From positions 1 through 64,000 of the forward strand of contig JAKASR010000004.1 of assembly GCA_021818955.1 (NCBI GenBank): a stretch of 64,000 nucleotides of DNA, given 5' to 3'. The notes beneath the pieces were generated by a model, which saw only the letters and a list, made by a program, of their open reading frames with translations, did no database searches and was not told the DNA's origin. Both the position numbers and the translations under genes were made by a program. The number at the start of each line of letters is the position of its first letter. Positions within the stretch are counted from its first letter, which is position 1. The stretch comes from Acidobacteriota bacterium (lineage in GTDB: Bacteria; Acidobacteriota; Terriglobia; Terriglobales; SCQP01). This document shows positions 1 to 64,000 of this stretch, one piece after another.

Positions 1-1
1 T

Positions 2-94
2 CGCGGCTACGCCAACCTCCGCTATCTGTTGCTCAAAGCGCAGCGCATGGCAACCACGCGTACCCAATTCCTCGTTCTTCGGAAAGCCGCCTAA
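2..94 (+). CDS. C-terminal end of a probable insertion-sequence transposase (cut by window edge)
   Basis: An open frame enters from the left edge and stops at TAA (92-94). The 30 visible residues read RGYANLRYLLLKAQRMATTR and then end in LRKAA. The basic, leucine-rich tail resembles the last helix of some DDE transposases (ISL3-like is my best guess), but no catalytic residues are inside the window. The AT-rich stretch that follows at once fits the edge of a mobile element. It could equally be the tail of another DNA-binding protein. Confidence 0.35.
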   Translation, partial: RGYANLRYLLLKAQRMATTRTQFLVLRKAA

Positions 95-283
95 AATGCC
101 TACTTTGTCAGATTCTTGCGTAGAACCAACAAATCTAAATATTTTATAGCACAAGACTTCATTAAAAATCATCCAATTATTACAATGATTATTTATATAT
201 TATTTATTTTAATATCTGGAATTTTTACATCTATTATTGCAACATTAATTATGAATAATTTTAATAAATAATTATAAATATAT
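95..283. other. AT-rich island with a short hydrophobic open frame
   Basis: Base composition falls abruptly: about 130-285 is nearly all A and T, while flanking DNA is about 60% GC. In the same frame as the upstream stop, a frame stays open to TAA at 269-271. From ATG 185 it would encode 28 residues beginning MIIYILFILISGIF, one predicted membrane segment; a TTG at 116 would add 23 charged residues. No ribosome binding site is clear. It may be foreign DNA left beside an insertion sequence, or a tiny membrane peptide gene. Function unknown. Confidence 0.4.
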
Positions 284-3200
284 TTACCATCTCTTTTTGA
301 AACTGGTGTTGAGATGAAAGCCGCCGTTCTGGTCGCGGACCAAGTCCACCGACTTTTTGGGCGAGAAATTGTATTGGATTTCGATCAGATTATTTTGGGT
401 TGAAGTGACATCGGTGGAAAGCGTGATGTACAGATTGCCAGTGACGCGCTGGCGAATATTAACACGCGCGCCCGGGTTCTGGCCGTTGCCGCCGAGCAGC
501 GGATCGACGGAAAGCTGAGAGATGCCGGCGAATTCCTGCACCCGGCTGGTGACCTGGCTGGCGACTTGCGAGGCGACCAGGTCTTCCGCGCCCAGGGTTC
601 CCGGAGTGGGATTGGCGGCGGAGGCCTCGGTGGTCACTCCAAAAGCGAGCAGGTTGATGATGTCGGCGGGCGGCAACGGCGGGCTGGAAGTGTACTGGGT
701 GCGCAAATGGTCGGCCGGCCCCTGGAAGCGCAGATGCAGTTTGTACTGCTGAATGGTGGTATCGGCGGCGAGGTTGACGTTCGGCACGGTTTGCGCGGGA
801 TTGGCGAACATCAGCGTGCCGGATTGCAGCAGGAAGCGGTTGCCGTTGAACAGTATGTCGCCGCGATCGATATTCAAGCGACCCAACACCACTGGCTCGG
901 CGGCGGTGCCCTGAATAACGAGGTTGGCGGCGCCGGACATACTGAAATCCGGAGTCTGGGTGGTGATACCGTTGGGAGTGGTCAGGGTGATACGCAGATT
1001 CAGATTTTGGCTAAAGCTACCGGGCGGCGGCGCCGCGCCAGCACCGCCCAGCTGGCTGGTCAGGGTAGTGAGGTTGAATTGCGGCGTGGCATCGAGGCGA
1101 TAGAGCTTAATCTGCCCGGCCAGTAGCGCCGCTTGCATATTGCCGGTGAGCGAGAGATTGCCGCCAAAAGTTTCGCGCAGGGAACGGGGATAGAGCAGCG
1201 ATATATACTTGCCGGCCAGCCCCAGATCGAAGACCAGGGAGGGCCGATAGGTCACGCCGCCGCTGGCGGTAACCTGCCCGCCGCCCACGTTGGCGGTGAA
1301 ACTGCTGATCAGCAGCCGCTGCGGGGTGAGCGTCAATACGCCGTTGCCATTCGCCAGGCCGACGGGCAAGGAACTGGTGCTGAGAGCGGCATTGACGATT
1401 TTGATATTGCCGCCCAGACGCGGGGAACTCAGGCTGCCGCCGGCATCGAGCGCCATCTGCAGTTGGCCTCCGGTGCGGAGCGAGGAATCGGCGATTTCGG
1501 CGATGCGCAAATCCACCGCGCCCAGCAGATGCATGGCCATGCCGGAATTGCCCCGCACCGGAATCGAGCCGGTCAACTGCAGGTTGGTGCCGGTGCCTTC
1601 GATATGGGCGCTGCGCACGCGCAACAGGCCATTGGCGAGCTGGAAACGAATCGGCGCGGCGGCGCCCAGGCGCACCTTGTTCTGGTAATTGAGCTGGAAT
1701 ACCGGCAAATTGACCATTGCCCGCATGCGATTGAAATGCTTGAGCGGGCCGTTGGCGGTGAGATGGATTTCAGTGGAACCGGCAATGGAGCCGGCGAGCG
1801 AAGGCGAATAGGCGGCCAGGAGCGGGCCCAAGGGGAAGGGCTGGGTATCGAGCCGGGCGGTGAGCGGCTCTTCACCACGCAAGGAGAGATTCAGGTTGCC
1901 ACGCAGCCAGGCCGCGGCGGCGGCGGCGCGCGCGGCCAGCGTCGCCTGCACCGCCTGATGGGCATAAACGGCGTTGAGGGTGAAGGGCGCGATTGCCTGA
2001 TTGGCCAGCAGCAGGCGCGGCGATTGCAGGGTGGCATGAAATTGCGGATGCGATAGGGTTCCCTGCCCCGCGCCATCCAGATTAATCACGCCGGCGAGTC
2101 CGTAATTGCTTGCCAGGCGCAGTTTCCGGGTTTGAATGTTATCGGCGCGCAATTGAACGTTATAGGCCTGCGATGGGGGATTGTAGATGCCGGTCAGTGT
2201 GGCGACGCCTGCCGGCATTTTCACGGTCAGGCCACCGTGTACGCGCGCGCCATTGCCGTGAAAAACGATCTGGAGGGTCTGGATAGGCTCGCGGATGCCG
2301 CTGGTTTTCAGCAGCGCCGGCGCGACGGTGACGGCGCCATTGCCGATGGGATTTTTGACGCTGCCATGCACGACAAACCGCGCCGACAGGATTCCGGACA
2401 AGGGAGAAGTCTGGCCGGCGGCTTTCGCCAGCGCCGCCAGATTGAGCCGCGAGGCGGTCACATTCGCCCGCAGCGGGCTGGTGGAAGTGAAGCCCCACTG
2501 ATGCAAGCCGGCGTCCAGGGAAAAGGCAATGCTGCCCGAGGGCAGAGCGAGCAATTGTCCCCGGCTGATGCGGACCTGGCTGGGACGGGCGGCGATGGAG
2601 ACGCGCAACGAACGCCAGCCGGTGCCGTGCAGACGGAGGTTGGAGGCCGCCAGCGCTCCCGTGAAGCGCGGCCGGCTGAGGCTGCCGGTCACCTGGCCCT
2701 GAAAGCTGCCGCGGCCATAAAGGCCCAGCGGCGCGGGAACTTTTCCGGGCGAGGCGCGCAACAGGCCGGCGACGGTTTCCAACTCATGCAAATTCGAGGA
2801 AGCGAAAACGATGGCCAGGCGGGCGCGGTGGCGGCGATCGAGTCCCAAGGCGCCCTGCACCCGCAACCGGGTCGCGGGCATGGTGAAATACGTCTGATTG
2901 AGCGCCAACTGCTGGCTGCGCGCGGCATAGCGGGCGTGGATGGCCGCATTCAGCGGGGCGGCGGAATTGCGGACGGTGGGCGGACCGGCAGGATTCAAGA
3001 GCACGGCATGCAAAACCGCATCCAGGCGCGCGGTTAGATCGTTAAAGCTGCCGCGCCAGCGCGCGGCGGCATCGAGATTGGCCGCACCGCGAAGGCGCGC
3101 ATGGGCAAGGCGGTTGCCGCCCGGTCCGGCGGCAGTGGTCATTAGCTGCTGCAGCCGCTGGCCGCGCGCCACCAGCGTGGCGCTGCCCGCGCCGCGGGCG

Positions 3201-4426
3201 CTGCCCAGGGCCGCCATGCGCACCTGTGCGGTCACCGTGCCGCCCAGCAGCCGCGCCTGCAGGCCGCTGGAAAAATTATCGTGCGCCAGCCGGTATTGGC
3301 CGTGAAGGCCGCTGAGCGCGATGCGCTTGCCGCTGGCCGCCGCCACCAGCGCGGAGCTCGACACGGTGCCGACGATGCGCAGGGATTGCCACAGGCCGCG
3401 TCCCGGGCGGGAGACGTAATCCAGATTGCCGGCGGTCAGGATGACTCCGGCGGGCACGCTGGCATTGCGCAGGATGGCGCGCAATTGCCCGGCATCGAGC
3501 CGCATGCGGTAGGTGCAGTGCACCGCCGGCTGGGCGTAGTCGCTCGCGGTGGCGTCCATATCGAGCCGTCCCACCGGACTACTGAGGGTCAGCGGCAGCA
3601 ATTTCAGCCGCGACGGAGTGGCGTCGAAACGCACCGCCAATTGCTGCGCCAAGGGACGGTAGGCGCCGTACTGTACGACTCCGCTGCGATAGCCGAAGTT
3701 CCCGCTGTAGGCCTGGCGGGCGGAATTGAAACCGGCTTCGAAGCGGACGCCCTGCAAACGCGCGGAGAGCGTCTGCTCGCGATCGTTGAACCAGATCCAG
3801 CCATGATTCACCACGGCCTGGCGGATGCCCAGCTTGAAGATATTGGTGGAACCGGAACCGCCGCTTTGGCCGCTGGAAAGGTTGGGCAGATTATTGACGC
3901 CGTTGGGGGCGATATAAAGATGGATCAGCGGACGATCCACCACAATGCTTTGCAACCGCCATTGCCGCTTGAGCAGCGAAATGACACGGATGCCGACATG
4001 CAAATGGGCAATTTGCAAAAGCGGCGGGCTGGGGTAAGGCGACGCTCCGGCAACGGTAATGTTATAGGCGTCGATCGCGGGAGTGGAAAGCGAAAAGTGG
4101 AGATTGTAATTTTGCAGCCGCACCGGGGTGTGCAGCGCGGCGCTGGCCTGGCTATCGGCGTAGCGCAAGACTTTGCCATGAAACCAGGCACTGCGCACCA
4201 TCAACCAGAGCCCCACTACTCCCACGACGATGAGGATGGCGATAATCCCCACCGTCCAGGCCAGCACGCGCAGCCAACGGCGATGCCGCAGCGGCCGGGG
4301 AAAAAGAAACAATCGATCCGGGCCGCGGGGGCGTTCGGGCGGTATAGGATGCGTGCTCAAAACCTTACCTATTGCAAGGCGATACGCGTCGCATAGCTGC
4401 GTAGTCGGAGGCTCGGTGATCCTCAT
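284..4426 (-). CDS. TamB-like translocation/assembly protein (AsmA-like N-terminus, DUF490 C-terminus)
   Basis: The 1380-residue protein probably spans the periplasm and moves lipids or outer-membrane proteins with an Omp85 partner. A basic N-terminus leads into one membrane anchor at about residues 50-76 (LRVLAWTVGIIAILIVVGVV). AsmA-like sequence follows, then a very long region of repeating beta strands rich in Gly, Ala, Leu and Asn. The last 350 residues match the TamB/DUF490 type, with GDILFNGNRFLLQSGTL and a C-terminal NLIEIQYNFSPKKSVDLVRD segment ending in KKRW. Length is typical for TamB (about 1260-1500). It lies downstream of the Omp85 gene on the same strand, supporting a TamA-TamB relation, though a 378-bp gap separates them. 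Start codon uncertain; several residues before the anchor may not be translated. Confidence 0.85.
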   Translation of the reverse strand: MRITEPPTTQLCDAYRLAIGKVLSTHPIPPERPRGPDRLFLFPRPLRHRRWLRVLAWTVGIIAILIVVGVVGLWLMVRSAWFHGKVLRYADSQASAALHTPVRLQNYNLHFSLSTPAIDAYNITVAGASPYPSPPLLQIAHLHVGIRVISLLKRQWRLQSIVVDRPLIHLYIAPNGVNNLPNLSSGQSGGSGSTNIFKLGIRQAVVNHGWIWFNDREQTLSARLQGVRFEAGFNSARQAYSGNFGYRSGVVQYGAYRPLAQQLAVRFDATPSRLKLLPLTLSSPVGRLDMDATASDYAQPAVHCTYRMRLDAGQLRAILRNASVPAGVILTAGNLDYVSRPGRGLWQSLRIVGTVSSSALVAAASGKRIALSGLHGQYRLAHDNFSSGLQARLLGGTVTAQVRMAALGSARGAGSATLVARGQRLQQLMTTAAGPGGNRLAHARLRGAANLDAAARWRGSFNDLTARLDAVLHAVLLNPAGPPTVRNSAAPLNAAIHARYAARSQQLALNQTYFTMPATRLRVQGALGLDRRHRARLAIVFASSNLHELETVAGLLRASPGKVPAPLGLYGRGSFQGQVTGSLSRPRFTGALAASNLRLHGTGWRSLRVSIAARPSQVRISRGQLLALPSGSIAFSLDAGLHQWGFTSTSPLRANVTASRLNLAALAKAAGQTSPLSGILSARFVVHGSVKNPIGNGAVTVAPALLKTSGIREPIQTLQIVFHGNGARVHGGLTVKMPAGVATLTGIYNPPSQAYNVQLRADNIQTRKLRLASNYGLAGVINLDGAGQGTLSHPQFHATLQSPRLLLANQAIAPFTLNAVYAHQAVQATLAARAAAAAAWLRGNLNLSLRGEEPLTARLDTQPFPLGPLLAAYSPSLAGSIAGSTEIHLTANGPLKHFNRMRAMVNLPVFQLNYQNKVRLGAAAPIRFQLANGLLRVRSAHIEGTGTNLQLTGSIPVRGNSGMAMHLLGAVDLRIAEIADSSLRTGGQLQMALDAGGSLSSPRLGGNIKIVNAALSTSSLPVGLANGNGVLTLTPQRLLISSFTANVGGGQVTASGGVTYRPSLVFDLGLAGKYISLLYPRSLRETFGGNLSLTGNMQAALLAGQIKLYRLDATPQFNLTTLTSQLGGAGAAPPPGSFSQNLNLRITLTTPNGITTQTPDFSMSGAANLVIQGTAAEPVVLGRLNIDRGDILFNGNRFLLQSGTLMFANPAQTVPNVNLAADTTIQQYKLHLRFQGPADHLRTQYTSSPPLPPADIINLLAFGVTTEASAANPTPGTLGAEDLVASQVASQVTSRVQEFAGISQLSVDPLLGGNGQNPGARVNIRQRVTGNLYITLSTDVTSTQNNLIEIQYNFSPKKSVDLVRDQNGGFHLNTSFKKRW

Positions 4427-4547
4427 GTACTTCCATGTACACTGCGGTCACCTCGCCCCCCGCGGCCTTGCTCTGCTCGCTTCTCGCCTCGCCCATAGCT
4501 TCTTTTTTCAGCAAGAGTCCGCGCCTACCCGGACTCAACTCTCGACA

Positions 4548-4579
4548 TCCATGAAGCTTCATGCATGAAGCTTCATGGA
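4548..4579. repeat. Perfect 32-bp palindrome made of two 12-bp palindromes
   Basis: TCCATGAAGCTTCATG is followed directly by its exact reverse complement CATGAAGCTTCATGGA. Each half contains the self-complementary ATGAAGCTTCAT, so the site is both a direct and an inverted repeat. It lies about 120 bp upstream of the tamB-like start. It could be a tandem operator for a dimeric regulator or a cruciform-forming site. Confidence 0.7.
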
Positions 4580-4659
4580 ACGACATCGGAAGATTATTAT
4601 TTTTGATTCCGTGAATTTAATTTAAGTTGCTGGCATGCAAGAACTTGGGCGGATAAAGC

Positions 4660-4763
4660 GCGGCGCGGCCGCTTTTACTTTTAGGCGCAGACGCTTTCGC
4701 AAAGGTCCGGCCGAAACCGGACGCAGGGCGAAAACTGCTGCCCGACTCGGCCGTTAACGCTTT
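4660..4763 (+). repeat. Dispersed hairpin element, copy 1 (module A plus terminal end)
   Basis: It begins GCGGC GCG GCCGC followed by TTTTACTTTTAGGCGC, continues into the GTCCGG/CCGGAC hairpin (flanked by TTTCGC and GCGAAA), then jumps straight to the terminal sequence ending GACTCGGCCGTTAACGCTTT. The central B module and the GGCAATTTC hairpin are absent, as if deleted cleanly. It lies between two genes on the minus strand. Confidence 0.8.
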
Positions 4764-4804
4764 GGGATTTTAGTTTTTAATTCTTTTTAGTTTTTCGTTT
4801 TCGA

Positions 4805-7800
4805 TCAGAATGCCTGACCGAAGGTAATGAAGATTTGCGTCGCTTTCACGCCGGGCGGCGGCGCCAGGTTGTGTCCGATATCCAGCCGTATGGGTCCGAC
4901 CGGGGTTTCATAGCGGAAGCCGAAGCCGACCGAGTTGGACCAATTCGCGCCCAGATTATGAATGCCGAAATGGTTAAAGACATTGCCGCCGTCATAAAAA
5001 AGCGCAATGCCGAGGTTTTGGTAAATCCAGGGCGTGGGGATGCGGAATTCGGAATTGACGATGGCCAGCGCATTGCCGCCGACCGGAACACTAATGAAGG
5101 TGCAGGTGGCTCGATTGTTGGGGTTGCCGCAGGCAGGAATGGTTTTTTGCGGTCCGGCGCCATCGAGCGGGAAGCCGCGCAAGGTGCTGCCGCCGCCGGA
5201 AAAAAACGCCTCGCTGATGGGCACGAAACTCGAGCTGAAGGCATGATCGACGCCGACGCGCAGGCTGTTGGCCCAGACCACCTGGGTGCCGAACACTTTG
5301 CGATAGGCGGCGGCCTGGCCGAGAAAGCGCGCGAAGCTGGCGCTGGAGCCCAGCCAGCCGGGGTTGAGATCGATTTCCGCCGTTTCGTAGACGCCGCGCA
5401 TGGCGTCGAGCGGATTATTGCGGGTGTCGTGAATGTAGGTGGCCGACACAGTCGAGAGCCGCACGTGGGTATCGCGCGCCGAGATCAGGCCGGGAATGAG
5501 CAACCGGGTCAGCTCGGTTTCGTTGAAGTCGTAACGCAGAAAAATATGCTGGGTTTGAGAGGCGTTCAGCGGGCGCTGCAATTGGTAGGCGAAGTCGGCG
5601 GTGCGCGAGCTGAAGATGGGATTTTCCTCGTCGATTTCGCCGGTGGCGAGCAGGTTCGAGCTCCAGATCGACCAGCGGAAATTGGGGTCGGTGTAGGCGA
5701 GATTGAGGTTTTGGAGCAGGCGTCCGGCGAAGGCGCCGGCGGAAAAGCTTTCCGCCTTGCCGCCGAGATCGAGGCGGGTGTACTGGATATTGATGTTGGG
5801 GCCCCAGAAGGTGGCCTGGCTGGTTTGGAATTTGGCAGGCAGGCCGACCGGCGGCAGCCCGGGCAAGGCCACCGTGCCGGAAGGAATGCTGCCGCCGCGA
5901 TTGATTAAATCGAAGCCGAAGCCGTAAGTCAACTGATTGCGCGGCGTTTCGTGCAAGCGCACGACCACGTCTTCCAGCGGCTGGGTGGTGACCGGGCGCA
6001 GGGTGCCGACATCGGCCCAGTCGTAAATGCCGGGCTGATAGAGCTTGGTTTCGGCGGTCATCATGGCGTTTTCCGACAGGAAATTTTCGCTGTGCAGATC
6101 GCGGGTCAGCAGGTTGACATAGCGCTGCCGGCTGTGTCCGCGGCCGTCGGTGATGACGGTGGCGATCCGCACCTGCGGGCCTTCATGGATGCGGTATACC
6201 ACATTGATGTGATAGGGGTTGTGAGGCGCCTGCTGGGCTTGGGCCCGCACATTGGCATTGAGGTAGCCGTATTTCAGATATTTGGCCAGGATGATGTTCT
6301 GGTCTTTTTTCAGGCGCGCCTGGGTATAAGGCCGGCCGGGGGAGAGCTGAAATCCGTTGGGGGCCAGGATTTTGACGGGCAGGTGATGGTTGCCGAGCAG
6401 GCGCAGCGAGGCGACGTGATCCTGGGGGCCTTCTTTGATACGAAACGTCACCACCACATTGCCTTGTGGGCGCGCGACCTGCGAGGTGACCTGCACATGG
6501 TTGTAGCCCCAGGCCTGATAAAAACCTTTCAAATCGGAGACGCTATGCCGCAGCCGGCGCTGGCTGAAGGAGCCATGGCTGAAAAACCACCAAGTCTTCG
6601 GCTTGATGCGAATGTGCCGCAGCAGCCGCTGCGAACCGAAAGCATCATTGCCGATAAAGTGAATGGCGACGACCGAGTGCTGCGGCCCCGACTGCATGTG
6701 ATAGCGGATGATTTCGCGTTTATAGGCGACGGGCGGAGGGGGAGCGGCAGGCGCGGGCGGCGGCGCGCCGACGCGGGTGCGCAGGCTCATTTCCGGCGGC
6801 AGCGGCGGCGGCGGCACTTGCGAGGCGGGCTGGGCCGCCGCCAGCGCCGGGGTGAGCGGCGCATTGGCGGCTTCGCTGGTGACCTGCTTGTGTCCATTGG
6901 CGTTGACGGTGGTGGTGACGCGGGCGTCGAAATAGCCATGCTTGGCGAGATAGTCGGTCAAGTCGCTTTGCCCTTCCTGTACCAGCGCGGGCGAAACCCG
7001 GTGTTCGGCGTAAATCGGGAGGAGGCTATGGCGCGTCCAGGGCCAGAGGAATTTGCCCGAAGTAGTGAGCGTCAGGCGGGGCCCGGGATTGACGTTGAAG
7101 ACGACGTCGGCGCGATTGGTGGCGCGATGATAGCGGGCCGATTCCAGGCGCACATCGCCGGCAAGATGGTGATGCGCGTCCATTTCCCCCTGCAGGCGCG
7201 CAGTGGCTTTGCGCAGCGTGTCGAGCGAGTAATCGTGCCCGGTAAAGACGGCGGCGCCGCGCAGGCGCGCCATGATCGAGTGCAGGCTGGAACGGAAATG
7301 CGCGGCCAGTCGCGGGGTGACGCCATTAAACACGAGTTGTCCGAATTTGGCCCGGGGCCCGAGCGCGCATTGGAAGCCGACGTTGACGATATGATACTTG
7401 CGGTCGATCTCAATGGCGGGCGCGATCTGCGCCAGAAAAAAGCCTTCGCGGGCGAAATACGATTTCAGGCCCTGCATGGCGGTGGTGATGACATACGCGC
7501 TGTAGGGCGACTGAGTGACAAAGGCGCTGGCTTCCAGCAGGCGGGCATAGGTAAAGCGGGTGGCGCCGGGAAATTCGTATACGCCCAGATAATCGGCGGG
7601 CTGCAGCACGAAGCTGAGGCGCAAGCCATTGGCCATCGGCGTGATTTCCAGTTGGACGCCATGAAAATAACGTTTCAACAGCGCAATGGAAGCCGCCACT
7701 TTGGCGCGATCGAAGAGTTGTCCCTGCTTTTGCGGCAGACGCGCCTCCAGCGGCAGCGGGTTCAAGGTGGGCTGGCCGGCCAACTCCAAAACCGTCACGC

Positions 7801-8095
7801 GCTGGTCCTGATAAGAAGGCAGCATTTCCAGCTCCTGAGGCGCGGTTTGGGGGGTGGGATGCGGCGGATGCTGGGCCGCGGGAATCATGCCCGGCGGGCG
7901 CTGATGGGGAGGCTGAGAGGTTTTCTGCTGAGCTGCCAGACGAACGGCGGAGAGCAGCCCGGACAGCACCAGCATGGCGAAGGCGGTCCGCCAGCGCGAT
8001 GGGCGAACAGTACGCTCCCTATCCGGCTGCAAGCCGACCTCACCGCCGACGGCGGACTTTGGCATGGGATTTCTGCCCGACGGCATAGGGGGCAT
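4805..8095 (-). CDS. Omp85-family outer-membrane assembly protein (BamA/TamA-like)
   Basis: The 1096-residue protein has a probable signal sequence (FAMLVLSGLLSAVRLAAQ, about residues 39-56), a proline-rich linker, several POTRA-type repeats (for example the stretch around SPYSAYVITTAMQGLKSYF and those around residues 480-730) and a C-terminal beta-barrel. The barrel region carries GGGSTLRGF and ends in TQIFITFGQAF, with the terminal aromatic residue expected of an outer-membrane beta signal. A Pro/Ala-rich insert near residues 420-450 interrupts the POTRA region and is unusual. The protein is longer than E. coli BamA (about 810). The tamB-like gene downstream suggests a TamA role, but BamA itself cannot be excluded. 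The first Met was kept; later Met residues near the signal are possible starts. Confidence 0.85.
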   Translation of the reverse strand: MPPMPSGRNPMPKSAVGGEVGLQPDRERTVRPSRWRTAFAMLVLSGLLSAVRLAAQQKTSQPPHQRPPGMIPAAQHPPHPTPQTAPQELEMLPSYQDQRVTVLELAGQPTLNPLPLEARLPQKQGQLFDRAKVAASIALLKRYFHGVQLEITPMANGLRLSFVLQPADYLGVYEFPGATRFTYARLLEASAFVTQSPYSAYVITTAMQGLKSYFAREGFFLAQIAPAIEIDRKYHIVNVGFQCALGPRAKFGQLVFNGVTPRLAAHFRSSLHSIMARLRGAAVFTGHDYSLDTLRKATARLQGEMDAHHHLAGDVRLESARYHRATNRADVVFNVNPGPRLTLTTSGKFLWPWTRHSLLPIYAEHRVSPALVQEGQSDLTDYLAKHGYFDARVTTTVNANGHKQVTSEAANAPLTPALAAAQPASQVPPPPLPPEMSLRTRVGAPPPAPAAPPPPVAYKREIIRYHMQSGPQHSVVAIHFIGNDAFGSQRLLRHIRIKPKTWWFFSHGSFSQRRLRHSVSDLKGFYQAWGYNHVQVTSQVARPQGNVVVTFRIKEGPQDHVASLRLLGNHHLPVKILAPNGFQLSPGRPYTQARLKKDQNIILAKYLKYGYLNANVRAQAQQAPHNPYHINVVYRIHEGPQVRIATVITDGRGHSRQRYVNLLTRDLHSENFLSENAMMTAETKLYQPGIYDWADVGTLRPVTTQPLEDVVVRLHETPRNQLTYGFGFDLINRGGSIPSGTVALPGLPPVGLPAKFQTSQATFWGPNINIQYTRLDLGGKAESFSAGAFAGRLLQNLNLAYTDPNFRWSIWSSNLLATGEIDEENPIFSSRTADFAYQLQRPLNASQTQHIFLRYDFNETELTRLLIPGLISARDTHVRLSTVSATYIHDTRNNPLDAMRGVYETAEIDLNPGWLGSSASFARFLGQAAAYRKVFGTQVVWANSLRVGVDHAFSSSFVPISEAFFSGGGSTLRGFPLDGAGPQKTIPACGNPNNRATCTFISVPVGGNALAIVNSEFRIPTPWIYQNLGIALFYDGGNVFNHFGIHNLGANWSNSVGFGFRYETPVGPIRLDIGHNLAPPPGVKATQIFITFGQAF

Positions 8096-8189
8096 GCAAT
8101 TCCGCGGACAATATTTAGCTAAGATGCGGGCAGGGTTGTCCAGGTTGAATCACCGACGGCGGGCGCGGCAGCATTGCTTCCCTGCGATG

Positions 8190-8452
8190 GCGGCTCGGCC
8201 GCTTTTACTTTTAGGCGCTGACGCTTTCGCAAAGGTCCGGCCGAAACCGGACACATGGCGAATACTCATGGCTGCCGAAAGTTTATTGTCGTTCATAGGC
8301 GCGGGACCTAACCGGAACCCCGCGCGAAACCGGCCTGCGGGCATGGCTGGAGGCAATTGCTTCGAAATTGATAATGTTTAGGCAATTTCTCCGAAATTGC
8401 CACTGACGAAAACTGCTGTCCGACTCGGCCGTTAACGTTTCAGGCGGGGTGA
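8190..8452 (+). repeat. Dispersed hairpin element, copy 2 (full A-B-C form)
   Basis: This is the most complete copy. In order: GCGGCTCGGCCGC plus T-run; TTTCGC...GTCCGG/CCGGAC...GGCGAA hairpin; GGCGCGGG...CCCCGCGC hairpin (about 8298-8325); two tandem versions of the GGCAATTTC...GAAATTGCC hairpin (first one degraded, second perfect at about 8381-8401); terminal GACTCGGCCGTTAACG. It fills most of the 426-bp divergent gap between the Omp85 gene and the carboxypeptidase; the rest of the gap (8096-8189, 8453-8557) shows nothing I recognise. Read in frame it encodes a spurious peptide starting RPLLLLGADAFAKVRPKPD. Confidence 0.85.
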
Positions 8453-8557
8453 ATGGGGTAACTTTCCAACCCCCCGGTATTTAAAAATACTGTCAAACTG
8501 TAGCTATAAATTGGCAAAATCTTGCTCATGCGCTATCGTGCTTACGCTCGTTCCAGA

Positions 8558-8635
8558 GCGGCCCGGCCGCTTTTACTTTTAGGCGCTGACGCTTTCGCAA
8601 AGGTCCGGCCGAAACCGGACGCAGGGCGAATACTC
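8558..8635 (+). repeat. Dispersed hairpin element, copy 3 (module A only)
   Basis: GCGGC CCG GCCGC, the T-run, AGGCGCTGACGC and the GTCCGG/CCGGAC hairpin are present, then the copy ends at GGCGAATACTC, directly abutting the signal-sequence codons of the carboxypeptidase gene. The B and C modules are missing. The element therefore forms the immediate upstream region, and possibly the ribosome binding site (GCAGGG), of that gene. Confidence 0.8.
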
Positions 8636-10183
8636 TTGGCGTTCCTTTTTTTAATGTCCGCGGCCTGGGCGGCGCCGCCGGCCAAGGCCGCGCAGCCAGC
8701 CGCGCCCGCGAGGCCGCGCGAGCGCGCCGTCACCACGCAAGGCGCGGTCACGGCGGGCGGACGCCGCCTGGCTTATACCGCGACCGCCGGCACGCTGTTG
8801 CTTTACGGCGCGCATCATCAGCCGACGGCCAGCATGTTTTATATTGCCTATACCGAAAATGGCGCCGCGGCCGACTCACGGCCGCTGACCTTTGCTTATA
8901 ACGGCGGCCCCGGTTTCGCTTCCGCGCTGGTGGATATTGGCGGCTTCGGGCCGCGCAAAATCGTCTGGCCGGCTCCCGGCCAGATCGCGGCGGAACAGCC
9001 GCCTTATCGCCTGGAGGAAAATCCCGATACGCTGCTGGCCTCAACCGACCTGGTGTTTATCGACGCGGTGGGCACCGGCTACAGCCGCATCGTGGGCCAG
9101 GGAAAGCCGCGGATGTTTTACGGCATCGAGGCCGACGCCCGCGCCATGTCGCAATTCATCGAGCGCTACGTCCACCGCTACCATCGCTGGAACTCGCCCA
9201 AATTTTTGCTGGGCGAAAGCTATGGCACCACGCGCTCGGCGGTGATGGCGCAGGACCTGGTCGCGCGAGGCGTCTATCTCAACGGCATCATTCTCTGTTC
9301 GACCGTGCTGGATTTTCCGACGATTAATTTCACCGCCGGCAACGATCTGCCCTACGCGTTGTATTTGCCCTCGTATGCCGCCGTCGCCTGGTATCATCAC
9401 CGCCTGCATCCGCAGCCCGCCAGTCTGGCGGCGCTGGTGAAGCAAGCGGAGCATTTTGCCGCGGGACGCTATCTGGAGGCGCTGTTTGCCGGCGATGCGC
9501 TCGACGCCGGCGGACGCGCCGCGATCGCCGCCCGCCTGGCACAGTTGACCGGGATTCCCGCCGCCACCTGGCTGCGGGCCCGGTTGCGGATGACATTGCC
9601 GGTGTTTATGCGCCGTCTGCTCGGCCCGGAAGGGCCCATGACCGGGCGCTACGATGCCCGCTTCACTACGCCCGAACTGCAGCCGCTGTCGCCGCGTCCC
9701 GGACGCGGCGCCGCCGGCGCCGCCACCACCGCCATCTGGGGCGCGATTACCGCCAGCTTCGACAACTATCTCAGTCAAACGCTGCACTATTCCAGCTCGC
9801 GGCTGTATCAACAGCAGAGCGGGGCCGTGTTCCGCGCCTGGAGCTGGCGCTACCGCTCTCCGCTGAACGCGCTGGGCAGCGGCGTCGGCAATTTGCAATC
9901 GCGCAACGTCGCCCCGGCGCTGGCCCGCGCCATAGGCAACGATCCCGGCATGCAGGTGATGTTCAACAACGGCTATTACGACATGGCCACGCCGTTTTTC
10001 GCCACCCAGTACACGCTGCGGCACATGGGCCTGCGGGCGGGACTGAGCAAAAATGTGCACTGGTACATGTACCCGGTCGGGCACATGCTCTATGTCAATC
10101 CGCAGGTCGAGCCGGTGCTGGCGCGCAATATCGACGACTTCATCGCCGCCGCCACAAGGCAGCGTGGAAACGAGGCACGATAA
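8636..10183 (+). CDS. Exported serine carboxypeptidase (peptidase family S10)
   Basis: An S10 peptidase releases C-terminal amino acids. Numbered from ATG 8654, the oxyanion motif NGGPG lies near residue 84, the nucleophile Ser189 is in GESYG, Asp443 is in NNGYYDMATPF and His477 is in VGHMLYVNP, so the triad is complete. The start is doubtful: ATG 8654 gives MSAAWAAPPAKA with almost no hydrophobic core, while TTG 8636 gives MAFLFLMSAAWAAPPAKA, a better signal peptide, with GCAGGG about ten bases upstream. I chose TTG. The open frame continues upstream through the repeat copy, which would add a basic n-region (VRPKPDAGR). About 510 residues is normal for bacterial S10. A single gene between elements. 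Confidence 0.85.
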   Translation: MAFLFLMSAAWAAPPAKAAQPAAPARPRERAVTTQGAVTAGGRRLAYTATAGTLLLYGAHHQPTASMFYIAYTENGAAADSRPLTFAYNGGPGFASALVDIGGFGPRKIVWPAPGQIAAEQPPYRLEENPDTLLASTDLVFIDAVGTGYSRIVGQGKPRMFYGIEADARAMSQFIERYVHRYHRWNSPKFLLGESYGTTRSAVMAQDLVARGVYLNGIILCSTVLDFPTINFTAGNDLPYALYLPSYAAVAWYHHRLHPQPASLAALVKQAEHFAAGRYLEALFAGDALDAGGRAAIAARLAQLTGIPAATWLRARLRMTLPVFMRRLLGPEGPMTGRYDARFTTPELQPLSPRPGRGAAGAATTAIWGAITASFDNYLSQTLHYSSSRLYQQQSGAVFRAWSWRYRSPLNALGSGVGNLQSRNVAPALARAIGNDPGMQVMFNNGYYDMATPFFATQYTLRHMGLRAGLSKNVHWYMYPVGHMLYVNPQVEPVLARNIDDFIAAATRQRGNEAR

Positions 10184-10280
10184 GCATAGTAGTTAGGCTA
10201 TTTTTGCCGCTTCCGGATCGCGTCCACCGGGCCGGCTGAAACATCCAAGACAGAGCAGGAATCATCCAGCGGAGGCATCC

Positions 10281-10760
10281 ATGAATTGCACGCATTGTGG
10301 CGCGGCCGTGGCCGAGGGCGCGGCTTATTGTCCGAGTTGCGGGAGACCCATGGCCGCCGCCGGCCCAACCTCGTCCGCCGCGCCTGGCACCGGCGCGGCG
10401 GCTGCCCCAACCGCCATTCCGGCCGTGATCAGCATGAACGTGGCGGCGATGCTGGCTTACCTGCTGGGTTTTATCAGCGGCATTATTTTTCTGCTATGGG
10501 AGCCTTATCGCCGCGATCCCCTAGTCCGCTTTCACGCCTGGCAATCGATTTATCTGAGCGCCGTCTGGATCGGCATCCGGATCCTGTTTCAGATTTTTTT
10601 GGCGATCACGCCGGTCGTGTTCTGGACATTTTTCGGGTTGCTGGCGGAACTGGTATCGCTGGCTTTCCTGGCGCTGGTGATCTGGATGATGGTCCAAGCC
10701 TACAAGGGCCAACGCTATAAGCTGCCGATTATCGGCGAACTGGCCGAACAGCGGCAATGA
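10281..10760 (+). CDS. Zinc-ribbon, DUF4870-like small membrane protein
   Basis: The 159-residue protein starts with a zinc ribbon, Cys3-x2-Cys6 and Cys17-x2-Cys20 (NCTHCG...YCPSCG), followed by an Ala/Pro linker and three hydrophobic segments. Between the first two lies LVRFHAWQSIYLS, the signature I associate with DUF4870 membrane proteins. A good ribosome binding site (GCGGAGG) precedes ATG by about six bases. Function of the family is unknown. It stands alone, with a terminator-like hairpin about 40 bases after its stop. Confidence 0.75.
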   Translation: MNCTHCGAAVAEGAAYCPSCGRPMAAAGPTSSAAPGTGAAAAPTAIPAVISMNVAAMLAYLLGFISGIIFLLWEPYRRDPLVRFHAWQSIYLSAVWIGIRILFQIFLAITPVVFWTFFGLLAELVSLAFLALVIWMMVQAYKGQRYKLPIIGELAEQRQ

Positions 10761-10800
10761 TGGCGGTTGCCGGCTAAAAGCTCACTGGACGACAACTGAC

Positions 10801-10840
10801 GCGGCCCGGCCAGTTTTCTGGTTCGGCCGCTAACACTTTT
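10801..10840 (+). terminator. Terminator-like hairpin, probably a decayed repeat element
   Basis: GCGGCCCGGCCAG and CTGGTTCGGCCGC pair around a TTTT loop (13 positions, one mismatch, two G-T), followed by TAACACTTTTTG. It follows the zinc-ribbon gene and precedes the M1 peptidase. The GCGGC...GGCCGCTAAC ends recall the dispersed element, so this may be a diverged fragment of it. Confidence 0.5.
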
Positions 10841-10877
10841 TGTGGTATGCTCCGCGCAGCCATACGGGAGGTTGCCG

Positions 10878-13337
10878 ATGCGCTTCGCGCTTATATTGAG
10901 CCTGCTTGCCGGGTTGGCTCCGGCCCAGACTCCGCTGGCCGCGCTATATCAAAAGGTGCTGAACCCGCAGGTGGACGCCGGGCGGGTGGCGGTGGTCGAA
11001 AACCTGAACTTTCATCGCGACCGGCTGCAATTCCAACTGCTATCAGGCCGATTGGCGCTGGCCCAGCGCGCGGGCGGGCATGTCACTGCCGCGGTTTTTC
11101 AGGGCCAGGGACGACTGGTGGTCGAACCGCCCAACCCGATTGAAGCACAGCAGATGCGGCTGTTTTTGGGGCATGCGGAGATCGCGCTGGAGTTCAACGA
11201 GGCGATTTTCCGTTTTCCCCGCAGCGCCGATTTACTCTCGCGGCTGGGCAAGCAGGCGTTTTTCAAGCCGGCCAGCGATGTCGCCGGCTTCCAACAGGCG
11301 TTCGACCGCAGCGCCAAGCGGATCGAGGCCGAGGGTCTGCCCGAAGCGGCGCGCATTTTGGGCGGCCTCGGCGCCGCCCAGCCGGAAGCTTCCACGCCCT
11401 GGCTGGCCGATTTAAAGACCCGCGGCCATAGCTGGATTGAAGCTGAATTCGATCCGCTCGACAAAGAACCAGTATCGGTGACGCAGATCATACAGCGCGC
11501 CGAAACCGGCATTACCGCCTTCGCCGACACCTGGACGCAATTTCAAGACCGCGCCGAGCGGCAAGCGAACACGGCCCTGGAAGACGAGCATGTCGCGCCG
11601 GCGCACCTGGGCAATTACGACATCCGCCTGCGCGTGCCCGGCAATCTGGACCTGCAGGCACAGGCGGAGATGACGGTGACCGCGCGCACGGCGACCGGAC
11701 CGGGACTGTTCCTGAATCTCGATCCCAACCTGCGCCTGACCGCGGCCACGACTGAAGCCGGCCAGCCGGTGGGCTGGATCCAGCCGAAAAATCCCCAGCG
11801 CATTCCGCCGGCGCGCTATTTCGGCAACTGGCTTTACCTGCAACTGCCGGCGCCGCTCGCGGCCGGACAGAGCATGCGGCTACGCTTGGCTTATCACGGC
11901 AAATATGTCATCACCCGTGTCGGCGACGGCAACTTCTTCGCCCGCAGCATGGGCTGGTATCCCTTCGAACCGTTCGGCGCAGCCATTCACCATGCCCGCT
12001 TCGACCTGCATTTCAACGTCAAAAAAGATTACAGCGTGATCGCCACCGGCAAGCTGGTCAGCCTGAAAAAGGTGAAAGACCGCCGCATCAGCGAATGGCA
12101 AAGCGAGCCGCCCTCGACCGTCGCCGGTTTCGCCATGGGCCGATACAAGGGTTTCGGCGCCAAAATCAAAATGCCGGCAGGTCCCCGGCTGACAGTTGAA
12201 GCGTTCGCCAACACTTCGCCCGACGATTCCTTTCGCGCCATCGAGAACCTGGGCAACATGCCCTATGTCAATGGCAACGGCCAAACGCAATTTGGGTACA
12301 ATAACCTGCCCCCCGGGCTGGCAAACCTGAGCCCCGTCCGGCTGGCGCCCAAAGCGCTGGCTTCGGTCGCCGATGCGGTGCATTTTTTCAGCTTTTTCTT
12401 CGGACCTTATCCTTATAGCAAGCTCGACCTGGTCAATATTCCCGGCGATTACGGCCAAGGCTGGCCCTCGCTGCTCTATCTGAGCTCGCTCAGCTTTCTC
12501 GACAGCACGCAATTGCATGAGCTGGGCGTAGGCGAGGCGGGACTGCGCCAGCTTTCCGACACCTTCCGCGCGCACGAGGTCTCGCACCAGTGGTGGGGGC
12601 ATGTGGTGGGCTGGAACACGGCGCACGATCAATGGCTATCGGAAGGCTTCGCCAACGGCTCGGCGGTGCTGTACGAACAGATCCGGGTCAAGCCCTCGGC
12701 GGCGGTGGCGACGCTCAAGGAATGGCGCCGCGACCTGTTCCAGAAAGATATTTTTGGCCATGTTCCCAACCAGTTGGGCGCGCTCTGGCTGGGCGAGCGC
12801 CTGGGCTCGTCCGTAGATCCACAAGGCTATAACGTGGTGGTCTATGACAAGGGCGGCTATATCTTCACCATGCTGAGGGATATGCTGATCAATCCGCGGC
12901 TGAAAAATCCCTACCAGCCGTTTATCGACATGATGCACGCCTTCACCCGCGCTTACGCCGGTAAGACCGCCTCCACCGCCGATTTTGAAAACATCGCCAA
13001 TCGCTACATGACGCCCATCATGGATATCGATGGCAATCACCGCCTGGACTGGTTTTTCAACGAATACGTCTATCACCGCAAGGTGCCGACCGTCGAATTC
13101 CATTGGAGCGAGACGCCGCGCCCCGGCGGCGGCATCGTGCTGAACCTGCAGATTCAAAACTCCGAGGGCTGGAAGGGCCTGCTGCCGCTCACGCTGCACG
13201 AGGGGCATCACCATAATTTAGCGGTCACGGTCCGGGTGGTGCGTCCCGCAGCGGAGTATCATATTCCCTTGCCCATGCAGTTGAAAAAAGTGGTCGCCAA
13301 CGAATACGAGCAGATGCTGGTGCACGTAAAGCAGTAA
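10878..13337 (+). CDS. Exported M1-family zinc metallopeptidase with atypical GAMEN region
   Basis: ATG 10878 is chosen because CGGGAGG lies seven bases upstream and it opens a clean signal peptide (MRFALILSLLAGLAPAQ); mature protein about 800 residues. Zinc ligands are His566 and His570 in HEVSH and Glu589 in WLSEGF, with the exact HExxH-x18-E spacing of M1. Upstream, the position of the substrate-binding GAMEN loop reads GDYGQGWPSLLYLS, so the Met-Glu-Asn part is missing; this suggests it does not act as a classical aminopeptidase. A catalytic-type Tyr may be in YNVVVYDKGGYIF. Probably periplasmic or secreted. Single gene; its stop is followed four bases later by a repeat element. Confidence 0.85.
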   Translation: MRFALILSLLAGLAPAQTPLAALYQKVLNPQVDAGRVAVVENLNFHRDRLQFQLLSGRLALAQRAGGHVTAAVFQGQGRLVVEPPNPIEAQQMRLFLGHAEIALEFNEAIFRFPRSADLLSRLGKQAFFKPASDVAGFQQAFDRSAKRIEAEGLPEAARILGGLGAAQPEASTPWLADLKTRGHSWIEAEFDPLDKEPVSVTQIIQRAETGITAFADTWTQFQDRAERQANTALEDEHVAPAHLGNYDIRLRVPGNLDLQAQAEMTVTARTATGPGLFLNLDPNLRLTAATTEAGQPVGWIQPKNPQRIPPARYFGNWLYLQLPAPLAAGQSMRLRLAYHGKYVITRVGDGNFFARSMGWYPFEPFGAAIHHARFDLHFNVKKDYSVIATGKLVSLKKVKDRRISEWQSEPPSTVAGFAMGRYKGFGAKIKMPAGPRLTVEAFANTSPDDSFRAIENLGNMPYVNGNGQTQFGYNNLPPGLANLSPVRLAPKALASVADAVHFFSFFFGPYPYSKLDLVNIPGDYGQGWPSLLYLSSLSFLDSTQLHELGVGEAGLRQLSDTFRAHEVSHQWWGHVVGWNTAHDQWLSEGFANGSAVLYEQIRVKPSAAVATLKEWRRDLFQKDIFGHVPNQLGALWLGERLGSSVDPQGYNVVVYDKGGYIFTMLRDMLINPRLKNPYQPFIDMMHAFTRAYAGKTASTADFENIANRYMTPIMDIDGNHRLDWFFNEYVYHRKVPTVEFHWSETPRPGGGIVLNLQIQNSEGWKGLLPLTLHEGHHHNLAVTVRVVRPAAEYHIPLPMQLKKVVANEYEQMLVHVKQ

Positions 13338-13340
13338 GAA

Positions 13341-13487
13341 ATAGGCGCGGAACTTAACCGGAACCCCGCGCGAACCCGGCCTGTGGGCATGGCTGCAGGC
13401 AATTTCTCCGAAATTGAATATGCTGCTGGCAATTTCTCCGAAATTGCCAATGACGAAAACTGCTGCCCGACTCGGCCGTTAACGCTT
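13341..13487 (+). repeat. Dispersed hairpin element, copy 4 (B-C form, module A missing)
   Basis: It starts at ATAGGCGCGG a few bases after the M1 peptidase stop, holds the GGCGCGG/CCCCGCGC hairpin, then two tandem GGCAATTTCTCCGAAATT units (about 13399 and 13431; the second is closed by GCC), and ends ACTCGGCCGTTAACGCTT. The duplicated small hairpin also occurs in copy 2. The rest of this 323-bp gap up to acnA holds an inverted repeat and a promoter-like site. Confidence 0.8.
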
Positions 13488-13567
13488 ATTGAAACAGAAA
13501 CTGAACCGCGAATAAAGCCGACGGATAATTCGCGCAGGCGGAGGGACAAAAGTTTTGTTAATGCCTG

Positions 13568-13591
13568 ACCACGGACAACTCGTCCCGTGGT
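13568..13591. promoter_or_regulatory. Inverted repeat upstream of acnA
   Basis: ACCACGGAC and GTCC-C-GTGGT form a nine-pair stem with one bulged C around a five-base loop. It lies about 40 bases upstream of the TATAAT box of acnA. It may be an operator or a short transcript structure; there is no T-run, so a terminator is less likely. Confidence 0.4.
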
Positions 13592-13628
13592 AGCCAGATC
13601 TTTGGATGCGAAACCCCAAGCGGAAACC

Positions 13629-13634
13629 TATAAT
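13629..13634 (+). promoter_or_regulatory. Perfect -10 box (TATAAT) for acnA
   Basis: TATAAT lies 26 bases before the acnA ATG, giving a short leader. A -35 match at the right distance is poor (TTTGGA is 22 bases upstream), so an activator may be involved. The acnA ribosome binding site GCAGGA lies downstream. Confidence 0.45.
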
Positions 13635-13660
13635 TAAAAGTTAGGCAGGAATGCTGCGCC

Positions 13661-16468
13661 ATGAAAAACAGTTTTGGAGCCCGACAAGTTTTGAACGCCG
13701 GCGCCGCCGGCCGCCCCGAAATCTATCGTCTCGACGCGCTGGAAAAGTCCGGCGTGGGAGCGGTCTCGCGCCTGCCCTACGCATTTAAAATCCTGCTCGA
13801 AAATCTATTGCGCAACGAGGACGGCCGGTTCGTGAAGGCGGACGATATTGCTGCGCTGGCCCGATGGCATCCGAAAAAGAACAGCTTTGAGGGCCTGGGG
13901 CCGGATGGCGGCGGCGCGGTGAAACCGGCCGCGCCCAGCCTGGAGCGCGAAATTGCCTTCGCGCCGGCGCGGGTGCTGTTGCAGGATTTTACCGGCGTGC
14001 CGGCGGTGGCCGACCTGGCGGCGATGCGGGCCGCCCAGGGCGCGCGCGGCGGCGCCCTGGGTGGAGTCAACCCGCTGCAGCCGGTGGAGTTGGTGATCGA
14101 TCATTCCGTCCAGGTGGACCGCTTCGGAACGCGAGACGCACTGGCCTACAATCAGCAGCGCGAATACGAGCGCAATCGCGAACGCTATCTATTCCTGCGC
14201 TGGGGACAACAGGCGTTTCGACGTTTCCGGGTGGTTCCGCCCGGCGCCGGCATCGTTCACCAGGTCAATCTCGAATATCTGGCGCGGGTAGTGATGCACG
14301 CCAAAGTGGGCGGCCGCGAGCTCGCCTATCCGGACACGCTGGTGGGCACCGACTCGCACACTCCCATGGTCAACGGCCTAGGCGTCGTCGGCTGGGGCGT
14401 GGGCGGCATCGAGGCCGAGGCGGCGATGCTCGGCCAGCCCATCTCCATGCTGTTACCGGAAATATTAGGCGTGCGCTTGACCGGACGCCTGCCGCAAGGG
14501 ACTACCGCCACCGACCTGGTGCTGACCGTGACCGAACGGCTGCGCCAGAAGGGCGTGGTGGGGAAATTCATTGAATTTTTCGGCGACGGCGCCGCCACCC
14601 TTTCCGTCGCCGACCGCGCCACGCTGGGCAATATGGCGCCGGAATACGGCGCAACCATCGCCATCTCTCCGATTGACAATGCCACGCTGCATTACCTGCG
14701 CTTCACCCATCGCGAGCCGCGCCGGGTGGAACTGGTCGAGCGCTATGCCAAGGAGCAGGGACTGTTCGGGGGCGCCGCCGAGGAGGCCGCCTACGACGAC
14801 CTGCTCGAAATCAATCTGGCCGCGGTCGAGCCCAGCCTGGCCGGACCGCGCCGCCCGCAAGACCGCGTTCCGCTGCATCAGGCCCCGGCGCAATTCCAGG
14901 CGGCGTTGCCGGGCATGCTGCAAACCCAATCCAAACCGGAAAGCAAGCTGGAGAGCGCGGCCCAAGCGGCCGGCAACGCGCAGGTGAAGGTGCAAATGAA
15001 CGGCGACGCTTTCGACCTGCACCATGGCTCAATCGTGATCGCCGCGATCACCAGTTGCACCAATACTTCGAACCCTTCCGTCATGCTGGCTGCCGGACTG
15101 CTCGCGCGCAAAGCGGTGGAGAAAGGACTGCAGCGCCAGCGTTGGGTCAAAACCAGCCTGGCGCCAGGCTCCAAGGTGGTAACCGACTATCTCACGTCGG
15201 CCGGCTTGCTGCCTTATCTTGAGCAGCTGGGTTTCACGGTCGCCGGCTATGGCTGCACCACCTGTATCGGCAACAGTGGCCCGTTGCCCGATGAAATTGC
15301 CGCCGCAGTGCACGACGGCAAGCTGGTCGCCGCCGCCGTGCTCAGCGGAAACCGCAACTTCGAAGGCCGCATTCATCCCCAGGTGCGCGCCAACTATCTC
15401 GCCTCGCCTCCGCTGGTGGTCGCCTATGCCCTGGCCGGCGACATCAACCGCGACCTCACCCGCGAGCCGGTGGGCATCAATGCCGCCGGCGAACCGGTTT
15501 ATTTGCGCGAACTCTGGCCCACCCCGCAGGAAGTGGCCGAGGCGATTGAAAAACACGTGCAGCGGGAGATGTTCGAGCGGGAATACAGCGCCATCTTCAA
15601 CGGCGACGAGGCTTGGCGCACGCTGCCCGCACCCACCGGCGAGAGTTTCGCCTGGCAAGCGGATTCCACCTACATCCAGCGCCCCCCTTTTCTCGATCCC
15701 GAGCAGGTGCGGCAACTGCCGGAACTGCGCGGCGCGCGCGTGCTGGCCTGGCTGGGAGATAGCGTCACGACCGACCACATTTCGCCCGCCGGCTCCATCG
15801 CCGCCGACAGCCCCGCCGGAAAGTATCTGCAGGAACATGGCGTGAAGCCCGCTGATTTCAACTCCTATGGCTCGCGGCGCGGCAATCACGAGGTGATGGT
15901 GCGCGGCACTTTCGCCAATAACCGCCTGCGCAACCGCCTCGCTCCCGGCACCGAAGGCGGCTGGACACGCCACATGCCTTCGGGCGAGGTCATGACCATC
16001 TATGATGCCGCCATGCGCTACGAACGGGAAACAGTTCCCTGTCTCGTGATCGCAGGAGTGGAGTACGGCTCGGGCTCGAGCCGCGATTGGGCCGCCAAGG
16101 GACCGCGGCTGTTGGGCGTGCGCGCCGTGATTGCCCGGAGCTTCGAGCGCATTCACCGCTCCAATCTGGTCGGAATGGGTATTCTGCCGCTGGAACTTCT
16201 CGAGGGCCAAAGCGCCGAGTCGCTGGGGCTCAGCGGCGAGGAAGCTTACAACATCGCCGGGCTCGATCAGCTCCAGCCCGGCTGCCTGTTAAAAGTGAGC
16301 GTCCAGGACGGACATGGGAGCCAAGCCCGCGAATTCCAAACCCGCGCGCGGCTGGATACTCCCATGGAACTGGCCTACTACCGCGCCGGCGGAATTTTGC
16401 CCTACGTGCTCGAACAACTGGGCGGCGCCGCCGCGGCCAAGGCGGCCGAAATCGAAGAGATCAGCTGA
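13661..16468 (+). CDS. acnA: Aconitate hydratase (AcnA type)
   Basis: Converts citrate to isocitrate in the TCA cycle in the cytosol. The [4Fe-4S] ligands are Cys466 (ITSCTNTSNPSV) and Cys532/Cys535 (YGCTTCIGNSGPL), with the normal spacing. DSHTPMVNGLGVVGWGVGG and the swivelling C-terminal domain (YGSGSSRDWAAKGPRLLGVRAV) are intact. At 935 residues it is slightly longer than usual because of an Ala/Gly-rich loop near residues 85-130 (FEGLGPDGGGAVKP onward). Monocistronic: preceded by its own TATAAT and followed by a convergent ABC-F gene. Confidence 0.95.
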   Translation: MKNSFGARQVLNAGAAGRPEIYRLDALEKSGVGAVSRLPYAFKILLENLLRNEDGRFVKADDIAALARWHPKKNSFEGLGPDGGGAVKPAAPSLEREIAFAPARVLLQDFTGVPAVADLAAMRAAQGARGGALGGVNPLQPVELVIDHSVQVDRFGTRDALAYNQQREYERNRERYLFLRWGQQAFRRFRVVPPGAGIVHQVNLEYLARVVMHAKVGGRELAYPDTLVGTDSHTPMVNGLGVVGWGVGGIEAEAAMLGQPISMLLPEILGVRLTGRLPQGTTATDLVLTVTERLRQKGVVGKFIEFFGDGAATLSVADRATLGNMAPEYGATIAISPIDNATLHYLRFTHREPRRVELVERYAKEQGLFGGAAEEAAYDDLLEINLAAVEPSLAGPRRPQDRVPLHQAPAQFQAALPGMLQTQSKPESKLESAAQAAGNAQVKVQMNGDAFDLHHGSIVIAAITSCTNTSNPSVMLAAGLLARKAVEKGLQRQRWVKTSLAPGSKVVTDYLTSAGLLPYLEQLGFTVAGYGCTTCIGNSGPLPDEIAAAVHDGKLVAAAVLSGNRNFEGRIHPQVRANYLASPPLVVAYALAGDINRDLTREPVGINAAGEPVYLRELWPTPQEVAEAIEKHVQREMFEREYSAIFNGDEAWRTLPAPTGESFAWQADSTYIQRPPFLDPEQVRQLPELRGARVLAWLGDSVTTDHISPAGSIAADSPAGKYLQEHGVKPADFNSYGSRRGNHEVMVRGTFANNRLRNRLAPGTEGGWTRHMPSGEVMTIYDAAMRYERETVPCLVIAGVEYGSGSSRDWAAKGPRLLGVRAVIARSFERIHRSNLVGMGILPLELLEGQSAESLGLSGEEAYNIAGLDQLQPGCLLKVSVQDGHGSQAREFQTRARLDTPMELAYYRAGGILPYVLEQLGGAAAAKAAEIEEIS

Positions 16469-16483
16469 AACGGTGAGTTGCAT

Positions 16484-16521
16484 GCGGCTCGGCCACACTC
16501 AGTTTTAGGCGCTGAGCCACC
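16484..16521 (+). repeat. Degenerate module A of the dispersed element between convergent genes
   Basis: GCGGCTCGGCC is followed by a diverged stretch and then TTTTAGGCGCTGAGCC. GGCTC and GAGCC can pair across the T-run. It sits in the 129-bp gap between the 3' ends of acnA and the ABC-F gene, where a bidirectional terminator would be expected. Confidence 0.5.
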
Positions 16522-16597
16522 CTTCCGGCGCATACCATATTAGAAGGGATTCGAAGCGAGAATCCGTTTCAAAATTAGCGGCACGCCCGGTTCACTT

Positions 16598-18604
16598 TCA
16601 AGCTTCAGCCGGAGCCAGAGCAGCGCGAGCGGCATCACGCGCGGTCGCCAACTGTTCGCGGCGCGCGCTTTGTTGTTCATAACGCGCCATCACCTGCTGT
16701 GTCCGCACGCCGTCGCGATAAGTATCCTCGCGTCCCATGGCCGCCTCGAGTTCGGCCAGTGCGGCTTCCACTTCGGCCAGCTCCCGCTCGACCTGGGTTA
16801 ATTCGGCCTCGAGTTTCTGCCGTTTTTGCGGATTCATGCGCTTCGGCTTGGGGCGCTGGCCATGGCCGTTTTTCCCGGCGCCGCCGCCCGCGATCTCGGC
16901 ATTACCGCCCGGCGCGACGGCGCCATTGCCGGCCAACTTGGAGGAGATGGCTTTTTCCAGGCCCGCCGCCTGCTCGCCGGCATGGGCTTTGCGGTAGCGG
17001 TAGTCCTCGTAATTTCCCAGATAGACGCCCACGCCGCCGCCGCCCACTTCCCAGACCTTGGTCGCCAGGGCGTCGAGAAAATAGCGGTCGTGGGAGACGA
17101 ACACCAGCGTGCCGGTATATTGCTTCAAGGCATCGAGCAGCACTTCCTTGGCATCCAGATCGAGATGGTTCGTCGGCTCATCCAGCAGCAAGCAGTTGGC
17201 CGGATACAGCAAAAGGCGCAGCAGCGCATAACGGTTGCGCTCGCCGCCGCTGAGCACGCCGATGGACTTGAAGACATCGTCGCCGCGAAATAGAAAGCAG
17301 CCCAGCAGACCGCGCAGCTCGGAGGCGGGCAGCGCGGGAGCGCAATCGGTCAGATCGTCGAGCAGGCGGCGTTGGGGATTGAGGGCCTTGTATTGGTCTT
17401 GCGCGAAACTGTCGAGCTTGACCTCATGGCCAACTCGCCGTTCACCCCGTTCAAAGGCCAACTCGCCCGCCAGCAAGCGTATGAGCGTGGTCTTGCCGGC
17501 GCCGTTGGGTCCGATCACGGCGACGCGATCGCCGCGTTCCAGCCGTAAGTCGAGCGAGCGAAAAATTTGGCGTGGGCCGTAGCTTTTAGCAACGCCCGCT
17601 AATTCCAACACGGTGCGCCCGCACGCGGGCGGCTGCGGGAATTTGAAGTGCAGGTGTTGTTCCAACTCCGGCAGTTCCAGCTCCGGCATCCGTTCCAATT
17701 CCTTGATGCGGCTCTGCACCTGCGCCGCTTTGCTGGCGGTGTAACGAAAGCGGTTGATGAAGACCTCGAGCTGCTGGCGGCGTTGCTGCTGTTGTTTCCA
17801 GGCGGCGAGCAATTGCTCTTCCCTCTGCTGCTTTTGCCGGCGGAAGGCGGTGTAATTGCCCGTCCAGGAAGTCAGCTTGCCGCGGCCCAAAGCCCAGATG
17901 CGAGTGACGATGGCATCGAGGAAATAGCGGTCGTGCGAGACCAGAATGCAGGCATGGGGGTAATGGCCGAGGAATTCTTCCAGCCAGTTGCGCGCCTCCA
18001 GATCCAAGTGGTTGGTGGGCTCGTCCAGCAGCAACACATCCGGCGCGGCCAGCAGCAGCTTGGCCAGCGCAATGCGCATTTGCCAGCCGCCGCTGAATTC
18101 TTCGCAACGCCGCGCGGCATCGTCGGCGGCAAAGCCCAAGCCGTTGAGCACGGTGGCGATGCGGGCATCGAGGGCATAACCGTCGCGCACCGCAAATTCG
18201 TGTTGCAGGCGAGCATAGCGTTCCGCCTCGGCGTCGGCCCGGGCTTTGGCCTCGCCCTGCGGCTGGGGGCCAGCGGCGTTGGCGGCGATGCGTGCTTCCA
18301 ATTCGCGCAACTCGGCCTCGAGCGCCAGCAGGCCGGCAAAAACGCTTTGGCATTCCTCCAGCAAGCTACGCCCGGAAAAGCTGAGTCCCTGCTGCGGCAG
18401 ATAGCCAATGGTCTGCGAGCGGTTTTGGATCAGCTTGCCGTCATCCAACGGCTCTTCGCCAGCCAGAATGCGCAACAGAGTGGTTTTGCCGCTGCCATTC
18501 GGACCGACCAATCCCACCCGGTCATCATCGCCCAGGCGCAGATCGGCATGGATAAACAGCGTGCGCCCGCCAAAATGCTTGGCGGCGTCGGATAGTTGAA
18601 TCAT
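16598..18604 (-). CDS. ABC-F family ATPase (Uup/YheS-like ribosome-associated)
   Basis: The 668-residue soluble protein has two ATP-binding domains and no membrane segments: Walker A GPNGSGKTT (near residue 35) and GPNGAGKTT (near residue 365), signatures FSGGWQMR and LSGGERNR, and Walker B LLLDEPTNHLDL in both halves. ABC-F proteins act on the ribosome in translation quality control or antibiotic protection. A Gly/Ala-rich linker leads to a C-terminal coiled coil (about residues 590-660, rich in Glu, Ala, Leu), as in Uup. The interdomain linker with many Gln and Arg (QKQQREEQLLAAWKQQQQRR) is in place. Divergent from the GH30 gene. Confidence 0.9.
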   Translation of the reverse strand: MIQLSDAAKHFGGRTLFIHADLRLGDDDRVGLVGPNGSGKTTLLRILAGEEPLDDGKLIQNRSQTIGYLPQQGLSFSGRSLLEECQSVFAGLLALEAELRELEARIAANAAGPQPQGEAKARADAEAERYARLQHEFAVRDGYALDARIATVLNGLGFAADDAARRCEEFSGGWQMRIALAKLLLAAPDVLLLDEPTNHLDLEARNWLEEFLGHYPHACILVSHDRYFLDAIVTRIWALGRGKLTSWTGNYTAFRRQKQQREEQLLAAWKQQQQRRQQLEVFINRFRYTASKAAQVQSRIKELERMPELELPELEQHLHFKFPQPPACGRTVLELAGVAKSYGPRQIFRSLDLRLERGDRVAVIGPNGAGKTTLIRLLAGELAFERGERRVGHEVKLDSFAQDQYKALNPQRRLLDDLTDCAPALPASELRGLLGCFLFRGDDVFKSIGVLSGGERNRYALLRLLLYPANCLLLDEPTNHLDLDAKEVLLDALKQYTGTLVFVSHDRYFLDALATKVWEVGGGGVGVYLGNYEDYRYRKAHAGEQAAGLEKAISSKLAGNGAVAPGGNAEIAGGGAGKNGHGQRPKPKRMNPQKRQKLEAELTQVERELAEVEAALAELEAAMGREDTYRDGVRTQQVMARYEQQSARREQLATARDAARAALAPAEA

Positions 18605-18707
18605 CGCTATATAGGCTTACACTCTATTTTCGCATGAAGCGGTAACGATGAAGCCGGGCGGCGGGCAATTTTCCGGGCTAATAAATCTCATGCTTCAGGA
18701 ACGCACT

Positions 18708-20141
18708 ATGAACGATCGTCGAAAATTTTGTAGGCGCTTATTGGGGATCACCACCGCATTCGCCGCCGGCGCCTGGGCCGATGTGGCTTCGCCGCAGGCC
18801 GCCGCCGAATGCCGCATTCAGCTTGCCGAGCCGTGTCAGCGGATCGATGGATTCGGCGCCTCGGGGGCGTTTCGCCAGGCCGGAATTCTGCGACGCTATC
18901 CCCCCCACGAGCGCGCGCGCATGCTCGATCTTTTGTTTTCGCCGACTCAAGGCGCCGGGTTGTCGTGGGTGCGCAATCTGATCGGCGATGGTGGCGCCTG
19001 GGGCAGCCGCCGCAACGGTCCCACGCCTTCCATCGAGCCCAGCGCCGGCGCATGGAACTGGCAAGGCGACGATGACCAGATCTGGCTGATGCGCGCCGCC
19101 GCGCGCCGCGGCTGCACCCGCTTTTTCAGCAGCGCCTGGAGCCCACCGGCATGGATGAAGACCAACCAGAACGTCATCGGCGGCGAATTGCGGCGCGATG
19201 CCTATGCCGCCTATGCCAAATACCTGGCACGCTACGTCGAAGGCTACCGCCGACATCACGGCCTGGTCATCGCGGCGCTGTCGCCACAAAACGAACCCGA
19301 CGTCCATGTGCATTACTCTTCCTGCCATTGGACGGCGGAACAGTATCACACCTTCATGCGCGACGCCCTGCAGCCGACGTTCCAGCGCGCACGAATCCAA
19401 ACGCGGCTGGTGTTGGGCGAACACAGCACCTGGTCGGAAGCAGTGGTGCGGCCGACGCTGGAAGATGCGACGACAGCGGCAGGCGTGGATGTAGTGGCCT
19501 CGCATGCCTACGCCGGCAACAATCATGCGCCGAAAATTCCGCTGACCGATCGCACCGGGCGATTCGCGCTGGCGCTACGGCTGAGCAAGCCGGTTTGGCA
19601 AACCGAGGTAAGCGCCTTCAATGCCAACGATCCCAGCATGGCGGATGGGCTGTATTGGGCCAAGCTGGTGCATTACCACCTCGCCGAAGACCAGGTCAGC
19701 GGCTGGTTTTATTGGTGGCTGGCCAGCCCCGGGCTTAACCGCGAAGCCCTGATCCTGCTCGATCCGGCCAGCGGCGGCTGGCTGGCCAACAAGCGCCTGT
19801 TCACCCTGGGCCAATACAGCCGATTTTTGCAGCCCGGCGCGATACGGCTGGCGGCGACACGCAATCCGGCGCCCGGCGTATTGACTTCCGCCTGGCGCAT
19901 GGCTGGTGCCAACGGCAGGCTGGCGGTAGTCGCCATTAACGAAAACCCCGCACCAGTAAGGTTGCGCTTCCGCTTGCTGCCGAAGGCAAGCGCGGCAACA
20001 GGCGCGATTGCCGCCTGGCGGACTTCATTTATGGAAGAGATCCAGCCGCTGCCGCCGGTGGAAGCCGCACAGAAAAACACCGAAGGCTGGATGGCGGAAT
20101 TGCGGCCGATATCGATTACCACTTTTGTGAGCGGCAATTGA
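18708..20141 (+). CDS. Exported GH30-family glycoside hydrolase
   Basis: ATG 18708 is preferred over the upstream in-frame start because it begins MNDRRKFCRRLLGITTAFAA, a twin-arginine-like signal, with CAGGAA upstream. The body (477 residues) matches GH30: IDGFGASGAFR at the start of the barrel, acid/base Glu196 in SPQNEPDV, and nucleophile Glu300 in VWQTEVSAF, followed by a beta-sandwich domain. GH30 enzymes cleave xylan, beta-glucans or glucosylceramide; the QNEPD type and Trp-rich cleft suggest a plant polysaccharide, but the substrate cannot be fixed from sequence. Single gene; it could feed the pentose operon at 36-42 kb. Confidence 0.85.
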   Translation: MNDRRKFCRRLLGITTAFAAGAWADVASPQAAAECRIQLAEPCQRIDGFGASGAFRQAGILRRYPPHERARMLDLLFSPTQGAGLSWVRNLIGDGGAWGSRRNGPTPSIEPSAGAWNWQGDDDQIWLMRAAARRGCTRFFSSAWSPPAWMKTNQNVIGGELRRDAYAAYAKYLARYVEGYRRHHGLVIAALSPQNEPDVHVHYSSCHWTAEQYHTFMRDALQPTFQRARIQTRLVLGEHSTWSEAVVRPTLEDATTAAGVDVVASHAYAGNNHAPKIPLTDRTGRFALALRLSKPVWQTEVSAFNANDPSMADGLYWAKLVHYHLAEDQVSGWFYWWLASPGLNREALILLDPASGGWLANKRLFTLGQYSRFLQPGAIRLAATRNPAPGVLTSAWRMAGANGRLAVVAINENPAPVRLRFRLLPKASAATGAIAAWRTSFMEEIQPLPPVEAAQKNTEGWMAELRPISITTFVSGN

Positions 20142-20202
20142 ACTGGAAACCTGGCCAAATGATCGGACCGGAGGCTATCCCGATGCGCGGACTGAGCGCG
20201 CA

Positions 20203-20817
20203 TTAGCGGCTCCAACTTTCGGGCCATCCGGAGCGCCGCAGTTGCCGGTGCAATTTATCGAGCCGGGCCTGATCGGCCGCGACTCGAGCTTTCAGCGCAA
20301 GGATCTTTTGCCGCTGCTGATGGAGCTGAGCGCGCGAATATTGCTGCCGCAGCGCCACATTGGGGTTGGAGTAATACTGCATCTGATTCAGATTGAACTC
20401 ACGCTGGGTGACATTCAGTTCGCGTTGATCCAGTTTGAGTTGGGCGCGCGCCTGGGCGAAGCGCTTTTTCCAGCTGGCGCGCAGATTGGCGCGGGCCTTA
20501 TCCGCCGCCGCCGTCTCCTGCGTTTGCTTTTGCGCCGATGCCGTTCCGGCCACGGAGATCGCCCCGGCATGCGCCAAGCTGGCATTGGTGAACACGCGCT
20601 GCGCGCGTGGAGCGCGGGCACGGGCGGCACGCGCCTGGCGCGCAAACGCCGCCAGCGAAACCGGATGTCCGGACTGTTGCTGGTCGCGCCGAATCGCAGC
20701 CGCGTTCTGCGGCGCCGCCATCAGGATGGCCGGCGCGGCGGCGACGATCACCGCTAAGGTAAGGACATCAAACCCGGAGCGCAGGCGAATGTTGGTCTTC
20801 ATCAGAGATTTCCTCAT
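20203..20817 (-). CDS. Exported coiled-coil protein of unknown function
   Basis: Start at 20817 is chosen for GCGAGG seven bases upstream. The 204-residue product has a hydrophobic signal (VLTLAVIVAAAPAILMAAPQ), an Ala/Arg-rich middle, and a C-terminal half predicted to be helical coiled coil with LKLDQRELNVTQREFNLNQM and a conserved-looking YYSNPNVALRQQY. I recall similar short exported proteins from Acidobacteriota, without assigned function. Strongly basic. Convergent with the GH30 gene. Confidence 0.6.
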   Translation of the reverse strand: MRKSLMKTNIRLRSGFDVLTLAVIVAAAPAILMAAPQNAAAIRRDQQQSGHPVSLAAFARQARAARARAPRAQRVFTNASLAHAGAISVAGTASAQKQTQETAAADKARANLRASWKKRFAQARAQLKLDQRELNVTQREFNLNQMQYYSNPNVALRQQYSRAQLHQQRQKILALKARVAADQARLDKLHRQLRRSGWPESWSR

Positions 20818-20989
20818 TGGTAACCTCGCTTTCCCTGATTGTCTGTAAAAAGGCAAGTCAAATGCAAGACATGCGGTGGTTACGCCGGGCATTCCGGTAT
20901 CCAGCAGTAAGACGTTGCAGTTTGCGCATTCTTCTGTGACCTCGGGCTGCTCTGGCGCATCTAATCAAGTGCAAAGGAGATCACCTTTT

Positions 20990-21223
20990 ATGCTGTGCAG
21001 GCACATATCCTCCGGCGTATTCACTTTGCATGGGAATACGTACGTCAGGTGCCTCCGCTGTGGTAAATACCAGCAATATGACTGGAAGCGGATGCGCCGG
21101 GTGGGTGGCTGGCAGAGGGAAGATACTGTGGTTTCCGCGTATTGCCAAGCCATGGTTCGCGACCTCGAGCCGGAACAGGCTGTCGAGCGTGAAGTACGCC
21201 GTACCGCGGCCACTGCCGCCTAA
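20990..21223 (+). CDS. Small Cys-motif protein (possible zinc-binding), unknown function
   Basis: ATG 20990 follows a near-perfect ribosome binding site, AAAGGAGA, which overrides the longer upstream frame. The 77-residue product has Cys3 near His5, and Cys21-x2-Cys24 in YVRCLRCGKYQQYDW, resembling one knuckle of a zinc ribbon followed by Tyr-x-Trp. The rest is charged. No relative with a known role comes to mind; the CLxCG-YDW pattern looks like a family. No partner gene: neighbours are divergent or distant. Confidence 0.6.
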   Translation: MLCRHISSGVFTLHGNTYVRCLRCGKYQQYDWKRMRRVGGWQREDTVVSAYCQAMVRDLEPEQAVEREVRRTAATAA

Positions 21224-21402
21224 GCGCCTTGCGCCCGCGCGTCCACGCAAAAAGCTGCAAAAAATTGCACCACCCCCACATTACAAACAATCTTCTGACC
21301 GAGGTGGCGCGCTGTCAGCAGTAGAATGGCGCGCCAATTATTTTTCCAGCTTCAAAGGTTTTTTACTGTGATGTGCAGTGCGGCAGGGTGAAATAATTAA
21401 AA

Positions 21403-21408
21403 TATATT
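21403..21408 (+). promoter_or_regulatory. Possible -10 box upstream of the Old Yellow Enzyme gene
   Basis: TATATT lies in an AT-rich run (AATAATTAAAATATATTAG) 21 bases before the ATG at 21429. No good -35 is visible. The preceding 180 bases hold no gene. Confidence 0.3.
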
Positions 21409-21428
21409 AGAGATCCGCTTTTACCACT

Positions 21429-22538
21429 ATGCCTCTATTAATGGAACCGCTCACCCTGCGCGGCCTGGAGCTGCCTAATCGCGTGGTCCTATCACCGATG
21501 TGTCAATATTCTTCGCGAGATGGCTACGCGAATGACTGGCACATGGTTCATCTCGGCAGCCGCGCCGTAGGCGGCGCCGGACTGGTCATGACTGAAGCAA
21601 CGGCGGTGCTGCCGGAGGGCCGCATCAGCCCCCAGGATTTGGGTCTCTGGCAGGATGGCCAAGTGGAAGCACTCCGCCGAATAACCCGCTTCGTGCTGAG
21701 TTTGGGCTGCCATCCGGGCATACAACTGGCGCATGCCGGGCGCAAAGGCAGCACCTGGGCGCCAGGCGAAGGCCACGGCGCCATTACACCGGCCCAGGGC
21801 GGCTGGGAAGTGGCAGCGCCCAGCGAAGAGGCGTTTGCGGAAAATTATCCCCATCCCCACGCACTCGATGCGGAAGGCATCCGCGGCGTGATTGCAGCCT
21901 TTGCGGCGGCCGCGCGCCGCGCGCTCCAGGCCGGATTCGAAGTTGTGGAAATCCATGCCGCACATGGGTATCTGTTGCACGAATTTCTATCGCCGCTGAG
22001 CAATCGGCGCACCGACGAGTGGGGTGGCAGTTTTGAAAATCGCATCCGGCTGTTGCTGGAAACCGTGGGCGCGGTGCGCACCGTCTGGCCGGAAACATTG
22101 CCGCTGCTGGTGCGGATATCAGCCACCGATTGGGCTTCGGGCGGCTGGGATATCGAACAGTCGATCGAGCTGGCGCGCCGTTTACCGAATCTGGGCGTGG
22201 ACCTGGTGGACTGCTCCTCGGGCGGGTTGGTACCGGTGGCGCAATTACCTGCCGGTCATGGGTATCAAACCGCATTTGCCGCCCGCATCCGGCAAGAAGC
22301 CGGCATCGCCACCGGCGCAGTAGGCATGATTACCAGCCCCGAGCAGGCGGAACATATTTTGCAGACCGGACAGGCGGATTTAGTCGTGCTGGCGCGCGAG
22401 TTGCTGCGCGATCCTTATTGGCCGCTGCACGCCGCTCGCCGGCTGGATGCGGCAATATCCTGGCCGCGCCAATATCTCCGCGCGGCCCCGCCGGGTTCGA
22501 AAGCGCGCGAAAATCTGACTTTCGACCCGCGTGAATAA
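21429..22538 (+). CDS. NADH:flavin oxidoreductase, Old Yellow Enzyme family (YqjM/NamA-like)
   Basis: An FMN-dependent ene-reductase of 369 residues. MEPLTLRGLELPNRVVLSPM followed by CQYSSRDG shows the YqjM-subclass cysteine. HAGRKGS and IHAAHGYLLHEFLSPLSN carry the substrate-binding histidines, and RIRLLLE and LVVLARELLRDPYWPLHAA complete the flavin barrel. Such enzymes reduce alkenes activated by carbonyl or nitro groups; the physiological substrate is usually unknown. The UxaA-type gene follows 118 bases later on the same strand and may be co-transcribed. Confidence 0.9.
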   Translation: MPLLMEPLTLRGLELPNRVVLSPMCQYSSRDGYANDWHMVHLGSRAVGGAGLVMTEATAVLPEGRISPQDLGLWQDGQVEALRRITRFVLSLGCHPGIQLAHAGRKGSTWAPGEGHGAITPAQGGWEVAAPSEEAFAENYPHPHALDAEGIRGVIAAFAAAARRALQAGFEVVEIHAAHGYLLHEFLSPLSNRRTDEWGGSFENRIRLLLETVGAVRTVWPETLPLLVRISATDWASGGWDIEQSIELARRLPNLGVDLVDCSSGGLVPVAQLPAGHGYQTAFAARIRQEAGIATGAVGMITSPEQAEHILQTGQADLVVLARELLRDPYWPLHAARRLDAAISWPRQYLRAAPPGSKARENLTFDPRE

Positions 22539-22656
22539 TAATGGCCCATAGAGCGCACCTGCGAGTTTTGGGCGAAGGGAACCAACTGGATATCCGGCTG
22601 GAAGCGCTGGGATACAATTTAAGAACGGCTCGCTGTAATGGCCTTATACAACAAGA

Positions 22657-24249
22657 ATGAATCCGGCCCGCTATCATCTGGGAGAAGTTGCCATCATCAT
22701 CCATCCCGGCGTAGATAATGTCGCCGCGGTGATTGCCGAGCACTTACCCGCTGGTACGCAATTGCGCTTGCCGGATGGGAACGAATTGGAACTACCGCAG
22801 GCGGCGCGGCGCGGCCAAAGCCTGGCGCTGCGAGCGTTGACCGCCGGCGATGCCGCCTATTCACTGGGTGCGCCATATGGCGTGGCCGCGCGTGCCATTG
22901 CCGCCGGAGAGGTCGTGGACGAACGCAATCTCGCCGCGCGCCTGCCCGCGAGTGGCACGCGCCCGCCGCAATCCGGACAGCAGCCACCCCCTTGGCCCGC
23001 CGATCTCGAGCCCTGCTTTCGCGGTTTTCGTCGCGAAGATGGACGTTACGGGGTGCGGAATTATGTCGGCCTGGTCACTTCGGGCATGTGCGCAGCGACC
23101 GAAGTGCGCGAAATCGCGGCGCGGGCGCAACGCGAATTATTGTCCCGCGCGCGTTATCCGTATGTGGATGGCATCGTGCCCATCGTGCAGGAATCCGGCT
23201 GCGGCATGCCCGATGGCCAGCCGGTGGAATTACTGAACCGGTTGCTGGGCGATGCCCTGTCCCATCCCAATCTGGGCGCGGCGCTGTACGTGGACCTGGG
23301 ATGCGGCAAGACCTGCATCGCCTGTTCTACTCCGCTGTTTCGCGACCGCCTGCCCGGCTACAGCCACCGCGTGCGGCATCTCGGAATACAATCCAGTGGC
23401 GGCACGCGCCGCACAATCGAGCGCGGGCTGGAAATGGTGGAGGAATTACTGGAGACGGCCAATCAGGCGAGGCGCGAAATGGCTCCGATTTCGGAACTAA
23501 TACTCGGCGTGAAATGCGGCGGTTCCGACCGCTGGAGCGGGATCACCGCCAATCCCAGCCTAGGCTGGGCGGCGGATTGCCTGATCGCCGCCGGCGCCGC
23601 GGTTCTGATTGGAGAAGTGCCGGAGTTGCAGGGCGCGGCGCATCGCGCCCTGCGGGCTCGCGCCACCAGCCGCGAAACCGCGCGCAAACTCGATGCCGCT
23701 CAACGCCGTTATGCGCGCTATGCGCGCATGTTCGGCTGTGATTACGGAGAAAACCCCTCTCCCGGCAACCTGGCCGGCGGATTAACGAATATTTATTTAA
23801 AATCGCTGGGAGCGCTGGCAAAAAGCGGAAGTGCGAAACTTGCCGACGTGCTCGATTACGGCGAAAGCGCCGGCTCAAGGCGCGGCCTGATGGTGGTCTA
23901 TTCTCCCGGCTACGATCAAATCTCCACGCCCGCTTTGTTTCTTTCCGGAGCGCAAATCGTGGGCTTCACCACCGGCAGAGGAACGGGGATTGGCTGCGCC
24001 CTCGGTCCCGTGCTCAAGATCAGCTCCAATTCCGAACTGGCGCGCGATAATGAGGATATCGACATTGATGCCGGCGCGATTCTCGAGCGCAACCACGGGC
24101 ATAGCGCAAATGTCACGATCGAACAGGTCGGCCATAACATTCTCGACCGCGTTCTGGCGATTGCCAATGGAACTTACCGGCCTCGCGCCGAAGCGAGTGG
24201 GCTGCACTACGAATTTAAAATCTGGGAATCGCTCTGGCCATCCATTTAG
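22657..24249 (+). CDS. UxaA-family hydrolase/dehydratase (altronate or galactarate dehydratase-like)
   Basis: The 530-residue protein has an N-terminal SAF-like domain (residues about 1-85) and a long UxaA/GarD catalytic domain beginning FRGFRREDGRYGVRNYVG. Cysteine motifs include QESGCGMPDGQP and VDLGCGKTCIACSTP, and the C-terminus carries GFTTGRGTGIGCALGPVLK. These families dehydrate sugar acids such as D-altronate. Its short linker and lack of sugar-acid neighbours leave the substrate open. Likely transcribed with the upstream ene-reductase. There is no strong ribosome binding site before ATG 22657. Confidence 0.8.
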   Translation: MNPARYHLGEVAIIIHPGVDNVAAVIAEHLPAGTQLRLPDGNELELPQAARRGQSLALRALTAGDAAYSLGAPYGVAARAIAAGEVVDERNLAARLPASGTRPPQSGQQPPPWPADLEPCFRGFRREDGRYGVRNYVGLVTSGMCAATEVREIAARAQRELLSRARYPYVDGIVPIVQESGCGMPDGQPVELLNRLLGDALSHPNLGAALYVDLGCGKTCIACSTPLFRDRLPGYSHRVRHLGIQSSGGTRRTIERGLEMVEELLETANQARREMAPISELILGVKCGGSDRWSGITANPSLGWAADCLIAAGAAVLIGEVPELQGAAHRALRARATSRETARKLDAAQRRYARYARMFGCDYGENPSPGNLAGGLTNIYLKSLGALAKSGSAKLADVLDYGESAGSRRGLMVVYSPGYDQISTPALFLSGAQIVGFTTGRGTGIGCALGPVLKISSNSELARDNEDIDIDAGAILERNHGHSANVTIEQVGHNILDRVLAIANGTYRPRAEASGLHYEFKIWESLWPSI

Positions 24250-24295
24250 CCGGCACAGCTGCCTTTATTTTTAGGCGCTAACGCTCACCCCATCA
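24250..24295 (+). repeat. Degenerate start of the dispersed element after the UxaA-type gene
   Basis: CTGCCTTTATTTTTAGGCGCTAACGCTCACCCCATCA resembles the T-run and AGGCGC part of module A, in particular the variant at 56441. The hairpin arms are lost. The remainder of the gap to 24519 shows no gene; short runs of C and T only. Confidence 0.4.
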
Positions 24296-24518
24296 AGCCA
24301 TCCATCCCACTGCAGACAGGTAGCGGGATCGCCCGGCTATGCCTTTCTTGGAGCTAAGGGTGAAAAATCCATGAAATCAAAATTCGTTTTTTCTTAATCC
24401 TCACCATTTCACTGAACCGCCAGCACCGTACTTTACCGAATCCCCGATAAGCACCAACCTCCGCGTTAAAACGGCGCATCAGCCTAGAAAAGCGGCAGTT
24501 CTGACGCAGGGGGACACG

Positions 24519-24893
24519 ATGAGCGGGAAGAATAACATTTGGATCAGCTGCGCTTTAGCACTGGTCGCCGTGATGGTCTGCATACTGATGGCCGAGGGCC
24601 AGGCAGCCTTCCACCCTCACGTCAACGACAGCACGGCGTTTACCGGCTGCCTGCGCCGGACTGCCACCGGGTACTTTCAACTGCTCGCCGCAACTGGCCG
24701 AGTGTTTCGCGTCGAAAGCGGGAACCTGGAACTCAGCCGGAATGTAGGCCGCACAATTACGCTGTACGGAACCCTGCAAGGCATCTCGCCGCGAGCCGGT
24801 GCCGACCCGGCGGCGCATGCCCGCACCACTGCCCGAACACGCTTATTCGCGAACCGGTTGAAGTTGGTCAGCCGCTCCTGTCATCGGCGCTGA
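24519..24893 (+). CDS. Small exported protein, DUF5818-like
   Basis: A strong ribosome binding site (GCAGGGGGA) precedes the ATG. The 124 residues start with a signal or anchor (ISCALALVAVMVCILMAEGQAA) followed by TAFTGCLRRTATGYFQLL and RVFRVESGNLELSRNVGRTI, then a small beta domain with ITLYGTL. The FTGCL...V.GT pattern recalls DUF5818 proteins of Acidobacteriota. The tail is basic and poorly structured. Role unknown, probably periplasmic. Its stop is four bases from a repeat element. Confidence 0.6.
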   Translation: MSGKNNIWISCALALVAVMVCILMAEGQAAFHPHVNDSTAFTGCLRRTATGYFQLLAATGRVFRVESGNLELSRNVGRTITLYGTLQGISPRAGADPAAHARTTARTRLFANRLKLVSRSCHRR

Positions 24894-24896
24894 GGA

Positions 24897-24977
24897 GAAA
24901 GCGGCTCGGCCGCTTTTACTTTCAGGCGCTGACACTTTCGCCAAGCGTCCGGCCGAAGCCGGATGCTTGGCGAAAAC
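24897..24977 (+). repeat. Dispersed hairpin element, copy 5 (module A; long near-perfect hairpin)
   Basis: The element fills the 92-bp gap between two convergent stop codons. AAAGCGGC TCG GCCGCTTT with TTTTACTTT is terminator-like. The second hairpin is the best of all copies: TTTCGCCAAGCGTCCGG (24936-24952) pairs with CCGGATGCTTGGCGAAA (24959-24975), 17 pairs with one G-T, around CCGAAG. Position and structure suit a bidirectional terminator. Confidence 0.85.
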
Positions 24978-24985
24978 TTCAGGAA

Positions 24986-25972
24986 CTATTCCGGGACCGG
25001 CGTGGTATCGCGAATTTCGGAGAGTATCAGGTCGGCTGCTTCCGATTGCAAGTTAGCGGGGCCGTATTGAGTGTTTAAGGTTACCCGGTGGGCAAAGGCG
25101 GCCACGGCCAGCCGTTTGAAATCTTGCGGCACGCAATAATCCCGGCCTTCCAGTAAAGCCGCGGCCTGCGCGGCGCGATGCAGCATGGCGGCTCCACGCG
25201 GGCTGACGCCCAGACGCAATGCCGGATGCCGACGGGTCGCTTCCACCAGTTGCAGTTCGTACTCCACCAGCGCATCATCCACCCGAACTTGTCGCGCCGC
25301 CTGCTGGAGTTCCAGTACATGTTGCGGGTCGAGCACCGGCGTAATCTCCGGCAGCAGTGTATTTCCGGCCAGGCCCATCAGGATAGCCTTCTCGTCCGCC
25401 TTGGGCGGGTATCCCATGCGGACACGAAGCAGAAAACGGTCAAGTTGTGACTCTGGCAGAGGATAAGTGCCATGATGCTCAACCGGGTTTTGGGTCGCGA
25501 TCACCATGAATGGCCGCGGCAGCGGATGCGAAGCGTTATCCACCGTCACTTGGCGCTCGCTCATGGCTTCCAACAGCGCCGATTGGGTTTTGGGAGTTGT
25601 CCGATTAATCTCGTCGGCCAGCACTACATTGGCGAAAATCGGCCCGGGATGAAATTCAAACTGTTGCCGCCCCTGGTTGTAGATGCTGATGCCGGTCACA
25701 TCACTGGGCAGCAGGTCGCTGGTGAACTGAATGCGCTGAAAACTGCCGGCCAACATGCGCGCCACCGCCTGGGCCAGCGTCGTTTTGCCGACACCGGGCA
25801 CATCTTCAATCAGCACATGCCCATCCGCGAGTAAAGCAATCAACACCTGGCGAATGCCGTCGCCGGCGGTGCGGACCACTCGCCGCAACTGCTGCTCCAT
25901 GCGCGCCAGCGCCGCAGCGGGAACGGGAGCAAGCACTCCGGTGGCGATATTTTCTGAGGAGGAAAACGACAT
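24986..25972 (-). CDS. MoxR-family AAA+ ATPase
   Basis: The 328-residue ATPase has Walker A GVGKTTLAQA, Walker B VLADEINRTTPKTQ and sensor-type IATQNPVEHHGTYPLPESQ, all typical of MoxR. These chaperones usually help DUF58/von Willebrand-type proteins mature metal or envelope enzymes. Here no DUF58 gene adjoins; the downstream gene is convergent and upstream lies a DUF6599 protein. I took the start at MSFSSSENI; an upstream Met would add 22 residues that overlap the leader. The candidate structured RNA and terminator 70 bases upstream may control it. Confidence 0.9.
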   Translation of the reverse strand: MSFSSSENIATGVLAPVPAAALARMEQQLRRVVRTAGDGIRQVLIALLADGHVLIEDVPGVGKTTLAQAVARMLAGSFQRIQFTSDLLPSDVTGISIYNQGRQQFEFHPGPIFANVVLADEINRTTPKTQSALLEAMSERQVTVDNASHPLPRPFMVIATQNPVEHHGTYPLPESQLDRFLLRVRMGYPPKADEKAILMGLAGNTLLPEITPVLDPQHVLELQQAARQVRVDDALVEYELQLVEATRRHPALRLGVSPRGAAMLHRAAQAAALLEGRDYCVPQDFKRLAVAAFAHRVTLNTQYGPANLQSEAADLILSEIRDTTPVPE

Positions 25973-26040
25973 GCGTTCAATCGGGGGGAAATTGCAGTTT
26001 AACAGATGCGGCAGTGGCGACAGCGCAAGCCGCTGCATTG

Positions 26041-26171
26041 CAAAAACGAAAAATGCCCATCCCGCGACGCGGAACAGGCATTTTTCACAGGAGAAATAGC
26101 TTCGAAGTTTCCCGTCCGAAAAAGGCCGGTAAATGCCTTACCGGGTGGTTGGAACCTGCGAAACTTGGCTG
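26041..26171 (-). ncRNA. Candidate structured RNA: small RNA or attenuating leader of moxR
   Basis: Read on the minus strand, a promoter-like TTGACA-N18-TAACAT is followed by about 130 bases rich in pairing and then a strong terminator. Arms seen: AAGTTTC with GAAACTT (seven pairs) enclosing CCGGTAA-GGCAT-TTACCGG. GCAGG inside the first stem can also pair with CCTGT outside it, a possible pseudoknot. The terminator stem is GAAAAATGCC/GGCATTTTTC followed by CGTTTTT. The layout is that of a small RNA gene or a riboswitch/attenuator; I tried c-di-GMP, c-di-AMP, glycine, SAM, cobalamin and SRP RNA signatures and none fits. There is no convincing ORF here. Confidence 0.45.
26048..26086 (-). terminator. 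Strong intrinsic terminator upstream of moxR
   Basis: GAAAAATGCC (26048-26057) and GGCATTTTTC (26077-26086) form a ten-pair stem; an inner CCGCG/CGCGG segment can also pair. On the minus strand it is followed by CGTTTTTG, a good T-run. On the plus strand the stem itself ends in five T. Confidence 0.7.
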
Positions 26172-26177
26172 GCAAAA

Positions 26178-26207
26178 ATGTTAAGGTCGCCGGGAAAACA
26201 GTGTCAA
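26178..26207 (-). promoter_or_regulatory. Promoter-like site TTGACA-N18-TAACAT
   Basis: A perfect -35 (TTGACA, minus strand 26207-26202) and TAACAT at 26183-26178 with 18-base spacing (TTAACA with 17 is the alternative). It would start transcription near 26171, into the structured region before moxR. It lies in an AT-rich patch (26215-26290) unlike the surrounding DNA. Confidence 0.5.
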
Positions 26208-26309
26208 GACGAATATACACATAAAAATTTTCTCCGCTAAATTATTGATATAAAAGTACTTATTTAACAGATCTATTCAGTACAACTACGCCAGCATCAG
26301 GCATTTCCC

Positions 26310-27341
26310 TTAATTGAGGTCGAGATGAATAAGGTCGTGCCCGCGGTAGGTAAACAGGCGCGGAAACATGCGCGCGAGCCGGGCATGCATCCACCCGCTG
26401 AGCACGCCCACGACCAGCGCAACCATCAATAGCCCGACAGTCAACAGTATGATACCGATAAACAACTCAGCGACATCGGTGATATTGGCGGGGATGGCTT
26501 GGCTCCAGGTCACAAGAGTGTTTTCATTGACGCTGGCGAGCAGACGCGAAGCGCTCTTGAAATCTCCGCCCCGCACCATCAGCAACAGGCTGCCGGATCG
26601 GCGGAATAGGACCGGCGGGGCGGCATTTTTCAGCGCCTGGCGGAAGCGCTGCAACTGAAGCTGGGCGATCTGTGGTGTCGGATAGGCCACGATCGCGAAA
26701 TCGGCGGATTGCCTGGGCAACGAATAGCTGGCCACGACCGCTTCCGCCCTATACTCGAAACCTGCCAACGCCACGGGAACCCAAGGCAAGGCCTGAGCCC
26801 AGCCGGAGGAGCCATAGCAGTAGCGCAGGCTTCCGGGAATCCGTTCATGTCGAGGAGCATAAGCGATGATGGTGGGAAGCTGATCGCCCGGCGCGTTCCA
26901 GCGCGGCAGCAATTTCGCCCAGGCGAGAATAGGCGCGAACTGAGCCGGGATAATTGCGCCGGCTGGTTTCGCGCGCACCAGCCAGCGATCGCAATCCAAG
27001 GCGAGATTGCCTGGCGCGACCGTCACGAGGCAAGCGGACAAGGGGCGGGAAACCGCCGCCGGACGACGGAAGGTATAAGCGCCAAAAGCGCCACTAGCAT
27101 CCCCAAACAAGTCAACTTGCAGCTTAATTTGCCGTGTCCCCTGAAAGGCTTGAAAAGCGTAGCGGCGGATCCATCCGAATTCACGCAGAAGTGCGGAAGG
27201 CGGAGCGGCGAGGGTGGGATGCAATCTCCATCCGGGCAACAGGGGAAGCTGAATACCGCCGGGGGCGCGCGGGGCGGCGGCGACCACAGCCGGGCAGAGC
27301 ATCCAGAAAAAAAGCCAAGCCAATTGACGCAAATTCCGCAT
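26310..27341 (-). CDS. DUF6599-like exported protein with C-terminal membrane anchor
   Basis: The 343 residues begin with a signal peptide (LAWLFFWMLCPAVVAAAPRA), continue as a soluble domain with FGWIRRYAFQAFQ, VDLFGDASGAFGAYTFRRP and AIVAYPTPQIAQLQLQRF, and end with a membrane segment (IGIILLTVGLLMVALVVGVL) and a short basic tail. I associate this architecture with DUF6599 of Acidobacteriota; function unknown. The 44-base gap to nadB suggests co-transcription with the nad genes, but a functional link is not evident. Confidence 0.7.
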   Translation of the reverse strand: MRNLRQLAWLFFWMLCPAVVAAAPRAPGGIQLPLLPGWRLHPTLAAPPSALLREFGWIRRYAFQAFQGTRQIKLQVDLFGDASGAFGAYTFRRPAAVSRPLSACLVTVAPGNLALDCDRWLVRAKPAGAIIPAQFAPILAWAKLLPRWNAPGDQLPTIIAYAPRHERIPGSLRYCYGSSGWAQALPWVPVALAGFEYRAEAVVASYSLPRQSADFAIVAYPTPQIAQLQLQRFRQALKNAAPPVLFRRSGSLLLMVRGGDFKSASRLLASVNENTLVTWSQAIPANITDVAELFIGIILLTVGLLMVALVVGVLSGWMHARLARMFPRLFTYRGHDLIHLDLN

Positions 27342-27385
27342 CGGGTTCTATTTACAGTATGCCCCCCCGCCGGGGGCGGCGACGA

Positions 27386-29053
27386 TCATGAAGCCTGCCG
27401 CAGGGCCCGGTCGGGCAAGGGCGCGAATCGAACCGGCCCGCCTAAAACCTGCAAAGAATGGCAGCCATCCCATTGCGGTTGGGCTTGGGGAAAATCACGC
27501 CGGTAATGGGCGCCCCGGCTTTCCTGTCGAGCGTGCGCCGCCTTGAGCAACGGTTGCGCCAGAATCGCGAGCGAGCGCCAGCGCAATTGCGCCGCGCCAA
27601 AATCCCGGGGGCCGAGCACAGGCGGCAACTGCGCCCGCAGCCATTCCAGCGTGCCGGTCAAGCTTGGCTCGTCGCGCGCCACACCGGCCGTGGCCCACAT
27701 GCGCCGGCGCAGTTCCTGGCAAAGAGCTTCGGCCACATTTTCCAGCGGCGCCGCGCCAGCCTCGGGCAAGTTTTCCGGGCGAGCATCGGGCATCGGCAGG
27801 GCGGACATCGCCCGCGCTGCCCGGCGGCCAAAGACCAGGCCTTCGAGCAAGGAATTGCTGGCCAGACGATTGGCGCCATGCACGCCGGTGCAGGCGGCTT
27901 CCCCGGCGGCAAAACACCCTTCCAGGCTGCTGCGACCGTCCAGATCAGTACGCACGCCGCCCATGGCATAATGCGCCGCCGGACGGATGGGAATCCAATC
28001 ATTGGCCAAGTTAAGCCCATAGCCGCGGCAAGCGGCATAGATACCAGGAAAACGCCGCGCCAATTGCGAGCGGGGGATGTGCGTAATATCGAGCCAGCAA
28101 ACGGCATTCGGTCCGGCGGCTTGAGCTTCCGCCTCGACCGCACGGGCGACCACATCGCGGGGCGCCAACTCGGCCAGCGGATGATAGCGGGGCATGAAAC
28201 GCTCGCCGGCGGGATTCCGTAGTAGCGCGCCTTCTCCGCGGAGAGCCTCGCTCAACAGAAAACGCGGAGCGCCTTCCAAGGCCAACACGGTGGGGTGAAA
28301 CTGCACCATTTCCAGATCGGCCAGCTCGGCGCCGGCGAGGCCAGCCAGCACGGCGCCATCGCCGGTCGCCAGCTCGGGATTAGTGGTATCGAGAAAGAGC
28401 TGGCCCAGACCGCCGGTGGACACCAGCACCGCGCGCGCCAGCCAACGATCTACCCGTTGATGCTTGCCTTCGAGAAATTCGGCGCCCAGGCAGCGGCGCC
28501 CAGCATGGGATTCCGCAGTTAACAAACGCAGGCAATGCATTCCCGGCAGCCAGCGAATGCTTGTCTGCGCGCGCGCATATGCCAGCAATGCACGCGCGAT
28601 TTCGCGGCCGGTGGAATCGCCATGGGCATGCAAAATGCGCGCCCGCGAATGCGCGGCTTCACGCGTTCGCGAAAGTTTGACGGCATCGTTGCCCGCGACC
28701 GAAGCCGCAGGCGATTCTTCCGGGCCGATTTGGTCAAACTGGGCGCCCCAGGCGAGCAACTCGCGCACGGCCGCCGGACCTTCCGAAACCAGCGTACGCA
28801 CGGCCAGCGGATCGCATAAGCCGGCGCCGGCGGCCAAGGTATCCTGCGCGTGCAACTCGAACGAGTCATCTTCACCCAAGGCCACGGCGATGCCGCCTTG
28901 AGCTTTGCAGGTAGCGGAATCGTCCAGGCGCCCCTTGGCGAACACCAGCACCCGGCCATGGCGCGCCAACTCGATGGCGGCGCGCAAGCCGGCGATACCG
29001 GCGCCCAGAACAATAAAATCCACGCGGTTGGTTTCGAGGCGGTTGGTTTTCAC
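27386..29053 (-). CDS. nadB: L-aspartate oxidase
   Basis: FAD enzyme oxidising L-aspartate to iminoaspartate, first step of de novo NAD synthesis. The dinucleotide fold is VLGAGIAGLRAAIELA; the SAT-like active site region reads CKAQGGIAVALGEDDS; and HYAMGGVRTDLDGRSSLEG with ANRLASNSLLEGLVFGRRAA are characteristic. GTG 29053 was taken as start (555 residues) because the longer frame overlaps nadA; a TTG six codons upstream is an alternative. It follows nadA by about 60 bases, as expected for enzymes that hand over an unstable intermediate. Confidence 0.92.
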   Translation of the reverse strand: MKTNRLETNRVDFIVLGAGIAGLRAAIELARHGRVLVFAKGRLDDSATCKAQGGIAVALGEDDSFELHAQDTLAAGAGLCDPLAVRTLVSEGPAAVRELLAWGAQFDQIGPEESPAASVAGNDAVKLSRTREAAHSRARILHAHGDSTGREIARALLAYARAQTSIRWLPGMHCLRLLTAESHAGRRCLGAEFLEGKHQRVDRWLARAVLVSTGGLGQLFLDTTNPELATGDGAVLAGLAGAELADLEMVQFHPTVLALEGAPRFLLSEALRGEGALLRNPAGERFMPRYHPLAELAPRDVVARAVEAEAQAAGPNAVCWLDITHIPRSQLARRFPGIYAACRGYGLNLANDWIPIRPAAHYAMGGVRTDLDGRSSLEGCFAAGEAACTGVHGANRLASNSLLEGLVFGRRAARAMSALPMPDARPENLPEAGAAPLENVAEALCQELRRRMWATAGVARDEPSLTGTLEWLRAQLPPVLGPRDFGAAQLRWRSLAILAQPLLKAAHARQESRGAHYRRDFPQAQPQWDGCHSLQVLGGPVRFAPLPDRALRQAS

Positions 29054-29115
29054 AGCGCGATCCAATTCAATGGGCTTCTTTCTTTGACCTGCAGCGCTAA
29101 TGGGGCTTACTTTCT

Positions 29116-30273
29116 TTAAATCTCCAGCATGCGATCCAGCGCCAGGCGCGCCGCTTCGCGTTCGCCAGCCGGCACTTCCACGGTGTTGACGATGCGGCCA
29201 GCAACCAGCTCCTCCAAAATCCAGCAAAGATGCTGAGGAGAAATGCGAAACATGGTGCTGCACCAAGGGCAGCCGGCGCTATCGAGGTGCCGGACCGCCA
29301 GATGGGGATACTCGCGCGCCAACCGATTCACCAGATGCACTTCGGTTCCGACCGCCCACTCGCTGCCGGCCGCGGCGGCCGCGATCTGGCGAATGATGAA
29401 ATCGGTCGAGCCGGAAAAATCGGCCTTTTGCACGACCTCGAACGGGCATTCCGGATGCACGATGACGCGGATTCCGGGAAAACGGCGGCGGACTTCCTCC
29501 ACATGTTCCGGCCGAAAACGAGCATGCACCGAGCAATGGCCTTTCCACAAAAAAATGCGCGCCTGGCGCAGCCGTTCCCAGGAATTGCCGCCATAATCCT
29601 GGCGCGGATCCCAAACCGTCATGGCTTCGAGCGGCACGCCCAAGGCATAAGCGGTGTTGCGGCCCAAGTGCTGATCGGGCATGAAGAGTACCCGCGGCTT
29701 GCGCTGCCAGGCCCAGCGCAAGGCCCGCGCGGCATTGGAGGAGGTACAAACCAAACCGCCATGGCGCCCGCAAAACGCTTTAATCGAGGCCGAAGAGTTG
29801 ATATAAGTGATGGGCAAAACCTCATCGGCCAGGCGCAGGCGCTCCAGTTGCGCCCAGGCGTCTTCCACCTCGGAGATCTCGGCCATGTCGGCCATGGAAC
29901 AGCCGGCGCCGAGGTCGGGCAGCACGACACGCTGATGCGGCTGGCGCAGAATATCCGCGCTCTGCGCCATAAAATGCACGCCGCAGAAGACAATCATTTC
30001 CGCTCGGCTGGCCGCCGCCTGGCGCGATAACTGCAGTGAATCGCCGCGGCAGTCGGCAAACCGCACCACCTCATCGCGCTGATAATGGTGACCGAGAATG
30101 ATGGCGCGCTCGCCCAAACGGGCGCGGGCGGCGGCAATGCGTTCATGCAAGCTATCGTCCGGATGCAGCAGATAATTATCCACCGTGGCGCAAGCGGCGC
30201 TGACGGGGGAAGCTTGCCGCTCTACGGGCTGGGTGGGGGATGCGGGTGAAAACTGAATACCAAGCGCCATCAT
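29116..30273 (-). CDS. nadA: Quinolinate synthase
   Basis: Condenses iminoaspartate and DHAP to quinolinate with a [4Fe-4S] cluster. Likely cluster cysteines are in DLGAGCSMADM, GLVCTSSNAARAL and SAGCPWCSTM. ILGHHYQRDEVVRFAD and HPECPFEVVQ are family hallmarks. The start at MMALG gives 385 residues with a Pro/Ser-rich N-terminal extension of about 35. It lies between nadC (upstream, 267 bases away) and nadB; the gap to nadC is filled by a complete repeat element, unusual inside a biosynthetic operon. Confidence 0.93.
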   Translation of the reverse strand: MMALGIQFSPASPTQPVERQASPVSAACATVDNYLLHPDDSLHERIAAARARLGERAIILGHHYQRDEVVRFADCRGDSLQLSRQAAASRAEMIVFCGVHFMAQSADILRQPHQRVVLPDLGAGCSMADMAEISEVEDAWAQLERLRLADEVLPITYINSSASIKAFCGRHGGLVCTSSNAARALRWAWQRKPRVLFMPDQHLGRNTAYALGVPLEAMTVWDPRQDYGGNSWERLRQARIFLWKGHCSVHARFRPEHVEEVRRRFPGIRVIVHPECPFEVVQKADFSGSTDFIIRQIAAAAAGSEWAVGTEVHLVNRLAREYPHLAVRHLDSAGCPWCSTMFRISPQHLCWILEELVAGRIVNTVEVPAGEREAARLALDRMLEI

Positions 30274-30318
30274 GCCTAATGAATAGTTTACCGCCACCGA
30301 CCGCTAAAGACGGGTGAT

Positions 30319-30540
30319 GCGGCTCGGCCGCTTTTACTTTTAGGCGCTGACGCTTTGGCAAATGTCCGACCGAAGCCGGACGCTTTGCGAAAACTCATAG
30401 CTGCCGAAAGTTTTTTTGTCGTTAATAGGCGCGGGATCTAAAAGGAACCCCGCGCAAACCCGGCCTGCGAGCATGGCTGAAGGCAATTTCTCCGAAATTG
30501 CTTCTGACGAAAACTTCTGTCCGACTCGGCCGTTAACGCT
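30319..30540 (+). repeat. Dispersed hairpin element, copy 6 (full A-B-C) inside the nad cluster
   Basis: GCGGCTCGGCCGC and T-run; TTTGGCAAATGTCCG with CCGGACGCTTTGCGAAA; GGCGCGGG/CCCCGCGC; GGCAATTTCTCCGAAATTGC; ending ACTCGGCCGTTAACGC. The last base touches the stop codon of nadC. In the direction of nad transcription the order is reversed: the terminal module comes first and the terminator-like module last, just before nadA. Confidence 0.85.
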
Positions 30541-31422
30541 TCAGGCTGCCGGTCCGGGGCCGAGCCGCAGACTGAAATCAGCCGCCGGAGCAGAATGCGT
30601 CAAGGCGCCGGCGCTGATTTCGGCGATGCCGGCTTCGGCGTAGGCGCGCACGTTTTGCAGGCGAACGCCGCCCGAGACTTCCAAGCGCATATCCGCGCCG
30701 ACAGCGAGAGCGGCGGCGCGCACCTCTTCGGGGGTCATATTATCCAGGAGCAGCCAGCGCGCGCCCACTGCCCGCGCGGCGCGCACTTCATCCAGGGTTC
30801 GGACTTCGATTTCGATCGTTTCGGGCGCATAGCTCCGGCGCGCAGCCCGAAAAGCCTGCTCCACTCCGCCGGCCAGGGCCAAATGATTATTTTTGATCAG
30901 TACGCCGCCAGCGAGATGGGGGCGATGATTCACGCCTCCACCGATGCGCACCGCATATTTTTCCAGTTCGCGCAGGCCAGGCGTGGTTTTGCGCGTATCG
31001 AGAATGCGCGCGCCCGTGCCGGCGACGGCGGCGACGAAACGGGCGGTTTGAGTGGCGATGCCGGAAAGATGCTGAATAAAATTCAGCAATGTTCGCTCCG
31101 CCGCCAACAAGGCGCGAGCCGAGCCGGCTAACTGCGCCACGAGCTGGCCCTCATTGAGCTCATCGCCATCGCTGGCATAAAGGGCCACGACGCGCGCCTG
31201 CCAATCTTCATTTTCAGTTGCCCTGGCCAGAGTCGCCAATTCCCGCAACAGCGGCTCGATCAATCCCAGTCCGGCCAAGCGGCAGCGCTGGCGGCAGAGC
31301 AGGCGGGCTTGAGCGTGCGTGCCGGGCGGAATCAAGGCCGAGGAAGTGGCGTCCTCGCCGGCGTGATCTTCACGCAGGGCGGCACGAAGCAGTTCGCTGA
31401 CCGGCTTGGAGTTCCAATCCAT
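30541..31422 (-). CDS. nadC: Nicotinate-nucleotide pyrophosphorylase (carboxylating)
   Basis: Quinolinate phosphoribosyltransferase, making nicotinate mononucleotide. The 293 residues include TLLNFIQHLSGIATQT, the substrate loop ARILDTRKTTPGLRELEKYA, GGGVNHRPHLAGGVLIKNNH and the barrel strands EIEVRTLDEV and LLLDNMTPEEV. Normal length. First gene of nadC-nadA-nadB on the minus strand; its last codon abuts the repeat copy, so the stop codon lies at the element border. Confidence 0.93.
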   Translation of the reverse strand: MDWNSKPVSELLRAALREDHAGEDATSSALIPPGTHAQARLLCRQRCRLAGLGLIEPLLRELATLARATENEDWQARVVALYASDGDELNEGQLVAQLAGSARALLAAERTLLNFIQHLSGIATQTARFVAAVAGTGARILDTRKTTPGLRELEKYAVRIGGGVNHRPHLAGGVLIKNNHLALAGGVEQAFRAARRSYAPETIEIEVRTLDEVRAARAVGARWLLLDNMTPEEVRAAALAVGADMRLEVSGGVRLQNVRAYAEAGIAEISAGALTHSAPAADFSLRLGPGPAA

Positions 31423-31481
31423 TTCCGTAAAATTTCAGTTTCGCATGAGCTGCGCCTTGCCCCTGTGGTGTCGATCCTGGG

Positions 31482-31741
31482 CGATTTGGCCGCTTTTACT
31501 TTTTTGCGTGATTTTCGCTTCGGCGGCACCGCGGCGGCTCAACTATTTTTTTGCGGCTCGGCCGCTTTTACTTTTAGGCGCTGACGCTTTCGCAAACGTC
31601 CGGCCGAAGCCGGACTCTTTGCGAAAACTCATGGCTGCCGAAAGTTTATTTTCGTTAATAGGTGCGGGACCTAACAGGAACCCCGCGCTTCGGCCTGCGA
31701 TTTCGGACGAATACTTCTATCCGACTCGGCCGTTAACGCTT
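31482..31741 (+). repeat. Dispersed hairpin element, copy 7 with an extra partial 5' end
   Basis: A partial start (GATTTGGCCGCTTTTACTTT, about 31482) precedes the main copy at 31553: GCGGCTCGGCCGC, T-run, TTTCGCAAACGTCCGG with CCGGACTCTTTGCGAAA, GGTGCGGG/CCCCGCGC (one G-T pair), then a shortened C module without the GGCAATTTC hairpin, ending ACTCGGCCGTTAACGCT. The stop codon of the 2'-5' RNA ligase-like gene is the TTA (TAA on minus) inside this end. It fills most of the 310-bp gap to nadC. Confidence 0.85.
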
Positions 31742-32263
31742 ATAGCTGCCTAAATCCTGCCATTCGGCTGCGCCCACCTGGCGCACCAGAGTGAGCTCGG
31801 TAAGCTCGAGTAGCGGCGGCCAAGTACAGCGGAGTTTTTCCCAGACCCGTTGCCAGCGCACTTGCAAGCGCTCGACCGCCGGCGCGGGCAGATCGTAAGC
31901 CAGGGTCAGATGGGGGTGGTAGGGAAAACGCTCGGGGATGGAATCCGGAAGGGCTTGCAGCAGATTATGGCGCAAGCGGTCGAGGACGGCATCGGTGGTC
32001 ATGACATCGAGATAAATGACCGGCGAAACCGGCAAAAAGGTGCGAATTTCCCCCAGGCGCAGGCGCAGCGGCAGCGCGGCAGGCGCGAAACGCCGCAGCA
32101 CTTCCAACAGGGCGGCATCCGGCAAAGGCACATTACGGCTGGGAAGGACGGTTATGTGAGGCCGCCGTTCCGGAGAATCCGACGCGAGACGATGAGCGAT
32201 GCGGGCCAAGCGACCGGCCAATTCGCCGGGTAAATATGCCACCAACGCGACCTCGCCAATCAT
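31733..32263 (-). CDS. 2'-5' RNA ligase family protein (LigT-like phosphodiesterase)
   Basis: Two HxT-type motifs, RPHITVLP and YHPHLTLAYDLP, mark the 2H phosphoesterase fold (about 176 residues). Family members hydrolyse or form 2'-5' or 2',3'-cyclic phosphate bonds in RNA or nucleotides. The start ATG overlaps the cinA stop as ATGA, so the two are translationally coupled; the longer upstream frame is rejected. The stop codon and last codon (Arg) lie inside a repeat element, meaning insertion or growth of the element set the C-terminus. Coupling to cinA suggests nucleotide metabolism, but the substrate is unknown. Confidence 0.82.
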   Translation of the reverse strand: MIGEVALVAYLPGELAGRLARIAHRLASDSPERRPHITVLPSRNVPLPDAALLEVLRRFAPAALPLRLRLGEIRTFLPVSPVIYLDVMTTDAVLDRLRHNLLQALPDSIPERFPYHPHLTLAYDLPAPAVERLQVRWQRVWEKLRCTWPPLLELTELTLVRQVGAAEWQDLGSYKR

Positions 32264-33573
32264 GATTCCGTCCGTGCCGCCGCCGAGTTGGCCGCCTGAT
32301 CCGCGCATTTCAACAATCGCAGGCGCAGCAGGTTGAGGGCAACCGCCGCGGCGTAAGCACGTACGCGATCGCGGCCACCTTGAAAACGCCGCTCGACCAC
32401 CACCGTTTCTTCATTCAGCCCGGCGCAAGCCATAGAGACGAGGCCGACGGGTTTTTCCGCCGAGCCGCCTGACGGGCCAGCAATACCGGTTATGGCCAAG
32501 CTCCAATCGGCAAGGAAGCGGTGTTGTGCCCCGCGCGCCATTTCACCAGCGACAGCCGCGCTGACCGCGCCATGGTTTTTCAGCGAAGACGAAGAAACAT
32601 GCAGTAAGCTTTGCTTGATGTCATTGGCATAGGTAATCGCGCCGCCGAGATAGACGGTCGAGGCGCCCGGCACGGCGGTCAGGCGGGCGCCCAGTAAACC
32701 GCCGGTGCAACTTTCCGCGGTAGCCAGGGTTTCGCCGCGGCGGCGCAGCGCCTCGATCACCGCCGCTTCCAGCGAATCCGATTCCGGCGACACCAAACGC
32801 TCGCCAAAGGCACCGGCTAATTGGCGGGATAAGCGGTCCAACGCGCCCTCAGGGCCGGCGGCAGCGCCACGGGCACGCAGATGCAACTCGATTTCGCCCG
32901 GACGCGCCGCCAGAATCGTGGTTTCGACCTCGGGCACGGCGGTATAGAGGGGGGCGGCAATCGCATCCGCTTGCGATTCCGGAATATCGGCCAATAACAG
33001 GCGCACATGCCGCCAGGCCTGGCCCTGCCAGCGGCCGGCAAGGCGCGGCCGGACGGCGGCAGTGAACATGGCTTCCAACTCATGCGGTGGGCCGGGCAAT
33101 AAGATCAGAATGCGCCCGTCGCGTTCCCACCATTGCCCTGGAGCGGTGCCATTCGCATTGGGCAAGACCTCGGCGCCTTGCAGCAATTCGGCTTGACGCA
33201 GGTTATTTTCGGAGAGGACCGCGCCGCGACGGCTGAACCACGCCCGCAAGCCCGCCTCCAGTTGCGGATCGCGACGCAGCGCCGCGCCGGTGGCGCCAGC
33301 CGCGGCCTTGCGGGTGAGATCATCCGCGGTGGGCCCGAGTCCGCCGGTGACGAACACCAACGGCGAACGCGACAGCGCCGCCCATAGCTCGGCCGTCAAA
33401 CGTTCCTGATCGTCGCCCACCACGGATTTACGGCGCACAGCAATACCCAATTGGTTCAGCTCGCCGGTGAGATAGAGCGAGTTGGTGTCGAGCCGAAAGG
33501 GGGTCAACAACTCGGAACCCACGGCGATAATTTCCGCCGCCAGGGGCTCATCGGCTTGGTTGACAAGCGGCAT
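32260..33573 (-). CDS. cinA: CinA: MoCF-domain protein with C-terminal NMN amidohydrolase domain
   Basis: The 437 residues hold an N-terminal MoCF/pyrophosphatase-like domain (AAEIIAVGSELLTPFRLDTN, VFVTGGLGPTADDLTRKA) and a C-terminal PncC domain (TAESCTGGLLGARLTAVPG, WSLAITGIAGPSGGSAEKP). CinA proteins hydrolyse ADP-ribose-type nucleotides and deamidate NMN to nicotinate mononucleotide. This is the same product NadC makes, and the nad genes follow on the same strand, so an NAD salvage role is likely. ATGA overlap with the downstream 2H phosphoesterase. Confidence 0.92.
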   Translation of the reverse strand: MPLVNQADEPLAAEIIAVGSELLTPFRLDTNSLYLTGELNQLGIAVRRKSVVGDDQERLTAELWAALSRSPLVFVTGGLGPTADDLTRKAAAGATGAALRRDPQLEAGLRAWFSRRGAVLSENNLRQAELLQGAEVLPNANGTAPGQWWERDGRILILLPGPPHELEAMFTAAVRPRLAGRWQGQAWRHVRLLLADIPESQADAIAAPLYTAVPEVETTILAARPGEIELHLRARGAAAGPEGALDRLSRQLAGAFGERLVSPESDSLEAAVIEALRRRGETLATAESCTGGLLGARLTAVPGASTVYLGGAITYANDIKQSLLHVSSSSLKNHGAVSAAVAGEMARGAQHRFLADWSLAITGIAGPSGGSAEKPVGLVSMACAGLNEETVVVERRFQGGRDRVRAYAAAVALNLLRLRLLKCADQAANSAAARTES

Positions 33574-33594
33574 GGACGAGGAACGTAAAGCGCT

Positions 33595-34650
33595 TCAAGC
33601 GCCCCAGGGCAGAGGCAGGCCGGGTTCCGGCCAGGGGAGAAAATACAAACCGGTGTGAGTCGCCAGAATCAGGGCAGGACCGCGGGCGAAAGCCAGACCC
33701 ACCAGATTTTGCCCGCTGAGCACCAATTCTGCCTCGCGATGGGGATGAATGCGCACCAAGCCGCGGCGCCCGCGCAGCGAAGCGGCGACATAGAGGTTGC
33801 CGGCGGCGTCGAAAGCCATTCCTTGAGGCCGGCCGAGGCCGCGAAAGAAAATATCCACCCCGCCTTTGGGGGAGATGCGGTAAATGGGATCGTAGCTGGA
33901 GGTGGTCGGACCCGAAACATACAGATCGCCGGCGGCATCGAAGGCGAGATGATAGGCGGCGACGCTGGGCTCGAGCGTAGCGAAGACGAAGATATTGCGG
34001 TTGCAGTCGAGTTTGAAAATAGTGCCGCTGCGGTCGCCCACGTAGAGATTGCCTTCCGCGTCGAAAGCCAGGCCGGTGGCGATGCCGAGGCCTTCGGCAT
34101 GCACGCTCACCTCGCCATTGCGCTCGACGCGATAGACGATGCCATCATGACGGCTACTGACGAACAACTGGCCCTCGCGATCGAAAGCCAGGCCGGTGGG
34201 ACTGACGATGGCCGCGCCTAGCGGCTTGAGATTGTAACTGGCATCGAGTTGATAAAGGCTCACCGGCACTTTTTGCCCGCGTCCGCCGCTGAAGGTCACA
34301 TAGATATTCCCGTCAGGATCGAGGGCGGGATTCGAGACCGGGTGCAGGTTATCGGCAATGGGCAGCGCCACGTCGAGATAGAGCGAATTGCCGGAGGCGC
34401 TCTCGCCGCCATCCAGCACCTGCACCGCGCCGGAGAGCGCACCTTCCGGCACGCGGGCGGTTAAAAATTCGCCGCCGGACATGACGATGCTGCCCGGCAG
34501 CCCGCCAAATCGAATTTCGGGCAGACGCCCGGCGCGCAATGTGATCCCTTCCACGCGCACCTCGCCGCCAGGCAACGCGGCAGGCGGGGAGAGCCGGCGC
34601 TCGCGAGCATGCTTTTCCGTGGAAGTTTCCGGCTTGGATGTGCCTTTCAT
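33595..34650 (-). CDS. NHL/SMP-30-type beta-propeller protein
   Basis: The start at MKGTSKPETSTEK (351 residues) is preferred over the Arg-rich upstream frame. After about 30 polar residues comes an IPT/TIG-like strand region (VEGITLRAGRLPEIRFGG...), then repeats of the type GLAFDAEGNLYVGDRSGTI, LAFDAAGDLYVSGPT and GMAFDAAGNLYVAAS, the blades of an NHL propeller. No signal peptide is evident. Such proteins act as scaffolds or lactonases; function is open. Twenty-one bases before cinA, so it heads the minus-strand run. Confidence 0.75.
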   Translation of the reverse strand: MKGTSKPETSTEKHARERRLSPPAALPGGEVRVEGITLRAGRLPEIRFGGLPGSIVMSGGEFLTARVPEGALSGAVQVLDGGESASGNSLYLDVALPIADNLHPVSNPALDPDGNIYVTFSGGRGQKVPVSLYQLDASYNLKPLGAAIVSPTGLAFDREGQLFVSSRHDGIVYRVERNGEVSVHAEGLGIATGLAFDAEGNLYVGDRSGTIFKLDCNRNIFVFATLEPSVAAYHLAFDAAGDLYVSGPTTSSYDPIYRISPKGGVDIFFRGLGRPQGMAFDAAGNLYVAASLRGRRGLVRIHPHREAELVLSGQNLVGLAFARGPALILATHTGLYFLPWPEPGLPLPWGA

Positions 34651-34692
34651 AACTAAGTGGCGACCGCGTGGGCCCCTTGCCTTCAATATACT

Positions 34693-34720
34693 CCGCCGCC
34701 GCCGGAGGCGACGGCGGCGG
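34693..34720. repeat. GC-rich hairpin in the divergent gap before the NHL and YtpQ-like genes
   Basis: CCGCCGCCG and CGGCGGCGG form nine perfect pairs around a ten-base loop. It lies 43 bases upstream of the chosen NHL start, on the 5' side of both divergent genes, so it is not an obvious terminator. It could fold in the NHL leader. Confidence 0.5.
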
Positions 34721-34878
34721 CCAAGCGGCGATGAAGAATAGTATCGCGCCAGCATAATGGCCGGAGTTTCGCCGGCGGGCCGAAACGCGGCTGGGCTTGA
34801 CCACTACCGAAAATTTTAAGCGGGCGGAGACGATGTGCGTTGGACGGGGATTTTGTGTATGATCCGATCAGGGGGAGC

Positions 34879-35661
34879 ATGACCCGAGAGGAATTTGAAA
34901 GCGTCGCTTTGCAACGCCTGCAAACCCTCTATCCGCGGGCGCGATTCCTGCGCGCCGGGCAACTGGAAATTGCCATTATCCGCACCCCTTCGGGCAAACC
35001 CTCCGCGCATCGCCTGCGTCTGACCCGCGCCTGGGCGGCATTTTGCCAGCACGGCGAAAAATTCGACCTGGATAGTTATCTCACGCGCGTGGTCGGCACC
35101 GTGGAACGGCGCCTGCCAATGGAATGGGCGAACGCGCGGCCGCACATTCAGCCCAAGCTGTTGACGCTGGAGCAGCACCGTAATCTCTCCGCCCGCCCGC
35201 TCTGGTACCCGCTCGCCGGCGATATCGGCTACGTGCTGGCCAGCGAGGATTTCGACTTGCCGCTGGGGGAAGAGCAACTCGATCGCTGGAGCATCGCCGA
35301 AGAGTGCGTGCTGGCGGCGGCGATGGAGAACCTGCAGCGGCTCTGGCAGCGTGCTTCCATCGTCGCCTGGACGGTGCAGGATCATGTGCGCGCTTTCCAT
35401 GTCGAACTCAGCCACAGCTATAAAGCCTCGCTGGTGCTGCTGCCCGAATTTCAAGAGCAGGCGCTAGAGATTCTCGCCGCCGAAGCCATTCGCGTCGCCG
35501 TTCCCAACCGCCATTTTCTGGTCGCCTTCCCGGCCGAAGATGATGAGTTCCGCCAATCGCTGCTGCCGATTTTGCGCAAGGAATGGCAGGGCGGTTACCC
35601 GCTTACCCGGTCGTTGCTGCGCATCCAGGATGGCGACTTCGAGTTGGAAGACGCCGAGTAA
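34879..35661 (+). CDS. DUF1444 (YtpQ-like) protein
   Basis: ATG 34879 is taken because GGGGGAG lies just upstream, though spacing is tight; a TTG at 34840 would add 13 residues. The 260-residue protein is acidic and soluble, with MTREEFESVALQRLQTLYP, LTRAWAAFCQHGEKFDLDSY and a C-terminal VAVPNRHFLVAFPAEDDEF typical of DUF1444. Function unknown; no membrane segment. It stands alone before the pentose operon. Confidence 0.75.
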   Translation: MTREEFESVALQRLQTLYPRARFLRAGQLEIAIIRTPSGKPSAHRLRLTRAWAAFCQHGEKFDLDSYLTRVVGTVERRLPMEWANARPHIQPKLLTLEQHRNLSARPLWYPLAGDIGYVLASEDFDLPLGEEQLDRWSIAEECVLAAAMENLQRLWQRASIVAWTVQDHVRAFHVELSHSYKASLVLLPEFQEQALEILAAEAIRVAVPNRHFLVAFPAEDDEFRQSLLPILRKEWQGGYPLTRSLLRIQDGDFELEDAE

Positions 35662-35808
35662 TCCCGCTTATTACGCCCCCATTTCCTGACGCCCCCATGG
35701 CGTCCCGATCAGCAATGCGGTTTGGCTTCGGCGCAAGGCGCATGGTAGCATTACTCTCCCGCTTGCACGGGCCGCAGGCGGGTGAGCGATCAGGAACAAT
35801 TGAGTTTT

Positions 35809-37239
35809 ATGAAAGCGCTTTCGGCGCCCTCTGCCACTCTAGGAGTCCTCGTCGGCAATCGCGGCTTTTTCCCCGCCAAACTGGCGGAAGAAGGCCGCAA
35901 CCAAGTTCTGGCGGCGCTCGCGGCCAACGGCATGCAAGCGATCTGCCTGGGACCGGAAGCGACGCGTTACGGCGCGGTCGAAACCTATCAGGAAGCGCAG
36001 CGCTGCGCCGCGCTGTTTCGCGAACATCGCGACCGGATTGACGGCATTCTGGTCACCCTGCCGAACTTCGGCGATGAGCGCGCCATCGCCAACGCTATCC
36101 GCTTGGCGGAATTGAATGTGCCGGTGCTGGTGCACGCCTTTCCCGACGAAGCCGGCAAGATGCGGATGGGGCTGAGGCGCGACAGCTTCTGCGGCAAGAT
36201 GTCGGCTTGCAACAATCTGCGCCAGTACGGCATCAAGTACTCGCTCACCCGTGATCATACCCAGGCGGTGGATTCGGAAGCGTTCCGGCGCGACCTCGCC
36301 GACTTTGCCGCCACCTGCCGGATTGTGCGCGGGCTGCGCAACAGCCGCGTAGGCGCCATCGGCGCCCGTCCGGCGGCTTTCAATACGGTGCGGTATAGCG
36401 AAAAATTATTGGAACAGTCGGGAATCAGCGTCGAAGTGGTGGATTTATCCGAGATCCTGGGCCGCATTCGCCGCCTCGGGGACAATGAGGCAGCCTTGGA
36501 AGCCAAAGTCGCGGCGATTCAAGCTTATGTGCCCAGCGGGAGCGTACCCCGCGAAGCCTTGCTCAAGATGGCCAAATTCGGCGTGGTGGTTGAGCAATGG
36601 ATGGAAGCCAACCAGCTCTCCGGCAGTTCCATCCAGTGCTGGACGGCGCTGGAAGAATATTTCGGGATTGTGCCCTGCACCCTGATGAGCATGATGTCGA
36701 ATGGACTGCTGCCCAGCGCCTGCGAGGTGGACATGGTTGGCATGCTGGCGATGCGCGTGCTGCAACTGGCCAGCGGCAGCGCCAGCGCCATCGTGGACTG
36801 GAATAATAATTACGGCGACGATCCGGATAAAGCAGTGATCTTCCATTGTTCCAACCTGCCTAAGGCCTTTTTCGCCCCGACCGACTGGAAGATGGATTTT
36901 CAGGAAATTATCGCCGGCACGGTGGGCAAAGAAAACACTTTCGGCACCGTCACCGGCAAGATCACGCCCTCGCCGCTGACTTTTCTGCGGATTTCGAGCG
37001 ACGATCAGCAGGGGCGGATGCGGGCCTATGTCGCCGAGGGCGAGGCCACAGCCGACCCGCTGGAGAGTTTTGGCGGCTACGGCGTGGTTAAAGTGCGCGG
37101 GCTGCAGCGGCTGCTCCATTATGCCTGCCGCGAAGGTTTCGAACACCACGTTTCCGTCAACCGCGGCTTGGTGGGGGCAGCGGTGACGGAAGCTCTGGGG
37201 AATTATTTAGGCTGGCAAGTTTATGAACATCGCGACTGA
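35809..37239 (+). CDS. L-fucose isomerase-fold aldose isomerase, probable L-arabinose isomerase
   Basis: The C-terminal half matches FucI-type isomerases: SACEVDMVGMLAMRVL (metal-binding Glu and Asp), VDWNNNYG, FHCSNLP and EGFEHHVSVNRG. The N-terminal half shows the two-domain FucI/AraA core (LVTLPNFGDERAIANAI). The ATG at 35809 is preferred over GTG 35782. It overlaps ribulokinase by 17 bases and is followed by a ribulose-5-phosphate 4-epimerase, so context predicts L-arabinose to L-ribulose. No classical AraA (PF02610-like) gene is present in the window. The 476-residue length fits a shortened FucI. Confidence 0.82.
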   Translation: MKALSAPSATLGVLVGNRGFFPAKLAEEGRNQVLAALAANGMQAICLGPEATRYGAVETYQEAQRCAALFREHRDRIDGILVTLPNFGDERAIANAIRLAELNVPVLVHAFPDEAGKMRMGLRRDSFCGKMSACNNLRQYGIKYSLTRDHTQAVDSEAFRRDLADFAATCRIVRGLRNSRVGAIGARPAAFNTVRYSEKLLEQSGISVEVVDLSEILGRIRRLGDNEAALEAKVAAIQAYVPSGSVPREALLKMAKFGVVVEQWMEANQLSGSSIQCWTALEEYFGIVPCTLMSMMSNGLLPSACEVDMVGMLAMRVLQLASGSASAIVDWNNNYGDDPDKAVIFHCSNLPKAFFAPTDWKMDFQEIIAGTVGKENTFGTVTGKITPSPLTFLRISSDDQQGRMRAYVAEGEATADPLESFGGYGVVKVRGLQRLLHYACREGFEHHVSVNRGLVGAAVTEALGNYLGWQVYEHRD

Positions 37240-38938
37240 AAGCGGTGCTCCGGCGGTCGTGCTCGGCATCGATTACGGCACGGAATCGGGGCGCGCGCTG
37301 CTGGTGGACGTGGCAAGCGGCGCCGAGCTGGGCAGCGCCGTTTCCGCGTACTCGCACGCGGTGCTCGATCACGAGCTGCCGGATGGCGTTCCGCTGCCGC
37401 CGGATTTCGCCCTGCAGGATCCGGACGATTACCTGCGGGTTTTCGACGTGGTGCCGGGGCTGTTGCGCTCGACCGGCATCCGTCCCGAGCAAGTAATCGG
37501 GGTGGGCACCGACTTCACCGCCTGCACCGTGCTGCCCACGTTGGCCGACGGCACGCCGCTCTGCCGGTTGGAGCCATTCCGCTCCAATCCCCACGCCTGG
37601 GTCAAGCTCTGGAAGCACCATGCGGGCCAGCCGCAAGCCGATCGCATTAACGAACTGGGTCAGCGGCGGCAGGAAGAATTCATCGCCCGCTATGGCGGCC
37701 GATACTCCGCCGAATGGCTTTTTTCCAAACTGCTGGAAACTCTGGAAAAGGCGCCCGCGGTTTATCGCGCCGCCGAACGCTTTGTGGAAGCCGCCGACTG
37801 GATTGTTTGGCAACTCTGCGGCGAAGAGCGGCGTAATACCTGCACCGCCGGCTATAAGGCGATGTGGTTTGCGGAAAGCGGCGGGTTTCCGCCGCGCGAA
37901 TTTTTTGCCGGGCTCAATCCGGATTTTGCCGGCGCGCTGGACAAACTGGCCGGGCGCTACTATGCGCTGGGCTCGGCGGCCGGCGGCCTGACCCCGGCCA
38001 GCGCCGCTCGGCTAGGGCTGCTGTCAGGTACGCCGGTGGCGATCGGCAATGTGGACGCGCATGGCGCCGTGCCCGCATGCACGGTGGTCGAACCGGCGCG
38101 TATGGTCATGATCATGGGCACCTCAATCTGCCACATGCTGCTGGGCGAAGAGAAGCGGCAGGTGGAAGGCATGTGCGGGGTGGTGCGCGACGGCATTATT
38201 CCCGGGGTTTGGGGGTATGAGGCCGGGCAGAGCGCGGTAGGCGATATCTTCGCCTGGTTTTTCCGCGCCGCCGCTCCGGAAAGCGCGGCGGCGGCGGCCC
38301 GCGCCGCCGGCCAGTCGCTTCCCGATTGGCTGGAAGCGCAGGCCCGCGGCATCGCTCCGGGAGAATCGGGGCTGCTGGCGCTGGATTGGTGGAATGGCAA
38401 TCGCTCCATTCTGGTGAACCATCATCTATCCGGCCTGCTGCTCGGCTGCACGCTGCAAACCCGGCCGGAGGAGATCTACCGCGCGCTGCTCGAATCCACC
38501 GCCTTTGGCACCCTGGCGATTATCGAGGCCATGGAAATGGCCGGGGTGCGGGTACGCGAACTGGTGGCCTGTGGCGGCTTGCCCCATCGCAATCCGCTGC
38601 TGATGCAGATTTACGCCGACGTCACCGGGCGCGAAATCCGCATCGCCGCGAGCGAGCAGACTTGCGCGCTGGGCGCGGCCATGCACGCCGCGGTTGCCGC
38701 CGGACCGGAGCGCGGCGGCTACGCCGATATTCGTCAAGCCGCGGGCGCCATGGCGAGATTGCGTCCGCATGCCTTCCTGCCCGATCCGGCCGCGCACGCG
38801 ATCTACCGCGAACTCTACCGGGAATATCTGGCCGTGCACGATTACTTCGGTCGCGGCGCCAATCCGGTGATGGAACATCTGCGCCGCCTGCGGCTCGAAC
38901 GCCATAGCGCGAGCGGCGGCGCCGCTTCCGCTTCTTAA
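37223..38938 (+). CDS. araB: Ribulokinase (FGGY kinase)
   Basis: Phosphorylates L-ribulose. The 571 residues show LGIDYGTESGRALLVDV (phosphate-binding), GVGTDFTACTVLP, NTCTAGYKAMWF, the central VAIGNVDAHGAVPAC and MIMGTSICHMLLG, and the C-terminal LVACGGLPHRNPLLMQIYAD with adenosine-binding residues. GTDFTACTVLP and YKAMW separate AraB from xylulokinases. The start lies inside the isomerase gene (17-base overlap), and araD begins three bases after its stop: tight operon. Confidence 0.92.
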   Translation: MNIATESGAPAVVLGIDYGTESGRALLVDVASGAELGSAVSAYSHAVLDHELPDGVPLPPDFALQDPDDYLRVFDVVPGLLRSTGIRPEQVIGVGTDFTACTVLPTLADGTPLCRLEPFRSNPHAWVKLWKHHAGQPQADRINELGQRRQEEFIARYGGRYSAEWLFSKLLETLEKAPAVYRAAERFVEAADWIVWQLCGEERRNTCTAGYKAMWFAESGGFPPREFFAGLNPDFAGALDKLAGRYYALGSAAGGLTPASAARLGLLSGTPVAIGNVDAHGAVPACTVVEPARMVMIMGTSICHMLLGEEKRQVEGMCGVVRDGIIPGVWGYEAGQSAVGDIFAWFFRAAAPESAAAAARAAGQSLPDWLEAQARGIAPGESGLLALDWWNGNRSILVNHHLSGLLLGCTLQTRPEEIYRALLESTAFGTLAIIEAMEMAGVRVRELVACGGLPHRNPLLMQIYADVTGREIRIAASEQTCALGAAMHAAVAAGPERGGYADIRQAAGAMARLRPHAFLPDPAAHAIYRELYREYLAVHDYFGRGANPVMEHLRRLRLERHSASGGAASAS

Positions 38939-38941
38939 GCC

Positions 38942-39721
38942 ATGTCTACTGTCTCACGCAACCCCAAACTCGCCGCGGTCCGCGCGCAAGCCCAGCGCTT
39001 GCGCGAACAAGTCTGCGAGGCCAATCGCGGCATCTATCGCGCCCGCTTGGTCACTGTGCATTCCGGCAATGCCAGCGGGATTGCGCGTGAACTGGACCTG
39101 GTCGCCATCAAGCCCAGCGGCGTGGATTACGACAGCTTGACGCCGGAAAAAATCGCGCTGGTTACCCTGAAAGGACAGCCTTGGCCCGCTGCCCGTTATG
39201 GCCTCACGACCGCGGGCCTGCGTCCCAGCGTGGACCTGCCACACCACCTTTATCTCTACCGCCATTGTCCGGAAATCGGCGGGATTGTCCATACCCACTC
39301 CAATTACGCCACCAGCTTCGCCCTGTTGAGCCAGCCGATTCCCGCCTGCTTAACCGCAATTGCAGATGAATTCGGGGGCGAAATCCCCTGCACCCCCTAT
39401 GTGGACAATGCCGGGAATCATATTGGCGAAGCGATTTTGCGCTGTCGCGGCCGCGCTCCGGCGATGCTGCTGGCGCATCACGGCGTCTTCGCCTGGGGCC
39501 CCTCGCCGCGCGACGCCTTGAAAGCCGCCATTATGGTCGAAGACGTGGCCCACACCTGCCATCTTGCCCAATTGCGCGGCCGCTGCGAACCGTTACCGTC
39601 GGATGAGATCGAGAAATGGTATGTGCGTTATCACACCACTTATGGGCAGCCCGGCGCCGATACTCCAGGCTCCGGAGCGCTCCGCGGCCGCCGGCGTACG
39701 TCTCGCCCTACGAAACGTTAA
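38942..39721 (+). CDS. araD: L-ribulose-5-phosphate 4-epimerase (class II aldolase family)
   Basis: Converts L-ribulose 5-phosphate to D-xylulose 5-phosphate. GNASGIARELDLVAIKPSGVDY, the zinc histidines in GGIVHTHSNYATSFA and LLAHHGVFAWG, and the C-terminal WYVRYHTTYGQPGAD identify AraD (259 residues). The basic tail after this (RGRRRTSRPTKR) is an extension of about 20 residues. Its stop codon lies in ACGTTAACGC, the same sequence that ends the dispersed element, perhaps by chance. Third gene of the pentose operon. Confidence 0.92.
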   Translation: MSTVSRNPKLAAVRAQAQRLREQVCEANRGIYRARLVTVHSGNASGIARELDLVAIKPSGVDYDSLTPEKIALVTLKGQPWPAARYGLTTAGLRPSVDLPHHLYLYRHCPEIGGIVHTHSNYATSFALLSQPIPACLTAIADEFGGEIPCTPYVDNAGNHIGEAILRCRGRAPAMLLAHHGVFAWGPSPRDALKAAIMVEDVAHTCHLAQLRGRCEPLPSDEIEKWYVRYHTTYGQPGADTPGSGALRGRRRTSRPTKR

Positions 39722-39830
39722 CGCGGTTTTTGCTGTTTCGGCCAGTTTCTAAAGTAATATGGCTGGAGTCATTCCGCTTCGCGGATGAGCTTCAGTCAGA
39801 GCAGTCACTGCAGCACCGAGGAACCCAATC

Positions 39831-41555
39831 ATGCTCACTGCCGACACTATGGCCATCCTGCTCGCGGCTAATCGCGTCATCTCACTGCGGCCGGTAGATC
39901 TGGCCATCATCATCATCTACTTTATTTCGGTGCTCGGCATTGGCTTTTACTTGAAAAATTACGCCACGACCGGCGAAGACTTCTTCGTCGCCGGGCGTGA
40001 AATGACGGCCTGGGTGGCGGGACTGGCGTTTATTTCGGCCAACTTGGGCTCGCTCGAATTGATGGGTTGGGCAGGCAATGCCTACCAATACGGCATCCTG
40101 GCGGCGCACTGGTATTGGGTCGGTGCGATTCCGGCCATGTTGTTTCTCGCGATCGTGATGATGCCCTTTTATTACATTTCCAAAACCCACTCTGTCCCCG
40201 GCTACCTGGAATTGCGCTATGGGCATGCGACCAGCGGGCTGAGCGCGATCACTTTCGCAGTAATGACGATCCTGATGTCAGGCGTCAATATGTTCGCGAT
40301 GGCGGTGGTTTTGCAAACCATTCTCGGCTGGAACTTCGACCTAAGCATCTGGGTTTCTTCCATCACGGTGGGCATTTATGTCGCGCTCGGAGGACTTTAC
40401 TCCGCCATCTTCAATGAAGTCGTTCAATTCTTCCTGATCTGGCTGGGAGCTTTGCTGATTCCCATCCTGGGCTTGATTGAAACCGGCGGCTGGGCGGGCA
40501 TGGTCGCGCGCATCAAGCAAAATTTCCCCGGCCAGGATTTTACGCATCTGTGGGCGCCGATGGCTCACCCCTCGCAAAATCCCATGGGTGTGCAATGGTT
40601 CGCGATCGTATTCGGCCTGGGCGCGGTGGTCTCCATGGGCTATTGGACGACCGACTTTCTGGTCGTCCAGCGGGTCATCTCGGCCAAAGACATACGCGCC
40701 GCCAAGAGCGCGCCTATCATCGGCGCCTATTTCAAAATGGCGGTGCCATTCATAGTGATTCTGCCCGGACTGCTCGGCCTCGCCGTTCTGCCCTTCCACC
40801 TCTTCCCGGACAATGTGGTCGCGGCCCACGCGGCCCAGCACCTGCACAGTTATGACCAGGTGCTGCCGCTGATGATGGCTCGCTACCTGGGCCCGGGTCT
40901 TTTAGGTTTGGGGATCACCGCCCTGATCGCGGGCTTCATGTCGGGTATGGCCGGCAACGTCAGCGCCTTCGCCACCGTCTGGACTTACGATATCTACCGG
41001 CCGTTCATGAAGAAGAACGCCAGCGATAAACATTACGTCGCGATGGGCCGCTGGTGCACGATTATCGGCCTCATCATCAGTATCGCGACGGCCTACATCG
41101 TCTTGCATTTCGGAAGCCTGATGAATTACGTTCAGGACCTGTTCAGCTTCTTTATCGCGCCGCTGTTCGGCACCGTGCTCATCGGAATGCTATGGAAACG
41201 CGCTACGAAAGCCGCGGGCTTCTGGGGGTTGCTGGCCGGCATGGGAACGTCGATAGCCCTGTTTGCCTTGATGAGCAACGATCCACGCACGATCGGCTGG
41301 TTTTGCTTCTACCCGAAAGCTCAGGCATTAGCCCAAGCCATGTGGCAGGCGCTTTGGGCCTTCATCGTCCTGGTGGTGATAACCGTGATCGTGACGCTCG
41401 CGACCCAGCCCCGGCCGGATGCCGAATTGCACGGGCTGGTGATGGGACTGACGGACGTCCCCAGCGAAGGGAATCTGCCGGTTCTGAAACGGCCCTTCTT
41501 CTGGGCGGTGATTTGCTTCATTATTTTCCTGATCTTGCAGTGGATTTTCCGATAA
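39831..41555 (+). CDS. Sodium:solute symporter (SSS family), probable pentose importer
   Basis: A 574-residue inner-membrane protein with about 13 hydrophobic segments. DFFVAGREMTAWVAGLAFIS and NLGSLELMGWAG are SSS hallmarks, and the central VSMGYWTTDFLVVQRVISAK resembles sodium-galactose transporters. GAGGAA precedes ATG by seven bases. It lies 109 bases after araD on the same strand, so it probably imports L-arabinose or a related sugar with sodium. Followed by a small membrane protein. Confidence 0.88.
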   Translation: MLTADTMAILLAANRVISLRPVDLAIIIIYFISVLGIGFYLKNYATTGEDFFVAGREMTAWVAGLAFISANLGSLELMGWAGNAYQYGILAAHWYWVGAIPAMLFLAIVMMPFYYISKTHSVPGYLELRYGHATSGLSAITFAVMTILMSGVNMFAMAVVLQTILGWNFDLSIWVSSITVGIYVALGGLYSAIFNEVVQFFLIWLGALLIPILGLIETGGWAGMVARIKQNFPGQDFTHLWAPMAHPSQNPMGVQWFAIVFGLGAVVSMGYWTTDFLVVQRVISAKDIRAAKSAPIIGAYFKMAVPFIVILPGLLGLAVLPFHLFPDNVVAAHAAQHLHSYDQVLPLMMARYLGPGLLGLGITALIAGFMSGMAGNVSAFATVWTYDIYRPFMKKNASDKHYVAMGRWCTIIGLIISIATAYIVLHFGSLMNYVQDLFSFFIAPLFGTVLIGMLWKRATKAAGFWGLLAGMGTSIALFALMSNDPRTIGWFCFYPKAQALAQAMWQALWAFIVLVVITVIVTLATQPRPDAELHGLVMGLTDVPSEGNLPVLKRPFFWAVICFIIFLILQWIFR

Positions 41556-41643
41556 ACCCGGAGCGGGCGCGTCCCGGATCCGGCCATCCGCGCGGCGGCG
41601 GCAACGGGAACATCGGCATAAGAAAATTTTCAGGGGAGGCCCA

Positions 41644-41913
41644 ATGGCAGACGATCAAACAAGCGGAGTGCAATCGACGGGCGTGGCGAATGCCCCGAAA
41701 AACCGCCGAGGACGCATGATTCCGGTGTGGTTCTTTGTCGGCCTGCTGCTACTCATCTATGGCATTCTCATCTTGATTACCGGGATTCGCGAATGGTCGC
41801 ATCCCCCGACCACGGTGCTGTCCAACCTGCACCCGACTTTCTGGTGGAGTCTTCTGCTGATTGCGCTCGGGGCGATCTTCACCTTTACGAGCTATCCGAA
41901 GAAACGGAAATAG
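41644..41913 (+). CDS. Small two-helix membrane protein, possible symporter partner
   Basis: The 89 residues have a polar N-terminus, two membrane segments (VWFFVGLLLLIYGILILITG and FWWSLLLIALGAIFTFTSY) and a basic C-terminus (PKKRK). A strong ribosome binding site (CAGGGGAGG) precedes ATG. It is the last gene of the pentose operon, 88 bases after the symporter. I do not recognise a family with known role; the position suggests a small subunit or stabiliser of the symporter. Confidence 0.65.
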   Translation: MADDQTSGVQSTGVANAPKNRRGRMIPVWFFVGLLLLIYGILILITGIREWSHPPTTVLSNLHPTFWWSLLLIALGAIFTFTSYPKKRK

Positions 41914-42013
41914 GCTAGTCTCCGCGCGCGCAGTTGTAGTTTGATTCCAGCGAGCCGGAGCTTCTGGCCGCCGCTGATTCCAAGTGCCGCGATGGCTAGG
42001 CCGAAGCCGGTCG

Positions 42014-42346
42014 CTAACCGGCCGCTAGCGTTCCCGGCGCTTTATACGCAAATCCCTTTTTCAAAGCCTTATCCACTTCTTCAACGCTGAGCAGCGGCGT
42101 CAGGCGTATGCGCACCAGGCCGCTTGCGGCAATCGCCAGTGATATCGCCGCCGCGGTGACATTATCGGGTGCATCCGCAATCGCGATGATGTCATCCGAA
42201 CCGAAGGCATAATAAAAGAAATCGAGCTTCGCGCCAATTCCCGCGAAAGCTTTGTCCAGCATGGCTTGCCGCTTGCTGGCCGTATCTTTCGCCAGGCCTT
42301 TTAACCCTTCGGCAGTGTAACTGGCTTGAGCAAGAAATTTAGGCAT
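42014..42346 (-). CDS. GYD-domain protein
   Basis: The start at MPKFLAQASYTAEG is set by GGAGGG five bases upstream (110 residues); the longer frame is rejected. The body matches GYD-domain proteins: YTAEGLKGLAKDTASKRQAM, FYYAFGSDDIIAIADAPDN and an Ala/Ile helix, a dimeric ferredoxin-like fold of unknown function. The stop codon lies in a small hairpin, GCCGGT-CGCTA-ACCGGC (42006-42022), which may terminate transcription from both sides of this convergent gap. Confidence 0.8.
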   Translation of the reverse strand: MPKFLAQASYTAEGLKGLAKDTASKRQAMLDKAFAGIGAKLDFFYYAFGSDDIIAIADAPDNVTAAAISLAIAASGLVRIRLTPLLSVEEVDKALKKGFAYKAPGTLAAG

Positions 42347-42439
42347 CAATTCCCTCCAAGGAATGTACTTTCTGGCAACTTTAAACCCATCAATAGGGAA
42401 ATACAAGTTAATCGCAGCCGCTAATTTGGATGAACGGCG

Positions 42440-42535
42440 GGCTCGGCCTTCTTGTCGGCGTTGATCCGCCTACGGTGAAAACCTGCGCTTCGGCCTGCGA
42501 TCCCGTACGAGCACAACTGTCCGGCTGGCCATCCA
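42440..42535 (+). repeat. Degenerate copy of the dispersed element
   Basis: GGGCTCGGCC, then ACCTGCGCTTCGGCCTGCGA, a spacer with ACGAGCACAACTGTCCG and GGCTGGCC. It follows copy 7 (CCCCGCGCTTCGGCCTGCGA ... CTATCCGACTCGGCC) in order but with many changes. It lies between the divergent GYD and receiver genes. Confidence 0.45.
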
Positions 42536-42594
42536 GGATTTTGGACATCAATATGGGCTTGAGTCTAACCGGGTTTGTCTTTTAATATGTCGCC

Positions 42595-42993
42595 ATGCAA
42601 TCGAATCTTCCCCGTAGAGGCTTGGTGCTCCTGATCGAGGATGACACGCTGGTGCGCGCCTCGATTCGCGATAATCTCAGTTTACGCGGCTATGAATGCC
42701 TGGAAGCGGCGCACGGCGCGGGGGGACTGGAGATGCTGCAGCAGCACGCTCCCGACATTATCGTCAGCGATATCTCCATGCCGGTGATGGGCGGCATCGA
42801 GTTCGTGGTCAAGTGCCGGGCCATGGGTTGCCGCACGCCCATCATCCTGCTCACCGGCGTCAACGACTCCACCGTGCGCACGCTGGGACAGGATGCGGGC
42901 GCGTTTGAGTGCATCTCGAAGCCACCCGATTACGAAAAACTCGACCGCATGCTGCAGCTGATGATGTCGCTCGGCACTCCCACCGGCAAATAA
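42595..42993 (+). CDS. Single-domain response regulator (CheY-like receiver)
   Basis: The 132 residues form one receiver domain: acidic pair Asp16-Asp17 (LLIEDDTLVR), phospho-acceptor Asp59 in VSDISMPVMGG, Thr87 in ILLTG and Lys109 in SKPPDYEKL. There is no output domain and no histidine kinase nearby. It would pass phosphate to a partner elsewhere or regulate by binding. Its stop is 21 bases from the convergent blaI stop. Confidence 0.9.
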   Translation: MQSNLPRRGLVLLIEDDTLVRASIRDNLSLRGYECLEAAHGAGGLEMLQQHAPDIIVSDISMPVMGGIEFVVKCRAMGCRTPIILLTGVNDSTVRTLGQDAGAFECISKPPDYEKLDRMLQLMMSLGTPTGK

Positions 42994-43014
42994 AATACGC
43001 GTGTTTTTTACGGC

Positions 43015-43419
43015 TTAGAGCAGGCTGGCATCCATGGCGGCGCGCTCCGGTTCAGTCGCGGCAATCTCGACGGCCAGGACCGAGCGCAGCCACGCGGCTA
43101 AATCCTGCCGTGAATGAAAATAGTTATGCAGCAGGCGTTCCAAGGCCAGCGAGCGCATATGCTCGCGGCTGATACGGGGAGAATAGAGAAAAGCCCGTCC
43201 ATGTTTTTCCCGGGAGACCGCTTGTTTGCGCGCCAGACGGTCGAGCAGGGTGAGCACGGTGGTATAGGCCAGGCGCAGCCCCTGCGCCGCCAATTCCCCC
43301 TGTACCTGTCGCACTGAGGCGGGGGCCTCGCGCCACAGGACCCGCATGCACTCCAGCTCGAGTTGGGGCAATTCGCGCGCGGGAAGCGGCCGCGGCGCCC
43401 GGATGGGGCTGCTGCTCAT
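43015..43419 (-). CDS. BlaI/MecI/CopY-type repressor
   Basis: A 134-residue winged-helix protein: LPQLELECMRVLWREAPASV, VQGELAAQGLRLAYTTVLTL and LDRLARKQAVSREKHGRAFLY make the DNA-binding domain, and the C-terminal helical part dimerises. The start ATG overlaps the stop of the YhaM-like gene (ATGA), with GGAGGAG inside that gene as ribosome binding site. The usual sensor peptidase partner (BlaR1/M56) is absent next to it. The target operator is not evident in the window. Confidence 0.85.
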   Translation of the reverse strand: MSSSPIRAPRPLPARELPQLELECMRVLWREAPASVRQVQGELAAQGLRLAYTTVLTLLDRLARKQAVSREKHGRAFLYSPRISREHMRSLALERLLHNYFHSRQDLAAWLRSVLAVEIAATEPERAAMDASLL

Positions 43420-44447
43420 GACTCCTCCGGCGCGGTCGCGGCCGGCGTCAGCCAAGCCTGCAGGTTCAGCAAGGGACGTTCCAGAGAGGGATTATAATTT
43501 GTCCACTCCGCTTCGCCGCTCAGCCGCAGGCTGGCCTGCATTGAATGCAGCTTTGAATCCAGATCGTCGAGATAATGCAGCAAGAGGGCTTCGGGGAACA
43601 TGGGCAGCTTGGGCGAGCCAAATTCGTATTGGCCATGATGGCTGACGATCATGTGCTCCAGCGCCATCGCCAGCGGGGGCGGAAAGCCGGGAATCGCGGC
43701 GATTTTTTCGCGCAGCAGAAATAACCCCAACACCATATGGCCGAGCAACTGGCCCGGAGTGGTATAGGCAATCGAGCGTTCGTAACTGAGCTCTTCGATT
43801 TTGCCGAGATCGTGCAGCACGATGCCGGCGAGCACCACATCGCCATCCAGGCCGGGGTAGTTCGGCAAGAGCCGGCGCGCGGCGCGGCAGAGCGAAAGCA
43901 CGTGTTCCAATAGCCCGCCCAAATACGCATGGTGCAGGGTCTTGGCGGCCGGCGCGCGCTTGAATCGCCGGGCCAGTTCCGGATCATCCAGCAGCGTCAG
44001 GAGCAGTTGCCGCAGCCAGCGATTGCCCACCGCCTCAGCATAGCCGCGCAATTCGGCGTAGAGCGCTTCGACATCCTGCGCTGTGGACGGCAGGTAATCA
44101 CTCAGATCGTATTCGCGCGCTTCTAAACGCCGCACCCGTTGCACCGTCATCTGCAGCCGGTTGCGGAACTGGGTGAGTTTGCCCTGGACCTTGACGATAT
44201 CGTCGCGTTCGAACAGGGCCTGCAATTCCTGCACCTGATCCCAGATTTTGGCGTCGAACTCGCCGGTGCGATCGCCCAGAACCAGGGTGACGTAAGGCTC
44301 GTTATTTTTATTGAGCCGGATTTCCTTCGCTTTGACCAGAAAGCAGTCGGTCACCGTCTCGCCCGCGCGCAGGCTTTCGGTGAAGCGCTGTTTCTGACGG
44401 AGCGGGGCCGCAGATGCGACGGCGGCGAAGATGGCGGGATCGCTCAT
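43416..44447 (-). CDS. YhaM-like 3'-5' exoribonuclease (OB fold plus HD domain)
   Basis: The 343 residues start with an OB-fold (VTDCFLVKAKEIRLNKNNEP, VTLVLGDRTGEFDAKIWD) and continue as an HD phosphohydrolase with HHAYLGGLLEHVLSLC, VLAGIVLHDLGKIEELSY and HMIVSHHGQYEFGSPKLP, all metal-binding positions present. YhaM trims RNA or single-stranded DNA from the 3' end. It lies 17 bases after the surA-like gene and is coupled to blaI by overlap. Confidence 0.88.
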   Translation of the reverse strand: MSDPAIFAAVASAAPLRQKQRFTESLRAGETVTDCFLVKAKEIRLNKNNEPYVTLVLGDRTGEFDAKIWDQVQELQALFERDDIVKVQGKLTQFRNRLQMTVQRVRRLEAREYDLSDYLPSTAQDVEALYAELRGYAEAVGNRWLRQLLLTLLDDPELARRFKRAPAAKTLHHAYLGGLLEHVLSLCRAARRLLPNYPGLDGDVVLAGIVLHDLGKIEELSYERSIAYTTPGQLLGHMVLGLFLLREKIAAIPGFPPPLAMALEHMIVSHHGQYEFGSPKLPMFPEALLLHYLDDLDSKLHSMQASLRLSGEAEWTNYNPSLERPLLNLQAWLTPAATAPEES

Positions 44448-44464
44448 ATGTTCGCGGCGCCTGT

Positions 44465-45592
44465 TTAATGCACGCCAAAGCCGCCCGAGGATTTGGGCTT
44501 TTCCACCGGCTTGGGCATATCTTGCGGCAGCACGCGCTCAAAGCGCGTCAGGTTGATGCCGGCATTGGGACGCGCGCCGGTATCCTCATACCCGGGCGAG
44601 AGGCGGATATAGGCTTCATGCCGCAGCCGGGTGAGGAAGCGGCGCAGCTCCGGGCCCAACTTTTGCTCGTACAAGACGTTCTGGATGTGCGGTGTTGCTT
44701 CGCTCAGACTCTCTTGCCCGGCATGATGTTCGGCGACCACCTTGAAGATCAGATAGCCGTCGGACATGGTCAGCACTGGCGTGACCTGCCCGGGCGAAAG
44801 ATGAAATACCGCCCGCTGGATGACCGGCGCCAGCATGGATTTCTGGAAATAGCCCAGATTTCCGCCTTGCGCCGCGGTGCTGCCTTTCGAGTAGCGCACG
44901 GCCATTTTAGAAAAATCGGCGCCATTGGCGACACGCACTTGAATTTCTTCGGCCAGCTTTTTCAGCCGCGGCTTCATCGAAGCCGGCTTGCCCTTGGTGG
45001 CGATCAAAATCTCGGCGAGCTCCACTTCGTCCGGACGCACGAACTCTTTTAAATGGGCTTGATAGTAGGCCTTGATATCTTCCGGCGTCATCTGGATGCG
45101 CGGCGCGACATCGTTTTCAATCACTTTTTGGGTCAGAATCTGGTTTTTAATGCTCTGCTTGAATTGGCTATAGCTCACGCCTTGGGCACGGATCGCTCGG
45201 CGCAGATCGCGCATGGTGGCCAGATGCATCCGCTGGCGAATCTGGTCTAGCCTCCGCACGGTATCGGTTTCAGCGCTCAACCCCAGATCGTTGGCCCGCT
45301 GCAACAGCAATTTCTGGTCAATCAGGTCGCGCAGCAGGTTTTTTTCCTGCCTCTCCACATCCACGGTCTGATTGTCGTGCGCCTGCTGCAGCTCCTGCAT
45401 GAGCTGCGCCTGAGCCTGCTCCAGATCGAGCGAGGTGATGATTTGATCATTCACGCGCGCAATGATGCGCTCGACAATCACGGTATGCGCGGCCGGCGTG
45501 GCCGCCGCGCCATTACCGGCCGCGCGCGCTCGCATGGCGCCCGCCGTCATGCCCAGGTACACCAGCACTCCAGCCCATATAAAACGACGCAT
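44465..45592 (-). CDS. SurA-like periplasmic peptidyl-prolyl isomerase/chaperone
   Basis: The start at MRRFIWAGVLVYLG is chosen because GGAGG lies eight bases upstream; an earlier Met at 45625 is possible, and the longer frame overlaps pheT. A signal peptide leads to VIVERIIARVNDQIITSLDL, the SurA N-terminal signature, then a helical chaperone domain and one parvulin domain (VELAEILIA...GADFSKMAVRYSKGSTAAQGG). It has only one PPIase domain, fewer than E. coli SurA. It would assist outer-membrane protein folding. It follows the pheST operon by 85 bases. Confidence 0.87.
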   Translation of the reverse strand: MRRFIWAGVLVYLGMTAGAMRARAAGNGAAATPAAHTVIVERIIARVNDQIITSLDLEQAQAQLMQELQQAHDNQTVDVERQEKNLLRDLIDQKLLLQRANDLGLSAETDTVRRLDQIRQRMHLATMRDLRRAIRAQGVSYSQFKQSIKNQILTQKVIENDVAPRIQMTPEDIKAYYQAHLKEFVRPDEVELAEILIATKGKPASMKPRLKKLAEEIQVRVANGADFSKMAVRYSKGSTAAQGGNLGYFQKSMLAPVIQRAVFHLSPGQVTPVLTMSDGYLIFKVVAEHHAGQESLSEATPHIQNVLYEQKLGPELRRFLTRLRHEAYIRLSPGYEDTGARPNAGINLTRFERVLPQDMPKPVEKPKSSGGFGVH

Positions 45593-45677
45593 ACTACCCG
45601 CCTCCACTGCCTTCTGTGGTTTCATCTTACTCCATCGCCCGGAACTTGAGCCGCGCTGCCGGACTGGCTGCCGGGCA

Positions 45678-47720
45678 TTAGCGTTGCTGCCCGCCGAGCC
45701 CGGCCAGAGTGGCGCGAAGCTCATCCGCCGCGCGCTGCACCTCATCCTCCCGCAAAGTGCGGTCCGGCAATTGCCAACTGGCCCGCAACAGCAGGCTGCG
45801 CTGGCCGGCCGGAATGCCGCCCCCGCGAAAAAGTTCCAGCAGCGAGGCTCCTTGCCAGCCGGGCTGGCGCAATCCATTGAGCGCCGTCTGAATCGATTGC
45901 CAACTCACGCGATCATCGAAAAGGAAAGAAAAATCCCGCCAAGCCGCCGGAAAGCGCGAGGGAGGCGAAAATCGCAGCTGGTTGCCGCCAGCGATCAGCA
46001 ACTGTTGTAAATCCAGCTCGGCCAGGAACGGCGGCCGGCGGAATTTCAATTCCTCCGCCAGCTCGGGATGCAATTGTCCGGCGGTTCCCAACTGCGCCTG
46101 GTTTGCCCAAATCTCCGCCGCGCGGCCGGGATGGCACCAGCCGGCACTCGCCGGACGCCATTCCAGCCCCGGTAAATCGAAGCCCGCAAGCAACAGTTCA
46201 ATATCGCCCTTGAGCTCGTAAAAGCCATACTCCCGGCGGTCATTCCATCCCCCCACCTCCCCAAAACTCCCCAGCGACAGCCGCCATGCTTCCGTCGCCG
46301 GGAACCCGGCCTTGGCTTCGCGCCAGTATATTTTCCCGATCTCAAACAGCCTCGCCGAAGTAAGATCTCGATTTTGATTCACGAGCAGCAGCCGCAACAT
46401 CGAAGGCAGCAGCGTGGTGCGCAGCCATGCCTCTTCCTCGCTGAGCGGATTCATCATCTTCACCGGCTTTCGTCCGGGCGCGTAGCGCTCGCCTTCCGCC
46501 GCGCCGGCAAAGCTGAGCGAGATAGCTTCGCTGTAGCCGCGGCCCCGCAACTTCTCGCGCGTTTTCGACGCTAATCGCGCCGGTTCAGACTCCGTCACTA
46601 CGCCTTGAAACGCGGGCAAGCGCGAGGGGAAATGCTCATAGCCCCACAGGCGCGCGACTTCTTCCGCCAAATCGGCTTCGATTTTCACGTCGGCGCGCCA
46701 GGAGGGTGGCTGGACCATCCAACTGGCGCCGGCCTGAGCTTCGAGCTGAAATCCCAACCGCTGCAGGATATTTTCCACCGCATCCGAGGGCGGCGCCAGC
46801 CCGAGCAGTCGCCGGAGAAACTCCGCGCGTAAACGAATAGTCGGCGCTTGCCATTCCCGGGCGATGCAATCCGTGCCGCCGGCCCAATGCGCACCGGCCA
46901 AAGCCACCGCGCGCGAAACCAGCAAATCCGCCGCCCAAGCCGCCGCCTGTGGATCGGCACCCCGCTCGAAACGATACCCGGCCTCGGTGCGTATTCCATG
47001 CCGACGCGCGCTGCGGCGCACCACCTGCGGCTCAAACCAAGCGCTTTCGATCGCAATCTTGCGCGTGGCGGGCGTGATTGCTGTTTCCAAGCCGCCGATC
47101 ACGCCCGCCAGCGCTACCGGCCGCTCGGCATCGGCAATAACCAGATCGCCAGGATTGAGCTGGCGCTCAACTTCGTCCAGTGTGATCAGGGTTTCGCCCG
47201 GACGCGCCCAGCGCACGTGCAACTGATTTCCGCGCAACGTATCCGCATCGAAGACATGTGTTGGCTGGCCGATTTCGAACAGCGTGTAGTTGCTCAGATC
47301 GGGCAGCAGGTGAATAGGCGCCTGCCCCATGGCCAGCAACCGCGCCCGCATGATTTCCGGCAAGGCGCGCGCCGCCGCGCCGGAGGGTAGATCCAGAACC
47401 CGCAAGCAATAGCGCGCGCAGGTCTCGGCGGACTCGATGGTCACGGTGATGCCGGCCGGATCCGTGGGCTGGCCTGCCTGACCGGCGCCGGCAGGCGGCT
47501 TCAAAGCCGTACGCGCCAGCGCCGCCACCTCGCGAGCCACGCCCCAGTGGCTGAGACAGTCGGGTCGATTGCTGGTCAACTCCAGCTCCAGCACCGGCTC
47601 CTGCGCGCTGCCGCTCCAACCCGCCGCCGTCAGTCCGGCGCCAGTCAGGCGCTCGGCAAGCGCCGCCGGCGTTTCTGGCCAGTCGACGAATTCCTTCAGC
47701 CATTCGAGAGAAATCAGCAT
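45678..47720 (-). CDS. pheT: Phenylalanine-tRNA ligase beta subunit, short form
   Basis: The 680-residue beta subunit starts MLISLEWLKEFVDWPETPAA and runs directly from GAGLTAAGWSGSAQEPV into LELELTSNRPDCLSHWG. The EMAP/OB tRNA-binding insert that normally lies between these parts (about 100 residues in E. coli) is missing. B3/B4 editing region (RYCLRVLDLPSG, TALDEVERQL-like), B5 (TIRLRAEFLRRLLGL) and the C-terminal FDX-ACB domain (SRFPAAWRDFSFLFDD) remain. Six bases follow pheS: translationally close pair. Confidence 0.95.
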   Translation of the reverse strand: MLISLEWLKEFVDWPETPAALAERLTGAGLTAAGWSGSAQEPVLELELTSNRPDCLSHWGVAREVAALARTALKPPAGAGQAGQPTDPAGITVTIESAETCARYCLRVLDLPSGAAARALPEIMRARLLAMGQAPIHLLPDLSNYTLFEIGQPTHVFDADTLRGNQLHVRWARPGETLITLDEVERQLNPGDLVIADAERPVALAGVIGGLETAITPATRKIAIESAWFEPQVVRRSARRHGIRTEAGYRFERGADPQAAAWAADLLVSRAVALAGAHWAGGTDCIAREWQAPTIRLRAEFLRRLLGLAPPSDAVENILQRLGFQLEAQAGASWMVQPPSWRADVKIEADLAEEVARLWGYEHFPSRLPAFQGVVTESEPARLASKTREKLRGRGYSEAISLSFAGAAEGERYAPGRKPVKMMNPLSEEEAWLRTTLLPSMLRLLLVNQNRDLTSARLFEIGKIYWREAKAGFPATEAWRLSLGSFGEVGGWNDRREYGFYELKGDIELLLAGFDLPGLEWRPASAGWCHPGRAAEIWANQAQLGTAGQLHPELAEELKFRRPPFLAELDLQQLLIAGGNQLRFSPPSRFPAAWRDFSFLFDDRVSWQSIQTALNGLRQPGWQGASLLELFRGGGIPAGQRSLLLRASWQLPDRTLREDEVQRAADELRATLAGLGGQQR

Positions 47721-47726
47721 GGGGGC

Positions 47727-48854
47727 TTAATCGCGAAACTGTTCCAAAAAGCGTAAATCGCCGCTGAAAAAACGCTGCAGATCGTCGATGCCGTAGCGAA
47801 TCATGGCAATCCGTTCCACCCCCATGCCAAAAGCAAAGCCGCTCCAGCGTTCCGCGTCCTGCCCGGCAAAACGATAAAGCTGCGGATGCACCATGCCGCA
47901 GCCGAGAATCTCGATCCAGCCGCTGCTTTTGCAAGTCCGGCAGACTCCGCCCGCGCCATCGCAGGCGAAGCATTGAATATCCATTTCCGCGCTGGGTTCG
48001 GTGAAAGGGAAAAAAGACGGCCGGAAGCGGCTGAGCGTAGCGCTGCCGAAAAAGGCCCGGGCGAAGTGCTCCAGCGTGCCTTTCAGATCGGCGAGGCTCA
48101 GCCCCTCGTCCACGGCCAAGCCTTCCACCTGATGAAACATGGGCGAATGGGAGGCGTCGGGCGTATCGCGCCGGTAAACGCGGCCCGGGACTACCACACG
48201 CAATGGCGGCGGCTGACGCTCCATTACCCGGATCTGCCCGGGCGAGGTATGCGTTCGCAGCAGCATGTCCGGCAAATCCGGGCCCAGGTAGATGGTGTCT
48301 TGCTCGTCGCGCGCCGGGTGTTCCGTGGGAATATTGAGCGCCTCGAAATTGTAGTAGGCGCTTTCCATTTCCGGGCCTTCGACGCGGGAGTAGCCGAGCC
48401 CGGCAAAGACCGCCACAATCTCTTCCATGACCAGCGTTAAAGGATGAATTGCGCCCCGGCCCGCGCCTGGGCTGCCCGGCAGGGTAATATCCAGCGCTTC
48501 GCTGGCCAGGCGCGTGGCCGCGGCGGCCTGGCGGGCTTCGGTTTCGAGCGTCGTTGCCAAGGCTGCAGCTTCGCTGCGCAGCCGGTTCAGGGCTTGTCCG
48601 AGCGGTTTTTTCCAGTCCGGAGGCGCCGGCTTGAGCAGGGTTTCATTGAGTTGCTGCAATATCCCCTGGCGGCGTCCCAGCCAGCGGTTCCGGAACGCCT
48701 GCGCCGCCGCTTCCGTGGTTTGCTGGCGGCATTGCGCCGCATCCTCGTTCAGGTGCTGGAAATAATCGGCAAGCAAAGCCTCGCTGTTTTCCGGCGGCTG
48801 GGCAGCGGTCTGCCAAGGGAGCGGAATATTCCCGGCATCGGCCGTGGAGGGCAT
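47727..48854 (-). CDS. pheS: Phenylalanine-tRNA ligase alpha subunit
   Basis: Catalytic subunit of the (alpha-beta)2 class II synthetase, 375 residues. An N-terminal coiled coil is followed by motif 2 and 3 regions: HPLTLVMEEIVAVFAGLGY, GPEMESAYYNFEALNIP, HPARDEQDTIYL, HQVEGLAVDEGLSLADLKG and GFAFGMGVERIAMIRYGI. Normal length. Lies between rplT (41 bases) and pheT (six bases) on the minus strand. Confidence 0.96.
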   Translation of the reverse strand: MPSTADAGNIPLPWQTAAQPPENSEALLADYFQHLNEDAAQCRQQTTEAAAQAFRNRWLGRRQGILQQLNETLLKPAPPDWKKPLGQALNRLRSEAAALATTLETEARQAAAATRLASEALDITLPGSPGAGRGAIHPLTLVMEEIVAVFAGLGYSRVEGPEMESAYYNFEALNIPTEHPARDEQDTIYLGPDLPDMLLRTHTSPGQIRVMERQPPPLRVVVPGRVYRRDTPDASHSPMFHQVEGLAVDEGLSLADLKGTLEHFARAFFGSATLSRFRPSFFPFTEPSAEMDIQCFACDGAGGVCRTCKSSGWIEILGCGMVHPQLYRFAGQDAERWSGFAFGMGVERIAMIRYGIDDLQRFFSGDLRFLEQFRD

Positions 48855-48895
48855 AAGGATTGACTTTTCCGGGGGCGTGGAGCACGCCGGCTCAC

Positions 48896-49276
48896 TCAGG
48901 CCGCCGGCGTCGGTTTCGCCTTCGCCAGCGCCTGTTTGGCCTGTTCGGCCAAGGCGCCAAAACTGGCGTCTTCGCGAGCGGCTAGGTCGGCAAGGATTTT
49001 GCGATCCAACTCAATACCCGCCAGCTTCAAGCCATGCATGAATTGCCCATAACTGAGTTGGTGCCGCCGCGCTGCCGCGCCAATGCGCACAATCCAGAGA
49101 CTGCGGAACTGCCGCTTGCGCTCTTTGCGCCCACGGTAGGCGAATTTCAACGCCCGTTCGCTGGCTTCCTTGGCGGAGCGATAGAGCTTGCTCTTGGTAA
49201 GAAAGAACCCGGAGGTTAACTTAAGATATTTTTTGCGGCGCTGCCGTCGATGGCTGCCGCGTTTGACGCGAGGCAT
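48896..49276 (-). CDS. rplT: 50S ribosomal protein L20
   Basis: A 126-residue basic protein beginning [20 protein letters not shown], with YAYRDRK-type core here seen as [20 protein letters not shown] and the end of the helix bundle ([18 protein letters not shown]). A short Ala/Lys tail is added. GGGAG lies seven bases upstream of ATG. L20 binds 23S rRNA early in assembly and can repress its own operon in other bacteria; the 189-base gap before it is unusually long and structured. Confidence 0.97.
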
Positions 49277-49465
49277 CGTTTTCTCCCGTTGCGGCTGGAG
49301 TTAGCTTGAGCAGCTGACCAGCCAATTAATCAGCCCCGCCGGGCACGATGCGCCACGGCAGGAACTTTGTGGTCCACAGATTATGCGGGTGAGCTCACCC
49401 CGCCTGGCTGACTGTCGGCGAGGGCCCGAACCGTCCAAAATCGGGTTCCCCGATTTTGAAGCGGC
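49277..49465 (-). other. Structured gap between rpmI and rplT, possible L20 leader
   Basis: In the infC operon this gap is usually short. Here, in transcript order, it holds an intrinsic-terminator-like hairpin right after rpmI, a 14-base perfect palindrome (GGGTGAGCTCACCC, about 49387-49400) and further GC-rich stems. It holds no gene. A translational operator or attenuator for L20 is a reasonable reading; I could not match it to a known L20 leader. Confidence 0.4.
49437..49457 (-). terminator. Hairpin nine bases after rpmI
   Basis: AAAATCGGG and CCCGATTTT form nine perfect pairs around a three-base loop, with four T closing the stem on either strand. It could end transcription before rplT or attenuate it. 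Confidence 0.55.
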
Positions 49466-49663
49466 TTACATATAGGGTATCATACGCGCCACCCGGCGTT
49501 GGTCGGCGGCGCTGATGATGGTGTCCTGATCCAACTTGCGCTTGCGCTTGGTGGTCTTGGTGGTCAGGATATGGCGGGCGAAGGCATGGCCGCGAACGAT
49601 CTTCCCGCTTCCCGTCTTGCGGAAGCGTTTCGCCGCGCCTCTATGAGTTTTGAGTTTGGGCAT
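49466..49663 (-). CDS. rpmI: 50S ribosomal protein L35
   Basis: The start [20 protein letters not shown] is fixed by homology; 65 residues, normal length. The C-terminus reads [10 protein letters not shown]. The ATG lies 23 bases inside the 3' end of infC, so translation is probably coupled. Followed by a hairpin rather than directly by rplT. Confidence 0.96.
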
Positions 49664-50249
49664 GGCTCTGCGTCTGTGGGCTGGAATCATTCTGGCTGCG
49701 AGATGTGCCGCTGGCCTTCTTCGGCGCCAGGATTGCGGTAAGACTATTGCCTTCCATCCGGGGCCGGAACTCGATCAGGGCCGCCTCGTTCACATCCTGC
49801 AACAGCCGGTTAATCAGTTGAAAACCGATCTCTTTATGCGTGATTTCGCGGCCGCGAAATTGCACGGTCGCCTTGACCTTGTCCCCTTCGCCCAAAAACC
49901 GGACGACGTTGTTCTTCTTGAACTCGTAATCGTGGTCGTCGGTATTGGGACGAAACTTCACTTCCTTGATGACAATATTCTTCTGGTGTTTTCTCGCCTC
50001 GCGCGCCTTCTTTTCCATTTGGTACTGGTATTTGCCGAAATCCATGATTCGGCAAACCGGCGGCTGCGCGGTGGCGGCAATTTCCACCAAGTCCAGCGAG
50101 CGTTGGCGCGCCAGCGCCAAGGCCTCTTGCGGCGGCATGATGCCCAACTGCTGCCCGCTATCGTCAATAACGCGAATCTCCCGGGCGCGAATACGTTCAT
50201 TGATCCGGATCCGGGGCTCCGGAATACGGCGCGGACGGTAATCTGCGAT
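49641..50249 (-). CDS. infC: Translation initiation factor IF-3, apparent AUC start
   Basis: IF-3 discriminates start codons on the 30S subunit. The first ATG in frame (50147) would begin at [14 protein letters not shown] and lose the conserved [15 protein letters not shown] segment, which is open upstream. Going back, no ATG, GTG or TTG occurs; ATC at 50249 is preceded by GAGGGGGA four bases upstream, giving a 202-residue protein beginning (M)[16 protein letters not shown]. Non-AUG starts in infC (AUU in E. coli) underlie autoregulation. Both IF-3 domains are complete ([24 protein letters not shown]). A Ser/Gln-rich tail overlaps rpmI. Confidence 0.93.
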
Positions 50250-50315
50250 ACAGTCCCCCTCTTCGACTCCACATCCTATCGGATGGGAGCCCGCATGCTT
50301 TCGAAAGCGTTAATC

Positions 50316-50321
50316 AGTATA
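50316..50321 (-). promoter_or_regulatory. Possible -10 box for the infC operon
   Basis: TATACT on the minus strand, 67 bases upstream of the AUC start. The -35 (TGGTTT with 17-base spacing) is poor. The leader would contain the GCTTTCGAAAGC palindrome and the small hairpin next to the Shine-Dalgarno. Confidence 0.35.
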
Positions 50322-50541
50322 GCCTGAAGTTGCCCGAAAAACCATAATCCCTAATCCCTGCCCATCATTCAACATCAGCAATCTTTTCCCGCGAAATTGC
50401 GCCGCTGAAAAAAACAGACATTTCGCCTCTAGCGCAGCTTCAGGGATATGATGGGTCTTTGAGGCCGGTAGTCGCCTGCACCACTCTGCTATTGGATTAG
50501 CATCTGAACTTTTGTGAATCCGGCGACAGTTCTGTTACGTC

Positions 50542-50550
50542 TGATAGAAT
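50542..50550 (+). promoter_or_regulatory. Extended -10 promoter for the degP-like gene
   Basis: TGATAGAAT matches TG-N-TATAAT with one change, 80 bases before the ATG. A GAACTTTT further upstream (50506-50513) resembles a sigma-E-type -35, but its partner -10 is at poor spacing. Confidence 0.4.
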
Positions 50551-50630
50551 GTTACAACTCGTAACTGAATGGCGGCCGGAGGGAAGCTGTAGGCGGCAGG
50601 GCTCAAGTGTCGGATTGACAAGGAGTCGAT

Positions 50631-52196
50631 ATGGCGAAGACAGTTTGGACGGGTGGCGCTCATCGTACGCGCCAAATCTTAATTTATGCGTTGATTGGCG
50701 CCGGGGTAACCGGGTCATTAGCCCTGTACCGCATGCGGAATGTCGGGAGTAATTCCCGGCGCGCCCCGGTGCATTATCGGCTCTCGCCGCTAGGACCGTT
50801 ATCTAATCGCCAGGTGGCGCCGCTGATCACGCTTGATCAAGCCCGGGAAGCCATCGTGGATCGTATTCAGCCGGCGGTAGTGGAAATTCAAGTCAGCGCC
50901 AAGCTGCCCCACTCACGCCAGCAGATGCCCGGATATGATAATTCACCCTTTAATCAATTCTTTCAGTTTTTTGGCCAGCAGCCCAATCAGCCGCAATTCG
51001 AGCAGGGGATTGGCAGCGGCTTCATCATCTCACCCGATGGCTATGTGGTCACCAATCGCCATGTGGTCGCTAACGCCACCAATGTCGAAGTTACGTTATC
51101 CAATAATGAGACCTTTAATCATTGTAAGGTGGTCGGCACCGATGCACTGACTGATTTGGCGGTGGTGAAAATCAGTGCCACCAATCTTCCCAGCGTACCC
51201 TGGGGGGATTCCAATCAGCTGAAAGTGGGCCAGGGAGTGATGGCATTTGGCCATCCGTTCGGCATACCCGGTATAACCGTGACCCGCGGTATTATCAGTG
51301 GGCTGGGCCGATCCAGTTATTTGAGCAGCAATCGCGCTCCCGCTGCGATGATTCAAACCGACGCGGCCGTCAATCAGGGCAACTCCGGCGGGCCACTGGT
51401 TAATGACCACGGGCAGGTGATCGGCATCGATTCCGCCATTCTTACCCCCTCAGGCGCTTTCGCCGGGGTGGCGTATGCCGTGCCCAGCAGTTTAGCCAAG
51501 CCCACCACGGCCGAGTTGATCCAATACGGACACGTTAACCGCGGTTTCCTGGGTATTGTTTTGAACCAGTTCACTCCCAGCATGGCGGAACAGTTCCATG
51601 TGCCGGCCAATACCAAGGGCGCGCTGGTCGGCCAAGTGAACCCCGGCTCTCCGGGCGCGAAAGCGGGATTGCAGGTAGGCGATATCATTACCCGTTTCAA
51701 TGGCCACAAAATCACCTCCACCGGCCAGCTTCAGGTGGACGTGCAACTCACCGCTCCCGGCACCACCGCCCAAATGACCGTGTTACGCAATGGCCAGCCC
51801 CAAACCCTCTCGGTAACGGTAGGTAAATACCAAGCCCCTGGCCAGGAGCAACAAGCGTCGAAAGCAGCACAGACCCACGGCGCGAAATTAGGCATTCGTT
51901 CCGAAAATCTGACCGCGCAGATTCGCGATCAGCTTGACCTTCCCTCGTTCATTCATGGCGTGATTATCGACGAAGTTGAACCCGGCAGCCCGGCATATAA
52001 TGCCGGCCTGGAGCGAGGAGACATCATCGAGCAGGTCAATCGGCAGCCGGTCAACAATGTTAACGACCTGCAAAACTTGCTGAGCCAGGCTCCGGCGGGA
52101 AAACCGGTGCTGCTGCTGATCTACCAGGGACGCGGTTCTAATGGCGGCAGCGTGTTCATCCAGGTTTACCCATCGGCGGGCGGCCCGGGGAAATAA
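50631..52196 (+). CDS. DegP/HtrA-family periplasmic serine protease
   Basis: A 521-residue protease/chaperone with an N-terminal membrane anchor (ILIYALIGAGVTGSLALY) and a trypsin-like domain: His144 in VTNRHVV, Asp175 in LTDLAVVK and Ser252 in QGNSGGPLVN. Two PDZ domains follow (about residues 300-390 and 420-510; VNPGSPGAKAGLQVGDIITR and VEPGSPAYNAGLERGDIIEQ). It degrades misfolded envelope proteins. AAGGAG precedes ATG. Complements the SurA-like and Omp85-type genes in the window. Confidence 0.93.
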   Translation: MAKTVWTGGAHRTRQILIYALIGAGVTGSLALYRMRNVGSNSRRAPVHYRLSPLGPLSNRQVAPLITLDQAREAIVDRIQPAVVEIQVSAKLPHSRQQMPGYDNSPFNQFFQFFGQQPNQPQFEQGIGSGFIISPDGYVVTNRHVVANATNVEVTLSNNETFNHCKVVGTDALTDLAVVKISATNLPSVPWGDSNQLKVGQGVMAFGHPFGIPGITVTRGIISGLGRSSYLSSNRAPAAMIQTDAAVNQGNSGGPLVNDHGQVIGIDSAILTPSGAFAGVAYAVPSSLAKPTTAELIQYGHVNRGFLGIVLNQFTPSMAEQFHVPANTKGALVGQVNPGSPGAKAGLQVGDIITRFNGHKITSTGQLQVDVQLTAPGTTAQMTVLRNGQPQTLSVTVGKYQAPGQEQQASKAAQTHGAKLGIRSENLTAQIRDQLDLPSFIHGVIIDEVEPGSPAYNAGLERGDIIEQVNRQPVNNVNDLQNLLSQAPAGKPVLLLIYQGRGSNGGSVFIQVYPSAGGPGK

Positions 52197-52259
52197 TATA
52201 TCTGTGGTTTCAAGTCGGGAATTGAGGCTTGCGCCTCAATTCCCGGCGCTGTTCTCAGC

Positions 52260-53690
52260 TTGAAGTCATCCACCTCACCCCTCATCAGTGTGATTGGCGG
52301 CGGACTGGCGGGCCCGGAGGCCGCCTGGCAGGCGGCGCGGCATGGTTGCCGGGTTCGTTTGTTTGAAATGCGGCCGCGCCTGACAACTGCGGCGCACAAG
52401 ACTGGCGGGCTGGGCGAGTTGGTCTGCTCGAACTCGCTGAAATCCGAAGCTCCTAACTCCGCCCCCTGGCAGCTTAAGCGCGAATTGCGCCAGGCCGGTT
52501 CCCTGCTGCTCGATTGCGCCGAGTCGGCACGCATTCCCGGCGGTCAGGCCTTGACGGTAGACCGCGTCCGGTTTTCCGCCGAAATCGAGCGCCGCCTGGA
52601 GCGAACACCAGGAATTGAACTATTGCGCGAGGAAGTGCGTTCGCTCGATGCGTTGGCCCGCGCGGGACCGGTGATTGTGGCTTCGGGCCCGTTGACCAGC
52701 GCGCCGCTGGCCGAATCGCTGGCGCGCGCGGCCGGCGCCCAACATCTTTATTTTTATGACGCGATCAGCCCGATCGTGGCCGCTGATTCTATCGATCTTG
52801 AACATGCGTTTGCCGCCAACCGCTATGGAACCGGTGAGCCGGATTACCTGAACTGTCCACTCGATAAGAATCAATATGACTGCTTCAATCAAGCGCTGCT
52901 CAGCGCCGAATCCTATCCGCTGCATGAATTCGAGCGGCCCGGCAACTGTGCCGGCGTACCCGACAATCTCGCCCGGGAAGCGGCCCGCTATTTCGAAGCT
53001 TGTCTGCCGCTGGAAGAACTGGCGCGACGCGGCCCGGAAACTTTACGTTTTGGCCCGTTCAAGCCGGTCGGCCTGCGCCATCCGCGCACCGGACGCCTGC
53101 CCTACGCCGTTTTGCAGTTGCGCCGCGAGGATCAGCGCGCCGGCGCCTGGAACTTGGTCGGCTGCCAGAACCACCTCCGGTTTGCCGAACAGGCGCGGGT
53201 GCTGCGCTTGATTCCGGCGCTGCGCCAGGCCGAGTTTCTGCGATACGGCCAGGTCCATCGCAATACGTATCTGAACGCGCCCGCCGTGCTCCTGCCCAAT
53301 CTCGCTCTGCGGCGCCAGCCGGAGATTTACATTGCCGGCCAACTATGCGGCACCGAAGGCTACCTGGAAGCTATCGCCACCGGCTTGCTGGCCGGGACGC
53401 TGGCTGCGCGATATGCATTGGGATTGGGTGTAACTCCGCCACCCCGCGCGAGCGCGCTGGGATCGCTCCTCGCCTACATGCAATCCGCCCACCCCGCCAG
53501 CTATGCCCCCGCCAACATGACCTTCGACCTGCTCCCGCCTTTAGAAAATGGCTCGCGCCTCAGCCGCCCCGAACGCCATGCGCGTATTTGTCAGGCGGCC
53601 ATGGAGGCGCATGGTCACTGGTGGCGCGCCGTTCAGCCCGCGCCGCATTCCGTCAATATGGAGTTGGCGTCGGTGACATCCCCGGCATGA
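52260..53690 (+). CDS. trmFO: Methylenetetrahydrofolate-tRNA-(uracil-5-)-methyltransferase
   Basis: The folate- and FAD-dependent enzyme that makes ribothymidine at tRNA position 54. FAD fold ISVIGGGLAGPEAAWQAARHG; characteristic FEMRPRLTTAAHKTGGLGEL and CSNSLKSEAPNSAP; catalytic-type cysteines in YLNCPLDKNQYDCF; and GQLCGTEGYLEAIATGLLAG. A TTG start (52260) gives 476 residues; the next GTG would lose eight. Typical length 435-470. It follows the protease by 63 bases; there is no known functional link. Confidence 0.93.
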   Translation: MKSSTSPLISVIGGGLAGPEAAWQAARHGCRVRLFEMRPRLTTAAHKTGGLGELVCSNSLKSEAPNSAPWQLKRELRQAGSLLLDCAESARIPGGQALTVDRVRFSAEIERRLERTPGIELLREEVRSLDALARAGPVIVASGPLTSAPLAESLARAAGAQHLYFYDAISPIVAADSIDLEHAFAANRYGTGEPDYLNCPLDKNQYDCFNQALLSAESYPLHEFERPGNCAGVPDNLAREAARYFEACLPLEELARRGPETLRFGPFKPVGLRHPRTGRLPYAVLQLRREDQRAGAWNLVGCQNHLRFAEQARVLRLIPALRQAEFLRYGQVHRNTYLNAPAVLLPNLALRRQPEIYIAGQLCGTEGYLEAIATGLLAGTLAARYALGLGVTPPPRASALGSLLAYMQSAHPASYAPANMTFDLLPPLENGSRLSRPERHARICQAAMEAHGHWWRAVQPAPHSVNMELASVTSPA

Positions 53691-53751
53691 CGCCCGGCCA
53701 TTGACTGAGTCCGATTTGACTTCCTCGCCGGCATTCCCTAGCCTGAATTTT

Positions 53752-56430
53752 ATGCGCCGCAACATCCTGCCTCGTGTTTTCGCGCCGTTTCTCCTCTCCA
53801 CCGGACTGCTTCTGGCCGCAACCCCGAAAACCACGCCGCTGCATACCAGCATCACCCGCGCCACCCTGTCCAACGGCCTGCGGGTGGTGATCGTGCGGGA
53901 TCCGCTGGCATCGGTGGCCACGGTGGTGATGAATTACCGCGTGGGTTCGGATGAAACTCCGGCCGGGTTTCCCGGTACCGCGCATGCCCAGGAACATATG
54001 ATGTTTCGCGGCAGCCCCGGCCTGACCAAGGGACAACTGGCCGAAATCACCGCCGATATGGGCGGCAATTTCAATGCCGATACTCAAAACACGGTCACGC
54101 AATATTTCTACACTGTCCCCGCCGAAGACCTGAACCTGGCGCTGCGCATCACCGCAATTCGCGCCAGCGGCGTCAACGATTCGGCCAAAGAATGGGCCAA
54201 AGAGCGCGGAGCGATCGAGCAGGAAGTGGCGTCCGATTTATCCAATCCGACCTACGTTTTTTATATCAAGCTGCTGAAAATCATGTTTGCCGGAACACCT
54301 TACGCCAATGACGCGCTCGGCACCCGTCCTAGTTTCAACCGCACCACCGCCGCCGCCTTGCGGCGTTTTTACCGGAATTGGTATGCGCCTAACAATGCCA
54401 TCCTGATTGTCTCGGGCGATGTCGATCCCGTACCGGCGATGGCGGAAATCCGCAAGCTGTTTGCCGGCATCAAACGGCGGCCGCTGCCGCCGCGCCCGGC
54501 GATCAAACTCGGTCCGATCACGACCCAGCGTATCAACCAGGTGACGGATCTGCCCTATGGCCTCACTGCCATTGCCTTTCGCCTGCCGGGCAGCGATAGT
54601 CCCGATTATGCCGCCACTAATGTGTTGGCGGATGTGTTAAGCAGCCAGCGCGGCAGCCTCTTCGCGCTGGCGCCGGAAGGCAAGGCGCTCTATGCCGGGT
54701 TTGAACTGGCCAATACTTTGCCGAAAGCCAGCTTGGGCTTCGCTCTGGGCGCTTTTCCCAAAAGCGGCAATGGCCCGTTACTGCTGAACCAGATGCGCGC
54801 GGTGCTGGCCGCGGATTTGAAGAATGGATTGCCCCCGGACCTGGTCGCCGCCGCTAAAGCACATGAAGTAGCCGACGCCGAATTTGAGCGTAATTCGATT
54901 TCCGGCCTCGCCTTTTTGTGGTCGAATGCGCTGGCGGTCGAAGGCCGGCGCTCTCCGGAAGACGACATTCGCGCAATCGAGCGCGTCACTACCGCCGACG
55001 TCAATCGGGTGGCACGCCAATACCTGCGTTCCGATCATGCGGTCGAAGCGGTCTTGACTCCGCAGACCTCCGGTAAACCCATCAGCCGCAAACGCTTCGG
55101 CGGCCAGGAATCCTTCGCGCCCAGCAAAGTTACCCCGGTGATTTTGCCCGCCTGGGCAAAAAAAGCGCTAGGACAGCTCCGTATCCCGGCCTGGAAACTG
55201 CATCCGGTGGATAAAACTCTGCCCAATGGCCTGCGCCTGATTGTGGTGCCGGAAACCATTAGTAACACCATCAGTGTATTTGGGCGCATTAAAACCAATT
55301 CCGATCTGGAAACTCCTCCCCATCAGGAAGGCGCGGCCGACATTCTCGATCAACTCTTCCCCTATGGCACCATCACGCTCTCCCGGTTGGCTTTCCACAA
55401 GGCGCTCGATGATATTGCCGCGCGCGAACATGCCGGCTCCAGTTTTTCGCTCCAGGTGCTGCCGCAACATTTTGATCGTGGATTGCAATTGCTGGCGGCG
55501 AATGAGCTGACGCCGGGCTTGCCGGTTCCCGCCTTCTCGATTGTCCAGCGGCAAACCGCGGGCGAAGTTGCCGGCGAATTACAAAGTCCATCTTTTCTCA
55601 GCCAGTTAGCGCTGGATGGCGCGCTCTATCCGCCTCACGATCCCATCCTGCGTCACCCCACGCCGCAAAGCGTGATGAGCTTGACCCGGGCTGACGTCCA
55701 GCATTATTACAACTACGCCTTTCGCCCCGACCTGACCACGATTGTGGTCATCGGCAACGTCACACCCGCTTTGGCCGAAACGGAAATCGTGAAATACTTC
55801 GGCGCGTGGAAAGCTAGCGGTCCCAAGCCTCCCACCGATTATTCACCGGCGCCAGCTAATCCTCTGCATTTTTCCAATGTTCCCGACCGCAGCCGGGTGC
55901 AAGATACGGTTACCTTCGCGGAAACTCTGCAATTGAACCGTTTCAATCCCGATTTTTATGCGCTCTCGCTCGGCAATACCATTCTAGGCGGCGGTTTTTA
56001 CGCCTCGCGTTTCTATCGCGACCTGCGCGAAAATGGCGGCTTGGTCTATTACGTCGGCTCCAATATGGATATTGGCCGCACCCGTTCCAGCTATGAGGTG
56101 AATTTGGGCTGCGATCCGCCCAATGTTTCCCGCGCGCGGGCTATTGTGATTCGCGATCTGAGCGCCATGCAAGACGCGCCGCCCAGCTCGGAAGAAATGC
56201 ATCAGGCGAAAGCGCAATTGCTACGCCAGTTACCGCTCTCGCAGGCCAGCGTGGGCAGCATCGCCATGGGCTTATTGAGCCGTTCGCTTACCGGCCTGCC
56301 GCTCAATGAACCGGAAATTGCCGCTCAGCGTTATTTCACCTTGAAGGCCGTTGCGGTGCAGGCCGCCTTCCGTAAATGGGTGCGGCCGAAAGACCTGGTG
56401 CAAATTGTCACCGGTCCGCCTCCCCACTAG
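53752..56430 (+). CDS. M16-family (pitrilysin-like) zinc peptidase, exported
   Basis: ATG 53752 begins a signal peptide (MRRNILPRVFAPFLLSTGLL). The 892-residue protein has two homologous halves. The first holds the inverted zinc motif His78-Ala-Gln-Glu81-His82 (HAQEHMMF) with the distal Glu in RGAIEQEVASDL; the second half lacks HxxEH, as in many fused M16 proteins, and has substrate-binding RFYRDLRENGGLVYYVG. It likely degrades peptides in the periplasm. A single gene followed by a repeat element. Confidence 0.9.
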   Translation: MRRNILPRVFAPFLLSTGLLLAATPKTTPLHTSITRATLSNGLRVVIVRDPLASVATVVMNYRVGSDETPAGFPGTAHAQEHMMFRGSPGLTKGQLAEITADMGGNFNADTQNTVTQYFYTVPAEDLNLALRITAIRASGVNDSAKEWAKERGAIEQEVASDLSNPTYVFYIKLLKIMFAGTPYANDALGTRPSFNRTTAAALRRFYRNWYAPNNAILIVSGDVDPVPAMAEIRKLFAGIKRRPLPPRPAIKLGPITTQRINQVTDLPYGLTAIAFRLPGSDSPDYAATNVLADVLSSQRGSLFALAPEGKALYAGFELANTLPKASLGFALGAFPKSGNGPLLLNQMRAVLAADLKNGLPPDLVAAAKAHEVADAEFERNSISGLAFLWSNALAVEGRRSPEDDIRAIERVTTADVNRVARQYLRSDHAVEAVLTPQTSGKPISRKRFGGQESFAPSKVTPVILPAWAKKALGQLRIPAWKLHPVDKTLPNGLRLIVVPETISNTISVFGRIKTNSDLETPPHQEGAADILDQLFPYGTITLSRLAFHKALDDIAAREHAGSSFSLQVLPQHFDRGLQLLAANELTPGLPVPAFSIVQRQTAGEVAGELQSPSFLSQLALDGALYPPHDPILRHPTPQSVMSLTRADVQHYYNYAFRPDLTTIVVIGNVTPALAETEIVKYFGAWKASGPKPPTDYSPAPANPLHFSNVPDRSRVQDTVTFAETLQLNRFNPDFYALSLGNTILGGGFYASRFYRDLRENGGLVYYVGSNMDIGRTRSSYEVNLGCDPPNVSRARAIVIRDLSAMQDAPPSSEEMHQAKAQLLRQLPLSQASVGSIAMGLLSRSLTGLPLNEPEIAAQRYFTLKAVAVQAAFRKWVRPKDLVQIVTGPPPH

Positions 56431-56440
56431 CCGGGTGACC

Positions 56441-56676
56441 GCGGCTCGGCCGCTTTTACTTTTAGGCGCAAACGCTCGCCCCATCACGCGCGTCATCGTG
56501 ATGGGAAATCGATCTAACTTTGTTTGGCGCAATTCTTGTCTTGCGGAAATTGCTTATTTTGGCGCGGGATCCGCCCGCCGCGGAAACCCTGCGCTTTGGC
56601 CTGTGGACATCACTTCGGGCAATTTCCTCGAATCGCCAATGACATGAGCGGCTATCCGACTTGGCCGTTAATGCTT
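56441..56676 (+). repeat. Dispersed hairpin element, copy 8 (variant hairpin 2)
   Basis: The ends are conserved (GCGGCTCGGCCGC plus T-run; GACTTGGCCGTTAATGC), but hairpin 2 has an unrelated stem at the same place: CCCATCACG (56480-56488) and CGTGATGGG (56497-56505), nine perfect pairs. Modules B and C are present but diverged (GGCGCGGG...CCCTGCGC; GGGCAATTTCCTCGAATCGCC). It starts 10 bases after the M16 stop. Confidence 0.8.
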
Positions 56677-56907
56677 TGAGCTCTCTTATCTGTTCGAATA
56701 CGGCTTTCAGTGATAAATGCCGGAGAATCAATGCCTATGAGTGCCGGATTTGACAACTCATTTTTCAAATAAATTACAGCCTTCTGACTTGAATGGCCGT
56801 GTTATTCTGATGACCTATTGTATTTTGGGTTAAAAGGCATAGACCCCCCGGCTATGCTTATGGTTTGCGCCGCATCTTTATAGCGGCCCTTTTAGGAGGG
56901 ACGGGGA
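56677..56907 (+). promoter_or_regulatory. Upstream region of the TPR gene
   Basis: A perfect -35 TTGACA lies at 56750-56755 in an AT-rich stretch, but no convincing -10 at 16-18 bases (ATTACA at best). Nearer the gene, AAGGCATAG and CTATGCTT (about 56836-56861) can pair around ACCCCCCGG, with one bulge. The TPR ribosome binding site AGGAGGG is very strong. No gene seen. Confidence 0.35.
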
Positions 56908-59091
56908 ATGGGCTTATCCTGGGCACTACGCTGGCGCCTGCGCCGTTTGCGCAAGCAGGCGGATCAATGCGCCGCACGGGGTTTACAAAACGAAGTCCGG
57001 CTACTGCGTGAAAAGGCCGCGCGCTTGGCCCTGCTTGCCGGTCCCAATGCGTGGAGTGCACATTACCTGCGGCTATGGGGCGAAGCGCTGCTCTGGCAAG
57101 GACAGACCCCGCAAGCGCGGGAAATATTTGAAAAATCGCGTCAGGCGCTGTCGGAGAGAGGTTACCGGGCCGAAACTTTCCGCGTGCTGCTCAATCTCGT
57201 CCGTATCGCTATCTATCAGGCGCAATGGCAGGCCGCCGGCAATTATTTGGATGAAGCCTCGCGGCTCTCGCCCTCGGCGATGCAACTCTGCGAACTGCAT
57301 GAATTACGCGGCGAGCTGGAGCATGCCCAGGGTAATTTCAACCGTGCCCGGGTGCTTTTGGAACAGGCGCGGCAAATCGCCCGCGGTCAAGCGCAAAATA
57401 TCCGCGAAGGCTGGCTACTGTATGCTCTGGCGCAGTTGGAATGCGACAGCGGAAATTTAAACCGTGCGCTGGAGCAGATCGAAATGGCGGAAAAACTGTG
57501 GGCGGGCCGCGAACTGCTTGGCCGCCCGCAGGCGCTGCGATTGCGCGCCCGGGTGGAACGCCGGCGCGGCCAGGCGGGCCATTCGCAAGCCCATTTTCTG
57601 TCCGCACTGCAACTCTTCAGCGCCTTGCAGTTTGCCGAAGGCATCGCCGCCTCGCAATCCGGACTGGCGGGGGATGCGATTCTGGCCGGACGGGCGCAGG
57701 AAGCGGAGTCCCTGCTGGATGAAGCCAGCGCCGGGTATCAGCGCATGGCTTACCACACCCGGCTTGTGGCCATGCTATTGACTCGCGTGGACCTGCACCT
57801 GCTCACCGGCAATCTGGCTTGGGCGCGCAAGCGCTGTGAAGAGGCCCTCAAGCTGAGCCGCGAAATCGGCGATTTGCTCTCGGAAGCCGAGGCTTGCTGG
57901 CGCTTAGGCGACATGGAAGGCCGGGTGAGCGGACGGGAATCGGCCCAACCGCAATTGCTCACCGCCTTGCGCATCTTCCGCCAGGTTGGCAGCCGATTGG
58001 GAGAGGCCCAGGTGTTGCTCAGCCTGGCGCAGGCACAAGCCCCGGAGGGCGAGTCCCAGCCCTGGTTGGAGCAAGCGCTGACCTGTTTTCATGAGAGTGG
58101 CTGCTGGCAGGGCCAAGCCCAGGCACTGTTAATGAAAGCCCAGGCTTGCCGTACGGACGGCTACATGGAAGAAGCCCACAATTTATATCAGAAAGCGGGA
58201 CAGTTCTATCAGCGCATAGAAAGCAAAACCGGCCTGGCGCAAGTGGCTTTGGGCTTGGGCGACCTGGAACGTTTGCGCGGCGAAAATCCGGCTTCGGCCA
58301 TGAGCCATTACGACAATGCGCAGCGGCTATTTCAAGCACTGGAGGACCGCTTGGGAGAATCGGCGGTGCGGCGAGCTCGCGCCCAATTGCTGGCCTTGTC
58401 CGACGCCAACGCCGCCCGCGAGCAATATCAACAGGCGCTCAGCTTGTTGAGCGAGCGCGAGTTGGCTGAAAAGGCGCATATCCTGCTGGGTCTAAGCGAC
58501 CTGGATCTGAAGAACGGCAACTACGAGGCTGCCCGCGACAATTTGATTTGGGCGAGCGATATGTATCAAAAGTCCGGCGCCCGCATGGGCTGGGGACATG
58601 CCATGCGCAAGCTCGGCCATCTGGAAATGTTGCTGGAAAATTACCCCTCGGCGCAGCAACATCTCGATTTTGCGCTGGCGCTCTATGAGCAGATGCAGGA
58701 TTCCTGGGGACTGGGAAAAACCCTGCTCGCGCTGGGCGCCCTCGCCCAACGCAAACAGCACTGGGATGATGCCGCCCGGTATTATCACGCGGCTATCGAG
58801 ATTTACCGCCGGGTCAATCAACGCCGGCAACTCGGAAATTCGCTGCTGGGTCTCGCCAGCGTCGAACGCGAATTGCGGCAATACGATTTAGCGCGAGAAC
58901 ACTACCTCGAAGCGCGCACTAATTTTCATACCTGCGCCGATTTGCCCCAGGAACAGGATGCGCTGCGCCAGTTGGGCGATCTGGAAATGGCCGCGGGAAG
59001 GGTGCCGCAAGCCATGCAGTATTACAACGAGCTCCGCTCTTTATATGGCATTGCCCATGCCCGCCTGCCTACCGCCGGCTCGCTGCTATAG
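56908..59091 (+). CDS. Large TPR-repeat protein
   Basis: A 727-residue cytosolic protein with no signal peptide or membrane segment, made almost wholly of helical repeats of about 34-40 residues with Trp/Leu-Gly-Ala pattern: for example EAESLLDEASAGYQRMAYHT, ARKRCEEALKLSREIGDL, SAQQHLDFALALYEQMQDSW and AARYYHAAIEIYRRVNQRRQ. It begins with a basic patch (RWRLRRLRKQADQCAARG). No catalytic or DNA-binding domain is evident, unlike related regulators where a TPR block follows a winged helix. Probably a scaffold. Strong AGGAGGG ribosome binding site. Confidence 0.8.
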   Translation: MGLSWALRWRLRRLRKQADQCAARGLQNEVRLLREKAARLALLAGPNAWSAHYLRLWGEALLWQGQTPQAREIFEKSRQALSERGYRAETFRVLLNLVRIAIYQAQWQAAGNYLDEASRLSPSAMQLCELHELRGELEHAQGNFNRARVLLEQARQIARGQAQNIREGWLLYALAQLECDSGNLNRALEQIEMAEKLWAGRELLGRPQALRLRARVERRRGQAGHSQAHFLSALQLFSALQFAEGIAASQSGLAGDAILAGRAQEAESLLDEASAGYQRMAYHTRLVAMLLTRVDLHLLTGNLAWARKRCEEALKLSREIGDLLSEAEACWRLGDMEGRVSGRESAQPQLLTALRIFRQVGSRLGEAQVLLSLAQAQAPEGESQPWLEQALTCFHESGCWQGQAQALLMKAQACRTDGYMEEAHNLYQKAGQFYQRIESKTGLAQVALGLGDLERLRGENPASAMSHYDNAQRLFQALEDRLGESAVRRARAQLLALSDANAAREQYQQALSLLSERELAEKAHILLGLSDLDLKNGNYEAARDNLIWASDMYQKSGARMGWGHAMRKLGHLEMLLENYPSAQQHLDFALALYEQMQDSWGLGKTLLALGALAQRKQHWDDAARYYHAAIEIYRRVNQRRQLGNSLLGLASVERELRQYDLAREHYLEARTNFHTCADLPQEQDALRQLGDLEMAAGRVPQAMQYYNELRSLYGIAHARLPTAGSLL

Positions 59092-59104
59092 CCAATCCAA
59101 AGCC

Positions 59105-59761
59105 ATGCGTAAATTCCCTTGCCTCCCTGCTTCCCGGCCCGTTAACTCTCTGCCAGGCCCTGTGCGCTTTGGTTTTGCCGCCGTCCTGGCTTTCTTGGCG
59201 GCGATTGGCATGGGTTGTCACTATCGCAGTGGAACTTCCTTATTAGGCAAAACCCTTTCTTCGGTCCCGGTCAGCGGAACGTATGTATGCCGCTCGATGG
59301 GCAGCCATGCCTGCGATCAGCGCACGGAAATTAATCTGACTGCCCAGGGAGTCTGGTCCTCGACAGGGAGCTACTCCGGCTCCTATTCAGTAAATGGTGA
59401 CCAAGTGACTTTCAACGGTTTTGGCGGTCCAGCCGGCTGGGGAGCGGCGCGGTTCGCTCATCCGCCGGCTGGCGATACGCTGACATTCGGGAACGTGGTG
59501 TTTCAGCAACCGGCGCCCATTCCCGCTTCCCTGCCCGGCATTTATAAATGCCAGGGTTGTTTCGGTACGATTGTGCTCCAGGCGGACGGCACCTGGAAAT
59601 ATCCCGACGGAAGCGATGGCGGAAGCTATTACATCCTTGATGGCCAATTGCAATTTTCCGGCTTGACTTCGGGCCCGGCGGCCTGGGGCCCTGCCCGGCT
59701 GACTGCGGGAAGTTTCAGCTTCGGCAGTACCGGCCACCCGCTGCGCTTCGCCAAGCAATAA
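59105..59761 (+). CDS. Exported protein with duplicated beta domain, unknown function
   Basis: ATG 59105 lies 13 bases after the TPR stop. The 218 residues have a signal (RFGFAAVLAFLAAIGMGCHY) with a Cys that could be lipidated, though the lipobox is imperfect. Two tandem copies of one motif follow: G-x-Y-x-C, I-x-L, G-x-W, GSY, V-x-F-x-G, GPAGWGAAR in the first and GPAAWGPAR in the second (about residues 60-130 and 140-215). I do not recognise the family. Likely co-transcribed with the TPR gene. Confidence 0.65.
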   Translation: MRKFPCLPASRPVNSLPGPVRFGFAAVLAFLAAIGMGCHYRSGTSLLGKTLSSVPVSGTYVCRSMGSHACDQRTEINLTAQGVWSSTGSYSGSYSVNGDQVTFNGFGGPAGWGAARFAHPPAGDTLTFGNVVFQQPAPIPASLPGIYKCQGCFGTIVLQADGTWKYPDGSDGGSYYILDGQLQFSGLTSGPAAWGPARLTAGSFSFGSTGHPLRFAKQ

Positions 59762-59808
59762 AAGCGCGGGGGTGGAGACGGAGCAGTCCTTGACTGTGCC
59801 TGCGGCCT

Positions 59809-60276
59809 TCAGCTTTCCTGCGGCGGATGCCGAAAATCCTGAGTAATGTAGATTTGCCCATGCGGCGCATGCACAATGCCAATGCCGATCTCGGTGTAGC
59901 GCGGACTTAGTATATTGGCGCGGTGGTTAGGCTGAAATGGCGGCTCGCCCATAAAGAGCCGCATGGCGTCGCGAATGCCGTTGGCCAGCGCCACATTTTC
60001 CGCATACGCGCTCCAGTCAAGGCCGGCGTGCCGCATCCGTTGCCCCGGCGTCCAGCCGTGCGGTCCCAGATGAGTGAGTTCCTGGCGCTGGCGCATGTAC
60101 TCCGAATGCGCTCGCGCCACGTGAGCCAGGCGGGCATTCCATTTCAGCGGACGCGCCCGCCCGCCGGTCTCTGCCCGGTAACGCGGATTAGCGCGGGTGG
60201 CGTTGACCAACCGCCACATGGCCCGCGCCAGTTTCTGCAGGGAGACGGATTCGGAAACTAACAGAAAATCGAGCAT
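59809..60276 (-). CDS. CAP-domain (SCP/YkwD-like) protein
   Basis: A start at MLDFLLVSESVSLQ (155 residues) is favoured. Core CAP motifs are present: LVNATRANPRYRAETGG, HVARAHSEYMRQRQELTHLG (His), YAENVALANG and NHRANILSPRYTEIGIGI. CAP proteins bind lipids or cell-wall material; no enzyme activity is established for bacterial members. No clear signal peptide, which is odd for this family; the true start may differ. Convergent with the duplicated-domain gene. Confidence 0.8.
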   Translation of the reverse strand: MLDFLLVSESVSLQKLARAMWRLVNATRANPRYRAETGGRARPLKWNARLAHVARAHSEYMRQRQELTHLGPHGWTPGQRMRHAGLDWSAYAENVALANGIRDAMRLFMGEPPFQPNHRANILSPRYTEIGIGIVHAPHGQIYITQDFRHPPQES

Positions 60277-60395
60277 GACCCGACTATATCTTGCTTTGGA
60301 CGGTTTTAGCCGGCTCCGGATCACTCCACCCGCAAGGCCTCGCGAGCGGCTGGATGCGGGCCGCGGTGCCAGCCGGCATGCAGCTCGCGGCCAGA

Positions 60396-61085
60396 TCAGG
60401 TGCCGGCGGCGGTATGATGCTTGACCCCGAAGGGTGGCGGCGGCGCGCCCAGCGCGCGCAAATGATAGACCAGGCGGTCGAGCGCCACCTGCAGCCGGGT
60501 GAAGCGCTCGCGATAGGGTAAATACAAGGGCAGCAGCTCGCGTATTTTCTGCGGCAGATGCGCCGCCAGAGTTTCGAGCGTCTGCGCATCGCCTTCGGCA
60601 AGTACCAGCGGGCCGGCGGCCAGCCGCGCAGGGACGCCGGCGGCCAGACCGGCTTCCGCCGTGGTCAGCCCATTCAGCCGGCGATAGAGGTAATCTGCGA
60701 TCACCGCAGCATGAATGCCGGGTTGGGGAAAATCACGGGCAATCGCGGCGGCAAGCTGGCGCAGCCATGCATCGAGATCGGCGGCGAGTTGGGCGCTGTC
60801 GCGCTCGAACTGGCGGGCGGCGGCATAGGTTTCGGCGGCGGCGCCGGTGGCGGCCCAGGCCGGCGCCGGTTCGGGAAAGAGTGCCGGCGGTAGTTGCGAT
60901 TGCCAGGCGTCATGAGCGGCATCGAGCGTGACCAGCGGCGCGCGCGTGGTTACCAGTTCGCGATATTCGGCTTCGATGCGGCGCGCCAGCGGCAGGAACA
61001 ATTGCCGCCGCTGCCGCCGCCGCAGGCCGGCGATCACGGCCAGCAGCGCGATCAATACGATGACCGCCAAAATCCATACCATCAT
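60396..61085 (-). CDS. Membrane-anchored protein of unknown function
   Basis: The 229-residue protein has an N-terminal membrane segment (VWILAVIVLIALLAVIAGL), an Arg-rich stretch (RRRQRRQ), and an Ala/Leu-rich helical body with several Pro. No cysteine cluster or catalytic motif is visible. Its C-terminus is GVKHHTAAGT. It is followed by the CAP gene 120 bases away on the same strand. I do not recognise it. Confidence 0.55.
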   Translation of the reverse strand: MMVWILAVIVLIALLAVIAGLRRRQRRQLFLPLARRIEAEYRELVTTRAPLVTLDAAHDAWQSQLPPALFPEPAPAWAATGAAAETYAAARQFERDSAQLAADLDAWLRQLAAAIARDFPQPGIHAAVIADYLYRRLNGLTTAEAGLAAGVPARLAAGPLVLAEGDAQTLETLAAHLPQKIRELLPLYLPYRERFTRLQVALDRLVYHLRALGAPPPPFGVKHHTAAGT

Positions 61086-61165
61086 GCGTCTCCCCCTCGG
61101 CGCCGCATCCGGCAGCGCTCCCCTGGATGTTTTTGGCTGCTTGAGTTCTCTATTTTATAAAAATC

Positions 61166-61279
61166 TCAATACCCGATGGCCAGCATGTATTTCAAAAAAG
61201 GTGTCAAGGTGCCTCCCGGCAGAATAAACCTGGCTGGATCAATGAAATAATCGGAGACCCCTAAAATAAAAGATTTCAT
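61166..61279 (-). CDS. Possible 37-residue peptide gene in an AT-rich gap
   Basis: In the AT-richer gap between purB and the membrane-anchored gene, an ATG preceded by GGGAATTGGGG opens a frame reading MKSFILGVSDYFIDPARF and ending MLAIGY. Codon use is unlike the neighbours (many A/T third positions). It may be a small membrane-associated peptide or a remnant of a longer gene. No homologue comes to mind. Confidence 0.25.
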   Translation of the reverse strand: MKSFILGVSDYFIDPARFILPGGTLTPFLKYMLAIGY

Positions 61280-61328
61280 CCCCAATTCCCTGGGTGTCTC
61301 CCTCCGATCCTTATATGCCGGACACGTA

Positions 61329-62630
61329 CTATGGGATTTCCGCCAGGGCGCGCTCGACAATGGCGTCGGCATGGCGCAACTGGCGGCGCAGGTCGAAGGC
61401 GGAAGCCAGCGTCTGCGGCTTGACGCGGGAGCGGATTTCCGGATCGTTTTCGATTAAGCCGCGCAAATCGTGGCCGCTGCGCTGGCTTTCCTGGGCATGG
61501 CGCTGCACCCAGCGATAAGCATCTTCGCGCGAGACGCCGGCGGCAGCCAATTCGAGCAGCAGTTGGCCGGAAAAAATGAGCCCGCGCGACTGTTCCAGGT
61601 TCTGGCGCATGCGATCGGGATAGACCACCAGTTTTTCGAGCAGGCTGGCGGTTTTGGCCAGCATGGTATCGAGCAGGATGGCGCTGTCGGGCAGGATCAC
61701 CCGCTCAACCGAGCTATGGCTGATATCGCGCTCGTGCCAGAGGGCGACATTTTCCAGGGCCGATTGCGCATACCCCCGGAGCAACCGCGCCAGGCCACAA
61801 AGCTGCTCGGCGGTGATCGGATTGCGCTTGTGCGGCATGGCGGAGGAGCCTTTTTGCTGGGCGGAAAAGAATTCTTCCGCCTCGCCCACCTCCGAGCGTT
61901 GCAGGTGGCGGATTTCGGTGGCGATCTTCTCGATGGAAGCACCGCAGACCGCCAGGGCGCACAACCAGGCGGCATGGCGGTCGCGCTGGATGACCTGATT
62001 GGAAATAGCCGCGGGGCGCAACCCCAGGCGCTCGCACACCTTCGATTCAACCTCGGGGGCCATGTGGGCATAAGTGCCCACCGCCCCGCTCAGCTTGCCG
62101 ACCCGCAGATCCTCGGCGGCGGCGCGCAGCCGGCGCTGGTTGCGCACGTTTTCGCTGTACCAGAGCGCGAATTTCAGTCCCAGCGTAATCGGCTCGGCAT
62201 GCATGCCGTGGGTGCGCCCGACCATGGGCGTATGCCGGTACTCGCGCGCCTGCCGCGCCAGCACCTCGCCCAGGGCCTGCTGCTCCTTCATCAGCAATTC
62301 GGCCGCGGCGCGCAACTGCAGTGCCTGCCCGGTGTCAATCACGTCATTGGAGGTCAGCCCGTAATGCAGCCAGCGCGCTTCCGGGCCGACGCGCTCGGCG
62401 ACGGCGGTGGTGAAGGCGATGACGTCGTGTTTCACCTCCGCTTCGACCGCCTGAATGCGCTCCAGGCTGAAGCCGCCGCGGGCGCGAATGGCGCGCGCGG
62501 CCTCGGCCGGAATCAGGCCCAGCTCCGCCTGAACTTCGGCGGTTGTCTGCTCGACCTCCAGCCATTGCCGAAAGCGGTTTTCGTCCGACCAGATACGGCC
62601 CATTTCCGGGCGAGTGTAGCGGGGAATCAT
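61329..62630 (-). CDS. purB: Adenylosuccinate lyase
   Basis: Cleaves SAICAR and adenylosuccinate in purine synthesis. The start at MIPRYTRPEMGRIWSDENRF is set by homology (433 residues); the longer frame is rejected. Active-site regions: HYGLTSNDVIDTGQALQL, GRTHGMHAEPITLGLKF and the superfamily signature GSSAMPHKRNPITAEQL, with catalytic Ser in the flexible loop QQKGSSAMPHK. Normal length. 108 bases downstream of xerC. Confidence 0.96.
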   Translation of the reverse strand: MIPRYTRPEMGRIWSDENRFRQWLEVEQTTAEVQAELGLIPAEAARAIRARGGFSLERIQAVEAEVKHDVIAFTTAVAERVGPEARWLHYGLTSNDVIDTGQALQLRAAAELLMKEQQALGEVLARQAREYRHTPMVGRTHGMHAEPITLGLKFALWYSENVRNQRRLRAAAEDLRVGKLSGAVGTYAHMAPEVESKVCERLGLRPAAISNQVIQRDRHAAWLCALAVCGASIEKIATEIRHLQRSEVGEAEEFFSAQQKGSSAMPHKRNPITAEQLCGLARLLRGYAQSALENVALWHERDISHSSVERVILPDSAILLDTMLAKTASLLEKLVVYPDRMRQNLEQSRGLIFSGQLLLELAAAGVSREDAYRWVQRHAQESQRSGHDLRGLIENDPEIRSRVKPQTLASAFDLRRQLRHADAIVERALAEIP

Positions 62631-62738
62631 AGGCGATTGAAATCTTAGCAAAAACCGGGACTGAAGAGGAGAATCGAGGCTGGAAAAGGAGATGGGGAGC
62701 CTGCGAATAGGACAGGAAACGTTCGGCTCAAACGGCAA

Positions 62739-63641
62739 TTACGCCTTGGGATGGGCGCGGTCGTAGACTTCCATCAATTGCCGCAAGTCGGTCTGGGTAT
62801 AGCGCTGGGTGGTGCTCAAGCTTTCATGGCCGAGCATTTCCTGAATGGCGCGCAGGTCGGCGCCTTCGCCTAGCAGATGCGAGGCGAAGGCGTGGCGGAA
62901 GGTGTGCGGGTGCAGCGAAGGCGGCAGGTTCAGGCGCAGGGCATAGAAGCGGATGCGGCGGCGCACCGAGCGCGGATCGAGCCGCTGCCCGGAGCGATTG
63001 AGCAGCAGGGCGGAGGTAAAGCCGGCGCCGGCTTTGGCCATCATCGTCCGCCGTTCAGGCAGATACGCCCGGAGGGCCTCCAGGGCTTTATTGCCGAACG
63101 GGACCAGGCGTTCCTTGCGCCCTTTGCCGCGCACGCGGAGCAGTTGCTGCTCGCAATCCAGGTCTTCGAGATTCAAGCCGGTCAGCTCGCTGACGCGCAA
63201 GCCGCAGCCGTAGAGCAGTTCCAGCAGGCAGCGATCGCGGGCGGGATAGGGCACGCCTTCGATCCCGGCGGCATGGTCGAGCAGGTGGCGCATTTCATCC
63301 GGCTTGGGGATATGCGGCAAAACGCGGGGCTGGCGCGGCGTGGCGACCAGCTTGGCTGGATTCTCTTTGATCCGCCCTTCTCGCGCGAGATAGCGATAGC
63401 AGGAGCGCAGCGTAGCCAGGCGGCGAGCCAGCGTGCTCTTTCCCACCCCGCGGGCGTCGAGATGCGCCAGAAAGGCGCGGATGCGCAGATGGTCGATCGT
63501 TTCAATCTCGCAATCCGCGCCCAGAAATTCGCTGAACTGGCGCAGATCGGCGGCGTAGTTGCGCAGTGTGTGCGGGCTGGCGGCGCGCTCGCCGCGCAGA
63601 TAGTTAGTGAGAAAATCCTGAATGGCTTCGGTCAGCTTCAC
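62739..63641 (-). CDS. Tyrosine recombinase XerC/XerD
   Basis: The 300-residue site-specific recombinase has the N-terminal core-binding (SAM-like) domain (FLTNYLRGERAASPHTLRNY) and a catalytic domain with Arg149 (CGLRVSELTG), Lys173 (VRGKGRKERLVPFG), His246-x2-Arg249 (HPHTFRHAFASHLL), His272 (LGHESLSTTQRYTQ) and Tyr281, all present. It acts in chromosome dimer resolution at dif. XerC versus XerD cannot be settled. No dif site was found in the window. Confidence 0.92.
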   Translation of the reverse strand: MKLTEAIQDFLTNYLRGERAASPHTLRNYAADLRQFSEFLGADCEIETIDHLRIRAFLAHLDARGVGKSTLARRLATLRSCYRYLAREGRIKENPAKLVATPRQPRVLPHIPKPDEMRHLLDHAAGIEGVPYPARDRCLLELLYGCGLRVSELTGLNLEDLDCEQQLLRVRGKGRKERLVPFGNKALEALRAYLPERRTMMAKAGAGFTSALLLNRSGQRLDPRSVRRRIRFYALRLNLPPSLHPHTFRHAFASHLLGEGADLRAIQEMLGHESLSTTQRYTQTDLRQLMEVYDRAHPKA

Positions 63642-63727
63642 GCAAAACCCTTGGCAATCATCGTTCAGCTTTTAGCTTCCAGCTAAAGCCAATAGCTCCA
63701 GGCAAAATCGCCGGCAAAAAACCGAGA

Positions 63728-63804
63728 GTATTCGCCATGCGTCCGGTTTCGGCCGGACCATGGCGAAAGCGTCAGCGCCTAAAAGTAAAAGCGGCCGAGC
63801 CGCT
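63728..63804 (-). repeat. Dispersed hairpin element, copy 9 (module A, inverted)
   Basis: The only clear copy in reverse orientation. On the plus strand it reads TTCGCCATGCGTCCGG-TTTCGG-CCGGACCATGGCGAA (15 pairs, one bulged C), then GTCAGCGCCTAAAAGTAAAA and GCGGC CGA GCCGC. The stem letters CCATG/CATGG differ from CCAAG/CTTGG of copy 5. It lies upstream of xerC. Confidence 0.85.
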
Positions 63805-63892
63805 TAACGCTCAACTGCTATGACTTTAAACGGAAAAAGGGCCGCGGGTGGCGAAGAAATGCTTCCGCCTATTGCCAGTTCGGATGCCGGAG

Positions 63893-63913
63893 AAAAGCGG
63901 CCTCGCCGCTTTT
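63893..63913. terminator. Intrinsic terminator before the last gene's 3' end
   Basis: AAAAGCGGC and GCCGCTTTT form nine perfect pairs around CTC. It lies directly downstream of the stop codon of the gene entering from the right edge (minus strand). The sequence is close to hairpin 1 of the dispersed element, supporting a terminator role for that hairpin. Confidence 0.65.
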
Positions 63914-64000
63914 CAGCGGTTGGCGTTTTCCCGCGCGGCGCGCAGTCGGCACTCGCGCATGACCTCGCCCGGGATCATGCGCCGGGCGATCCACAGCACG
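63913..64000 (-). CDS. C-terminal end of an unidentified gene (cut by window edge)
   Basis: A minus-strand frame runs in from the right edge and ends at TGA (63915-63913). The visible 28 residues include VLWIARRMIPGEVMRECRLR and end in ENANR; they are basic and helical. There is too little for identification. Immediately followed by the terminator hairpin, supporting a real gene end. Confidence 0.4.
   Translation of the reverse strand, partial: VLWIARRMIPGEVMRECRLRAARENANR

Follow-up and report, generated by a model that had tools for sequence, protein, structure and literature searches.

A dispersed, modular multi-hairpin repeat family in an Acidobacteriota genome whose orientation follows the residual AT skew

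The REP, REPIN and BIME repeats that are associated with RAYT (TnpA_REP) proteins are, in the portions of the literature available to us, high-copy, modular and lineage-specific intergenic hairpins which are presumed to move in single-stranded form (PMC3116915, PMC3733652, PMC6006769). CGTC-tagged REPs are palindromic repeats without a dedicated transposase according to the available portion of their description, and strand locking is not among the features which that portion lists (PMC3733652). The BOX elements of Streptococcus pneumoniae combine fixed ends with variable internal hairpin modules; they are intergenic, parasitic and 67–637 bp long, carry inverted repeats at their termini, duplicate the target site, and occupy the leading strand in 60.8% of cases, mirroring the gene bias (PMC3049150). 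Members of IS200/IS605 insert at replication forks with a strand bias, and the rare class 3 HUH genes of Planctomycetes and Acidobacteria are flanked by atypical, CnGA-footed structures, of which Solibacter usitatus holds about 600 copies (PMC6006769). The repeat family compared with these systems in this study was noticed in a 64,000-nt stretch of an Acidobacteriota genome (contig C41, positions 1–64000), referred to as the window.

The source genome (G000) measures 3.80 Mb, is 96% complete and fragmented into 47 contigs, and up to 4% of it may be missing. Scanning 1.64 Mb (43%), composed of stretches partly picked for holding hits, with an nhmmer profile built from full copies, following the nhmmer search with one copy that the original prediction had proposed, yielded 312 hits representing 232 elements, whereas the reversed sequence gave none. 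The end motif CGGCCGTTAACGCTT, allowing at most one mismatch, occurred 276 times genome-wide and twice in the reversed control. Accordingly, the genome is estimated to hold about 440 elements when scaled by the end motif and about 540 when scaled by length, the lower value being the safer one because the scanned stretches were partly chosen for their hits. Elements range from 78 to 300 nt, and their density is about 14 per 100 kb. Family matches were identified in five of 120 genomes of the order (G000, G001, G002, G007, and G008), which belong to one family and three genera, two of them besides the source genus. A gapped pattern run against 84,980 species genomes, a collection that may leave out the source genome itself, recovered the records of G001 and G008 plus two weak or chance hits, and viral, plasmid and phage collections held no match to the element. 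For 27 elements compared by eye with G001, orthologous places were generally not shared, the intergenic alignments being divergent.

All nine copies named for the window were found where they had been placed, with refined limits (Table 1). Inspection of the copies and their consensus also bore out the block order, the doubling or loss of hairpin blocks, and the constant end GGCCGTTAACGCTT. Two points had been overlooked. Block A also forms a complete short element whose 3' end is its own, and the element truly stops at ..ACGCTT, the conserved G found four bases beyond it belonging to the target. The statement that no copy lies wholly within a gene was nearly right: with genes called by a simple codon-usage script, on which the figures for gene overlap and gene strand are based, one of the 232 elements has over 90% of its length within a predicted gene, and one clean insertion sits in a duplicated gene fragment. 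Since copies occur outside the window, no Rfam match exceeded the gathering score, and no Y1/RAYT gene was detected in the genome, the original prediction of a modular, dispersed multi-hairpin family stands, and it extends beyond the window and into related genera. The window also contains, in a minus-strand gene, four degenerate coding repeats of 49 nt spaced by 120–129 nt, which resemble beta-propeller blade repeats.

Table 1. Positions of the element copies in the window and of further loci in the source genome.
Feature	Position	Strand	Next four bases	Remark
Element, block A fused directly to common 3' end	4660-4762	+	TGGG	
Long element, two slot-2 hairpins	8190-8440	+	CAGG
Short element (78 nt), block A alone	8558-8635	+	TTGG	Ends ATACTC
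5'-truncated element: B, two C hairpins, 3' end	13340-13487	+	ATTG
Decayed piece of element	about 16484-16515
Decayed 5' fragment of element	24251-24286	+		E=0.0012
Short element	24901-24979	+	CAGG	Ends AAACTT
Long element, one slot-2 hairpin	30319-30541	+	CAGG
Core element (189 nt) without slot hairpins	31553-31741	+	ATAG
Degenerate coding repeats	33788-34208	-		In a minus-strand gene
Diverged long element	56441-56676	+	TGAG
Short element, inverted relative to other window copies	63726-63803	-	TCGG
Tandem array within element	C22:2520-2887
Tandem array within element	C6:74932-75246
Tandem array within element	C6:105456-105834
Nested insertion into another family copy	C26:41652
RT-Cas1 fusion (698 aa) and cas6-like gene	C28:103520-106388			Locus L116
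Segmental duplication	C29:278270-280000
Element in filled site (219 nt)	C29:278483-278701
Empty site	C29:279713-279832

The core of the element comprises 189 nt, which form three folded domains and offer two slots for extra hairpins of about 30 nt. The first hairpin, GCGGC-NCG-GCCGC, is flush with the 5' end and is followed by a long hairpin domain, while the third domain is a three-way structure closed by CGTTAA/TTAACG and bearing GGCGCGGG/CCCCGCGC and CGGAC/GTCCG; the core ends in CTT, and the two element ends are not inverted repeats of each other. Slot 1 holds up to about five tandem copies of the hairpin GCAATTCC/GGAATTGC and slot 2 zero to three copies of GGCAATTTC/GAAATTGCC, both in steps of about 30 nt. 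Block A by itself makes up the separate short element, which is 78 nt long and ends in ATACTC. Elements of the related genomes carry quite different hairpins at comparable positions. Tandem arrays within elements were observed on C22 and C6, with three block A copies in head-to-tail order and slot-1 units of 30 nt repeated up to about five times, representing potential typing loci.

Conservation of the fold was evaluated on 11 cores from four species and three genera, using a 35-pair structure. Standard pairs were found in 91.6% of the cells, compared to 30–40% when the columns were slid by one to three positions; two-sided stem changes amounted to 12 cells (5.6 in shuffles), and the covariation score was matched by none of 500 shuffles. 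The closing stem reads CGTTAA/TTAACG in the source genome, CGTTCA/TGAACG in G008, and GCCAG/CTGGC in G002, the latter being read from the sequences at a stem that the automatic alignment splits. The terminal hairpin, with the genomes in the same order, reads TCGGAC/GTCCGA, TCGCATT/AATGCGA, and TCGAACT/AGTTCGA. Folded as single-stranded DNA, the core copy of the window reached z-scores of -5.5 (top strand) and -6.6 (bottom strand). Stem mismatches in copies of the source genome are about equally distributed between A-C (117) and G-T (91), which indicates that inserted copies decay with no selection acting on either strand's fold. We infer that the fold matters for the spreading of the element and not for the host.

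A joint could be read directly on contig C29, where a duplicated coding segment exists in an empty and a filled version. The filled site reads CGCCGCGCAA, the 219-nt element, and TCGGCACC, with neither a target-site duplication nor the loss of a base. As the duplicated flanks are 97–99% identical, the insertion is most likely recent, precise excision being the less likely alternative. The segmental duplication itself is recent, studded with elements, and possibly repeat-mediated. The nested insertion on C26 reads CGGCCGTT, insertion, AACG. The case for clean insertion draws on a single complete empty site, a single nested one, and flank statistics, in which target-site duplications at the joints were as frequent as in shuffled data.

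The empty site also revealed that the four bases past the 3' end belong to the target. Three free bases and then a G follow 166 of the 181 end motifs, and the G at +4 was found for long elements (86 of 91), for short elements despite their different 3' sequence (36 of 40), and for all nine window copies. The related genomes agree, with 2/2 in G002 and, by reading of the printed ends, 6/6 in G001 and 7/7 in G008, the final base of the end itself being variable in G008. The target rule consists of a weakly A-rich left side, the insertion point, three free bases, and G; it represents one strong base with weak neighbours and not a full tetranucleotide. No convincing guide-type covariation was detected between the three free bases and either the element or the left flank.

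Element pairs 3–30 kb apart are co-oriented in 87–88% of cases, compared to 51% for genes. Three contigs carry their elements almost exclusively on one strand (C6, 28/28; C22, 15/15; C46, 22/23), with genes split about evenly. An orientation directed by genes was rejected, because no relation to the adjacent genes was observed (same strand as the upstream gene in 112 of 228 cases and as the downstream gene in 125 of 228). Target composition was likewise dismissed as the cause of the strand lock, since the target preference, when applied to the surrounding intergenic DNA, predicts an agreement of 0.496. The residual AT skew, i.e., the skew at third codon positions after removal of the gene-strand effect, was used as a proxy for replication direction rather than as a mapped origin or terminus, and its sign equals that of the net orientation of the elements in 42 of the 44 informative bins of 20 kb (Spearman 0.78), including places where skew and elements both flip inside one contig. 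For individual elements, agreement was obtained in 210 of 232 cases (contig sign-flip p = 0.0005), and circular shifts within the five mixed contigs reached the observed agreement in none of 1000 trials. The minus-strand copy of the window lies near a sign change of the skew of its contig.

When genes on both strands share a residual skew, this usually reflects asymmetric replication. The lock is therefore most likely caused by insertion that is coupled to one of the two fork strands, and the orientation probably follows the direction of DNA copying. GC skew agrees with element orientation weakly and noisily (64%), for which reason the fork strand is given here without a leading or lagging label; marker genes naming the leading strand were too few in the scanned contigs. 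On C12, C14, C28, and C41, the residual AT skew flips together with the elements every 60–150 kb, and such frequent sign changes suggest many inversions or an unusual replication layout.

The clean empty site, the target rule common to the two forms, and the skew-matched orientation all argue for mobility. We therefore consider the family, with a probability of roughly 0.6, to represent a non-autonomous mobile DNA element inserted as a single strand at the replication fork by an enzyme acting in trans. Copies would enter the single-stranded DNA that one strand of the fork exposes, and the enzyme, which is not a recognisable Y1 protein in the source genome, may read the folded strand together with the G at a distance of four bases, by analogy to the Y1-HUH proteins of IS200/IS605. 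Viewed from the bottom strand, the site would be CNNN followed by the element's 5' end. Insertions into genes would be lost, so that the remaining copies avoid them. Several observations speak against this reading: no Y1 protein is detectable in the source genome, the G001 RAYT has no element beside it, the skew flips within contigs need inversions, GC skew agrees weakly, the flank signal amounts to one strong base, full empty and nested sites number one each, and the mismatch balance indicates that neither strand's fold is preserved after insertion.

The absence of a Y1 gene, proposed for the window, holds for the genome, since PF01797 had no candidate in the whole source genome even at a loose first look. 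Y1 proteins were present in 25 of 31 sampled genomes of the class, the source genome being among the few without any candidate. Linkage to a RAYT gene was not confirmed: no element adjoins the sole RAYT locus of G001. Open frames with HUH and Y motifs were absent from the 1.64 Mb of the source genome and from 0.73 Mb of its relatives. An autonomous parent, with 5' part, gene and 3' part on the same strand, was also sought, and rejected: candidate spans held housekeeping-like genes or nothing. Tentatively, the family could be locked to a replication strand and moved, in single-stranded form, by an enzyme that belongs to none of the known Y1/Y2 HUH, DDE, and reverse-transcriptase groups and reads a three-domain DNA fold, with its exchangeable hairpin slots, plus one G four bases from the joint. 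By analogy, the class 3 HUH proteins may be the most attractive lead. A specific form of fork insertion would make the family a REP-like dependant of these proteins (PMC6006769), which come from the same phylum, are accompanied by non-GTAG structures in similar copy number, and would supply the predicted single-strand enzyme; given the lack of HUH+Y frames in the DNA scanned and of PF01797 candidates genome-wide, this is rather unlikely.

Strong polarity over 100-kb scales that is blind to genes, together with the high density, would also be expected of a chromosome-architecture signal, for which elements spread by any route are retained in one orientation as a direction marker (like Chi or KOPS) for repair, segregation, or termination. 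We regard this as improbable, since short, long, and decayed forms are similarly polar (84–91%) without a common short core motif, copies are generally not at orthologous sites in the sister species, and three free bases followed by G is a property of insertion and not of a signal.

RNA-based, SINE-like spread, in which the transcript folds and is copied by a reverse transcriptase at the fork with a nascent strand as primer, would likewise yield a strand lock without duplication, and it is in line with the RNA fold (z = -2.9) and the covarying stems. However, the sole reverse transcriptase found in the source genome is an RT-Cas1 fusion beside a gene resembling cas6, none was detected in the family carriers G001, G007, and G008, no poly-A or other 3' priming signature was seen, and the stem mismatches lack a G-U bias, making this route very unlikely. 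The RT-Cas1 locus itself is, judged by its sequence, a putative RNA-acquiring type III CRISPR adaptation module. That selection retains the elements at gene ends as terminators or as stabilisers of mRNA is hardly credible: the first hairpin and T-run resemble an intrinsic terminator and convergent gaps hold a mild excess (49 elements compared to about 33 expected by intergenic length), but orientation is independent of neighbouring genes and copies also occupy divergent and tandem gaps, as originally noted.

Several bacterial repeat families, e.g., the CGTC REPs, have no known mover. The exact joint, the target rule, the empty site, a fold covarying across three genera, and the strong lock make the question of the mover directly testable for the family described here. 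Should the strand lock hold against a mapped origin, the repeats would represent a fossil record of replication direction and inversions, useful in genomes with weak GC skew.

For each of the described systems BOX, REP/REPIN, and IS200/IS605, at least one of the defining features that were tested is absent from the family. A MITE of the DDE type was rejected, as the element has neither terminal inverted repeats nor target-site duplications, and so was a group II intron or other retroelement, as no cognate reverse transcriptase was found (RT-Cas1 only, in the source genome). ERIC sequences are imperfect palindromes of about 127 bp which likewise lie between genes and contain internal insertions, and to our knowledge neither the strand lock nor the target rule has been reported for them. 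The class 3 HUH structures are, compared by description, likewise acidobacterial, atypical, and present in up to about 600 copies, but they are defined by a CnGA foot and a linked gene, and no gene linkage was found for the present family. REP/REPIN are nearest in lifestyle, both being high-copy, intergenic, modular, and lineage-specific. However, REPs are short, GTAG-footed and RAYT-linked, whereas the elements studied here measure 78–300 nt and have several domains; the consensus shows no GTAG/GTGG or CGTC foot on a 20–65 nt hairpin at their ends, and no RAYT gene flanked by the repeat was found in G000 or G001. CGTC REPs, in the available portion of their description, are single, short hairpins that bear a CGTC tag and, for the most part, a CCA tail; the family shows none of these features. 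BOX is nearest in modular build, but the elements of this study have no inverted ends and no duplications, and their lock of about 90% comes without a gene bias. In joint and strand behaviour, IS200/IS605 is the nearest system, sharing the lack of target duplication (as seen at the C29 empty site), the subterminal hairpins, the retained flanking target bases, and, probably, a strand-biased insertion at forks. In contrast to IS200/IS605, the family has no transposase gene, no cognate Y1 TnpA having been detected in the source genome, and it features one conserved flanking base instead of a tetranucleotide and a three-domain fold with variable hairpin slots.

Follow-up and report, generated by a model that had tools for sequence, protein, structure and literature searches.

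The window, that is, the whole 64,000-nucleotide stretch of DNA analyzed here, holds a gene for a DUF6599-like membrane protein, a moxR gene and, between the two, a gene for a predicted RNA of about 130 nucleotides that occurs once in its own genome (Table 1). The DUF6599-like protein scores just below the 27-bit cut-off of its Pfam model (E 6.4e-6, 26.3 bits), and a sister-family homologue that is 27% identical to it matches the same model with E 4.5e-28.

Table 1. Features of the small RNA locus in the window, and the predicted partner elsewhere in the same genome.
Feature	Position	Strand	Basis
DUF6599-like membrane protein gene (upstream, conserved neighbor)	26310..27341	-	Pfam PF20244
-35 hexamer TTGACA	26202..26207	-	promoter scan; kept in relatives
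-10 hexamer TAACAT	26178..26183	-	TANNAT-type hexamer in aligned copies of the window's family
Predicted transcript, ~130 nt	26041..26170	-	fold; copies in relatives
Basal stem P1, 5' arm AGUUUCG	26159..26165	-	fold; pair counts
Basal stem P1, 3' arm CGAAGCU	26098..26104	-	fold; pair counts
Candidate pairing segment AGCU-A-UUUCUCCUGU	26087..26101	-	complementarity to mini-mRNA; covariation
Intrinsic terminator hairpin, 18 pairs	26048..26086	-	fold (26086-26069 with 26065-26048)
Terminator U tract GTTTTTG	26041..26047	-	sequence
moxR (AAA_3 ATPase), downstream neighbor	24986..25972	-	Pfam AAA_3, E 1.9e-65
Predicted mini-mRNA (locus L381)	G000 contig C39:32950-33065 (outside the window)		R3 and pattern search

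Signals and fold of the small RNA gene

A preliminary description of this DNA had placed a TTGACA-N18-TAACAT promoter, nested stems, a possible pseudoknot and a terminator about 70 nucleotides ahead of the moxR ATG at 25972. The promoter with its 18-nucleotide spacer and the distance to moxR are as described, and all of these elements lie on the minus strand. This promoter is the sole promoter-like site within 1.2 kb, which means little by itself because shuffled sequences yield 0.7 such sites on average. TTGAC recurs at the equivalent position in 11/11 copies from the window's family, and TTGACA stands upstream of all 18 copies fetched from the sister family with a search model that does not include that hexamer. 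From the spacing to the -10 hexamer, we infer that transcription starts at the A of a conserved CCA(T/G)C. As far as can be read from sequence, the RNA has its own promoter and intrinsic terminator, as a trans-acting small RNA would.

Folding of the entire 131 nucleotides gives -52.6 kcal/mol (z -4.3, 0/200 shuffles), while the 83 nucleotides that remain without the terminator are structured only moderately (z -2.4, 5/200 shuffles). The terminator had been described as a ten-pair stem; it is present with 18 pairs, followed by GTTTTT. In an alignment of 11 relatives, 87.9% of the cells in P1 and the terminator are paired and ten pairs have changed on both sides, nine of them in the terminator (9/14 of its pairs). 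The letters of the proposed nested stems AAGTTTC/GAAACTT and CCGGTAA/TTACCGG are present, but the predicted fold is a different one, in which AGUUUCG pairs with CGAAGCU. In the same 11 relatives, neither the nested stems nor the pseudoknot display covariation above shuffles: they are paired in 63.2% of cases, compared to 64.1% after shuffling, and the pseudoknot helix GCAGG/CCTGT is paired in 46.8%. CCTGT belongs to the stretch that is predicted to pair in trans with the mini-mRNA described below. A coding function was also considered, since reading frames of 56-73 codons span the element. This candidate was rejected: by eye, the length of the loop varies freely in relatives, and therefore no reading frame is kept across the RNA.

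Conservation and neighborhood in Terriglobales

The nearest relative carries the element with 81% identity over 165 nt (E 1.8e-33; of the DNA similarity matches, those weaker than E 1e-3 arose mostly by chance), and this conservation establishes that the element is real. Among the 14 genomes of the window's family, 11 copies were located by way of the moxR orthologue and then a 3' motif; a covariance model built from these copies (R1) added one in G012, which brings the count to 12/14. R1 matches 162/397 genomes of the order at E<=1, with chance matches at the weak end, and uncovered shorter homologues of about 101 nt in the sister family. With a model of this shorter form (R2), we searched a phylum sample of 395 genomes and detected the RNA in 47/49 sister-family genomes, each at E 2e-10 or better; no match outside Terriglobales was convincing. 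Ten weak matches (E 4e-6 and worse) were fetched: nine are terminators, tRNA ends or unrelated sequences without the linker, and the remaining one (L271) is a genuine copy from G015, within the order. Applied unfiltered to ten loci of the window's family, R2 returned the same sites in six (E 2e-6 to 2e-3). A pattern search through named genomes yielded at least 118 stretches; 117 of those listed are titled as members of Acidobacteria, and the genera include Edaphobacter, Granulicella, Terracidiphilus, Acidicapsa, Terriglobus and Sulfotelmatobacter. One contig titled Rhodanobacteraceae (L207) carries the acidobacterial pattern and is possibly a mislabelled or contaminated bin. The search in other Acidobacteriota that the preliminary description had called for thus finds the small RNA conserved across Terriglobales. 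In line with its statement that the conserved cores of familiar riboswitch classes are missing, Rfam has no match to the RNA, whether the gathering cut-offs or a limit of E 10 are applied, and scans of the copies in relatives gave nothing relevant.

The sister-family RNA is laid out as AGAAAGUUYUGAYGG-loop-CCUCCGUUGGAACUAUUCUCCCU-terminator. We aligned 57 of 80 loci (near-identical and incomplete copies removed) with nine model-found copies, and 98.9% of the cells in the stems are paired. Conservation is highest in the linker between the two hairpins, ACUAUUCUCC. Changes in the first hairpin fall almost all on the 5' arm, whereas the 3' arm and the linker are frozen, which is the look of a sequence that may be read by another molecule. 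Since the search pattern fixes GGARCTATTCTCC in the 57 loci, only model-found copies test it freely; these are the nine in the alignment and the 18 fetched copies that include them. RNAs of the window's family have a longer hairpin and a variable linker (CUAUUUCUCCUG in the window, CUUUUCUCCAAG in G003, CUGUUCUCCAAC in G005). In single-strand folds the linker is only partly accessible, which counts against the pairing proposed below: it is unpaired with a value of 0.56, compared to 0.33 for the whole RNA, and 0.14 in G011. The RNA presents a conserved seed, with its target site elsewhere in the genome (see below), and this seed is moderately single-stranded.

Of 80 sister-family loci, 72 have a DUF6599 gene upstream of the small RNA and on its strand, and in 70 of them no other called gene is nearer; the genes downstream vary. 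These counts rest on 80 of the at least 118 pattern stretches. At the loci read in the window's family, the small RNA is flanked by the DUF6599 gene and moxR. In 4/11 close relatives (G002, G006, G007, G010) it is reversed relative to moxR. The small RNA is thus tied to a place and not to moxR. A fixed position and orientation upstream of a regulated gene is not what these genomes contain, and on this evidence moxR is not the partner of the small RNA. A tRNA-Thr(CGT) gene lies nearby in 10/12 sister-family loci scanned, six of which were picked because Rfam already showed a tRNA there.

An unlinked mini-gene that matches the linker

To look for a partner, we searched 28 genomes for the exact 11-nt complement of the linker, AGGGAGAATAG, and for a control pattern. 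The complement occurs 69 times and the control 15 times. About 23 matches fall on the small RNA gene, 22 sit immediately 5' of the ATG of one small gene, hereafter the mini-gene, and about 24 lie elsewhere, at no recurring gene as far as these sites were read by eye. The complement forms the Shine-Dalgarno region of the mini-gene in 21/24 sister-family genomes (20 plus locus L311), and G320 holds a second copy (L308). The mini-gene starts with a strong promoter (TTTTTTCTTGACA-N17-TATACATTC) and a leader that is followed by the complementary Shine-Dalgarno sequence and an ORF of 12-32 codons rich in Lys and Ala (for example MATKKAAKKAPAKKAAKKTAKKK or MATKKKAKKKKKH); its terminator has a GGGGACGC stem. 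With another pattern and a sequence model (R3), it was located in 12/14 genomes of the window's family; since R3 was built from mini-genes that carry the usual Shine-Dalgarno sequence, it could miss others. In the window's own genome (G000), ACAGGAGAAAAGCU precedes AUGGCAAAAGCC and the encoded peptide is MAKATKKKAAKKTAKKKK. The two genes are unlinked: in G058 a distance of about 269 kb separates them on a single contig, in G084 one of 423 kb, and in G000 they are on different contigs. G011 has the small RNA without the mini-gene, G023 the mini-gene without the small RNA, and G008 and G061 have neither; in G009 the mini-gene is present and the contig is broken at the small RNA site.

Second Lys-rich mini-genes occur within the same genome in G010 (L384), G004 (L385) and G320 (L307 and L308), and those of the window's family have Shine-Dalgarno sequences of the GGAGGATAG or GGAGGAATAG type. 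A mini-gene-like match with a short Lys-rich ORF (L382, E 0.0046) was also found in G549, from another order of the class, where R2 found no small RNA.

In the window's genome, AGCU-A-UUUCUCCUGU of the small RNA can form ten pairs, a bulged A and four further pairs with the Shine-Dalgarno region ACAGGAGAAA-AGCU. Across 43 genomes, the longest uninterrupted complementarity between linker and partner ranges from 6 to 14 pairs. In G003, AGCUUUUCUCCAAG of the small RNA matches CUUGGAGAAAAGCU of the mini-RNA in 14/14 positions; G010 and G007 reach 13/13, G002 and G006 12/12, G005 14 with one G-U pair and G015 14 with two. In G025 and G042, where the linker has changed to CUGCCUCCCA and the partner reads UGGGAG-C-GCAG, 6+4 pairs form around a bulge. 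The matching changes in linker and mini-gene thus extend outside the GGAG core.

These changes were also assessed by permuting partners among genomes, with kinship ignored in each case. For ten genomes of the window's family, the cognate energies sum to -213.3, compared to -180.1 (sd 9.6) for permuted partners, and 7/20,000 permutations are as low; for 17 genomes, intended as one per genus, none of 20,000 is. Since 20 of the mini-genes had been identified by means of the complementary pattern and are therefore no test of the pairing, a separate test was confined to genomes in which R3 had found the mini-gene. Among 13 of these, chosen by us as one per near-identical group, cognate pairs average -21.05 kcal/mol and non-cognate pairs -15.37 kcal/mol, and 0/50,000 permutations are as low. 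An upstream control segment of the same small RNAs displays no cognate preference (14,953/50,000). Cognates do not always rank first (fifth in both G004 and G012). The duplex of G000 (-20.4) is unexceptional alone, as 16/3192 80-nt pieces of the window reach that energy; the strongest of the 20 duplexes listed, in G031, has -28.0.

A possible second contact involves the terminator loop region. GUUGCC occurs there in 22/43 small RNAs, and GGCAAC follows the Shine-Dalgarno sequence in 21 of their partners, compared to 9/21 partners of small RNAs without this loop. We treat this contact as a lead only, because GGCAAC is in part made of codons for Ala-Thr.

The ORF is kept in 37/43 partners. Synonymous changes prevail over nonsynonymous ones in near pairs (3/0 for G000-G001, 5/1 for G002-G006 and 5/1 for G047-G320), which is not so in more distant pairs (6/10 for G014-G055, 6/7 for G003-G013). 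In G025 and G042, from one genus, the start codon and the Lys-rich ORF are gone and the promoter, the pairing site and the terminator remain; the same loss, with these three elements kept, is seen in G031, G036, G046 and G038 of another genus. Six of 43 partners hence retain the pairing without coding, as an RNA sponge would. Since these genomes have lost the ORF, repression of the peptide cannot be the sole role of the pair, and the observation points to an RNA-pairing role beyond the peptide. The 32-residue peptide of G015 gave a weak match to Pfam HC2 (E 0.0014, 19.2 bits, cut-off 40), and two other mini-gene peptides tested against Pfam gave none. Their composition recalls histone H1-like tails. 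HC2 histone H1-like proteins are likewise rich in Lys and Ala, whereas the mini-gene peptides have only 12-32 residues. Genes for histone H1-like proteins of 124-131 residues that start with MATKKASKKS (L335, L336 and L337, in G036, G046 and G031) are preceded by GGAGAAGTAG or GGAGAAGTG; they belong to the genus of these three genomes, whose mini-RNA lost the ORF.

Proposed function and alternatives

The reading that best fits these observations, to which we assign a probability of about 0.7, is that an autonomous, sigma-70-type gene of Terriglobales encodes a trans-acting antisense small RNA that would regulate the mini-mRNA. In this RNA, a short and conserved linker rich in C and U would join the basal hairpin to the terminator hairpin. 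By pairing in trans with the unlinked mini-mRNA at its Shine-Dalgarno region, the linker would cover the ribosome-binding site and so block translation of the peptide. The gene with its signals, its conservation, its partner and the co-variation of the duplex are established at the level of sequence comparison, from which we infer that the two RNAs are expressed and pair in the cell, with repression as the outcome. Because two genera lost the ORF but kept the pairing, the mini-RNA may also act back as a decoy that titrates the small RNA. A more far-reaching version, which we offer tentatively and regard as possible rather than probable, is an order-wide circuit of two RNAs in which a dual-function mini-RNA is both the message for a histone-tail-like peptide and a sponge for the conserved small RNA. 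The pairing would then be the older and essential part that outlives the peptide, and one family would have added the second loop contact between GUUGCC and repeated GGCAAC.

The mini-RNA might instead be chiefly a sponge, with other mRNAs of similar Shine-Dalgarno sequence as the real targets and the ORF secondary or decaying. The six genomes without ORF fit this idea, as does the fact that the strongest duplex listed comes from one of them (G031), and a linker complementary to AGGGAG would suit many ribosome-binding sites. Yet most partners keep the ORF with mostly synonymous changes in near pairs, and the few other exact sites do not, as far as read by eye, recur at one gene; we consider this alternative rather unlikely. 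Decidedly less probable is a trans-encoded type I toxin-antitoxin system, in which the cationic peptide would be toxic and the small RNA its antitoxin. A tiny ORF with its own promoter and an antisense RNA over its ribosome-binding site would be expected of such a system, but the hydrophobic stretch typical of type I toxins is missing from the peptides, the genes neither adjoin nor overlap (G058, G084, G000), and G549 has a mini-gene-like match without the small RNA. It is more improbable still that the complementarity merely reflects Shine-Dalgarno-like and anti-Shine-Dalgarno-like letters in the two RNAs. GGAG/CUCC is indeed common to nearly all pairs and the energy in one genome falls within the tail of the background; against this stand the matching changes outside GGAG, the cognate preference that no permutation among 50,000 reproduced and that the control segment lacks, and the recurrence of the same mini-gene in 21/24 genomes.

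Two further identities have almost no probability left. The preliminary description had left open whether the element is an independent small RNA or a riboswitch or attenuator of moxR. An own promoter and terminator, conservation and the lack of an Rfam class bear out the former half. A cis-acting element would account for the position between a promoter-like site and moxR and for the terminator before the gene; nonetheless, the inversion in 4/11 relatives, the varying downstream genes in the sister family, the lack of an Rfam class and the lack of conservation of the proposed stems and pseudoknot speak against it, and we regard it as ruled out by orientation and neighborhood. The least credible identity is a shrunken 6S RNA. 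Rfam detects 6S in 27/27 sister-family genomes searched and in 0/14 genomes of the window's family, which made this identity attractive, but the sister-family genomes carry both RNAs, which led us to reject this identity. The fold, at about 130 nt, also has no large central bubble, and the Rfam scan of the window's small RNA gave no match to RF00013. As a separate observation, 6S (RF00013) went undetected in G000-G013 at E<=0.001, with three weak matches at E<=10; in the window's family it has either diverged beyond the model or been lost.

Among known regulators, the CcsR/CuckooRNAs and RsaE/RoxS are trans-acting small RNAs with C-rich anti-Shine-Dalgarno motifs. The RNA described here would share with them a hairpin, a single-stranded C/U-rich motif, a terminator and pairing to Shine-Dalgarno sequences; it differs in having no Rfam match, one dominant co-varying mini-mRNA partner and, in the phylum sample, occurrence in Terriglobales only. 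IstR-1/TisB is a type I toxin-antitoxin pair in which an antisense RNA acts against the mRNA of a tiny ORF, as may be the case here, although our genes are unlinked, the peptide is Lys/Ala-rich and not hydrophobic, and the pairing outlives the ORF. The possible second contact, GUUGCC in the loop with GGCAAC downstream of the Shine-Dalgarno sequence, resembles the double-contact pairing of OxyS-fhlA; this loop is found only in sister-family copies and is absent from the window's copy.

Acido-1 (RF01686) and Acido-Lenti-1 (RF01687) are noncoding RNAs described from acidobacteria (Weinberg et al. 2010, PMC2864571). Rfam scans of the small RNA and its relatives gave no match to Acido-1. Acido-Lenti-1, a model of 46 positions, has many matches in sister-family genomes and none in G000, which excludes this identity for the window's RNA. 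Its copy number varies, from 104 matches in G024 to none in some other sister-family genomes. A table in one review lists four annotated sRNAs for Acidobacteriota (PMC9029176), and a term search of PMC7074687 found no mention of small RNAs. A literature search that covered few subscription journals found no published description of the small RNA or its partner.

Acidobacteriota are among the commonest soil phyla, and their regulatory RNAs are little known. A conserved acidobacterial RNA can now be matched with a concrete and testable candidate partner. The mini-gene peptides would represent a class of microproteins, two of the three tested being without a Pfam family. The genomes in which the ORF is lost and the pairing is kept may serve as a natural experiment on how coding mRNAs become RNA sponges.
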